From Bdellovibrionales bacterium (lineage in GTDB: Bacteria; Bdellovibrionota; UBA1018), in NCBI GenBank assembly GCA_016786465.1, contig JAEUWC010000021.1:77786-116425 (forward strand): a stretch of 38,640 bases of DNA, read 5' to 3'. The notes under the pieces were generated by a model, which was given only the letters and a program-made list of their open reading frames with translations, ran no database searches and was not told the DNA's origin. The position numbers and the translations under genes were made by a program. Every line of letters starts with the position of its first letter. The first letter of the stretch is position 1. Below, in pieces: positions 1-38,640 of this stretch.

Positions 1-2
1 CC

Positions 3-1562
3 GAAGATGCCTTCCTTCAAACCCTGTTTCAAACTGACGAAGACCGATTTTTGACGGTAAACGGCGCACCGACTTTCGCCGAAGCCAAAGAATCCGCGTA
101 TTCCAAGATGGGATTTAACCAGTCCAAGAATTCCTATTCCTTACCTTTTGACAACGTCAGGGGATGGGGATCGCTGATTCACCCGCCGATCTTCAGCCTG
201 TCCAAGTCCTTGGGTTACTATATGCCGGGCTTGGATCCGATCGACCCAACCCAAGTTCAACATCCTTATTACACCGAAGACTTTCAACGAAAAGTCGACC
301 AGGTTTCTCAAACCGAACTGACCGCGGGAAATCGGGTTTCCTATCTGGGCGGTGGGCCGATTTCGTTTAACGCCAAGCTGTCCTTGATCAAGAACGCCAA
401 GCGAAGCCTTTGGGTCCAGGTCATGGTTTTCAACTGTGATGCTTATTCCAGCCAGTTGATGGAAGCGATGGCTGAAAGACGTCGCGCCGGAGTCGATGTG
501 CGGCTGATGATCGAAGGTCTTTACGCCCGCGTGGTTTTTCGAGGCTGCGTACAGAAGTTTCGCGATCGCGACATTGATGTCGTCTTAGTCGACGATTCCA
601 CCCGCCTAAAGACCATTGCCCGCGTTGCCCATCCGAAGATTTGGATCCGTGACGGCGAAGAAGCCATCATGGGCGGGGTCAACATCATGGAAAGCGAACA
701 CATCGGCGATGGGTTTGTCGAAGGATACCGGGATTCCGATCTTCGCGTTGAAAGCGGACCGATCGTTACTGACTTGATGAAGCAGTACGTGGAAATCTGG
801 AAAAAAGATGAAACCAAAAAGAATCGCAGCATCCAGCCTTACGTGGCTGAAATTGAAGCACGATTGCTTTCGGAACGCGCGGCAGGTGTCCGTGGCGAAG
901 GCGTGTACGCCAACATTTTGCCCGATCCCGTACGCAGAAATCAGGGCGTGTGCCGAGTCGCCGTTCAACGGGACGCAAACCGTGTAGAACCGATCGGGCC
1001 TACATTGGCGCTTTATGCGTCCCAAGTTTCGAGTCGATTCTTGGCAACTACCCCAAAGTTGAAGATGCGAAAAAAGTTCAAGATGAAGCCCAATTCGTTG
1101 GACGCATTCTGGGTTGAATTGCAAAAGGCATCCAACCAGCGCAACGTTCGAATCGATCTGATCACTAACGGCATCGATGGAATGGCAGGGGACCTGACCA
1201 AGTTCGCAAGAAACTGGGCCAATAACGCTCGCGAAGAAGGTCAGGATTTCTTCGAACGCGCTTCCCGTGCATTGGCGAATGCATTGGCCATCATGGATTC
1301 CAAAGGAAACCAGAAGGCTGCACAAAGAATGTATGGTCTGGGCAAAGGGTTTCACGGTTGGAATTACCTGCGCTACGGTCACCAAAAGATTCAGATCTAT
1401 GATCGAATCCTGACTAGCCTTGGAAGCTTCAACCTGGATGGCCAATCGGCATTTGGTAACCAGGAAGCTCAGATGTTCTGTCTGGATTCCCAGCTGACCG
1501 CCCAAACGGAAGCGGCCCTGACTCGGGACTTCACCAACGGGACTCCGATCCATAAGGACTAA
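3..1562 (+). CDS. phospholipase D-like protein, 5' end missing
   Basis: The reading frame is open back to the first bases of the window, so the true start lies upstream; TTG at 51 is only the first possible start inside it. Two HxKxxxxD (HKD) motifs are visible, HPKIWIRD (from base 630) and HQKIQIYD (from base 1380), each followed by the expected glycine/asparagine segment (GGVN, GSFN). This is the bilobed active site of the phospholipase D/cardiolipin synthase superfamily, which transfers or hydrolyses phosphodiesters through a phospho-histidine. Four cysteines (in FNCD, RGC, VCRV, MFC) are shared with the downstream paralogue, which suggests disulfides and an extracytoplasmic location. The substrate cannot be told from sequence. 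It is followed 92 bp later by the paralogue on the same strand. Family is secure, substrate unknown. Confidence 0.85.
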   Translation, partial: EDAFLQTLFQTDEDRFLTVNGAPTFAEAKESAYSKMGFNQSKNSYSLPFDNVRGWGSLIHPPIFSLSKSLGYYMPGLDPIDPTQVQHPYYTEDFQRKVDQVSQTELTAGNRVSYLGGGPISFNAKLSLIKNAKRSLWVQVMVFNCDAYSSQLMEAMAERRRAGVDVRLMIEGLYARVVFRGCVQKFRDRDIDVVLVDDSTRLKTIARVAHPKIWIRDGEEAIMGGVNIMESEHIGDGFVEGYRDSDLRVESGPIVTDLMKQYVEIWKKDETKKNRSIQPYVAEIEARLLSERAAGVRGEGVYANILPDPVRRNQGVCRVAVQRDANRVEPIGPTLALYASQVSSRFLATTPKLKMRKKFKMKPNSLDAFWVELQKASNQRNVRIDLITNGIDGMAGDLTKFARNWANNAREEGQDFFERASRALANALAIMDSKGNQKAAQRMYGLGKGFHGWNYLRYGHQKIQIYDRILTSLGSFNLDGQSAFGNQEAQMFCLDSQLTAQTEAALTRDFTNGTPIHKD

Positions 1563-1618
1563 GTCAGTAAGACTTAAGTTGTTGTAATTATTCAAGTATT
1601 TACAGATACCCTGAATAG

Positions 1619-1646
1619 TTGACAGTTTAGATCAAGAAATGATAAC
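1619..1646 (+). promoter_or_regulatory. possible sigma-70 promoter before second PLD gene
   Basis: A perfect -35 hexamer TTGACA (1619-1624) is followed after 16 bases by GATAAC (1641-1646), a 4/6 match to the -10 consensus. Transcription would begin within a few bases of the ATG at 1655 and give an almost leaderless message. The surrounding 90 bp gap is AT-rich. Sequence match only; weak -10. Confidence 0.25.
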
Positions 1647-1654
1647 CAAGGCGC

Positions 1655-3490
1655 ATGATTTGCGCGAAAAATCTTGGTTTGGCCATTGGATTGTTGTCAG
1701 CCCTTTCGTCAGCCCCTGCCCTGGCGAAAAAGCCGAATTACCCTATCCTGAATCTGAAGGAAGTCACGAATCAAGTGACGTCCAACAGCTTGGCGCCGAT
1801 TCAGGCTTCAAGTCAGATTCCAAATCCGATCTTGGATTACTTCCACAAAGATCAAGGAATCACACCCGACACGCTTCGATTCGTTCACAACCTAACTCGA
1901 AACCGACTGGAACCCACGCCACGGATTCGCCCGGAAGATGCTCAAGACCTTTTCACCATGGACATCGCCCAGTACGTGCAACAGGTGGGCGCGAAAGATT
2001 TCCAAGAAGCCAAGGTTCGTTATTACGGAAACTTGAACTTCGACATGAAGTCACTTTTTCATGAACGCCCGTTTCCTTATCTGAGCGACTGGGGTTCACT
2101 TTTTTTCCCTCCCGAAAAAAAGCTAGTTCACCCTGCTGAAGTCTATTCAAAAGACTTCGCTGCCGTGGATTACCAAAAAGTGAGCAGCACTTACTTTGAC
2201 GTTTCGTTTCAAGATTACCTAGACAGCTGGACCCAATCGGGAATGACCACCGGTAACAAATTAAAAGTTTTGGCCAACGGAGATTCCTTCAAAGAAAAAC
2301 TTCGCCTAATTCAGGACGCTAAGAAGTTTTTCATTGGGTCGGTGATGGTCTTTGGATGCGACGAATCTTCGCAGAAAATGATCGAAGCTTTGGCCGAAAA
2401 GAAAAAGCAAGGTGTCGACGTGCGCTTGATTTTGGAAGGCGCGCACATGGGAATCGCTTTTCGTAAATGCCTAAAGATGCTGGATCGGGCGGGCGTGGAT
2501 GTGGCGCTTTCGTCAGAAACCTTTAAGTTTATCGGCTTGGATTCGACCATGCACGCGAAGTACTGGATCCGCGACGCGGAAGAAGCCGTCATTGGTGGAC
2601 AAAACATCATTGACGCTCAAAACAGTTCTAGCGGTTTCAATCACCTAAACCGCGACACTGAACTTTTGGTTCATGGCCCTGCCGTTACCGACCTTTTGGG
2701 CGAATGGGTAAAGACTTGGGAACGCCAGCATGGCCGCAAGAATCAGTCCGTCGATCCTTACCTGATCCTTCATCGCAAGATGGTTTATGACGAACTTCAC
2801 GCTGGACTTCGCGGATCTGAAAACTACACCAAGTGGCTCAACGATCCTGCCCTTCGAATGAACGGAAACTGCCGCGTCCTAGTACAAGGCAAGCAGACGG
2901 AACGTTATCGCCTTTCGCGAATGATGATCGCCCTTTTATTGGCTTCAAAAAGCCATGTCATCATGAGCAGTCCAACCATTCAGTTTGATCTGGCTCGCGA
3001 TCCGAGCGAACAGAACTGGATCGACTTCTTTTGGAAGACCGCGATCCAACGTTCAAACGACGGCGTCAACGTTCAACTTCTGACCAACGGCATTGACGGC
3101 GGATATGGCGAAGCGACCATGATGATCCGCCGAAAAGTGGTGGCTGCGGAAGCTAAGAAGAAGAAATTGACCACGAATATGTGGAAAAAAATCGGACTTT
3201 GGATTGACCGTGGCGCTGCTCGCACGAACCGCGAAATGATCCAAGATCTTAGCCGACGCGCCCCGAAGATGGGCATTTGGAATCCGTTCCAATACATTCA
3301 CGCCAAGCAGCTTTATTTCGATCGCATCATGGTTGGCGTTTCCAGCTACAACTTGGATAAGAATTCTTCGGAAACGAACCAAGAATCTGGAATCTATTGC
3401 ATGGACGAAAACCTAAGCCATCAATTCGATGCGCTCTTGCTTCGTGACATGGTCAACTCGATTCCGGCGATCTCGAAGAACGGCCTGTAA
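1655..3490 (+). CDS. secreted phospholipase D-like protein (paralogue)
   Basis: This 611-residue protein begins with a clear signal peptide (LGLAIGLLSALSSAPALA, cleavage near residue 24). Two HKD motifs are present, HAKYWIRD (from base 2552) and HAKQLYFD (from base 3299), with the flanking GGQN and SSYNLD segments of the PLD superfamily. The C-terminal two thirds align along their length with the upstream gene, including four shared cysteines (FGCD, RKC, NCRV, IYC), so the pair arose by tandem duplication. Being exported, it probably acts on phospholipid or another phosphodiester in the periplasm or outside the cell. In a predatory bacterium prey lipids would be an attractive target, but that is inference. 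Start chosen because it gives an intact signal peptide. Confidence 0.87.
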   Translation: MICAKNLGLAIGLLSALSSAPALAKKPNYPILNLKEVTNQVTSNSLAPIQASSQIPNPILDYFHKDQGITPDTLRFVHNLTRNRLEPTPRIRPEDAQDLFTMDIAQYVQQVGAKDFQEAKVRYYGNLNFDMKSLFHERPFPYLSDWGSLFFPPEKKLVHPAEVYSKDFAAVDYQKVSSTYFDVSFQDYLDSWTQSGMTTGNKLKVLANGDSFKEKLRLIQDAKKFFIGSVMVFGCDESSQKMIEALAEKKKQGVDVRLILEGAHMGIAFRKCLKMLDRAGVDVALSSETFKFIGLDSTMHAKYWIRDAEEAVIGGQNIIDAQNSSSGFNHLNRDTELLVHGPAVTDLLGEWVKTWERQHGRKNQSVDPYLILHRKMVYDELHAGLRGSENYTKWLNDPALRMNGNCRVLVQGKQTERYRLSRMMIALLLASKSHVIMSSPTIQFDLARDPSEQNWIDFFWKTAIQRSNDGVNVQLLTNGIDGGYGEATMMIRRKVVAAEAKKKKLTTNMWKKIGLWIDRGAARTNREMIQDLSRRAPKMGIWNPFQYIHAKQLYFDRIMVGVSSYNLDKNSSETNQESGIYCMDENLSHQFDALLLRDMVNSIPAISKNGL

Positions 3491-3523
3491 GACCGAAGAT
3501 CTTGCCGACCCGCAGGTCTAAAA

Positions 3524-3960
3524 AGTCGCAGGACTGTAAGCCGGGTTCTGTCTTCGTTCGCTTACGCGATCGGAGGCGATCATTCCTCTAGAGGCGCGGT
3601 TACTCGCGCCTTCAAGCGGTCTTACCCGAGAACTCTTGAGCCCGAAGACTCTGCAAACCAGAGCTGGTTTGGGCGTCTTGCGACGCCAGGTTCCCCTATT
3701 TGACCTTGCTCCGGATAGGGTTTGCCGTGCCCCGACCATCGCTGGCCGGGCGGTGGGCTCTTACCCCACCGTTTCGCCCTTACCTGTCCGCTTGCGCCGA
3801 CAGGCGGTTTATTTTCTGTTGCACTTTCCGTCACGGGGTCCTCGCGAACCCAGTGCCTGGCCGTTAGCCAGTATCCTGCTTTATGGAGCCCGGACTTTCC
3901 TCTCGTTCGGGGCAGATCCGAAGATCTGACCCAAAACCAGCGATCGCCCGTCCTGCGTGA
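3524..3960 (-). ncRNA. rnpB: RNase P RNA (bacterial type A)
   Basis: Read on the minus strand, the segment shows the hallmarks of the catalytic RNA of ribonuclease P, which trims the 5' ends of tRNA precursors. The 5' conserved block GAGGAAAGTCCGGGCTCC lies near 3902-3885, the P15 loop block GGTGGGGTAAGAGCCCACC near 3750-3775, and the 3' block CAGAACCCGGCTTA near 3537-3550. The ends pair as helix P1: CGCAGGAC (3957-3950) with GTCCTGCG (3534-3527), eight base pairs. P3 is a strong hairpin closed by a TTCG tetraloop (about 3909-3933). No U-run terminator of normal strength follows; TTTTT at 3520-3524 is the only candidate. Its promoter must overlap the 3' end of mepA, which ends 31 bp upstream. 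Confidence 0.95.
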
Positions 3961-3990
3961 ATCTAGGTCTAGGATTTTTAATGCATTTAG

Positions 3991-4707
3991 TCAAGGACCT
4001 GGACAGCCATCCCCTGGATCGACTTCTTCTTGGGGAACGCAGGTTAGGCTCGCTGCGGGACAAACCACACGAACATGCATGTGATCGTCGTGAGCCGGCC
4101 AGGGGCGAAGGGATCGAAGGATTTCAGTGACTTGCGGGCGAATGCCCAGGGCTGTCGCGTGGGCGCAAAAAGCTTCCTTGATCGCCGCATCGACGAAAAT
4201 TCTTTGTACCCGACCCGACGAATGAAGGATACGGACTAAAGCCCAATTCGCTTCTAGGTCAAAGTTAGCGGTCAAGCTTCCTTGGGCGGTGACAAATTGT
4301 TCATCAAACCAAGTCGCTTTTTTGGGATCCAATTCGCGGCGATCTTTTCGCAAATAAATCAGATCTACATCTAAACCATTTTGATGACTTCCGTGACCGC
4401 TGATTTTTCCACCCGTTGACTGCGATAGATCGCCCACCTGAAGGCGCTCAGCTGTCGGGACTTCTTTCCGCAGGGCGACAGCAGTGTTCTCAATCAAAGT
4501 CACCAGATCCAGGGTTCCGTAGCCGCGGTCTTGCCCTTGAAATACCCGAACAAAGTCCGTCGATTCATTCTTCAACTGATCGGGCTGTAGAAGAGTCCCT
4601 TTTGTATAGCCACCCAGTGCCTGCGAAAAATCGCGCGTACTTGTTTGGACCTGAGCGATCGCGCCGGTAGCGACGACAGCAGTCCATAGGATCAGGGTCG
4701 AGACCAT
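3991..4707 (-). CDS. mepA: penicillin-insensitive murein endopeptidase
   Basis: A 238-residue protein of the MepA/peptidase M74 family (LAS metallopeptidases), which cleave the D-Ala-meso-DAP cross-links of peptidoglycan in the periplasm. The zinc-binding signature is visible as HGSHQNGLDVDL (His and Asp ligands, about residues 108-119) and DDHMHVR (about residues 206-212). C-terminal cysteines (CAH, VVCPA, LTC, DGC) match the family's disulfide pattern and the tail PGDGC is typical. An N-terminal hydrophobic stretch (LILWTAVVATGAIA) acts as signal peptide. It lies 23 bp downstream of a small gene on the same strand, probably in one transcript, and rnpB follows. Length is slightly below the E. 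coli enzyme (274 residues). Confidence 0.9.
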   Translation of the reverse strand: MVSTLILWTAVVATGAIAQVQTSTRDFSQALGGYTKGTLLQPDQLKNESTDFVRVFQGQDRGYGTLDLVTLIENTAVALRKEVPTAERLQVGDLSQSTGGKISGHGSHQNGLDVDLIYLRKDRRELDPKKATWFDEQFVTAQGSLTANFDLEANWALVRILHSSGRVQRIFVDAAIKEAFCAHATALGIRPQVTEILRSLRPWPAHDDHMHVRVVCPAASLTCVPQEEVDPGDGCPGP

Positions 4708-4730
4708 GTTTTTGGGCTACACGGAAAATT

Positions 4731-4958
4731 CTATTCTTGGAAGACCTTAAATCCCTTCACGGTCATTCCGTTGCTGAGCGTTACGTAGAATTGGGAAATG
4801 ACTTTTTCTTTCAGGGCCGCATCGATCACGTCTTTTGAAAAACCGGCCTGGTCCAGATCTTTCAGAACAGGAAGCTCGCCGGATTTGCGGCGAAAGTCTT
4901 CGATGAAACGGATGATTCGGGCGCGGGTGAAGGCGTCCAGGCGGATTGATTTTCCCAT
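4731..4958 (-). CDS. small conserved-looking protein, function unknown
   Basis: A 75-residue basic protein starting MGKSIRLDAFTRAR. It has no signal peptide or membrane segment. The helical central part (TRARIIRFIEDFRRKSG) and the following DLDQAGFSKDVIDAALKEKVI resemble a small helical DNA- or RNA-binding module, but no family is recognised. The frame extends upstream to 5033, but that would run into the divergent Nif3-type gene; the ATG at 4958 leaves a 26 bp divergent gap and is preferred. It precedes mepA by 23 bp on the same strand, so the two are likely co-transcribed. Confidence 0.6.
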   Translation of the reverse strand: MGKSIRLDAFTRARIIRFIEDFRRKSGELPVLKDLDQAGFSKDVIDAALKEKVISQFYVTLSNGMTVKGFKVFQE

Positions 4959-4984
4959 CGTCTTTGTGATCACATACAGGAATC

Positions 4985-6127
4985 GTGAAAATTTCTGAAG
5001 TCGTGAAAAAACTGGAAGAATGGGCGCCCTCATCCGCGGCCGAACGCTGGGATAATGTCGGGCTTTTGGTGGGTGATGCTTCAGCCGAAACCAAGGCCGC
5101 AGTGGTCAGCGTGGACCTGAACGAAGAAGCACTGGCTGCGGCGCGGGCACGCGGCGCAAGACTGATTGTGAATCACCACCCCTGTATTTTTCCGCGCGAC
5201 CACGGTTTGTCGCGGCTGACAGCGGGTGATCGAAAAAGCGGGCTGGTTTTTCGTGCGATCCAAGAAGGGATCGCCGTCTACGCGTCCCACACGAACTTTG
5301 ATCGCTGTGCGATGGAAGTTGTCGAACAGATTGCTGCGGCGATGGGCGCGCGGCCCGTCGGCAGGCTGCACGATCGCGGTGCGGGATCTTGCGTGAAGCT
5401 GGTGACTTTTGTTCCTTTGGCGAATTTAGAAGCGGTTCGCGCCGCGATCTGTGCGGCAGGCGCCGGGCAGATCGGAGACTACGATTTCTGTACCTTCACG
5501 GCTTCAGGCGAAGGAACTTTCCGCGGCCTTTCAGGGACGAACCCGGCGGTGGGCCAAGCCGGCAAGTTGGAACGCGTTGCCGAAGTGCGACTGGAAACCC
5601 TGGTTCCACGCGGGCTTGAAGGCGCAGTCTTGGCTGCTTTGCGGGGGGCGCACCCTTACGAAGAAGTCGCTTTTGATTGGGTGCCCGTGGAACAGCCGCC
5701 TGCATCGAAAGGCGTCGTGCGCGGGCTGGGTTATGGATTTTACGGTGATTTTGATCAGCCGATTTCTTTTTCCGAATTTTCTTCGCGGGTGGCACGCGCA
5801 TTCGAAACCAAAGGGATGATCGTGACGCCGGCTGGGCTTGGCGGCGCGGATTCGTCTTCGAAGATGTTGAAGCGGATGGCTTGGTCGCCCGGCAAGGGTT
5901 CGTCCTTCGTTTCGGCCGCGCGGGCTGCCGGGTGTGATGTCTACGTCATGGGTGAAGTCGGTTACCATTCGGCGCTTGAAGGCGCGGCCGCTGGAATGGG
6001 GGTGCTCGAAATCGGCCACCGTGAAAGTGAACGCTTTTACCTGAAAGTGATGACCGAAAAGCTGAAGTCCCTGGGTCTGGATGCTCAGGAACTAAACACG
6101 CCGACGCAAAGGTGCCTGCTCCTTTAG
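4985..6127 (+). CDS. Nif3-like dinuclear metal-centre protein
   Basis: A 380-residue member of the Nif3/YbgI/YqfO family (DUF34), often annotated as GTP cyclohydrolase 1 type 2-like, whose physiological role is still unsettled. Metal-ligand motifs are present: WDNVGLLVGD near the N-terminus, NHHP (about residues 60-63), SHTNFD (about 101-106) and, at the C-terminus, GEVGYHSALE and GHRESE. The length and the middle region (about residues 130-250, with a PYEEVAFD segment) show the PII-like insert domain of the long YqfO type. The start is GTG. The final codons QRCLLL and the TAG stop lie inside one arm of an inverted repeat, so the native C-terminus may have been altered by insertion of that repeat. 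Divergent from the 75-residue gene. Confidence 0.88.
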   Translation: MKISEVVKKLEEWAPSSAAERWDNVGLLVGDASAETKAAVVSVDLNEEALAAARARGARLIVNHHPCIFPRDHGLSRLTAGDRKSGLVFRAIQEGIAVYASHTNFDRCAMEVVEQIAAAMGARPVGRLHDRGAGSCVKLVTFVPLANLEAVRAAICAAGAGQIGDYDFCTFTASGEGTFRGLSGTNPAVGQAGKLERVAEVRLETLVPRGLEGAVLAALRGAHPYEEVAFDWVPVEQPPASKGVVRGLGYGFYGDFDQPISFSEFSSRVARAFETKGMIVTPAGLGGADSSSKMLKRMAWSPGKGSSFVSAARAAGCDVYVMGEVGYHSALEGAAAGMGVLEIGHRESERFYLKVMTEKLKSLGLDAQELNTPTQRCLLL

Positions 6128-6159
6128 ACGCGCCTGCGCCTAAAGGAGCAGGCACCTTT
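6108..6159. repeat. GGTGCC repeat as a 20-bp perfect inverted repeat / bidirectional terminator
   Basis: Arms 6108-6127 and 6140-6159 are perfectly complementary over 20 bp. After one mismatch the stem continues for CGC/GCG around a GCCT loop. The arms carry the core GGTGCCTGCTCCTTT, related to copies at 11147, 16035, 28290 and 35525. It sits between converging genes and contains the stop codon of both (TAG at 6125-6127 on plus; TAA at 6158-6160 on minus). The hairpin is long enough to stop transcription from both sides, although the T-runs after it are short (TTT), so terminator function is likely but unproven. Confidence 0.8.
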
Positions 6160-7027
6160 ACAGCGCCCGAACGATCGCGGCGTCACCGCCGCGGCCGTCA
6201 CGGATCACTCCGACCACAACCACGCCTCGACCCGCGGGCGCGGACGTCGGTGGTGTCCATTCGTTCGTCGTCAACGTCGAAGTGGTTCGAAACCGTTCGT
6301 ATTCTCCGTCAGAAAAAAACCAGGTGATCGTCGCTTCTTCGGTCAAGGTGGTTGACGATCCGTCATTTCGAAGTGCCGGATAAGATCCCTGCATCCCTGA
6401 AAACGAAGCGCTGAGCGAAGTCTTGGCCGTCGGAAGCGCCGCCAAGGTCGCACCATCAGCCAAGATGTCGGTGAATGTCGGATTCGTGTTCACGTCGCCC
6501 GCAGTCCGAGTCGTCAGAACAATCCGCTTAAACGCCGTCACAGAATCACCGTTGGTAGCCGTGATCCTAAAGACCACAATATAGGCCACACCATTAAACT
6601 GATTCACGGTGGGCAAAAGGGAAAACGCCGTCGCGAATGCAACCGGCACATTCACCGTGATCGCTGGAAGCGTGGCCGTCCACGCATTGGCCGACGCGCC
6701 CACGACGGCTGAACCCGCGCCGGCCCCACCCACAATCACGCGATCCAGTGCCGATTCGCAAGACGGCGTCGCTCCGACCGATACGCCGGGGTCCATGCAA
6801 GCTTCCGTGGTCCAAGCCAGCGTGCGACCTGCGCCATCCACATCGCTAATCAACGGCGTCAGGGTGACCGCACCTGCTGCGGTGACTTCGGGGGTGTTGG
6901 CCGTCAGCGCCAAGACCCGAAGTGGCCCAAGTTTTGGGTATTCGGGAAGCGTGCTATCGCTGCAAGCGCTTAAAAACAAACCGACCCCAGAAAACGCCGA
7001 CAGAATTTTTCTTCGAATGGATTTCAT
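6158..7027 (-). CDS. lipoprotein, last gene of the TonB operon
   Basis: A 289-residue protein with a lipoprotein signal peptide; the lipobox is LFLSAC, with the lipidated cysteine at residue 22. The rest is rich in Ser, Thr, Ala and Val and looks like beta-sandwich (Ig-like) secreted sequence; no named family is recognised. A GGAG ribosome-binding site lies inside the end of the receptor gene and the two genes are one base apart (TAA A ATG), so translation is coupled. By position it is probably a surface or periplasmic partner of the TonB-dependent receptor, for instance in ligand capture. This is inference. Its stop codon is formed by the inverted repeat. Confidence 0.75.
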   Translation of the reverse strand: MKSIRRKILSAFSGVGLFLSACSDSTLPEYPKLGPLRVLALTANTPEVTAAGAVTLTPLISDVDGAGRTLAWTTEACMDPGVSVGATPSCESALDRVIVGGAGAGSAVVGASANAWTATLPAITVNVPVAFATAFSLLPTVNQFNGVAYIVVFRITATNGDSVTAFKRIVLTTRTAGDVNTNPTFTDILADGATLAALPTAKTSLSASFSGMQGSYPALRNDGSSTTLTEEATITWFFSDGEYERFRTTSTLTTNEWTPPTSAPAGRGVVVVGVIRDGRGGDAAIVRAL

Positions 7028-7028
7028 T

Positions 7029-9323
7029 TTAAAATTCTCCTTTCACGCCCAAGAAAGGCAGGATTGGAATTCCAGAAACTTTTTGGCTTTGTTTGAAATC
7101 GTAAGAATACGCAACGTTTTCAAGGTTCATTCGATTTGTCGCGTTCAAGACTTCCAAATAAGCCGAAAGAATCCACTTGTCGTAGATCCATTTTTTATCG
7201 ATCCGAAGATCCAACTGAAAGAAGGGTTCCAATCGCTGGCTAAAGAAGGATCCGCGCACTGGAATGAAAACGTCGTTGTCGGCGTCCAAAACCCCGCCCA
7301 CGACCGGGGTCTTGGGGTTTCCCGTCACGTAGCGAACGCGCGTGCTGATTCGCCAGTTGCCCGCAAGATCGATGCTTCCCAGTGCCGTCATCAAATGGGT
7401 TTGGTCAAACGCGAACAGGGCTTCGGATTGTCCAGGATTCGTTCGCGTGCTTCGGGAAAGGGTGTAAGCCAACCAGCCATTCAGCTTTCGCGACTGATAC
7501 TTTAATAGAACTTCGCCACCATACGCACGTCCCGTTCCGCCGTTTTTGTAATTTTCGGATTGAGTCGTTCCAGCCACATACCCACGGCTAGGAACAACCA
7601 GGCGATCAAAGCTTCGATAAAACGGCCCCGTGGCCAAAGTCCATCCTTCCGTGCTTCCTTCACGAAAATCCAAATCGCCCGAAAGCGCGGCATGCCAAGC
7701 GCGAGGGGCCTTTAGGTTTGGATTTCCAAAACTAGGGCTGGATTCCTGTTCTTGGGGGGCTTGATAGTAAAGGCCTCCAGATGTTTTGAACGAAAGGGCT
7801 TCGGAATTCTTGTACCGAAGCGCAAGCCTAGGAACCGGAAGAATTTCCTTGGTTTGGTTCATGTAATCGACACGCGCACTGGGCAGAACCGAAAATCGTT
7901 CGTCATTAAAAGTGAAAATGTTTCGCGAATAAATTCCAAAGTCCGCGTACGAAGTCGAAACGCGCGCGTCGCGCGTTTCGCCAACCGATAGCGGGCTGGT
8001 GACCCCACCGTCGTTATTGAAAGTCGGCAGTTTGAAATCCACCGTCGCAAAGCGGAAGCGATTGTCCATTCCCAAGACGGTCGTCCAGTTGGATTCGGGT
8101 TTGAATTCGTATTCAGCCCGGGAAGTCAGCTGCGTGACGTCCAACAGAAAGAAATCTTCGCCTACGTTGACTTTGATGTTGTCTTCGCCAAACCCCAACG
8201 ATGCGCGAAAAAAGCGATCATCTGAATACTTCCGCGTCCACTGCGGAATGAAGCGATAAAAACTGGTTCGATTGCTGAAGCTTCCGCGAATCGACGGATC
8301 CTGTTCTACGGGTTCTTTCAAAAGGAATTCTAAAGTGTCCTGGCTTCCGACGGCCGTTAAGCGAAAGGTGTCGCGCTCATTCAAGCGAGACTGCCAAACC
8401 CCCGTCAGATCCCTGAATTCAGGAGCAACCGTCAGATTGAAGCTGGAATCCTTGGGTGCAAATGCCCGAAGCAACGCCCCGATGTAACTTTGCCGGGCCG
8501 AAAAAAGGTAGGAATGCTTGGGATCTTTCTTAGGTTCTCCGCTTGGGGTGGGTTCAGGTTCACCGACCTGTCCTTCGATCTGCGCGCCTGCATTGAAGGA
8601 ATCGATGTACGCGAATCCTCCTAAACGATCCTTCCGGGGTTCCTTGGTCCACACACCGACCAATCCACCCAGCGCGCGCCCGTATTCAGGGCCGAATCCA
8701 GCCGACAGATAATCTACACGGTCCAGGGCTTCGGGCATGACCACGCTGCTTAAACCGCCAAAGTGAAAGATGATCGGCACTTCGTGGTTATCAATCATGT
8801 AGCGGGTTTGGTTGGGCGCTGACCCTTGGATGATGACTTGCGCGCCGATTCCGCTTGCGCGGTTCACGCCTGGAAGATTCTGTACGGCGCGAACGGGGTC
8901 GCCGCCACTTCCTGCGACTTTGAAATCGGATTGACCCAGGGTCTTTAGACTATCGTCGCGGCGCTTGCCCTTGCCGTAAACCGTCGTTTCGTAGGCCAGA
9001 TAGCTGGTTCGTTCGACAAAAAAAGTTCCGATTTCGTAAGTTCCATTTTCTGGAATCAGATCGTTTTGTTCAAAGCGCGCATAGCCCGCGACGTTGACCA
9101 CAATCTGAACGGGACCGGACGGAACATTTTCCAGCGTTGCGTCCCCGCGTGAATCCGAAGTGCCCTTCACTTTTGCCGGAAGAATAAAAACGTTGGCGTC
9201 GACGATCGGTGCGCGCGTGCCTTTTTCCAAAAGCCGGACCTTGACCGTCGCTGCACCCAAGGCGCTGGATGCAATCATCAAATTCATTAACCCTGCCAGC
9301 CCGACCCAAAGTTGTTTCTTCAT
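7029..9323 (-). CDS. TonB-dependent outer-membrane receptor
   Basis: A 764-residue protein with a signal peptide (MKKQLWVGLAGLMNLMIASSALG). Residues about 25-110 form a carboxypeptidase-regulatory-like beta-sandwich (VKVRLLEKGTRAPIVDANVFI, SDSRGDATLENVPSG). The plug domain follows (about 120-230), with the typical DPVRAVQNLPGVNR and QGSAPNQTRYMIDNHEVP segments. The remainder is a beta-barrel of alternating aromatic/polar strands that ends in phenylalanine (GVKGEF), as expected for BAM-assembled proteins. It should import a ligand across the outer membrane using energy from the ExbB-ExbD-TonB proteins encoded just upstream. Its ATG overlaps the tonB stop by 4 bp. No binding-site motif identifies the ligand, and no Fur box was seen upstream of the operon. 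Confidence 0.9.
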   Translation of the reverse strand: MKKQLWVGLAGLMNLMIASSALGAATVKVRLLEKGTRAPIVDANVFILPAKVKGTSDSRGDATLENVPSGPVQIVVNVAGYARFEQNDLIPENGTYEIGTFFVERTSYLAYETTVYGKGKRRDDSLKTLGQSDFKVAGSGGDPVRAVQNLPGVNRASGIGAQVIIQGSAPNQTRYMIDNHEVPIIFHFGGLSSVVMPEALDRVDYLSAGFGPEYGRALGGLVGVWTKEPRKDRLGGFAYIDSFNAGAQIEGQVGEPEPTPSGEPKKDPKHSYLFSARQSYIGALLRAFAPKDSSFNLTVAPEFRDLTGVWQSRLNERDTFRLTAVGSQDTLEFLLKEPVEQDPSIRGSFSNRTSFYRFIPQWTRKYSDDRFFRASLGFGEDNIKVNVGEDFFLLDVTQLTSRAEYEFKPESNWTTVLGMDNRFRFATVDFKLPTFNNDGGVTSPLSVGETRDARVSTSYADFGIYSRNIFTFNDERFSVLPSARVDYMNQTKEILPVPRLALRYKNSEALSFKTSGGLYYQAPQEQESSPSFGNPNLKAPRAWHAALSGDLDFREGSTEGWTLATGPFYRSFDRLVVPSRGYVAGTTQSENYKNGGTGRAYGGEVLLKYQSRKLNGWLAYTLSRSTRTNPGQSEALFAFDQTHLMTALGSIDLAGNWRISTRVRYVTGNPKTPVVGGVLDADNDVFIPVRGSFFSQRLEPFFQLDLRIDKKWIYDKWILSAYLEVLNATNRMNLENVAYSYDFKQSQKVSGIPILPFLGVKGEF

Positions 9324-10030
9324 TCTAATACGAACCTGTAAGAATAACGGATCTTCACAGCCACGGACTGCGTTTGAATCCGAGCCGGTCTAAATTTGAA
9401 GCCCTTCACTGCTTCCAAAGCCGCTTCGTTCAGTCCGGCGCCCGGCCCACTGACCAGCGAAGCTTGCCTGACCCGACCTTCGGCATCAATCAAGATATCC
9501 ATCACCACGGCGCCTTGAACTTTCTTTTCGCGCGCTTGAGGCGGATAGGGAATTCGGACTTCGGCTTCCAGTTTGGGCATTTCACTGACCAGGAATTCGT
9601 CCGCAGGAATCGGAAGTGAATCCGCATCGGCTGCGGTCAGCTTTTTATCGTCCACTTCTTTTGCAACCGTGTTGCCGGCCTTTACGGCTTCGCCGGTGTC
9701 GGATGTGATGGATTTTCTGGATGCTCCGAAAACGCCGCGTTTTTGCGTCGATTCCTTTTTTGGAACAATGGGACGATTCGGAAGTACCGCAGCCTGCGAT
9801 GCAGCCGGATTTTCAATGATCGTGATTTCGACGTCTTCTTTCTTGAACTTGGGCGAAAAGGCCACAATCATGGCGACCAAAACGATGGCCACGTGAAGAC
9901 CGCTTGAAATCTGAATCGGAGTATAAGGGCGAAGCTTGGCTTCGATCCAAGCCAAGGCCTGTTCGATCTTCAACCACTGTGAAAATTCATTCAGGGCCTC
10001 AAGGGCTTTGACGTTCAATTTGTAAAGCAA
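9320..10030 (-). CDS. tonB: TonB energy transducer
   Basis: An inner-membrane protein that spans the periplasm and drives the outer-membrane receptor. It has one membrane anchor (SSGLHVAIVLVAMIVAF) containing the SxxxH motif important for coupling to ExbB/ExbD. A charged, rather short linker follows. The C-terminal TonB domain is clear (YPPQAREKKVQGAVVMDILID, GRVRQASLVSG, ALEAVKGFKFRPA). The frame is open to an ATG at 10105, but that would overlap exbD by 107 bp. TTG at 10030 is preferred because GGGGA lies nine bases upstream and the overlap is 32 bp; TTG at 10018 is another option. The gene overlaps both neighbours, so the operon is translationally coupled. Confidence 0.85.
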   Translation of the reverse strand: MLYKLNVKALEALNEFSQWLKIEQALAWIEAKLRPYTPIQISSGLHVAIVLVAMIVAFSPKFKKEDVEITIIENPAASQAAVLPNRPIVPKKESTQKRGVFGASRKSITSDTGEAVKAGNTVAKEVDDKKLTAADADSLPIPADEFLVSEMPKLEAEVRIPYPPQAREKKVQGAVVMDILIDAEGRVRQASLVSGPGAGLNEAALEAVKGFKFRPARIQTQSVAVKIRYSYRFVLE

Positions 10031-10427
10031 ACTTGGAAATCCCCGCTCCTTTGACCAGATCAATCGCCCTGACCACGTCCGCGTGCCGCGCGTCTTGATC
10101 CGCACTGATGATCGCTTGTGATTCCGGATCCTGCGCCAGCGCCGCTTTTGCAGAATCCTTCAGCGCTTCGTCCGTGATCACATTGCCGTTCAATAGAATC
10201 TGCCCTTGACGTGTCACTGAAAGTCCCAGGGTCGATGGCTTGGAAGTTTGTTCAGTGTTTGCAGCCTTCGGAAGTTTGATTCCGAAACTGTCTTTGACCA
10301 GAATCGGGGCTGTCACCATGAAGATGACCAAAAGAACCAGAACGACGTCAACAAATGGCGTGACGTTGATGTCTGAAATCGGACCGGATTCTTCTGCGGC
10401 TGAACCGCCGCCTAATTTTGCCGCCAT
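9999..10427 (-). CDS. exbD: ExbD/TolR-family biopolymer transport protein
   Basis: A 142-residue protein with the standard ExbD plan. It has a short cytoplasmic N-terminus (AAEESGPISDINVTPFVDVVLVLLVIFMV), one membrane helix containing the proton-translocating aspartate in PFVDV, and a periplasmic domain with ADQDARHADVVRAIDLVKGAG near the end. With ExbB it forms the proton-driven motor for TonB. Its start directly abuts the exbB stop (no intervening base), and tonB begins inside its 3' end. Family assignment to ExbD rather than TolR rests on the neighbouring tonB and receptor genes. Confidence 0.9.
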   Translation of the reverse strand: MAAKLGGGSAAEESGPISDINVTPFVDVVLVLLVIFMVTAPILVKDSFGIKLPKAANTEQTSKPSTLGLSVTRQGQILLNGNVITDEALKDSAKAALAQDPESQAIISADQDARHADVVRAIDLVKGAGISKFALQIERQSP

Positions 10428-11045
10428 TTACTTCCACCGCGAAAGGTAAAGGTCTTTCAGCGATTCGCAATCCACCAGGACCATCTTCAATCGACGCGAA
10501 TAAACGTTGTAAGCAACGACCGCCGGAATGGCGACGAACAATCCCACCGCTGTCGCAATCAGCGCTTCTGAAATTCCGGACATCACACTTGAAATTCCGC
10601 CCTTTTGATCGGCAAGGGCGGCAAAAGCGTTGATGATTCCCAAGACGGTTCCAAACAAACCGATAAACGGAGCATTCGAACCCAGGGTCGCAAGAACGGT
10701 TAGACCCTTTTCTAAACTTTGCTTTTCCTGCGCCAGAAAACTTCGACTGGTCAGATCCAACTGTTCCAGGGTTGCGCCGGATGAAGAATCTTGCAGGGTC
10801 TTCAAAAAACGCGCGATCAAAACTTTTTTCGAACCCGACCAAGCCCCTAAGCCCGCCCAGTCCCGTGCGTGAATCAGTTTGCGTGCCTCAGCTAGATGCT
10901 GGTCCCGCCCGCCCTTTTCGCCCTCGATTTCTTTGAAAGCTCGCGAACGGTCGATCATGACCGAAAACGACCAGACAGAAAGCCCCATCAGAACCAACAA
11001 CACCAAACGAGCAGCCCATTCGGCCGCGACAATCCATATCGGCAT
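10428..11045 (-). CDS. exbB: ExbB/TolQ/MotA-family proton channel protein
   Basis: A protein of about 205 residues with three membrane segments: the first near the N-terminus (WAARLVLLVLMGLSVWSF), the others in the conserved MotA/TolQ/ExbB domain (GLTVLATLGSNAPFIGLFGT and SEALIATAVGLFVAIPAVVA). It is the scaffold of the ExbB5-ExbD2 motor that powers TonB. The frame extends to an ATG at 11171, but those extra 42 residues begin inside a dispersed repeat (11147-11167) and lack family character, so the ATG at 11045 (MPIWIVAAEW) was chosen. First gene of the exbB-exbD-tonB-receptor-lipoprotein operon. Confidence 0.85.
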   Translation of the reverse strand: MPIWIVAAEWAARLVLLVLMGLSVWSFSVMIDRSRAFKEIEGEKGGRDQHLAEARKLIHARDWAGLGAWSGSKKVLIARFLKTLQDSSSGATLEQLDLTSRSFLAQEKQSLEKGLTVLATLGSNAPFIGLFGTVLGIINAFAALADQKGGISSVMSGISEALIATAVGLFVAIPAVVAYNVYSRRLKMVLVDCESLKDLYLSRWK

Positions 11046-11146
11046 GGGCGTCAATCTACTCGCGGTCTGCCACTTGCGCCAGCGGCGATACAAATCGTTA
11101 CGTTCCAAAGCGTCGAATTTCAGACGGAATAACGCACCGCTTAGAG

Positions 11147-11167
11147 AAATGGTGCCAGGCATCTTTT
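11147..11167 (-). repeat. dispersed GGTGCC-type repeat, copy 2
   Basis: On the plus strand this reads AAATGGTGCCAGGCATCTTT, related to the arms at 6108-6159 and the copies at 16035, 28290 and 35525. It lies in the divergent gap between exbB and the RMD1-like gene and carries its own short dyad (GGTGCC-AGGCATC). Confidence 0.55.
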
Positions 11168-11203
11168 GCAAATATCCGTCCGATCAGAGACCATAGAGAT
11201 TCG

Positions 11204-12340
11204 ATGGAAACATCACCCGTGACGCTACACACACAAGCCGATCCCTTGATTCAGAAAGGGTCGATCATCATCTACCGCGTCTTTGACGTGGCGGGCGAGA
11301 TCAACTTGGTGGAAGTCGAAAGGATTTACCGAGCCCGTTCTGGCGGAACGCGCTTGAGCATCGCCCGCGGCGGTCGCAATTCGCCGATCATGCGCAACGC
11401 CCCCGTTCGAGTCGAACTGGGTGAAACGGTTTTCAAGCTGGGTTTGGAACAGGTCAAGGCCGACGTTTCGGTGAAGATCTTTGATTACGGCGTTCTTTCG
11501 CTTTCCTACAATCTGGCGATCCCACCACGGACTTCTTTTTCCCAACTGATTAGCCGCGCCGGCCTGATCAACGGCGACCTTCCGGGCACCGAAGAACTGG
11601 ATGAACTGGCGAAAAAACACGCGGCTGAAGTCTTAAACACGATTTTAGCGGCAACCAAGAATCCCGTGATGTGGTCGACGTTCGAAGATTACGCTTTGTA
11701 CTTTCTGGAATCGATTGAAGGAATCGATAAGCCTTCTAAGTGGATGAAAGTCGGAAAGATTCCGGAACTTTTGTTGGGAGAGCCCATCGATCCCATCAGC
11801 ACAAATTCCCGAGAAGGAATCTTGGAAATCGCAAACCAGTATTCTGAAAACGACTTGGCGGTCATCGACTGGAACAGCGCCGTGGTCATCGAACCCACCG
11901 GCCAAAAAGACATCCCCGACGTCATTGAATTTGCGCTGACCCATCTTTTGGAATTCCGGTTTTACGACGATCTTCTGGACCGTCGATTGGCGTCGCTTTA
12001 CGACGCAATTGAAGAAAAACGAAATGAAGTCCTTAAAAGTAGCTTTGCGAAGCTTTCGCGGGACGCGAATTCCAAGTTCTTGGAATTTTCCGAATTTCTG
12101 GAACGAATCGATAATTCTTTGAAGGTTGTCGGTGACTTTTACCTGGCCGTCGTTTTTCGCGCTGCACTTCGACGCTTTCGAATCAAGGACTGGCAGCAAA
12201 GTTTGACCCGTAAGTTGAATTTAATGGCTCAGGTTTCGCAACTTCTACAGGCCGAAGTGAACGTCTATAGAAGCCATATTTTGGAACTGATTATCATCGC
12301 ATTGATTTTATTCGAGGTGATCCAGGCAATCGCCAGGTAG
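11204..12340 (+). CDS. RMD1/DUF155-family membrane protein
   Basis: A 378-residue protein resembling the RMD1/RMND1 (DUF155, YagE) family. The matching features are FDYGVLSLSYN in the N-terminal third, the core DVIEFALTHLLEFRFYDDLLD (about residues 233-255, preceded by WNSAVVIEPTGQ) and a single C-terminal membrane helix (HILELIIIALILFEVI). No signal peptide is present, so the bulk is cytoplasmic and tail-anchored in the inner membrane. In eukaryotes the family supports mitochondrial translation; the bacterial role is not established. Divergent from the TonB operon, with the GGTGCC repeat copy in between. Assigned from remembered motifs, moderate certainty. Confidence 0.65.
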   Translation: METSPVTLHTQADPLIQKGSIIIYRVFDVAGEINLVEVERIYRARSGGTRLSIARGGRNSPIMRNAPVRVELGETVFKLGLEQVKADVSVKIFDYGVLSLSYNLAIPPRTSFSQLISRAGLINGDLPGTEELDELAKKHAAEVLNTILAATKNPVMWSTFEDYALYFLESIEGIDKPSKWMKVGKIPELLLGEPIDPISTNSREGILEIANQYSENDLAVIDWNSAVVIEPTGQKDIPDVIEFALTHLLEFRFYDDLLDRRLASLYDAIEEKRNEVLKSSFAKLSRDANSKFLEFSEFLERIDNSLKVVGDFYLAVVFRAALRRFRIKDWQQSLTRKLNLMAQVSQLLQAEVNVYRSHILELIIIALILFEVIQAIAR

Positions 12341-12378
12341 GGATTTTTGAATTGAGTCCCAGGGGCTGAAATGCTTAG

Positions 12379-13071
12379 ATGGGGGCTATTAAAACGATCA
12401 TGGCCAAGTACAGCAGCATCCTGAATACGCCCTACATCCGAATGTGGATGAGCCGCGACTACCTTGTGCAATTCCTGCCTTCAGTGGTGGTTTTGGTTTT
12501 TGCACTGAACCGCATTTCACTTTTCATGGTGAACTATGTTGAAAAGCGTCCGGGCGCCGTTCTTCACGACCCACTTTTGTCGCGCTTTGATTCAGTCGAT
12601 CTGACCTGGCTTGCGTTTGCGCTGATTTACGGAGGCCTGGTCTTTGGCATCAGCCACCTTTTCTTTCATCCTAGGCGCCTGATTTTGGCCATGCACGCAT
12701 ACACCGTGATGATCACTTTTCGCGCCATCGCGATGTATTTCCTGCCGCTGGCCCCACCCGAAGGAATGATCGCGCTGACCGACCCGATGGTCGAATTCCT
12801 GGGAAGCGACGGGGTCACTTTGACCAAGGACCTATTCTTTTCAGGCCACACTTCAACCATGTTCATTCTTTACGTCGCGTCGGTGAACCCTAAAGTCCGC
12901 GCGATCTTTCTTTTAAGCACCTTTGGCGTTGCTGCCTGCGTGCTGATCCAGAAAGTTCATTACGCCATCGACGTTTTCGCGGCTCCGTTCTTTGCTTACG
13001 GAAGCCTACGCGTGGTCGGTCTGATGCACGCTATTCTTCATCGCTATGTTGAAGGGAAGCGATCACGCTAA
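12379..13071 (+). CDS. PAP2-like phosphatase, sphingomyelin-synthase type
   Basis: A 230-residue integral membrane protein with about six hydrophobic segments. The motifs LFFSGHTSTMFIL and KVHYAIDVFAAPFFAY are the His...His-x3-Asp active site of the PAP2_C / sphingomyelin-synthase-like group of lipid phosphatases and phosphotransferases. It could transfer or remove a phospho-head group on a (sphingo)lipid in the inner membrane. Sphingophosphonolipids are known from some Bdellovibrio relatives, which makes a sphingolipid role attractive but unproven. ATG at 12400 is an alternative start. The 3' end overlaps the convergent acs gene by 41 bp. It follows the RMD1-like gene by 38 bp, possibly in one transcript. 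Confidence 0.75.
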   Translation: MGAIKTIMAKYSSILNTPYIRMWMSRDYLVQFLPSVVVLVFALNRISLFMVNYVEKRPGAVLHDPLLSRFDSVDLTWLAFALIYGGLVFGISHLFFHPRRLILAMHAYTVMITFRAIAMYFLPLAPPEGMIALTDPMVEFLGSDGVTLTKDLFFSGHTSTMFILYVASVNPKVRAIFLLSTFGVAACVLIQKVHYAIDVFAAPFFAYGSLRVVGLMHAILHRYVEGKRSR

Positions 13072-15052
13072 AATCTTCTAGCGTGGTTGTGTCGCCTTTC
13101 ACCTGACCGCTAACGGCCAATTCGCGAAGCAGCCTGCGCATGATTTTCCCCGACCGGGTTTTGGGAAGCGATTCCGTCAATCGAATTTCTTCGGGCCTTG
13201 CCAACGCCCCAATTTCTTTTGTGACGTGAACACGAAGATCACTTTTTGCCTGCGAAGCGGCCACAGGATCATTTTTGATTTTTGCGCTGGCGTCTGCCTT
13301 TAGGGTCACAAAAGCAACGACTGCTTGGCCCTTCAGATCATCCGGGCGACCCACGACGGCGGCTTCGGCGACCGTCGGATGCGAAACCAGTGCGCTTTCA
13401 ATTTCCATCGTGCCCAAACGGTGACCACTGACATTCAAGACGTCGTCCACGCGACCCATGCACCAGATGTAGCCATCTTTGTCGATGCGGGCGCCATCGC
13501 CCGTGAAATACAGCCCGGGAAATTCCGTAAAATACTGGGTCTTGAATCTTTCGGGATCCCCATGGATCGTGCGCGCCATCGAAGGCCAGGGCTTGCGAAT
13601 GACCAAGAATCCGCCTGACCCAAGCTTCACGGGCTTTCCGCCCTTGTCCACCACTGCGACATCGTATCCCGGCAATGCAAACGTCGCAGATCCGGGTTTT
13701 GCGCGCGTTTGGGCAGGAACCGGAGAAATCACGATCGACCCCGTTTCGGTTTGCCAAAACGTATCGACAATCGGGCAGCGATTGCCCCCGACGTTTTCGC
13801 GGTACCACATCCACGCTTCAGGATTGATGGGTTCGCCCACGGACCCCAAAAGCCGAAGCGACGAAAGATCGCGGCCCTTTGGATGCTGCGTTCCTAGTTT
13901 CATGAACGCGCGAATTGCGGTCGGTGCCGTATAAAGAATCGTGATCCGGTGACGCTCGATCATATCCCAAAAACGATCCAAGGTCGGAGTCGTCGGCGCT
14001 CCTTCATACATGAAAATGGACGCGCCTGCGGCCAGCGGTCCGTAAACCAAATAAGTGTGGCCCGTGATCCAACCCACGTCGGCCGTGCACCAATAAAGAT
14101 CCGTGGGCTTAAGATCAAAAACCATTCGGCTGGAACGAAGGGCCCCGACCAGGTAACCGCCTGACGAATGAACTATCCCTTTGGGTTTTCCGGTCGTACC
14201 GCTGGTGTAAAGAATGAATAAAGGATGTTCAGAATCCACCCATTCAGGCTGACCCAGCTTCTTCACTTCGTCGGCTTTCAACGATCCCGTGAGCGAATAC
14301 CAGTCGTGGCGTTTTGCCGTGCTGGTTCCGTCGACTTCGCCCACTGCCTTTTTAAAACGATTCGCCCCACCGACATCAGCGCGCTTTAAGATCACGACGT
14401 CCTTCACGGTTGGACAAACTTTCAAAGCCGTATCGACGTGGGTGATTAATGGAAGCCACGCGCCTTTGCGGTATCCACCGTCAGCGGTCAGAACCGCTTT
14501 TGCTTGCGCATCGTTGATTCGATCTTTCAAGGCTTCGGATGAAAATCCACCAAAGATCACCGTGTGGGTCAGGCCCGCGCGCGCACACGCCAACATGGCC
14601 ACGGCAGCTTCGGGAACCAAAGGCATGTAGATCGCAACGCGATCGCCTTTGGCCAGCCCCAGCTTGCGCAGGCCCGCGGTCATCGCCTGAACTTGAATCA
14701 GAAGTTCGCGGTACGTCCACGAAACCGTTTCACCCGGTTCACCTTCCCAAAGAATGGCCAGGCGATTCGGATTTTCTTCCACGTGGCGATCCAAGCAGTT
14801 GTCGGCGACATTCAGTTTCCCGCCCAGAAACCACTGCGTGTCGGACATGCTGCCTTTTTTTGTTTTCTGAACCTTTGTCCATTTTTTCTTCCATCGAAGT
14901 TCCTGGGCGGCACCTTCCCAGTACTTCTGCGGATTCTTCTTGGCTTGGGCCTGCCAAGCACGAAACGTTTTTGCATCGATGGCCGCGTGTTGAACAAAAT
15001 CTTTGCTCGGCGCAAAGACCCTTTTTTCTTGAAGAGTAACGGTAATGGACAT
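13031..15052 (-). CDS. acs: acetyl-CoA synthetase
   Basis: A 673-residue AMP-forming acetyl-CoA synthetase, which activates acetate with ATP and CoA. Diagnostic segments are the P-loop-like LYTSGTTGKPKG, the adenylate motif DTFWQTETGS, the hinge region YFTGDGARIDKDGYIW with GRVDDVLNVSGHR, and the C-terminal PKTRSGKIMRRLLR, whose lysine is catalytic and is the usual site of regulatory acetylation. The N-terminal NPQKYWEGAAQEL matches the Acs N-terminal domain. Slightly longer than E. coli Acs (652 residues). The last 41 bp overlap the converging PAP2 gene in antisense. Cytoplasmic. Confidence 0.96.
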   Translation of the reverse strand: MSITVTLQEKRVFAPSKDFVQHAAIDAKTFRAWQAQAKKNPQKYWEGAAQELRWKKKWTKVQKTKKGSMSDTQWFLGGKLNVADNCLDRHVEENPNRLAILWEGEPGETVSWTYRELLIQVQAMTAGLRKLGLAKGDRVAIYMPLVPEAAVAMLACARAGLTHTVIFGGFSSEALKDRINDAQAKAVLTADGGYRKGAWLPLITHVDTALKVCPTVKDVVILKRADVGGANRFKKAVGEVDGTSTAKRHDWYSLTGSLKADEVKKLGQPEWVDSEHPLFILYTSGTTGKPKGIVHSSGGYLVGALRSSRMVFDLKPTDLYWCTADVGWITGHTYLVYGPLAAGASIFMYEGAPTTPTLDRFWDMIERHRITILYTAPTAIRAFMKLGTQHPKGRDLSSLRLLGSVGEPINPEAWMWYRENVGGNRCPIVDTFWQTETGSIVISPVPAQTRAKPGSATFALPGYDVAVVDKGGKPVKLGSGGFLVIRKPWPSMARTIHGDPERFKTQYFTEFPGLYFTGDGARIDKDGYIWCMGRVDDVLNVSGHRLGTMEIESALVSHPTVAEAAVVGRPDDLKGQAVVAFVTLKADASAKIKNDPVAASQAKSDLRVHVTKEIGALARPEEIRLTESLPKTRSGKIMRRLLRELAVSGQVKGDTTTLEDFSVIASLQHSDEE

Positions 15053-15090
15053 GCGCGCACGTTACCCGAAGTCTGCAAATTGACAAACAG

Positions 15091-16005
15091 GTGCGCATTC
15101 ATCAAACTGCCGCCTTCATGTTTGCCCTGCTTCTTCTATTTTTGACGCAACCCGTGAATGCGCAACAGACGCCCGTACAGGCGGATTCCCCGAATTCACA
15201 AGAATCGCAAGAATCGGCTTCGCGGCCTAGAAAGCGAATTTTTCAGCTGACCCGTTTGGATTACGCAGCTGGAATGATGGGCAGGGCCTATCCGCCGGGT
15301 GCGATGTTTTACGGAACCCTGGGACATAGCTGGCGGCTTTGGGGGCATGATCCCGTGCCGAGCCTTCCTAGAATCGGTCCTGGACCTTCTGAAATCGACG
15401 GATCCCCTTTGTGGCACTACGGTTACGTCCGGGCTCTTTTGAATGTTCAAACGGCATTTGTGATGAACCGGGTGACTGCTGAACTTGAAGTTTTCCCGGT
15501 GTCGATTCTGGGATTCGCCGTGGGCCAAGGCGTGCACCAAACGCCCGCGATGTCCCAACAGTTTGATTGCAAACTGGATTCGGCCTGTAAGGGGGTTTTG
15601 GATCGAACTTCGATTCGCGCCCAGGCGCTAGTCGGGTATCAAAAGTTTTTCGGCCTTTTGGTCGCACGAAAAGAATGGATCCGTCAAAACGCATCGGCCA
15701 AGCCCTTTACCGACGAAGGACTAGGAATCCGTGGCGCACCGGGTCGTGACCAGTTTGTTTCCATGAATGGGGCCTTTGGTTACCAGCTGGATTCCAAGTG
15801 GGTCACGGGAATTCAGTTCATGAAGGCGCGCTCAGTGATCCTTTCGGAAGATTCATTGACCAGCCTTTTTTTCGTCACCCGGTTTTCTGGGGTCACCAGC
15901 TACACCGTCGCCGCTGGAACATTTCGATCCGATCACGTGAAGCTGAGCCCCACCGTGGCGTTCCAGATTCACATCAACAAGGCTCGGGCGATTTCGCTTT
16001 TTTAA
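15091..16005 (+). CDS. secreted protein, probable outer-membrane barrel, unknown
   Basis: A 304-residue protein starting at GTG with a signal peptide (AAFMFALLLLFLTQPVNA, cleavage after VNA-QQ). The mature part is rich in aromatic and glycine residues with alternating polar/hydrophobic strands and ends in phenylalanine (ARAISLF), which fits a small outer-membrane beta-barrel. A CKLDSAC pair could form a loop disulfide. No family is recognised. It is divergent from acs with a 38 bp gap and is followed by a secreted protease gene on the same strand. Confidence 0.7.
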   Translation: MRIHQTAAFMFALLLLFLTQPVNAQQTPVQADSPNSQESQESASRPRKRIFQLTRLDYAAGMMGRAYPPGAMFYGTLGHSWRLWGHDPVPSLPRIGPGPSEIDGSPLWHYGYVRALLNVQTAFVMNRVTAELEVFPVSILGFAVGQGVHQTPAMSQQFDCKLDSACKGVLDRTSIRAQALVGYQKFFGLLVARKEWIRQNASAKPFTDEGLGIRGAPGRDQFVSMNGAFGYQLDSKWVTGIQFMKARSVILSEDSLTSLFFVTRFSGVTSYTVAAGTFRSDHVKLSPTVAFQIHINKARAISLF

Positions 16006-16034
16006 AACACTCTGCGTTAGATGCGCCGCTTCGA

Positions 16035-16056
16035 AAAAAGTAGCCAGGCACCTTTT
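16035..16056 (+). repeat. dispersed GGTGCC-type repeat, copy 3
   Basis: Reads AAAAAGTAGCCAGGCACCTTTT on the plus strand, close to the reverse complement of the copy at 35525-35545. It lies between a secreted-protein gene and a protease gene, immediately 3' of the former's stop region. Confidence 0.6.
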
Positions 16057-16111
16057 GATTTCAACGCCGACCTCGCTTATGAAAGACCCATCCGTGCCGG
16101 GGGGCTCTGAG

Positions 16112-17065
16112 GTGGGATTGAAACTGAAAATTCTTTTCGTAGGAATTCTTCTTTCAAGCGATGCCAGCGCGTACGTCTTTTTTAAAGAACCCAAGAAAAT
16201 TCCTGAAGCCCCTTCCCTGCCTTCGGTCGTTTATGGAACCGACGATCGCGGCGAAATCCTTCCGACAACCCATCCCATTTTGAAAGCCGCGTTCGCTTCG
16301 ACTGCGAACATGATTCCGTCACGAAGCATTTTTAAGAATCCCAGTGACGGAAGTTTCACGATTGATTCACGTCGCTTGGGCGATACGGCTGCTTTGTGCA
16401 AAGGAGAACCCTTTGCCGATCAATTCGCCCCCGGCGAATGCACGGGCTTTCTGATCACTGAAGACCTTCTTTTGACGGCCGGCCACTGTGTCCCGACCCA
16501 AATGGAATGCACCTTTTTCAATTGGGTTTTTGATTTCAAACAAGACCTGGTCGGAACCGCGGCGCTTCCGGTCGTGCAACCCGACCAAGTTTATTCCTGC
16601 AAACGAATCCTTGCCGTTCGCACGCAGATCATCGGCGAAGATTGGTCTTTGGTCGAATTGGATCGTCCAGTCACTGGCCGCGCCGGATTGCCGATTCGCA
16701 AAACGGGAACCGTGGCGGATGTCGCGGCGATTGGTACTGTGGGTTACCCCAACGGAATCCCTGCCAAGGCGATCGATAACGGATTTATCCGAACCAACAC
16801 GGACCCCAATTTTTTCACCGCCGTCTTGGATACTTTTGGCGGAAATTCTGGATCGCCCATCCTGAACTTGGTCAGCGGAGAAGTCGAAGGGCTTTTGATC
16901 AGCGGCGAAGACGACTTTGAAGAAGACAAGCGCGCGGGCTGCTGGCGCGTGAAGAAATGCACGACCTTGGGCTGCAAAGGCGAAACCGTGTTACGGGTCA
17001 CGACCGTTCGAAACACCTTGGCCCAGCTGATGCTTCCCGAATTGACAAAGTGGCTGACGCCGTGA
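16112..17065 (+). CDS. secreted trypsin-like serine protease
   Basis: An approximately 317-residue chymotrypsin-fold (S1-type) protease. The catalytic triad is visible: His in LTAGHC (base 16484), Asp in GEDWSLVELD (base 16640) and Ser in GGNSGSP (base 16847). Several cysteines (CKG, GECTG, GHC, MEC, SCK, CWRVKKC, GCK) suggest disulfides. The frame is open upstream to TTG 16055, but that lies inside a repeat copy. GTG 16112, with a G-rich ribosome-binding site before it, gives a clean signal peptide (GLKLKILFVGILLSSDASA) and is preferred; ATG 16079 is possible. Probably exported to the periplasm or beyond; in a predator it may digest prey protein (inference). Confidence 0.85.
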   Translation: MGLKLKILFVGILLSSDASAYVFFKEPKKIPEAPSLPSVVYGTDDRGEILPTTHPILKAAFASTANMIPSRSIFKNPSDGSFTIDSRRLGDTAALCKGEPFADQFAPGECTGFLITEDLLLTAGHCVPTQMECTFFNWVFDFKQDLVGTAALPVVQPDQVYSCKRILAVRTQIIGEDWSLVELDRPVTGRAGLPIRKTGTVADVAAIGTVGYPNGIPAKAIDNGFIRTNTDPNFFTAVLDTFGGNSGSPILNLVSGEVEGLLISGEDDFEEDKRAGCWRVKKCTTLGCKGETVLRVTTVRNTLAQLMLPELTKWLTP

Positions 17066-17097
17066 TTCGCCCTCGATTCTGAGCTTCCCATGCACAC

Positions 17098-17802
17098 TTA
17101 ATTCGCTGGCGTCTGTGGGCGATCCGATTCGACTCGACCATCGACCAACCGGATCACGCGTCGGGCGTGCGGCTGAAGCCTGGGGTCATGGGTTGAAAAA
17201 ACAAAAGTCATTTTTTCGACTGAATTCAGTTCCTGAAAAAGGCGAACCAGATCTTCGGCACTTTTTGAATCCAAGCTTGCCGTGGGTTCATCCGCAAAGA
17301 TCAGTTTCGGGCGCGTGACCAAGGCGCGCGCGATCGCGACCCTTTGCTGTTGCCCGCCGCTCATTTGGCTAGGGCGCGAATTTTCTCGGCCACCCAATCC
17401 CACCCGTTGAAGGGCGGAAAGGCTGACCTTCCTGGCTTCTGCTGAAGTTACTCCGCGCATGATCAAAGGGTATTCGACGTTTTCGACCGCAGTCAGCATC
17501 GGGAAAAGATTATGGCTTTGGAAAACAAACGCGATGTCATCGCGCCGCAGTTTCACCAATTCGGATTCCTTGACGTGCGATACTTGAAGGTCCCCGATCC
17601 AAACCGATCCGCGGGTGGGTCGGTCCAATCCCGACGAAATCTGAAGAAGTGTCGTTTTTCCACTGCCCGACGGTCCAACCAACATCACAAATTCACCCGT
17701 CGAAACTTCCAAGTTGATGCCGCTTAAGGCCGTAACTTGGGCAGTTCCCGTGTCATTGGCGGGGTAAATCTTCTCGACATCGGAAAGTTTCAAGACGATC
17801 AT
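17098..17802 (-). CDS. ABC transporter ATP-binding protein (LolD/MacB type)
   Basis: A 234-residue ATPase of the MacB/LolD/FtsE branch. Walker A is GPSGSGKTT (about residues 43-51), the Q-loop is [10 protein letters not shown], the signature is MSGGQQQR, Walker B is [12 protein letters not shown] and the switch histidine is in STHD. This branch powers mechanotransmission machines that extract lipoproteins or substrates from the inner membrane, rather than classical import. The likely partner permease begins only 17 bp away on the opposite strand. A good Shine-Dalgarno sequence (GAAGGAA) precedes the ATG. Confidence 0.92.
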
Positions 17803-17819
17803 TTCCTTCAGGCTACCCG

Positions 17820-19058
17820 ATGACTTTCTTTTTGAGAATGGCGATCAGAAATCTTCGCCGAAATTTCAGACGCAGTATCATCACGATTTCCAGCATTTCG
17901 CTGGGACTTGCCTTGATCTTCTGGATGCAGGCCGTCCTGGAAGGTCAAAACTACAACGTGGTCGCGGCGATTACGGCGGCCCACCTGGGTCATTTGCAGA
18001 TCCAAAGAAAAGATTTCGCACTGAATCGCCAACCCGATCAGTACTTCACGCCCGCCATGGCCGGAAACTTTGAAAAACACCTGCCACCTGGAAGCTCGTT
18101 TTCAGAACGCATCTACCTTCCTGTGCTTTTAAGCACCAGCGAAGGAACCACTTTGGTCCAGCTGGAAGGAATTGATCCCGTTCGTGAAAGAAAGACTTCG
18201 ACTTTAGCGGACATCATCAAAGAAGGGGAATTTCTTAAACCCGAAACCAAGCCCGATTGTGATTCCCGGCAACTGATCGTCTCGAAAATGACGGCCAAAT
18301 CGCTGGGCGTGGGCCTTGGGATGAAGATGGTGACGATGACTCAGGCAACGGATGGAACCTTGGGGAATGAACTTCTTCGAGTATCCGGAACCTTTGAAAC
18401 TGGCGCTGTTGAATTTGATCGATCCGTTGCACTGACGACCCGCGAATGCGCGCAGAAAATCGCAGTGATGAACGGCGTTCATGAAATCGCGATTCTGCTG
18501 CCGAACGACACTCATACCTTGGAAATCCAAAAGAAGATCGCTGAAGGCCTAGATCCTTCACTTCAAATCACCAACTGGGGCGAAGCGCTTCCCAGAATGC
18601 TGACGGTGCTTCGTTACAATTCTTCGATGTTGGTCATGGTTTCGGCGATGACCTTTATCGTGATGACGCTTGGGATATTGAATACGATTCTGGTCAGCGT
18701 GGTTGAAAGAACCCGGGAATTTGGGCTGATGACATCTTTGGGAACCAAAAGTAACGTCGTGATTTTTCTGGTGATGACCGAAACTTTGATGACTGGCGCG
18801 ATTTCAGTTGTGATCGGAACTGCCCTAGGGTGGAGCGTCGTCTTATACCACCAGATCAACGGCTTTGACGCGACTTGGTTCTTGGGCCGCGCGCCCATGG
18901 TGGGAATGTTCAAACTGAGCACGATTTCTACGCCAATCTTGAATCTGGCCGGCTACTTCAAGCTGGTTGCCGCATCGTTTGGTTTTGTAACCCTGGCAGG
19001 TCTTTACCCGGCGCTGAAAGCTTCACGAATGAAGCCAATTGAAGCCATGCGCGTTTAG
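17820..19058 (+). CDS. ABC transporter permease (FtsX/MacB/LolE family)
   Basis: A 412-residue permease with the layout of the MacB/LolC/LolE family. There is one N-terminal membrane helix after a basic stretch (AIRNLRRNFRRSIITISSISLGLALIF), a periplasmic domain of about 230 residues, and three C-terminal helices with the FtsX-domain core (VVERTREFGLMTSLGTKSN, LYPALKASRMKPIEAMRV). The ATPase partner is encoded head-to-head 17 bp away and a LolA-like protein is nearby, so a role in moving lipoproteins or lipids towards the outer membrane is likely (inference). ATG 17838 is an alternative start. It ends 6 bp from the convergent barrel-protein gene. Confidence 0.88.
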   Translation: MTFFLRMAIRNLRRNFRRSIITISSISLGLALIFWMQAVLEGQNYNVVAAITAAHLGHLQIQRKDFALNRQPDQYFTPAMAGNFEKHLPPGSSFSERIYLPVLLSTSEGTTLVQLEGIDPVRERKTSTLADIIKEGEFLKPETKPDCDSRQLIVSKMTAKSLGVGLGMKMVTMTQATDGTLGNELLRVSGTFETGAVEFDRSVALTTRECAQKIAVMNGVHEIAILLPNDTHTLEIQKKIAEGLDPSLQITNWGEALPRMLTVLRYNSSMLVMVSAMTFIVMTLGILNTILVSVVERTREFGLMTSLGTKSNVVIFLVMTETLMTGAISVVIGTALGWSVVLYHQINGFDATWFLGRAPMVGMFKLSTISTPILNLAGYFKLVAASFGFVTLAGLYPALKASRMKPIEAMRV

Positions 19059-19064
19059 TTGAGT

Positions 19065-20294
19065 TTAGAAAAAGTAGCGCATTTCCAGCGACGACTGCAG
19101 GGGTGCGCCAATGGTTCTTTTTCCTGGAAACACAAAAGATTCTGCCGAAAATTCGGCGTCGTAAAATCCAACCGGACCAAAAAGACTTGCGGCCAATTCC
19201 AAGTTTTCGTTCAAGGTGTATTCCACCCGAACGCCTAAGTACTGACTTAGGTCTGCGACGTTGAAAGTCGTGCTGCCTGAAACAAACCAGTCATCCGACC
19301 ATTTGTACCGCATCGAAAGGTAACCGTAACCCAGGGCCCGAAGAATCTGATAAGGCTTGTCGTTTTGAAAACGGTACTTTTCGTAATCGTCCGTGTTGTC
19401 CGAAAGAAAAGCCCCTTCGGCCAATAGCGTCCACTTTTCATTGATTGCTTTTTCAAGCCCAAACCCCAAGTGAAGGTGATTTTCAAAAATCAAACCTTCC
19501 GTACGTACGGTGACGCCGGAAATATCCTGTGCAACCGCAAAACCAAAAGTCGGGATATTCCACCATTGCCCCGCCAATAGGTGCAGTTCCAGCCCCGCCG
19601 ACGCCGCGTACCAGGTCATTTCCAAGTGGCGCGCGTGTTCGGGATACTGTCCCTGGTCTTTTCCCTGCAGCGCCAGCCCCTGAAAACTGAAGTCGCCTAG
19701 TTGGATTTTTGCCGAAACATTGTCACGTCCATAGATCAGCGATGAAGGTCCCCATGCGGTGGGAAGCGGTCGACTGAATCGATTCCAAATCGGAAAAACT
19801 TTTAGGACGCCAAGGCTGACGACAGATCTACCCGCCTGAACTTGAAATCCACCCTTGTGATAACGGGCATAAATTCTTTCTAGCGAAAGGTAGTTTTCCC
19901 AAGGACGACCTTCAGAAAGCGCAAAGCGAAGCGGCAGAAACCCTTCGGGGGGTTGGATGCTCAAACGCGCGGGATCTGAAGCACTGAGTCCTACACTGTT
20001 CCCCAACATCGAGCGAAACTCGGGGCGGGCTTCGAATTCCCAGTTTCCGGTGGTCGCACGAATCTTATGGCCGATCACCGTCAGAGCATCGACGGTACCG
20101 TCACGATCCGAAAGTCCCGTTTGATTCAAGTACCTTGGGCCAACAAAGAAAAAAGTATCGGTTCGACGATCCCAATGAACTGAAGAACTTCCTGATTTCC
20201 TTGCGGCGGGCTGGCGTTCGAATGCTTGGGCCAAAGAACCAAGGCTCAGAGCAGCTGCAGCAAGCAAAAGGACCGGGGATGTTTTTTGGAACAT
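19065..20294 (-). CDS. probable outer-membrane beta-barrel protein, unknown
   Basis: A 409-residue protein with a signal peptide (LLLAAAALSLGSLAQA). Its mature sequence shows repeated alternating strands (for example LHLLAGQWWNIPTFGFAV) and a C-terminal aromatic signature (LEMRYFF), typical of BAM-assembled barrels. No named family is recognised. It lies head-to-head with a LolA-like gene (5 bp gap) and tail-to-tail with the permease (6 bp gap), so it probably belongs to the same export or lipid-transfer system. Similar barrel genes accompany LolA-like/permease sets elsewhere (general knowledge, not checked). Confidence 0.75.
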   Translation of the reverse strand: MFQKTSPVLLLAAAALSLGSLAQAFERQPAARKSGSSSVHWDRRTDTFFFVGPRYLNQTGLSDRDGTVDALTVIGHKIRATTGNWEFEARPEFRSMLGNSVGLSASDPARLSIQPPEGFLPLRFALSEGRPWENYLSLERIYARYHKGGFQVQAGRSVVSLGVLKVFPIWNRFSRPLPTAWGPSSLIYGRDNVSAKIQLGDFSFQGLALQGKDQGQYPEHARHLEMTWYAASAGLELHLLAGQWWNIPTFGFAVAQDISGVTVRTEGLIFENHLHLGFGLEKAINEKWTLLAEGAFLSDNTDDYEKYRFQNDKPYQILRALGYGYLSMRYKWSDDWFVSGSTTFNVADLSQYLGVRVEYTLNENLELAASLFGPVGFYDAEFSAESFVFPGKRTIGAPLQSSLEMRYFF

Positions 20295-20299
20295 AGGCT

Positions 20300-21064
20300 A
20301 TGCTTTCTTATATGACCCAAATTTTCGCCGTTTTACTAGCCCTTTCATCGATTCACGCCGCGGATAGCGACCCCAAAGCGACCGCGCACATCAAAAAATC
20401 TGAAGAACACACGCGCGGAAAATCCCTAGAATCCAACGTCACCATGATCGTGGACCGAAACGGAAAAACACGAACCTTGAAGTTCAAAATGTGGACCCAA
20501 GGTCGCGACAAGGCCGTGGTGAAAATCTACGAACCGGTGAAGGAACGGGATACGGGCAATTTGCGACTGGATCTGAATCTTTGGCAGTACCTTCCGAACA
20601 TCGACCGCTTGGTCAAGGTTCCGCCCAGTATGATGCTTCAAAGCTGGATGGGATCTCAGTTTACGAACGACGACCTGGTTCGCACCAGTAGCCTGACCAC
20701 GGACTATACCCACAAAATCGAAAAGAACGAAAAAGTGGGCGAATACGAAACTGTAAAAATCATCTGCACCCCTAAACCCACCGCACCGGTCGTGTGGGGA
20801 AAAGTCATTGAATGGGTTCGCGTGACCGATTCCGTGCCCGTGAAGCGCGAAATGTATTCGGAAACCGGGACGTTGGTGAAAAGAATGGAAGGCGCCCACA
20901 TCAAGACCTTTGGCAGCCACACGGTACCGACCCAAATGACCATGATCGACGTGAAGAACCCTTCGAACAAAACCGTGATGAAGTACGACGAAGTGAAATT
21001 CGATCAACCCATCGACGCCGGAATCTTTACGCAAAGCTTCTTAAGCAAGCCGCTTCAGATGTAA
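20300..21064 (+). CDS. outer-membrane lipoprotein-sorting protein (LolA-like)
   Basis: A 254-residue exported protein (signal peptide QIFAVLLALSSIHA) of the LolA-like/outer-membrane lipoprotein-sorting family. Typical segments are MIVDRNGKTRTLKFKMWTQG near the N-terminus, LRLDLNLWQYLPNIDRLVKV, and the strongly conserved QSWMGSQFTNDDLVR (about residues 115-129). The fold is an open beta-barrel that carries an acyl chain across the periplasm. Together with the ATPase, permease and barrel protein next door it suggests a dedicated Lol-like relay. The start is either ATG 20300, only 5 bp from the divergent barrel gene, or ATG 20312. Confidence 0.85.
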   Translation: MLSYMTQIFAVLLALSSIHAADSDPKATAHIKKSEEHTRGKSLESNVTMIVDRNGKTRTLKFKMWTQGRDKAVVKIYEPVKERDTGNLRLDLNLWQYLPNIDRLVKVPPSMMLQSWMGSQFTNDDLVRTSSLTTDYTHKIEKNEKVGEYETVKIICTPKPTAPVVWGKVIEWVRVTDSVPVKREMYSETGTLVKRMEGAHIKTFGSHTVPTQMTMIDVKNPSNKTVMKYDEVKFDQPIDAGIFTQSFLSKPLQM

Positions 21065-21087
21065 TTTGAGGTCGATCGATTTGCGAC

Positions 21088-24000
21088 TTACAATGGCGAT
21101 TCCTGCAGCTGTTCTGCGCAGGACAGCCCACCCAACTGGTCCGTCGGAAAGTTTTGCCATTGTGCTGCAGACGCGGCTTCTGCCGAGGCCTGGGCGTCCT
21201 GAACCGCGATCCAGGAATTGACGATCGACTGAATCTGCAAATTGGGATGAACTGCAAATGTGCGGACCCAATCCCGAACACTTTCCGATTTGCGGTACTT
21301 CATCGTGATGATCAGCGCCTGTAGCATTGCGGACGGAGTTTCTGTATTTTCTGCGATTCGCTTTCCAATCGTTAAAGCCTGTTCATCCGACATATACTTC
21401 ATCAACCGATAGTAGGCCCTACGCTGGTCTAGCGTCTTTACGTAACCCGAAGCCGAATAAAGCAGATCCCGAATTCCAGCCCGGATTCCCTCGCTTAGTG
21501 CGACGCCAGGCCTAATTGTTTCGACAAGCCAAGGAAGAACAGAAACCGCATCCGCCGTTGGCAGAATGTAGTCCAACCCATTTACGAATTCTTCGAAAGC
21601 ACCCCCAGAAAGTTTCGTAGCTTTCTCCAGAACCAACGGACGAAGCCTTACATATCTTACCAGTTGCTTGAGTTCCGAACTGCCAACGGGTTTGAACAGA
21701 CTCATCAGCCAAACGCGGTACCTTTGTGCCCGTTCAGAAGGATCATCCTTGGTTCGATACAGTTCCTGATAAATCAAAGACTGGCGTTCTTCTTCTGTTC
21801 CAATTTTTTGGATCGCCCCCATGTCGGTGGGATTCTTTTCGAATTGAATTTGAAGGCGTGCTGTCTTTTCTTCTTTTTTTAGATCGCGCTGACCTAAATC
21901 TTGAACGTAAGCCTGATAAGCCAAAACGTAAGTTCTAGCCTGGGCTCGAACCTTTAGATCCGAACTGGACTGCAACTTGTAAAAGATTTCATAGTTCATC
22001 GGATCCATTTTCTGCGACATCATCAGCAAAGCGTAAGACTTTCCTGGTGTAAAACTTGGATCACTTCGTGTGAAGATTGAAATCGCAACTTCGTTCAAGT
22101 TACGATCTTTGTCCTTGAAACGGGATACAACCTTCACGTACTTCGCTCGGTTTTCGATCTGGGTTGAATTCTGAAGAATCGGATAATAAATGCCCAAAAG
22201 AAAACTGTATTCACCGATATCTAGATCCTCGATCGGCTGTGAAGCCAAAAAGTCCAGAACGTCGCGCAAAAGCAAAGGGTCTTTCGTGCTACCATACCCA
22301 AGGGTGTTATTGATGATGCCGACGGCCTTTTTTAAATCCATTCCTTTCAAGTGGTTCAAAGCCGCTTTTCGCAACTCTGGGGAAACAGAACGAATTGCCA
22401 AGGCCAAAGAATTGGGAAGCTCAGGAGACAAGAGCCTTGCCAGCCAGGTCTGAATTTTAACCCCTGGATAAGTTCGCAAGGTCCACCTTAGGTCCTCATC
22501 CAAGTTTTCGCGACTTTTCAGTTCGGAAACCCAGTCGACACGATCGGAATGGTAAGCATAGGCAATCGCCTTCTTGGTATCCAGCTTCTTGAACTGTTCT
22601 AGCGTAGTATTCTGAACCCGCTCGTTGCTATCCCGAAAAACTTTCGCCATTACCGCGCGAGTCTCGGCGTCCCATTGACTCCGGTTTTTTTGAAGCTCGA
22701 GAATGATTGTCATCGTGTCCCCATCAAAGGGGTCCATTCCTTCCATCAGTTTCATTCCGTATTTCCGAATCTGAACTTGATCGCTTTTTAGAAGGCTGAC
22801 TCCAAATGACTGCCGATGGCTGACGGGCATCCGAAGCATGATCTTCGTCATCAGCGCCCGGTCTTCGATCATTTTCGGATCTGAAAAAATCGAGTCCGCA
22901 TGCTGCACTAAGAAACGCAGCTCGACGGGATTGTAACCTACGATTTCCTGCTGGGCAGCAGGGACTTCAGGTTTCTTTAGGAACACTTCAACCAGTTTCC
23001 TTGCGAATGTCTTGGTTCCTGGTGTGGCCGGATCAGATGCCTTTGCAAAAATCGGCGAACCTTTCTCAAAAGTTCGCGTCGACATTTCTTCAAGCCAATG
23101 CCTTCGAACACCCACGTCGCTAAAGCTGATTTCACTGGCCCATTCCGCTAACTTGGCGTCCGGAAGCGCTTTCAAGCGATCCCAAACGCGAATTCTGACC
23201 CAAGAATCCGGATCGGTAGCCGCAATTTTGGTTGCACCTTCAAATTCAGGGGACTCGTCAATGAATTCAGCGGCGACCCAAGCACGTAACTCTCCACCTC
23301 GCTGATTGGTTGTGGATCGATTCCGAAGAACCGTTTCTACTGCTTTGATAAAGTCTTGGCGCGGTTCCATCAAAGATTGCATCAGCTCGAGATACGACAC
23401 GCTGCCCGGATCCAATTTTCCAGCGCGAAGCTGGAAGTGAATGATGTTGATCATTCGCGCTTTGTCCTTCATCGCTTTGATTTCATCGACGCTGAAACGA
23501 AGTTCGATCGGAAGGACGCTATCAAAACGATTGATAAAGACACCCTGGCCGCGAATCTGATCAAACTCTTGAATCAGGTGTTGCTGCTGGACGCGGGTCA
23601 ACCGCCGCCGTTCAGCCAAGTTCAAGGCCTCGACAGTCGGGTTGGATCCATCCCATAGGCGTCCCACTGATGTGATCGCTTGTTCTGCAGAACGAGCGGG
23701 CACAGCTTCGCCCCATCCCCCAAGCTTTGGAAAATCGAGCATCTTGGTTTCATACGGAACGTAGAATTCGGATTCCATCCAATCCCGAGTCGCTGCCAAA
23801 CCTTCGATGAAAAGTCCTCGGTATTCAGACGGATCCAGTTTCAAAGTTTTTAGGTCTTTGTCGAAATCGGCTAATACTGAATCCGGATTTTTCACCGAAT
23901 TTTCATAATCGACATTCTGGATCTTTCCGGAAACCGGGCCAGTTTCGTTCAAGGCATCGTTCAACATCGCGCGAACGAACTTGACCTGCATTTCAGCTTC

Positions 24001-26508
24001 GCGCGCGGAACGTGGCGCATTGAAAAGACGGAATTCGCCCTTTCGGATATGGGGTTCGACGTTAAAGCTTTGTCGAAAAATGTCATTCTTGATGTCGAAA
24101 TCCTGAGTCACGAATTGCGGTGGAATAACGTCCTGAAAATAGGCCGAAATGTCCATTTGGGTGTAACGCGATTTTCTGCCCAGGCGCGTATTGAAAAAAC
24201 GCTCGTTATACAAAATCTTTTTTAGGTCTTCTTCCGTGCCGTTGAAGTTTTCCAAAGCCTGTTCCAGTTTGGAACTGACATCATGCGGCTGTGCCGAAGC
24301 CAACCGCGACGGGTGCTGAAACGTCAGCGCCATCGTTCGGCGAATCTTCAGAAATCGCAGAATGAACCGCGCAAAGGCCTTCGGCTTGCCATCAAATGCT
24401 GCCAAGTCGAAGTTCACGTGTCCCCCGCCCATCCTGACCGATGGAACTAGGCTTAATTCCTTAAAGGTGTCGTAAACGGCGTTTCGTTCGGCGGTGGTCG
24501 GGACATGCTTCGGAGTCACGACTTCAATGTGGCCGCCGCGTTCAGAACCCGGAATGATTTTTCCATTCGCATCATAGTCGCGACCGACTCCGTCCCACTC
24601 GACACCCCACTTTCGGCCCTGCGAATCTCTAAACTCGAACTGAACGACTAAGCTATGTCCGTGGTCGCCTGCGACTACCTTGTGCACGGCTACATCCGAC
24701 CCGGTCAACTTCTTAGCCAAAACTTGGGCCACTTTTCGGATGGTGTCTTCCCGTTCCTTCGCGGTCAGATCGTATTCCGTACCCACCCAAAGGCGCCGGT
24801 TGGAAACCGCTGGTGCTTCACGAAATTCGGATTGTGCTCGAAGCGGGAATCGGGCCGTGTATTCTAAGCCAAGATCGATCTTGTTCACGTCAACCGCAGG
24901 CGTCACGCCGGGAACTGTGAATAGGGATCCGTCGTCGGCCAAGCGCGGAGCCTTGGGACGAAGGTAGTTCTCGATGTCCATGATCAGGTTTGACGTAGAA
25001 ACCCAGGTTCCAAGTATTTCAAGCGCGTCTTCGCCATGAACGGCATTTGCGTCTGCCAGCGATCGAATCAGGTTCCTAGTCAGGTTTTTCAAATGCGCCT
25101 TCTTTTCGGGCGAAAGATACGGGGCATTCTCCCATCGCCAGAACGGCACCAAATAGTTCATACCAATCTTGCGTTCTTCGTTCCGAACACTGAACTTCGG
25201 AGAAGTGAGTCTTTCCAGGGCGACTTTTGCTTCTTCGGCGGTCACTGAGAATCGCGATTCAAGATCCAAACTTTTCGCATCGGGGTAGCCGCTGGGAACC
25301 AAGGCCCAAGAACTTCCCAAGGCTAGATCGTCAAACTGGCGCGAAACCTGTCGAGAAACCATCATCGTCTGCGCAAATCGACGCACGGGATCTGACTTGG
25401 TTCCCGCGCGCATTTCAGTGGCAAAAGTAGACATGTCTTCGACGTTGAACTTTTCTGAACGTTCCATTCGGATCACACCGCGACTGGCCGATCCGCTGAC
25501 CAAAGTTGCGTCATTATGAACCGTCTTGTGATTTGCAGTAACGATTCGGCTATTGCCTTCGATGCCCTTTAAAACAATGTAGGCCTGAATGTGACGGTAG
25601 ACTTCGCCCATTTGATCATTGAACTTTTTCAGTTCGTCACTATTGGAAAAAATCAGGCTTCCGTCTTCCAAAGCAAACTGGGGCATCACCGTCCACTGGT
25701 GACCCGGCGCTTCGAAAAGATTTCCGCCGACACCCATGGTTTTTCGAAACCAGGAAATCAGCTTTTCGAATTCGGCGTAAGTCTTCTGGGGAACCAGGTG
25801 AAGCTCCCAACCCTTCGTGCCGTAGGTTCCGTGAGCACGGGTGATATAACGTTCCGAGTCGCCGTAATGGGGTACCCACTGTTCATAGGTGGGCTCGGCT
25901 TTCCGGGTCACTTCATGGCGCCGCGACCAGCGAATTCCGTCCATTCCCGGGAATTCTCCCTGGGCGATTTTCCTTCGAATGGCCGGCTTGATAAACGAGA
26001 AATGCTTGTCCCCCAGCTTTTCTAGGTAAACATCCAAGCTGGCCCTGAGGTCCTTCAAGTTCATCGACGAAAAGTCCTTGCCGCGTAGCTCGGACACGTC
26101 AAAAGCTACGGGATTTCCATTCATGTCGACGACGTTCTTTTGAATGATACTTCCAGAAACGGCAGCAGACAGAAATTGGGCCAAGAATCCTTTTTCGGAA
26201 TCACCCAAAGCGGAAGCTAGATTCTTGAATTCGCTTTTGTTTGGACCCAGGACGCGAGTGATCATCGTCGAGGTGCCTTCTTTTTCTCCGCCCCAGCTGA
26301 CTGGAAGTTCTTTTCCTTCTTTGCTGACGATCAGAATGGGAATTTCACGACCCGTAATTCCCATTTCCAGCATTTCGCTGAAAATCTGGTAGGCGCTTTT
26401 CAGTGGCTTTGGATCTTCAGCGACCGCGGGGCGCGACTGCGCAACCCAAAGTAACGCCAATGAAATGACACTTAAACACAGCTGATTCCGTCGTCTGAGA
26501 GTATCCAC
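21088..26508 (-). CDS. giant secreted protein with amidoligase-like domains and helical repeats
   Basis: An 1806-residue protein with a signal peptide (LCLSVISLALLWVAQSRPAVA, cleavage near residue 30). Residues about 573-850 carry the motif order of the amidoligase/glutamate-cysteine-ligase fold: LWVGTEYDL, WGVEWDG, GGHIEVVTP, GGGHVNFDL and KGEFRLFNAP. These hold the metal/ATP-binding acidic residues and the arginine of that family. A weaker, possibly duplicated version lies at about 200-400 (KGWELHLVP, TEMRAGTKS). From about residue 1050 to the end the sequence is all-helical with HEAT-like repeats (DSWVRIRVWDRLKAL and similar). Amidoligases form peptide-like amide bonds using ATP; an exported one is unexpected. 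No enzyme activity can be asserted. Glutamate codons match the host, so it is not obviously recent. Confidence 0.72.
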   Translation of the reverse strand: MDTLRRRNQLCLSVISLALLWVAQSRPAVAEDPKPLKSAYQIFSEMLEMGITGREIPILIVSKEGKELPVSWGGEKEGTSTMITRVLGPNKSEFKNLASALGDSEKGFLAQFLSAAVSGSIIQKNVVDMNGNPVAFDVSELRGKDFSSMNLKDLRASLDVYLEKLGDKHFSFIKPAIRRKIAQGEFPGMDGIRWSRRHEVTRKAEPTYEQWVPHYGDSERYITRAHGTYGTKGWELHLVPQKTYAEFEKLISWFRKTMGVGGNLFEAPGHQWTVMPQFALEDGSLIFSNSDELKKFNDQMGEVYRHIQAYIVLKGIEGNSRIVTANHKTVHNDATLVSGSASRGVIRMERSEKFNVEDMSTFATEMRAGTKSDPVRRFAQTMMVSRQVSRQFDDLALGSSWALVPSGYPDAKSLDLESRFSVTAEEAKVALERLTSPKFSVRNEERKIGMNYLVPFWRWENAPYLSPEKKAHLKNLTRNLIRSLADANAVHGEDALEILGTWVSTSNLIMDIENYLRPKAPRLADDGSLFTVPGVTPAVDVNKIDLGLEYTARFPLRAQSEFREAPAVSNRRLWVGTEYDLTAKEREDTIRKVAQVLAKKLTGSDVAVHKVVAGDHGHSLVVQFEFRDSQGRKWGVEWDGVGRDYDANGKIIPGSERGGHIEVVTPKHVPTTAERNAVYDTFKELSLVPSVRMGGGHVNFDLAAFDGKPKAFARFILRFLKIRRTMALTFQHPSRLASAQPHDVSSKLEQALENFNGTEEDLKKILYNERFFNTRLGRKSRYTQMDISAYFQDVIPPQFVTQDFDIKNDIFRQSFNVEPHIRKGEFRLFNAPRSAREAEMQVKFVRAMLNDALNETGPVSGKIQNVDYENSVKNPDSVLADFDKDLKTLKLDPSEYRGLFIEGLAATRDWMESEFYVPYETKMLDFPKLGGWGEAVPARSAEQAITSVGRLWDGSNPTVEALNLAERRRLTRVQQQHLIQEFDQIRGQGVFINRFDSVLPIELRFSVDEIKAMKDKARMINIIHFQLRAGKLDPGSVSYLELMQSLMEPRQDFIKAVETVLRNRSTTNQRGGELRAWVAAEFIDESPEFEGATKIAATDPDSWVRIRVWDRLKALPDAKLAEWASEISFSDVGVRRHWLEEMSTRTFEKGSPIFAKASDPATPGTKTFARKLVEVFLKKPEVPAAQQEIVGYNPVELRFLVQHADSIFSDPKMIEDRALMTKIMLRMPVSHRQSFGVSLLKSDQVQIRKYGMKLMEGMDPFDGDTMTIILELQKNRSQWDAETRAVMAKVFRDSNERVQNTTLEQFKKLDTKKAIAYAYHSDRVDWVSELKSRENLDEDLRWTLRTYPGVKIQTWLARLLSPELPNSLALAIRSVSPELRKAALNHLKGMDLKKAVGIINNTLGYGSTKDPLLLRDVLDFLASQPIEDLDIGEYSFLLGIYYPILQNSTQIENRAKYVKVVSRFKDKDRNLNEVAISIFTRSDPSFTPGKSYALLMMSQKMDPMNYEIFYKLQSSSDLKVRAQARTYVLAYQAYVQDLGQRDLKKEEKTARLQIQFEKNPTDMGAIQKIGTEEERQSLIYQELYRTKDDPSERAQRYRVWLMSLFKPVGSSELKQLVRYVRLRPLVLEKATKLSGGAFEEFVNGLDYILPTADAVSVLPWLVETIRPGVALSEGIRAGIRDLLYSASGYVKTLDQRRAYYRLMKYMSDEQALTIGKRIAENTETPSAMLQALIITMKYRKSESVRDWVRTFAVHPNLQIQSIVNSWIAVQDAQASAEAASAAQWQNFPTDQLGGLSCAEQLQESPL

Positions 26509-26574
26509 TCATGGACGTTTCGGAATCGGACCCAAGTTCTTAAATTCTAGAGAAAAAATGCGATCAAACGCGGT

Positions 26575-26603
26575 TTGTCATAATAAAACCTAATGATTAA
26601 TAC
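26575..26603 (+). promoter_or_regulatory. possible promoter in AT-rich gap
   Basis: TTGTCA (26575-26580) and TAATAC (26598-26603) are separated by 17 bases within the most AT-rich stretch of the window (26509-26682). It would drive the small secreted-protein gene at 26683. The -10 match is poor; the divergent giant gene must also be transcribed from this gap, but no clear promoter for it was seen. Confidence 0.3.
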
Positions 26604-26682
26604 TAATTTCAAATCATTTTTACTAATTCAAAAAAGGGTCTAATTCCGGCTCATTCAAACAACACAAATTTTAGGAGTAATT

Positions 26683-27231
26683 ATGTTTCAGAAGAATCTT
26701 GTTTTCCTGGCTTTGGCTTTTGGCGCATTTCAGGTCAGCGACGCAGAAGCATGCATGCCTTCACGCGACCCAAAAACCGGAGTCGTTCATTGCCCACGGA
26801 TTTCAATTGCTGAATCCAAAATCACGGCCATCGAAACCTTGAACCAGGCACACAGTGGACTTCGTGGCATCGTCGGCGAAAACCTAACCGTGGACTTTAC
26901 CAAGAAAGAAATTTCAATGCCCGTGGATGCCATCTGCCCATCTGGCGCGTACTGCATCCTTCCAGTTTTCGAAAAGAAGTTTCGCATTGTGAGCGATCAG
27001 ACCGATGCCGAAGGAACCCGCGTACTTTTCGGCACGGAAATTAAGCCGGTTTCAGGAACCACGGCGACGATTAAAGTGAAAGACTTCACAGGCGCACGCG
27101 CCCTATTTGTCCCGGCAATGACGATTGTCGAATACAGCACCCGCGCCATCGCTCCAAAGGCCCGAAAGAAGACTTCCGTCTTGTACGGAAACGCGCTTCA
27201 GTATCTTCCAACCATTCAATTGGCTGAATGA
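26683..27231 (+). CDS. small secreted protein, unknown
   Basis: A 182-residue protein with a signal peptide (LVFLALAFGAFQVSDAEA) and four cysteines in the mature part (ACMP, HCPR, ICPS, YCIL), suggesting two disulfides. No family is recognised; the sequence looks like a beta-rich periplasmic protein. A strong ribosome-binding site (TAGGAG) lies seven bases before the ATG, an AT-rich promoter region precedes it and a strong terminator follows at 27252, so it forms a monocistronic and probably well-expressed unit. Confidence 0.75.
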   Translation: MFQKNLVFLALAFGAFQVSDAEACMPSRDPKTGVVHCPRISIAESKITAIETLNQAHSGLRGIVGENLTVDFTKKEISMPVDAICPSGAYCILPVFEKKFRIVSDQTDAEGTRVLFGTEIKPVSGTTATIKVKDFTGARALFVPAMTIVEYSTRAIAPKARKKTSVLYGNALQYLPTIQLAE

Positions 27232-27251
27232 CTCCTGAAGTCTGAAACGAG

Positions 27252-27287
27252 AAAAAGCCGTGAATCGAAAGATTCACGGCTTTTTTT
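27252..27287. terminator. bidirectional rho-independent terminator
   Basis: A 15-bp perfect stem (27252-27266 with 27271-27285) is closed by a GAAA tetraloop and flanked by an A-run on the left and a T7 run on the right. It works for the gene ending at 27231 on plus and, through the A-run, for the converging DUF1905 gene on minus, whose stop codon (27274-27276) lies inside the hairpin. Confidence 0.95.
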
Positions 27288-27639
27288 GTTGGCTTCTAAC
27301 CCGTTTCGACCAACTTTGAAAAATGTCGGCTTCGTATTCTATTTCCAAGACCACTTTCGGTCTTGAACCTTCCTTCAAACCTTCCTGCTTCCGAACGGTG
27401 CTTTTCAACGGAAGTAAATATGCATTTGCCTTGGTGTCAAACCAGATGGCTGTTTGCCAGCAAGTTTTCCCGATGGTTGCTTGTGCCTTTAACCGTCCCC
27501 AGCCTTGTTCAGAATCTTTCCAGTCATTTCGGATTGATTTAGAAAGGACTTGGGGAAGGCTAACAAAAAGCCAGCCGCCTTTTCCGGGATACTTCCAAAC
27601 GCCAGCTTGGAATCTGTAGATTTTCGTTTTTCTGGCCAT
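27274..27639 (-). CDS. DUF1905 domain protein
   Basis: A 121-residue soluble protein matching the DUF1905 pattern: an aromatic-rich beta-barrel with GGWLFVSLP (about residues 21-29), TIGKTCWQTAIWF (about 55-67), AYLLPLKSTVRKQEGLKEG (about 73-91) and a final hydrophobic strand (KVVLEIEYE). The function is unknown. DUF1905 domains are often fused to YdeI/OmdA domains, and here a YdeI-family gene lies head-to-head 22 bp away, so the two may form the split equivalent. All six glutamates use GAA, like the host. Confidence 0.75.
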   Translation of the reverse strand: MARKTKIYRFQAGVWKYPGKGGWLFVSLPQVLSKSIRNDWKDSEQGWGRLKAQATIGKTCWQTAIWFDTKANAYLLPLKSTVRKQEGLKEGSRPKVVLEIEYEADIFQSWSKRVRSQQKKP

Positions 27640-27661
27640 AAGAAAGTTTCATAATCAGTTT

Positions 27662-28285
27662 ATGTCCGCTCGAAAATTAAAGAAGACCTTTTTAGAAATT
27701 GAACCCAAATCAAGACAAGACTGGCGGAACTGGCTTAAAGAAAATCATAACCAGAATGAAAGCGTATGGGTCATGATTTACAAAAAAGGCAGCGGGAATG
27801 AAAATCTGACTTCTGCCGACGTATGCGAAGAAGCGCTATGTTTTGGGTGGATCGATAGCGTTCCAAACAAGGTGGATGAATTCAAGTTTAAGCTTTTGGT
27901 TTCACCGCGAAAGCCAAACAGCGTCTGGTCGGCCCTGAACAAACGCCGCGTCGCCAAACTGATCGCTGAAAAGCAAATGACCGAAGCCGGTCTTCGGAAA
28001 ATCGAAATCGCAAAGAAAAATGGCATGTGGACCCAACTGGAATCCTCAGACCGGCTCGAATTTCCCAAGCTTCTGGCCCAGGGACTCAAAGCCAATCGAA
28101 AGGCTTCGAACTTCTTTGAATCAATAGCCCCTTCTTCGAAACGCGCCATTTTGGGATGGATTGGTTTGGCGAAGACCGAAGAAACAAAACTGAAAAGAAT
28201 CAAAGAAACCATACGGCTAGCGGCTCAGGGAATCCGCGCCAATCACTATCAGGACTTGAAGAAACTGAAGGCGAAGCGTCGGTAA
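27662..28285 (+). CDS. YdeI/OmpD-associated family protein
   Basis: A 207-residue soluble protein of the YdeI/OmdA (bacteriocin-protection-like) family. The N-terminal segment FGWIDSVPNKVDEFKFKLLVSPRKPNS contains the conserved GWID...SPRKP...W pattern (about residues 61-90). The C-terminal part contains the helix-rich FFESIAPSSKRAILGWIGLAKTEETKLKRI motif (about 153-182), which is typical of the family. The biochemical role is unknown; E. coli YdeI is linked to stress and antimicrobial-peptide tolerance. All 17 glutamates use GAA. Divergent from the DUF1905 gene with a 22 bp gap. Confidence 0.85.
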   Translation: MSARKLKKTFLEIEPKSRQDWRNWLKENHNQNESVWVMIYKKGSGNENLTSADVCEEALCFGWIDSVPNKVDEFKFKLLVSPRKPNSVWSALNKRRVAKLIAEKQMTEAGLRKIEIAKKNGMWTQLESSDRLEFPKLLAQGLKANRKASNFFESIAPSSKRAILGWIGLAKTEETKLKRIKETIRLAAQGIRANHYQDLKKLKAKRR

Positions 28286-28289
28286 TTTC

Positions 28290-28311
28290 AAGTGGTGCCG
28301 GCTTCTTTTCC
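28290..28311 (+). repeat. dispersed GGTGCC-type repeat, copy 4 (degenerate)
   Basis: Contains GGTGCCGGCTTCTTTT (28294-28309), differing at two positions from GGTGCCTGCTACTTTT at 35527. It lies in the 31 bp gap between two converging genes. Confidence 0.45.
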
Positions 28312-28316
28312 AAAAG

Positions 28317-28721
28317 TCACTTTTTAAAAGCCTTTCGGAACTTTGACCAATAGAACTCTTCCCAAACCTTCGCGTTAGAACTGTTGTGATAAGCTGGTAT
28401 GCCGTAGTGATGGACATCGATGCGAGTCGAGTTCTTCCCATCGTCGCTTAGGGTGAATCGCAACAGCGAGAAGTCGCCAGGTGCCCATTCTTGGGTGCGC
28501 CATGCCTGAACCAGATATTTAGATTTTTTAGAATCGAGTATCCAGCCAAACAAGTATCCTCCGTATGCAGAAAAATACGAACCGGAAGTGGGCGAGATTT
28601 CGGCCGGGGCACCGGTAATCTTTGAGAACAGTTTGCCGCTGACGAGTGCCTCGTAAATGATCGAGCGTTTTGCCTTGATTGTTATGCTCTGGGAGAATGA
28701 CTTAGGTCTGGATTTTGACAT
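28317..28721 (-). CDS. SRPBCC (AHSA1/START-like) family protein
   Basis: A 134-residue soluble protein with the SRPBCC/AHSA1 helix-grip pattern. It begins FSQSITIKAKRSIIYEALVSGKLFSKITG, continues with GYLFGWILDSKKSKYLVQAWRTQEW and TRIDVHHYGIPA, and ends with the long helix VWEEFYWSKFRKAFKK. The fold binds small hydrophobic ligands or client proteins; the ligand here is unknown. It lies 17 bp downstream of azoR on the same strand, so the two are probably co-transcribed and share control by the divergent HxlR regulator. Two of five glutamates use GAG, unlike the host. Confidence 0.78.
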   Translation of the reverse strand: MSKSRPKSFSQSITIKAKRSIIYEALVSGKLFSKITGAPAEISPTSGSYFSAYGGYLFGWILDSKKSKYLVQAWRTQEWAPGDFSLLRFTLSDDGKNSTRIDVHHYGIPAYHNSSNAKVWEEFYWSKFRKAFKK

Positions 28722-28738
28722 TTGAGTATTCCTTTAGT

Positions 28739-29350
28739 TTAAACAGCGGGCTCGAGAATGGTCTTGATCTGTTCCTTCGCTCGGATCAGGCCTTGTTCGC
28801 GATCAAAAGCAACGCCTTCAATGAAGACGACTCGAACGTCCTTTATGCCCATGAAGCCCATGATGAACTTAATGTACGGCGTCAGGAAGTCCTCTGAAAC
28901 CTTAGGACCTGTCGAGTAGACTCCTCCGGTCGCACAAATCAAGTAGAGCGTCTTACCCTTCAACAGAGGCGCGGGGCCGGTCGCGCCAACGGAAAATGTT
29001 TCATAAGGTAGAACAACGTGATCAATCCAAGCCTTCAACGAAGAAGGGACTGTGCGATTGTACATAGGGGCGCTGATCACAATTTCGTCAGCCTTTTTCA
29101 CTTCTTCGGCTAGCTCTGCTCCAAGAGAAAGAGTCTGCTCCATTTGCGGAGACCGCTGATTCGGCGGCACAAACATCGCCCCGACGAATTCTCCCGAAAG
29201 ATGCGGAGGTGGGTTCTGAACAAGATCTCGGATGATGAGATTCCTATCGCCGTGACGACTTTTATGCGCATGAAGAAAATCGGTCGTAATCTGCCGACTC
29301 AGCGAATGAGTGCCCGCGGGACTGCATTGTATTAAGAGCATCGTTTTCAT
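28739..29350 (-). CDS. azoR: FMN-dependent NADH-azoreductase / quinone reductase
   Basis: A 203-residue flavodoxin-fold oxidoreductase of the AzoR family, which reduces quinones, azo compounds and other electrophiles with NAD(P)H. The FMN-phosphate loop is CSPAGTHSLSRQI (about residues 9-21), the isoalloxazine-binding segment is SAPMYNRTVPSSLKAWID (about 89-106) and the third FMN segment is ATGGVYS. The ATG at 29350, ten bases after AAAGG, gives the canonical MKTMLLI start; the frame is open to 29368. Divergent from an HxlR-type regulator with a palindrome in the gap. Four of twelve glutamates use GAG. Confidence 0.88.
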   Translation of the reverse strand: MKTMLLIQCSPAGTHSLSRQITTDFLHAHKSRHGDRNLIIRDLVQNPPPHLSGEFVGAMFVPPNQRSPQMEQTLSLGAELAEEVKKADEIVISAPMYNRTVPSSLKAWIDHVVLPYETFSVGATGPAPLLKGKTLYLICATGGVYSTGPKVSEDFLTPYIKFIMGFMGIKDVRVVFIEGVAFDREQGLIRAKEQIKTILEPAV

Positions 29351-29398
29351 TGACTTTACCTTTCGCAAATAAAAAATTGTATATGTAGGTCACTTTAG

Positions 29399-29411
29399 GT
29401 TAGTTACTAAC
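29399..29411. promoter_or_regulatory. palindromic operator candidate between azoR and hxlR-type gene
   Basis: GTTAGTTACTAAC is a perfect 6-bp inverted repeat around a central T, in the middle of the 90 bp divergent gap. A second dyad, GGAAGTACTTACC, lies at about 29418-29430. HxlR-family regulators such as YodB bind short dyads of similar size upstream of azoreductase genes, so this is the likely binding site (inference). Confidence 0.55.
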
Positions 29412-29440
29412 TTTCAGGAAGTACTTACCCCAAGGTGCGT

Positions 29441-29878
29441 ATGACAAATTTAAGTAAAGAAGCAAAATCCATAATGAAATTGCTACCTAAGCGAGGCGAC
29501 CTGCTCAATCCCAGGTGCCCTACTCGCGATGCGATCGATTCGATTACGGGACTGTGGGGTGTTCTTATTTTGAGGGCGCTACATGAAAACCAGGTCCTAA
29601 GGAATGCAGACCTGAAACGTCTTGTTCCGGGAATCTCGGAAAAAATGTTGGCACAGACCTTAAAAAGGCTTGAGAGAACCGCATTTGTCGAGCGAAGGAG
29701 CTATCCGGTTATCCCGCCAAAGGTCGAGTACCGGCTTACAAAGCTGGGCCAGCAATGTTCAGTTAAGCTCGTCGATTTCTGTGATTTTGTTGAAGATCAC
29801 ATGCGTTTAATTGCACGCCAGATGCTTGAGTATGACCTTTCTGATCACAGCAAAACTTGGCAAAAACCAAAGCGATGA
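29441..29878 (+). CDS. HxlR-family transcriptional regulator
   Basis: A 145-residue winged-helix regulator of the HxlR (DUF24/MarR-like) family. The conserved N-terminal cysteine lies in NPRCPTRDAID, the typical GLWGVLILRAL helix follows at about residue 39, then ISEKMLAQTLKRLERTAFVERRSYPVIPPKVEYRLTKLG, the recognition helix and wing. In YodB/HypR-type members this cysteine senses quinones or diamide and releases DNA, which fits control of the divergent azoreductase. ATG 29441 is preferred, with AAGG seven bases upstream; GTG 29435 is possible. Four of eight glutamates use GAG, unlike the host. Confidence 0.88.
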   Translation: MTNLSKEAKSIMKLLPKRGDLLNPRCPTRDAIDSITGLWGVLILRALHENQVLRNADLKRLVPGISEKMLAQTLKRLERTAFVERRSYPVIPPKVEYRLTKLGQQCSVKLVDFCDFVEDHMRLIARQMLEYDLSDHSKTWQKPKR

Positions 29879-29934
29879 ACCTTTGCGACACCCCAAATCC
29901 TTCGCGTTGAAAGGCACAGAGGGGAGTTTAAGAG

Positions 29935-30011
29935 TGGTGCGCCCACCAGGACTCGAACCTGGGACCTATCGGGTATGAGCCGACTGCTCTAACCGACTGA
30001 GCTATAGGCGC
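29935..30011 (-). tRNA. tRNA with CAT anticodon (elongator Met, or Ile2)
   Basis: The minus strand folds into a complete 77-nt cloverleaf: acceptor GCGCCTA/TGGGCGC, D arm GCTC...GAGC, anticodon arm GTCGG CTCATAC CCGAT, five-base variable loop, T arm CCAGG TTCGAGT CCTGG, discriminator A and encoded CCA. The first acceptor pair is G-C and the anticodon stem lacks the three G-C pairs of initiator tRNA, so this is an elongator Met tRNA or the lysidine-modified Ile tRNA. The two cannot be separated with certainty by eye. Confidence 0.95.
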
Positions 30012-30060
30012 ACACCGCCTTAGGCTAGACGACCCTGGAAATGAACGCTACCCTTTCTGT

Positions 30061-30390
30061 ATGAATCTCAAGAATATCGGCCTATCCCTATCCGTGGCTT
30101 TCTTCACTTCGACTGCATTTGCCCAGACCCTGGTCCCCGTTGGGGACGGAAACGCGATTGGAATCAAGAACACCCAGATTTCTCTGCGTTCGCAAACCTA
30201 CCGGACCTACCATGAAATGAATCGATCGGATTTGGATTCAGCCTGGAGCGCCTGGTCGCGTCGCGAAAAAATCTGCCTGACCGAACCCAAGCCGCAAAAG
30301 GCCGAAAACTTCGATTGCGCAGGTGTCTTGAAAAACACCAAGATCATTCGCAAGGTTTTCAAAAACAAGTACAAGGTGAAGAAACCCTAA
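30061..30390 (+). CDS. small secreted protein, unknown
   Basis: A 109-residue protein with a signal peptide (IGLSLSVAFFTSTAFA, cleavage before QTLVP). The mature part has two cysteines (KICLTE, DCAG) and a strongly basic tail (KIIRKVFKNKYKVKKP). No family recognised. It starts 49 bp from the tRNA gene on the opposite strand and converges on the ion-channel gene. Confidence 0.65.
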   Translation: MNLKNIGLSLSVAFFTSTAFAQTLVPVGDGNAIGIKNTQISLRSQTYRTYHEMNRSDLDSAWSAWSRREKICLTEPKPQKAENFDCAGVLKNTKIIRKVFKNKYKVKKP

Positions 30391-30408
30391 AGCGCCGCAG
30401 ACCCGAAT

Positions 30409-30846
30409 TCAGTTTTTGGACTGAGCAAGTAGCTTTTCCAAACGGCTGATCAACTGTTCAATTCGCTTTTCTTGGGTCTCAAGCTTGGTCAATTCACGTT
30501 CCATTTCACGCACGTCGGGGCTGATAAATGCCGCCACAATCAATCCCACGTAAGACCAAAGAAAAAGCGAACCAAAGAGCATCAGCAGAATCGAAATCAC
30601 CTTACCGACGGACGTCGTCGCGTGGATGTCTCCGAAGCCTACGGTCGTCACCGTTGAAATCGCCCAATACAGTGCATCAAAGTACGATTGAAGCCCGGGA
30701 TTCCCGTCTTCAAAATGAAAAAATAAACCCGCTAAACCCAAGATCCAGACATGGCCCCAAATCGTCAGAAAAACAAAAACAGGCTGACGAGCCAGATGGC
30801 CCAACCGAGACAGGTAGCGTCTAGGGTCTAACCGATCACGAATCAA
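30409..30846 (-). CDS. two-transmembrane potassium-channel-like protein
   Basis: A 145-residue protein with the minimal pore module of potassium channels. It has a first membrane helix ([24 protein letters not shown]), a pore helix with selectivity filter ([17 protein letters not shown], filter TVGFGD) and a second membrane helix ([26 protein letters not shown]). The C-terminal about 35 residues ([27 protein letters not shown]) form a coiled coil that probably holds the tetramer together. No ligand-binding (RCK) domain is present. The TTG start lies in the last codons of rpoD (TTGATTCGTGA, 11 bp overlap), which implies translational coupling to the operon. Inner membrane. Confidence 0.87.
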
Positions 30847-33016
30847 CGAAGGCCTTCAAAAGCTTCGCGCGCGAAGGATGGCGCAGCTTTCGAAGTGCTT
30901 TAGCTTCGATCTGACGAATCCGTTCACGAGTGACGAAGAAATCCTGACCCACTTCTTCCAAAGTGTGGTCCGACTTTTCCCCGATGCCAAAACGCATGCG
31001 AAGGACTTTTTCTTCGCGCGGAGTCAGCGTTGCCAGAACCTTACGGGTCTGTTCAGAAAGGTTGATGTTCATCACGGCTTCAGCCGGATTGATGATCTTC
31101 TTGTCTTCGATGAAATCGCCCAAGTATGAATCTTCTTCTTCACCAATTGGGGTTTCCAAAGAAATCGGTTCTTTTGCGATCTTCAGAACCTTGCGGACCT
31201 TATCGACCGGAAGTTCCATCTTTACAGCGATTTCTTCCGGGGTCGGTTCGCGACCTAGCTGCTGAATCAAAAGACGGCTGGTGCGGATCAATTTATTGAT
31301 CGTTTCGATCATATGCACCGGAATACGAATCGTGCGCGCCTGGTCGGCAATCGCACGGGTAATCGCTTGGCGAATCCACCACGTGGCGTAGGTCGAAAAT
31401 TTGTAACCACGGCGATATTCGAACTTATCGACGGCTTTCATCAAGCCGATGTTTCCTTCTTGGATCAGATCCAAGAACTGAAGTCCGCGGTTGGTGTACT
31501 TCTTCGCAATCGAAACCACCAAACGCAGGTTGGCTTCAACCAATTCCGACTTGGCTTGGTCGGCCTTGCGTTCGCCAATGGTCAGCGAATCATGAATGCG
31601 ACGCAGTTCTTCGACCGGAAGACCCGATTCTTCTTCCAAACGATCGATCTTTTTCTGAAGATCATCGTCCTGGGTCATCAGCTGCTGCATCTTCATTTCC
31701 GTGACGTCATATTCACGGTGAATCTGATTGCGCTTTTCTGGCTGCGATTTGTATTCGTCGGCGACCTTGCGGAAGTCTTCGACGGTCTTCGTGCCCATGA
31801 AGTCCAAAACTTTTTTGCGTTCGACCAAAAGATCTTGTCCGCGACCCCAGTAAGCTTTGATCTTCGCCGAAAGGTGGTTAATGGTCTTTCGGTTGAATGC
31901 AATGTTTTGGAACGCACTTTCAACCTGGCGTTCGCGGCGCTTGATTTCTTGCTGGATTCGTTCTTTTTCTTTGACCGGAATTTTTTTGGATTCAGGACCA
32001 ACCAACTTTTCGTCGGCTTTTTCCTGATAGCCCACCAAGGCCTTCACCTTGGAAATCGCAACCAAGACGCGTTCCAGGTAAACCTTTTCGTCGTCAGGCG
32101 AAATTTCTTCGTCAACGCCACGAATGACGTCTTTCACTTTGGTTTTGCCCGTTTCCATGCGTTCGCCCAGATCGACGATCGCGATGGTTCCCAATTTCGA
32201 AGCCAAAAGTGCGCGAAGGATTTCGATTTCGCCTTCTTCGATGCGCTTAGCGATTTCAACTTCGCCTTCGCGGGTCAGAAGCGAAACGCTTCCCATCTTT
32301 TTCAAATAAAGCTTAACAGGGTCAGCACCGCGCGCGTATTCGGCGCCTGCTGCTGCTTCTTCTTTTTCTTCGTCTTTATCAGGCGAAGCGACCAATGGAT
32401 TTTCTTCGCTGCCTTCTTCTTCTTCGCCATCGCGTGGACGCTTGGTGCTGTCCAAGACTTCGATTTCGGATTCCGAAAGAAGATTCAGAATTTCGTCGAT
32501 CGCTTGCGGGGTGATGATTTCAGGCGGAAGAAGTTCGTTCACTTCTTCGAAAGTCAAAAAGCCGCGCTGAAGACCCATGTCGATCAGCTTTTTGATTTCT
32601 TTGTTTTTAGCTAATGCCGATTCGGCGCCGGCCTGGGCCGTTGTCAAAGTTGTAGAAGCCGCGATGAACGCAGCAACCGGGGAGGGTCCCGATTCTTTTC
32701 CGGAAGTGACGACTGCGACGACTTCAGTTTCAGTCACTTCAATTTTTAATTTCGATTTCGATTCTAATTTTTTCTGTTCCGCTTTGGACAATGGCTTTGC
32801 CGAAGCAGCAGGCTTAGCCGCTTTTGCCGAGGCTGCTTTCGTCGCTGCAATCGGCTTCGCTTTCGCGGAAGACTTTACAACCGTGTTCACGGCACTTGCC
32901 AATGCGGCAGCCGCTTTCGACACGAGTCCCGTTGCTCCCTTCTGTTTTTGAACAGACAAAGGGGCCTTTTTCGCAGCCGCAGGGGCTGCTTTCGCAGGTT
33001 TTTTAGGCTTGGTCAT
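30836..33016 (-). CDS. rpoD: primary RNA polymerase sigma factor (sigma-70)
   Basis: A 726-residue housekeeping sigma factor. Region 1.1 is visible ([24 protein letters not shown]), then 1.2 ([21 protein letters not shown]), a long non-conserved region, regions 2.1-2.4 ([53 protein letters not shown]) that bind core enzyme and the -10 element, region 3 ([12 protein letters not shown]), and region 4 ([35 protein letters not shown]) that reads the -35 element. The first 85 or so residues are an unusual Lys/Ala/Pro-rich tail. It is followed in the sequence by an acidic run ([10 protein letters not shown]) near residue 200. The start overlaps dnaG by 14 bp. Core gene of the macromolecular-synthesis operon. 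Confidence 0.97.
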
Positions 33017-35042
33017 AGAAGGCTGTAAACTCCTTCAACTTGCGTTGCAGGTCAAGGTATTCTTTCTTCAGACGGGCTTCTAACCCTTCGTCTTTCTTGG
33101 CTTCTGCCTCGGCCAAAGCCACCCGAAGTGCTTGCGAAATTCGTTCCAACGCGCGCCTTCCACACACTCCCATCGCACTTCTAATTTCTGACTCGGCGAA
33201 GGGCAAAGTGGGTGCGACCAAAGCTTCAGTAATAGTTGAGCGAACTTGTGCGTCCAGATCGTCGCCCAAGTAGCTTTCCGGAGCCTGCTGAATGCGCTGA
33301 AAAAAAGTAGGATCCTCGAGCCCTGAAGCCTGAGACGACAAAGAACGAATGAAATCCCTGGCTGGAAAGTAGTCAAATAGGTCAGAAAATGTCAGCTCGG
33401 GGGGCAGTTTTCGGCGCCATTCCACCCATAGGTCTGAAACCCCCAAACCCTTAACCAGGGCCGAAAGAACGACTTTTTCACGATCAGACAGGCGGCTGCT
33501 TGCGGCCGGACGCGACCTGCCCTGGGCACGGATCTGGACCCTAGGCTTTGGCGCCTGGGTCGCCGGGTTGGAAGGGTTGCGCCCTTGACCCTGCGTGGGC
33601 GCTTGTGGGCCTGCCACAGACGGTGCCCCTCGGCGGTTGCCCCGGGCGACCGTAGCTTCGGCTTCACTGATGGCCCTTTGCAAAAGATCGCGGCTAATCT
33701 GAAGCCCCTTTTCAACGGTGTCGAACCGGATTTCACGACCGATCGGATCTGAAAAACGGGCCAGCGCCGCCGCAATGGTTTTCAATGCGGCCGCCTTGGC
33801 TTCAGGGGTCCGCGCGTCAATTGCGGTTCGGATCGTATCTTGGATCAGAGTGTCCAAGATCGGCTGCGCCTTGGCCAAAACCTGTTTCATTCTTTCAACG
33901 CCACCGGGAACCGGCTTGCCGGTTTCCTGGTCAAACAGGACTTCGTCCGGATCCAGCCCTTCGGGAATGGATGCTCCGTAAAGAACGATCCCCTTGGACA
34001 GTGCCAGTTCCATCGCGCGAACGGACGCATCTTGACCCGCGCGATCGCCATCCAATAGCAAAGTGACTTTGCTTCCAAATCTTCGAAACAGGGCCAAGTG
34101 ATCTTCGGTCATGGCGGTTCCGCAAATCGCGACCGCGTTCTGAATTCCCGCTGCATGAAGCGCCAAAACATCGAAGTATCCTTCGACCAGAATCACTTCG
34201 TCCGCTTCGCGAATGTGTTTTTGCGCCTGGAAAAGTCCGTAGGCAACCTTGCCCTTTTGGAAGACGAAAGAATCCGATGAATTCAGGTACTTAGGACCAT
34301 CATCCTTGGAATCACTTCCCGCGGATGGCAAGATCCTGCCCCCAAAACCTACGACTTTTCCCCGAAGGTCAAGGATCGGAAAAATCGCCCGATTTCGAAA
34401 AAGGTCAAAAGTGGAAGCCTGGGATCGGACAGCCGTATTCTTCGACGGCTTGATCAACCCCAGTTCAATCGCCAGTTCCAAGGGCGCTTTCTTTTCGGCC
34501 AAGAAAACTGAAAGCGCGTCCCACTGATTGGGGGCAGCGCCCAAATAAAACGACCGGATCAGATCTGAACCCACACCCCGCTTTTGGAAGTACTGAAGGA
34601 TCGGGGGTTGGTTTGAAAGTGCCGTGTGAAAAAACTGGGCTGCAAATCGATTCAATTTCCAAGCGGTCTGAAGTTTTTCCCGAGCAGCTGCCGATCGCTT
34701 CGCGATTTCCGGGTCGTCGGAATCGGCACCCCGCCAGTTCTTCGGCAGGGGAATCCTTGCACGCGAAGCCAATTCTTCGATCGTTTCCGGAAATGACAGG
34801 CCATGTAGTTCCATGACAAAACGAATCAGGTCGCCGCCTTTTTTACAGCCATAGCAATGATAAAGCTGCTTTTGTTCGCTGACGCTAAACGAAGGCGACC
34901 GTTCTGAATGGAAAGGACAAAGTCCGGTGTAATTGGCGCCGGACCTTTTCAAAACGACGTGTTCGCCCACCACTTCGACCAGGTTGACGGCGTCTTTCAG
35001 TTTTTGAAGGTAGTCCGGGGGTAACCGGTCATTCTTAGGCAT
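33003..35042 (-). CDS. dnaG: DNA primase
   Basis: A 679-residue bacterial primase, which makes the RNA primers for DNA replication. The N-terminal CHC2 zinc ribbon is visible (C42-x2-H45 in [11 protein letters not shown]63-x2-C66 in [11 protein letters not shown]). The catalytic core follows, and the Toprim domain contains [16 protein letters not shown] and [10 protein letters not shown] (about residues 275-345). A low-complexity Gly/Pro/Arg/Gln-rich linker (about 475-525) precedes the C-terminal helicase-interaction domain. It lies between yqeY-like (24 bp gap) and rpoD (14 bp overlap), as in the classical operon. Confidence 0.96.
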
Positions 35043-35066
35043 GGAAAAGCTCGGTGATGATCGGCC

Positions 35067-35513
35067 TTAACCCAGCTTTTCTTTAACGATCTGGCTGACC
35101 AGCTTGCCGTCGGCTTTTCCCGCGGTTTTCGGCATCAAAAGTTTCATCACAGCGCCCATGTCTTTCGGACCGGCGGCCTTGGCTTCGGAAATAGCCCACG
35201 CAACGACGTCCCGAATTTCGGCTTCCGACATTTGCTTGGGAAGGAAGGACTGAAGGAACTTCAGTTCGTTTTCTTCTTTCGCGACCAGATCTTCGCGGCC
35301 GCCTTGCTTGAACTGTTCGATCGAATCTTGGCGCTGCTTAACTGAAGACAGGATGATCTTGATGACGCCCGCGTCGTCTAGGTCGACTTTGTCATCGATT
35401 TCCTTTTTGCGAATCGCGGCGTGCAGATTTCTCACGTTTGCCAGCGTGTCTTTGTCGCCAGCCTTCATCGATTCTTTCATTTTTACGGACAAAGTTTCTT
35501 TGATCGTCGCCAT
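35067..35513 (-). CDS. GatB/YqeY domain protein
   Basis: A 148-residue YqeY-like protein of the GatB/YqeY family. Typical segments are LRNLHAAIRKKEID-like RNLHAAIRKKEID (about residues 28-40), a KQRQDSIEQFKQGGREDLVAKEENELKFLQSFLPKQMSE block (about 58-96) and MGAVMKLLMPKTAGKADGKLVSQIVKEKL at the end. The domain resembles the tRNA-binding tail of GatB; the cellular role of stand-alone YqeY is not settled. Placement between rpsU and dnaG is common outside the enterics. A GGAG ribosome-binding site lies nine bases upstream, directly after a repeat copy. Confidence 0.92.
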   Translation of the reverse strand: MATIKETLSVKMKESMKAGDKDTLANVRNLHAAIRKKEIDDKVDLDDAGVIKIILSSVKQRQDSIEQFKQGGREDLVAKEENELKFLQSFLPKQMSEAEIRDVVAWAISEAKAAGPKDMGAVMKLLMPKTAGKADGKLVSQIVKEKLG

Positions 35514-35524
35514 AAAGGATCTCC

Positions 35525-35545
35525 AATGGTGCCTGCTACTTTTGG
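35525..35545 (-). repeat. dispersed GGTGCC-type repeat, copy 5
   Basis: Reads AATGGTGCCTGCTACTTTTG on plus. With the next bases it forms a hairpin, CTGCTAC-TTTTGGC-GTAGCAG. It sits in the rpsU-yqeY spacer between the attenuator-type terminator and the yqeY ribosome-binding site. Confidence 0.6.
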
Positions 35546-35560
35546 CGTAGCAGCGTCATT

Positions 35561-35598
35561 AAAAAGCCCGGCCCCAGGATTTCCTGAAGGACCGGGCT
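35561..35598 (-). terminator. internal terminator/attenuator after rpsU
   Basis: On the minus strand AGCCCGGTCC pairs with GGGGCCGGGCT (about 10 bp, one G-T pair) around a short loop and is followed directly by TTTTT. It lies 18 bp after the rpsU stop and before yqeY. In E. coli a terminator at the corresponding place lets rpsU be expressed far above dnaG and rpoD; the same use is likely here. Confidence 0.88.
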
Positions 35599-35615
35599 AC
35601 AAATTTTAAGTTCGA

Positions 35616-35813
35616 TTAGCCGCGGCGGAAGCCGCCTTTTTTCGAACCGCGCTTGCGTGCGGCGGCGTCCTTCTTCTTCCGTTTCACGGAAGGTTTTTCG
35701 TAAGCTTCGCGTTTGCGAACTTCAGCGAGGATGCCGGCTTTTTCACAAGCTTTCTTGAACTTCTTGAGGGCTGCCTCGAACGAGTCGCCTTCACGTAGAT
35801 TGATACCTGGCAT
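35616..35813 (-). CDS. rpsU: 30S ribosomal protein S21
   Basis: A 65-residue basic protein matching bS21 along its length. It starts [42 protein letters not shown], the family signature, and ends in a Lys/Arg-rich tail ([20 protein letters not shown]). bS21 helps base-pair the 16S rRNA 3' end with messages at initiation. First gene of the macromolecular-synthesis operon here. A strong ribosome-binding site (GAGGTG) lies eleven bases before the ATG. Confidence 0.96.
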
Positions 35814-35838
35814 AATTAATTCACCTCGCTTTCGCTTC

Positions 35839-35880
35839 GGGCCTGATGGCCCTTCAATCTCGGACCGCCTTCGGCTGTCC
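35839..35880 (-). promoter_or_regulatory. two hairpins in the rpsU 5' leader
   Basis: In transcription order, GGACAGCC-GAA-GGCGGTCC (35880-35862, one internal mismatch) is followed by GGGCC-ATCA-GGCCC (35852-35839), shortly before the ribosome-binding site. Neither is followed by a T-run, so they are not terminators. They may stabilise the message or serve autoregulation by S21 (inference). Confidence 0.4.
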
Positions 35881-35899
35881 TGGTCATGGAGCCCCTGCT

Positions 35900-35928
35900 A
35901 TTGGCGGGACTTCAATTTGAGTTGTCAA
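35900..35928 (-). promoter_or_regulatory. possible promoter of the rpsU operon
   Basis: A perfect -35 TTGACA lies at 35928-35923 on the minus strand, just after the stop of the upstream mevalonate gene. At 17-bp spacing the -10 position reads GCCAAT, a poor match, so only the -35 is convincing. Confidence 0.3.
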
Positions 35929-35932
35929 ACGG

Positions 35933-37780
35933 CTATAGCCGATTGTCGGGCCAAAGGGCAAGGACCATTCCCCCGCCGCCGGCGCCGGTCATCTTCACGG
36001 CCAGGGCCCCCTTTTGCTTCAAGCTTTCCATCATTTCGTATGCTTGGCTGGGAACCAAGCCCCAGTCCTGGAAACACCCTTGGGCGTCGTTCATCGCCTG
36101 AGCTAGATCGTTCAAATTTCCTGCGGCTAGAGCGGCCTGCGCCTTTTGGCTGGCCTGATCCATACGCAGATCGATTTCCTGGGCGCGCGCCGGGTCTTGC
36201 GTGCGAAGCCCCTGAACTTGGGCAATTGCTTCGCGTGTCGGAAGCCGCACCCGGGAATCGTGAACGCTGAATCGTGCGCCAAGGGAAGCTAACTTCGACG
36301 CCTTTCCATTCTGAAAGACAATCGGAACTTCGCCCGCAACCGTTGCGACATCTAGGCCACTGCTTTTTCCATGAAACTGGTCTTCAATCGACCTAGCCAA
36401 GTTCCATTCCGAAAAATCTTCCGTTAACCGGGCCGCACCCACGGCCACCAGGAAGCGAGCCAGAGCTACCGATAGTGCGGCGCTAGAACCCAAGCCCGAC
36501 CCGACTGGAATCGTGCTTTCGACGCGAAGTTTTCCCGAAGGAAGCTTTTCTTTCCATTGTGCCAAAACCGATTCATCCAGGTCTGGGCTTTGAAAACCGT
36601 TTTCGTTCTTAGGTTGAAACGTCATTCGAAGAAAATAGTCCGGGCACGGAATCGAAACAGCCCGACCGCCTCGAAGGACCGCATGTTCACCGGTCAAAAT
36701 GATCTTTCCGGGAACCTTGGAATGGAAACTGAACGCCGCACCTTGAATTCCCCGGCCTGCGACATCCGAAAGAATGCGTACTTCGGGAAATCGTCGTTCC
36801 AACTGATGACGGACGGCTTCGGCGTAATCCGCTACGACCAAGACGTGGACGTTTGGGCCTGCATCCAAGGTACAAAACGCAAATTCAGCTTCGGGTAGCG
36901 TTGAAACAAATTCTTGAATCAAGCGACTGGTGGCGTTTGCATAAGAAAAACCCGGAACTGAAGTTTCAAAAAGCAGGTGCATTTCGTCTGAATCGGCCCG
37001 GGCTATTTTGGCTAATTCAGAAAAGCCTTCGACACCACCCTTTGAAATCGCCGCCTTTGCTTTCTCAAAACGCTGGGTCGCGTTCTTCACGCGTGCAGAC
37101 CACAACGGTGACGACTTCACGCGCGAATGGGCTTGGCTGGACGAAATTTTCTTTTGCGTTTCTTCAACCACACAAACTAGATCAACCAATTTCGGCATTC
37201 GCGATTCAAGCAAAGTCACGCCGCTTTCGGTCCAACCCACGAATGGCCCGAAGAAACTTCGGCACGAACTTCCCGACCCTTGGCGCGAAAGATCGGTCAA
37301 AAAATTCCAAGTCGCGCGATCTGAAGCTTCAGTGGCCAAAATCTTTTCAAGCGCCGCACCCGGGTCCTTTGCGCAGGCCACGACCGCACCCAAAGTAGCG
37401 GCTGCAAAGCTGGAAGCGCTGGATGCGATTCCGGCACCTGCAGGAAACGAATTGGACGTGGTGATCTTCCAGCCGCGTGATGGGTCGCTGACTGGAATTC
37501 CAAGTCGATTCAGATATGCGGGCGCCTGCGCCTGAACGAATCGGACGTGGCCCAACATTCTTTCGACCGATTTTTCATCCAACCCTAAAAGTTTTGGATC
37601 TTCCGCAACCAGTTCCAGGCCCGACGGAATTTCTTCCCAAGTTTGAAAAGTCGAAAGCGAAGAAAGGGTCATCGAAAGGCTTGGATTTTCGGCCACGTTC
37701 TTTTGACCTGGGACTTCCTTTTTCCCCATGTATTTCACGCAAGCGATATTCGACGGCGCCTGGATCCAAAACTTAAGCAT
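35933..37780 (-). CDS. fused diphosphomevalonate decarboxylase - mevalonate kinase
   Basis: A 615-residue protein with two GHMP-fold enzymes in one frame. Residues 1 to about 350 match mevalonate-diphosphate decarboxylase: APSNIACVKYMGK, NPSLSMTL, SNSFPAGAGIASSASSFAA (about 109-127), DLSRQGSGSSCRS, and the catalytic aspartate in CTLDAGPNVHVL (Asp306). Residues from about 353 match mevalonate kinase: KVPGKIILTGEHAVLRGG, TIPVGSGLGSSAALSVALAR (ATP loop, about 423-442), HGKSSGLDVATVAGE and KMTGAGGGGM. It would therefore carry out the first and last ATP-dependent steps from mevalonate to isopentenyl diphosphate. ATG 37780 overlaps the upstream kinase gene by 8 bp (ATGCTTAA); the frame is open to 37858 but that would overlap more. 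Confidence 0.88.
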   Translation of the reverse strand: MLKFWIQAPSNIACVKYMGKKEVPGQKNVAENPSLSMTLSSLSTFQTWEEIPSGLELVAEDPKLLGLDEKSVERMLGHVRFVQAQAPAYLNRLGIPVSDPSRGWKITTSNSFPAGAGIASSASSFAAATLGAVVACAKDPGAALEKILATEASDRATWNFLTDLSRQGSGSSCRSFFGPFVGWTESGVTLLESRMPKLVDLVCVVEETQKKISSSQAHSRVKSSPLWSARVKNATQRFEKAKAAISKGGVEGFSELAKIARADSDEMHLLFETSVPGFSYANATSRLIQEFVSTLPEAEFAFCTLDAGPNVHVLVVADYAEAVRHQLERRFPEVRILSDVAGRGIQGAAFSFHSKVPGKIILTGEHAVLRGGRAVSIPCPDYFLRMTFQPKNENGFQSPDLDESVLAQWKEKLPSGKLRVESTIPVGSGLGSSAALSVALARFLVAVGAARLTEDFSEWNLARSIEDQFHGKSSGLDVATVAGEVPIVFQNGKASKLASLGARFSVHDSRVRLPTREAIAQVQGLRTQDPARAQEIDLRMDQASQKAQAALAAGNLNDLAQAMNDAQGCFQDWGLVPSQAYEMMESLKQKGALAVKMTGAGGGGMVLALWPDNRL

Positions 37781-38600
37781 GAATCCCCATTTCTGACGGG
37801 ATTCCATCTGAAACCAGTTCCAATCCGCGTGCCCGAGCCGCCTGAATGACTGCCGCACGAACTTCGGGATCCGCGGTGTTCATCAAGACCAAAAGTGCAT
37901 CCGACTGATTCGCGCCGCAGCCCTTGACGGCTAACACGCCTGAAAGCCTTGAAAGCGCATCGCGGTCTTGGGTGGTGCGCGGGTCTTCTAGATCCAGCGA
38001 CTGAAGCGTCTTGGCCGTTCGGGTCATCGCACGTGCAACGCGTTCTTCCGATCCTTCTTGAACGCCTAAAATTCCTTCGCGGCTGGCATCGACCAGGGCT
38101 GACAGGACTGATGCCGGGATTTCTTTCGCGTTTTTCAAGTGGGAATGGGTCGCGGTTTTTCGGTCGGGGTCGCGCGCGGTGGCTGAAAAAACCAAGAATC
38201 GGTTCCAGTCAAAAAGCGCGTAAACTTCGGTTGCTGCCACGGCTTCAGGATCAAACCAAGTCAGCCCGCCACGCCATTGTGCGACGATATCTGCCCCGCT
38301 GGGTGAACGAAACGCTTGGGGTCCGGCAGTCAGTTCGCGGTAAAGGGAATATGCTTTCTTCCAGTTTAAAAGTTCATCCTGACCTTCAAAAATCCAGCGG
38401 TACAAAAGCAAAAATTCAGCCGACGACCTTCCGAAGCCCCCCTCGGTTTCGTCTTGCAGATCAAAATGAAACCCCGAAAGTCGTTCATGACCGACGCCGC
38501 CGACAAACTGGATCAAGCGGCCCGCGGGACTAGCGGGGTGAAAAAGATCTAGCCCCGTGCTTCCGTCGCGCGAAACGGTCAACTGGAAACGCGGGCCCAC
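37773..38600 (-). CDS. GHMP kinase, probable phosphomevalonate kinase, 5' end missing
   Basis: The 3' 276 codons of a GHMP-superfamily gene. The ATP-loop region reads GGFGRSSAEFLLLYRW, a variant of the usual GLGSSAA motif; SPSGADIVAQWRGGLTWFDPE matches the substrate-side motif of phosphomevalonate kinases; VKGCGANQSDALLVLM stands in for the third (glycine-rich) motif. Together with the downstream decarboxylase-kinase fusion it would supply the missing middle step, mevalonate phosphate to diphosphate. It is cut by the contig end. The five codons beyond 38600 (MLFRS) are encoded by sequencing adapter and must not be included. Confidence 0.75.
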   Translation of the reverse strand: MGPRFQLTVSRDGSTGLDLFHPASPAGRLIQFVGGVGHERLSGFHFDLQDETEGGFGRSSAEFLLLYRWIFEGQDELLNWKKAYSLYRELTAGPQAFRSPSGADIVAQWRGGLTWFDPEAVAATEVYALFDWNRFLVFSATARDPDRKTATHSHLKNAKEIPASVLSALVDASREGILGVQEGSEERVARAMTRTAKTLQSLDLEDPRTTQDRDALSRLSGVLAVKGCGANQSDALLVLMNTADPEVRAAVIQAARARGLELVSDGIPSEMGIHA

Positions 38601-38640
38601 AGATCGGAAGAGCACACGTCTGAACTCCAGTCACGTGTTC
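38601..38640. other. Illumina TruSeq adapter contamination at contig end
   Basis: From 38601 the sequence is AGATCGGAAGAGCACACGTC followed by TGAACTCCAGTCAC (to 38634), the standard TruSeq index-read adapter, and then six bases (GTGTTC) at the place where the sample index begins. It is not genomic DNA. Read backwards it produces the well-known artefact peptide start MLFRS. Confidence 0.98.

Follow-up and report, generated by a model that had tools for sequence, protein, structure and literature searches.

A probable lineage-specific fusion of the diphosphomevalonate decarboxylase and mevalonate kinase genes in a member of the Bdellovibrionota

Gene organization at the locus

The window analysed here, a stretch of 38,640 nucleotides from a Bdellovibrionales bacterium, extends to the end of contig C5. 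Close to this end lies a gene in which the coding sequences for diphosphomevalonate decarboxylase (MVD) and mevalonate kinase (MVK) are joined (Table 1). Its reading frame is unbroken from the ATG to the TAG across all 615 residues, as shown by translation of the minus strand of the interval, and the plus strand at the same place is full of stops. An earlier note on this DNA had described a single frame that encodes two complete mevalonate-pathway enzymes of the GHMP type, MVD followed by MVK. Translation, Pfam and NCBIfam agree with this description; its coordinates were correct, and the strand is the minus strand.

Table 1. Features at the mevalonate locus, in window coordinates.
Feature	Position	Strand	Basis or remark
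Fused MVD-MVK gene, 615 aa	35933..37780	-	ATG 37780-37778, stop TAG 35935-35933; translation, Pfam/NCBIfam, AlphaFold
MVD half, residues 1-348	36737..37780	-	MVD-like_N, MDD_C; match to Legionella 3lto; invariant columns
Linker and junction, residues 339-351, DVAGRGIQGAAFS	36728..36766	-	Stop and start codon at the same place in relatives; low pLDDT
MVK half, residues 350-615	35936..36733	-	TIGR00549 above cut-off; 2x7i, 2oi2; invariant columns
3' part of upstream GHMP kinase gene, presumed phosphomevalonate kinase (PMK)	37773..38600	-	42% to G019 orthologue
Illumina TruSeq adapter (34 b) and 6 b of index	38601..38640	-	Contig end; not genomic

In the N-terminal half, Pfam recognized MVD-like_N (residues 8-185, 9e-26, 90.8 bits) and MDD_C (residues 201-335, 1.5e-16, 61.2 bits), both above the gathering cut-off, and in the C-terminal part GHMP_kinases_N (1.1e-18) and GHMP_kinases_C (2.8e-9). 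The NCBIfam model for mevalonate kinase, TIGR00549, matched residues 357-609 with 176.5 bits and thus passed its cut-off of 163.05. The model for diphosphomevalonate decarboxylase, TIGR01240, clearly matched residues 6-331, but its score of 136.3 bits, which was obtained for the fused protein alone, is below the equivalog cut-off of 171.35, which is an annotation threshold and not a biochemical definition. Immediately 5' of the MVK half, an in-frame ATG, GTG or TTG is absent; the nearest such codon is a TTG approximately 24 codons upstream.

The upstream GHMP kinase gene and the MVD gene share 8 bp at the stop of the former and the start of the latter. At the contig end, the GHMP kinase gene lacks its 5' part, and its start, MFRYSVAGKVFILGEYSVI, was found on contig C13, which carries the genes for type 2 IPP isomerase and HMG-CoA reductase, followed by 19 codons from the beginning of the GHMP kinase gene. 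Across the two contigs, the operon reads idi2-hmgr-GHMP kinase-[MVD-MVK]. No further exact copy of the terminal adapter of contig C5 occurs in the genome. The apparent GTG start (38615) of the upstream open reading frame falls inside this adapter. On the 3' side of the mevalonate operon and on the same strand, rpsU (35616-35813), yqeY, dnaG and rpoD constitute a macromolecular synthesis operon (30836-35813, minus strand), the rpsU-yqeY-dnaG part of which is kept in the neighborhood in at least 11 relatives. Directly after rpoD, a small protein with the TVGFGD filter motif of potassium channels is encoded (30409-30846, minus strand).

The MVK half of the fused gene is the only MVK in the genome. 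DXR was not found in the genome, and the search for DXS yielded only sub-cut-off, transketolase-like matches; the genome is without the MEP pathway. With a single MVK, no DXR and no better candidate for DXS, isoprenoid supply should depend on the fused gene, which should therefore be essential.

Catalytic residues and predicted structure

The catalytic positions of MVD, i.e., K16, S120/S121, S169, S171, R174 and D306, and those of MVK, i.e., K359, S433, E466 and D477, are all present in the fused protein and are invariant in the aligned relatives, in agreement with the earlier statement that both active-site motif sets are intact. We take K16, S169/S171, R174 and D306 to correspond to K18, S153/S155, R158 and D302 of yeast MVD, and K359, S433, E466 and D477 to K13, S146, E193 and D204 of rat MVK. 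In a leave-one-out alignment test, the MVD half kept 47 of the 49 columns that are invariant in all 28 other sequences, and the MVK half kept all 35; this retention is within the range of the unfused members. Both halves are very probably functional.

AlphaFold predicts two confident GHMP folds (mean pLDDT 88, pTM 0.62) with a disordered nine-residue link between them (residues 340-348, pLDDT below 50). The fused protein is thus modelled as two folded units on a flexible tether, and the prediction does not fix their relative orientation. The nearest solved structure is, for the MVD half, Legionella MVD (3lto, E = 2e-33) and, for the MVK half, those of bacterial MVKs including 2x7i and 2oi2. 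Among the matches listed, no fused MVD-MVK chain was found in the PDB, either by sequence or by fold.

The middle kinase of the operon

The earlier note had located a phosphomevalonate kinase just upstream of the fused gene. The gene exists, but it is incomplete in the window, it is missed by the models for PMK, and its identity is inferred. In searches with the curated PMK models of Pfam and NCBIfam, none convincingly matched the upstream kinase or any of 22 orthologues (best TIGR01219, E = 0.024). A profile of the orthologues matched the MVK structure 2hfs (2e-11) and Listeria Lin0012 (3k17, 8e-9), the latter of which is presumably a phosphomevalonate kinase. No second PMK was found in the genome with TIGR01220. 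Since the other GHMP genes found in the genome, which were considered for this function, look like those for a homoserine kinase and a sugar kinase from their sequence and gene context, and since no isopentenyl phosphate kinase was found in the genome above the cut-off, PMK is the best assignment for the middle kinase, albeit by elimination and not by recognition. Together with its orthologues, the protein appears to constitute a conserved, diverged GHMP family in the mevalonate operons of the Bdellovibrionota and is a candidate PMK family.

Separate genes in the relatives

The separate MVD and MVK of the Bdellovibrionota and Legionella, e.g., L. pneumophila MVD (3lto), belong to the same families as the two halves of the fused protein and are encoded in the same tandem order. 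The fused protein shows roughly 35-47% identity to relatives of the class and 31-40% to those of Legionella. Eighty named loci from both groups were examined, and in all 77 that contain both genes, MVD and MVK are adjacent, in the same order, and separate. Thus, whereas the relatives have two genes with overlapping stop and start codons, there is one gene here. The same operon order without the fusion was found in nearly all Bdellovibrionota loci with long enough flanks, and throughout the class the three GHMP genes lie side by side. Also in Legionella loci, e.g., L057, L061 and L072, the MVD-MVK tandem is kept; relatives of HMGR, IDI2 or the middle kinase were not detected there within 4 kb.

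Among 369 genomes scanned across the phylum, a single uninterrupted MVD-MVK case was found, i.e., the gene described here, and only unfused versions elsewhere; nor was the fused architecture found in relatives in the scans of the family, the order and the class or in the 80 named loci. The claim that the fusion is unusual, single-domain proteins being the rule, is therefore borne out among the relatives and phylum genomes searched.

In the relatives, MVK typically starts between -14 and +5 bp relative to the MVD stop and in most cases in another frame; the longest overlap is 29 bp. In the alignment, the junction of the fused protein, GRG-IQGAA-F-SFHSKVPGK, corresponds to an MVD tail directly joined to the start region of MVK from which the start codon is gone (compare M-SFHTESFGK in L035 and MWRSFHSRVPGK in L039). 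In four loci from four genera of the Bdellovibrionota (L035, L036, L037 and L038), MVD and MVK share a frame, with a TAA between them. These were considered as fusions and rejected, since the TAA between the domains makes them two genes; loss of this single codon would fuse MVD with MVK.

Origin of the fusion

We consider it likely that the gene arose by a genuine fusion, specific to this lineage, of the two genes at the 3' end of the conserved operon idi2-hmgr-GHMP kinase-MVD-MVK, since MVD and MVK are adjacent in the same order but separate in the relatives. The earlier note had regarded a stop codon between the domains in related genomes as evidence against the fusion. Such a stop is indeed present, as the relatives have two genes, yet it points to a fusion of recent date and not to an artefact.

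The first alternative to be weighed is an assembly or sequencing error, i.e., a base missing at the junction, which would hide two separate overlapping genes. The uniqueness of the fused case among the relatives is compatible with such an error, as are the uncleaned adapter at the end of the same contig, about 1.9 kb from the junction, and an out-of-frame GTG (GGTGCGG) near the junction, which could serve as the MVK start if one base had been lost. However, all single-base changes in the stretch from the last MVD motif to the PGK motif of MVK were evaluated, and a separable pair with an overlap like that in the relatives resulted from none of the substitutions, from none of the deletions and from just 2 of 163 distinct insertions; among the insertions listed, most would create an overlap of 56 or 80 bp, as compared to the maximum of 29 bp in the relatives. 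Furthermore, the junction is without a homopolymer, and after the simplest error in an ATGA overlap, an in-frame start codon would still be there, which is not the case. As almost no single edit restores a gene pair like that in the relatives, an error is rather unlikely.

The route to a genuine fusion may have been short. In the ancestral operon, idi2-hmgr-GHMP kinase(PMK)-MVD-MVK, the MVD and MVK genes would have overlapped by a few bases and were probably translationally coupled. A small insertion or deletion could then have removed the MVD stop and the MVK start and brought both genes into one frame, with the flexible linker derived from the old MVD tail; the fusion is most simply explained by such an indel in genes that overlap. 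The earlier note had found the joining of non-consecutive steps odd, with the last enzyme of the pathway in front of the first. The order poses no puzzle, since MVD and MVK are already adjacent in that order in the conserved operon, which the fusion merely follows.

Activity and possible advantage of the fused protein

Most likely, the C-terminal half would convert mevalonate to mevalonate-5-phosphate and the N-terminal half mevalonate-5-diphosphate to IPP. The middle kinase would act in trans, receiving mevalonate-5-phosphate and passing on mevalonate-5-diphosphate by diffusion. The protein would thus most likely function as two independent enzymes on one chain, without channelling, and the benefit of the fusion, if any, may be a fixed 1:1 expression. 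Mevalonate diphosphate is an inhibitor of class II MVK (PMC13001223), and a possible regulatory bonus is that MVD would consume this feedback inhibitor beside the MVK site. That the fusion alters the control of the pathway, either by tethering MVK to the destroyer of its feedback inhibitor or by organizing an MVK-PMK-MVD assembly, is speculation and must be considered unlikely.

A related possibility, compatible with a real fusion and going back to the complex suggested in the earlier note, is that the protein serves as a scaffold on which the middle GHMP kinase assembles into a complex of three enzymes and intermediates are channelled. It would suit the contiguity of the three GHMP genes in the class, and early ultracentrifugation suggested a complex of IspDF and IspE in the analogous pathway (cited in PMC5821942). 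However, later work on IspDF and IspE revealed neither channelling nor rate enhancement (Lherbet 2006, cited in PMC5821942), and IspD, IspE and IspF of B. subtilis or E. coli were not observed to form a complex (PMC5821942). Since the sequence also lacks any sign of interaction and the relatives manage with unfused enzymes, a scaffold seems quite improbable.

Very improbable is an alternative pathway with an isopentenyl phosphate kinase, in which the decarboxylase half acts on mevalonate-5-phosphate and the fused steps are consecutive. H218 is at the position of His194 in the mevalonate-5-phosphate decarboxylase of Anaerolinea, and the failure of the PMK models to match the middle kinase would fit as well; against this, Asn20 of the Anaerolinea enzyme is K20 here, as in the diphosphate enzymes, and an MVK/PMK-like GHMP kinase is encoded in the operon. 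The substrate determinants are thus mixed, with K20 diphosphate-like and H218 monophosphate-like. The absence of an isopentenyl phosphate kinase above the cut-off counts against consecutive steps and favors the diphosphate as the substrate. The best match to such a kinase in the genome was rejected, as it is N-acetylglutamate kinase.

Relation to known fusions and significance

Fusion of pathway genes is itself known. In the bacterial mevalonate pathway, mvaE of enterococci is a fusion of acetoacetyl-CoA thiolase and HMG-CoA reductase that joins non-consecutive steps; in contrast to the MVD-MVK fusion, it joins enzymes of the upper pathway and not GHMP proteins. A closer likeness is found in IspDF, where the intervening kinase, IspE, is a GHMP kinase. 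IspDF also joins non-consecutive steps, yet is common in bacteria (PMC13001223); as here, two non-consecutive enzymes of isoprenoid-precursor synthesis are fused, with a separate kinase between them (PMC13001223, PMC5821942). Whereas IspDF belongs to the MEP pathway, consists of other enzymes, is widespread and has measured activities, the MVD-MVK fusion was seen in only one genome and its activities are inferred. In architecture, the MVD-MVK fusion fits the IspDF type by analogy and not by homology, with two presumed activities and a putative PMK as the intermediate kinase.

An MVD-MVK fusion was not found in the literature searched, in which it is thus unreported, and no second case occurs in the genomes searched. 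Isoprenoid engineering could use the fused gene as a compact natural part. It also offers a natural comparison of fused and split enzymes with respect to channelling, stoichiometry and relief of feedback inhibition, for which the unfused relatives are the controls. In the biology of isoprenoid synthesis, it may represent the mevalonate-pathway counterpart of IspDF, i.e., an independent fusion around a GHMP kinase step.
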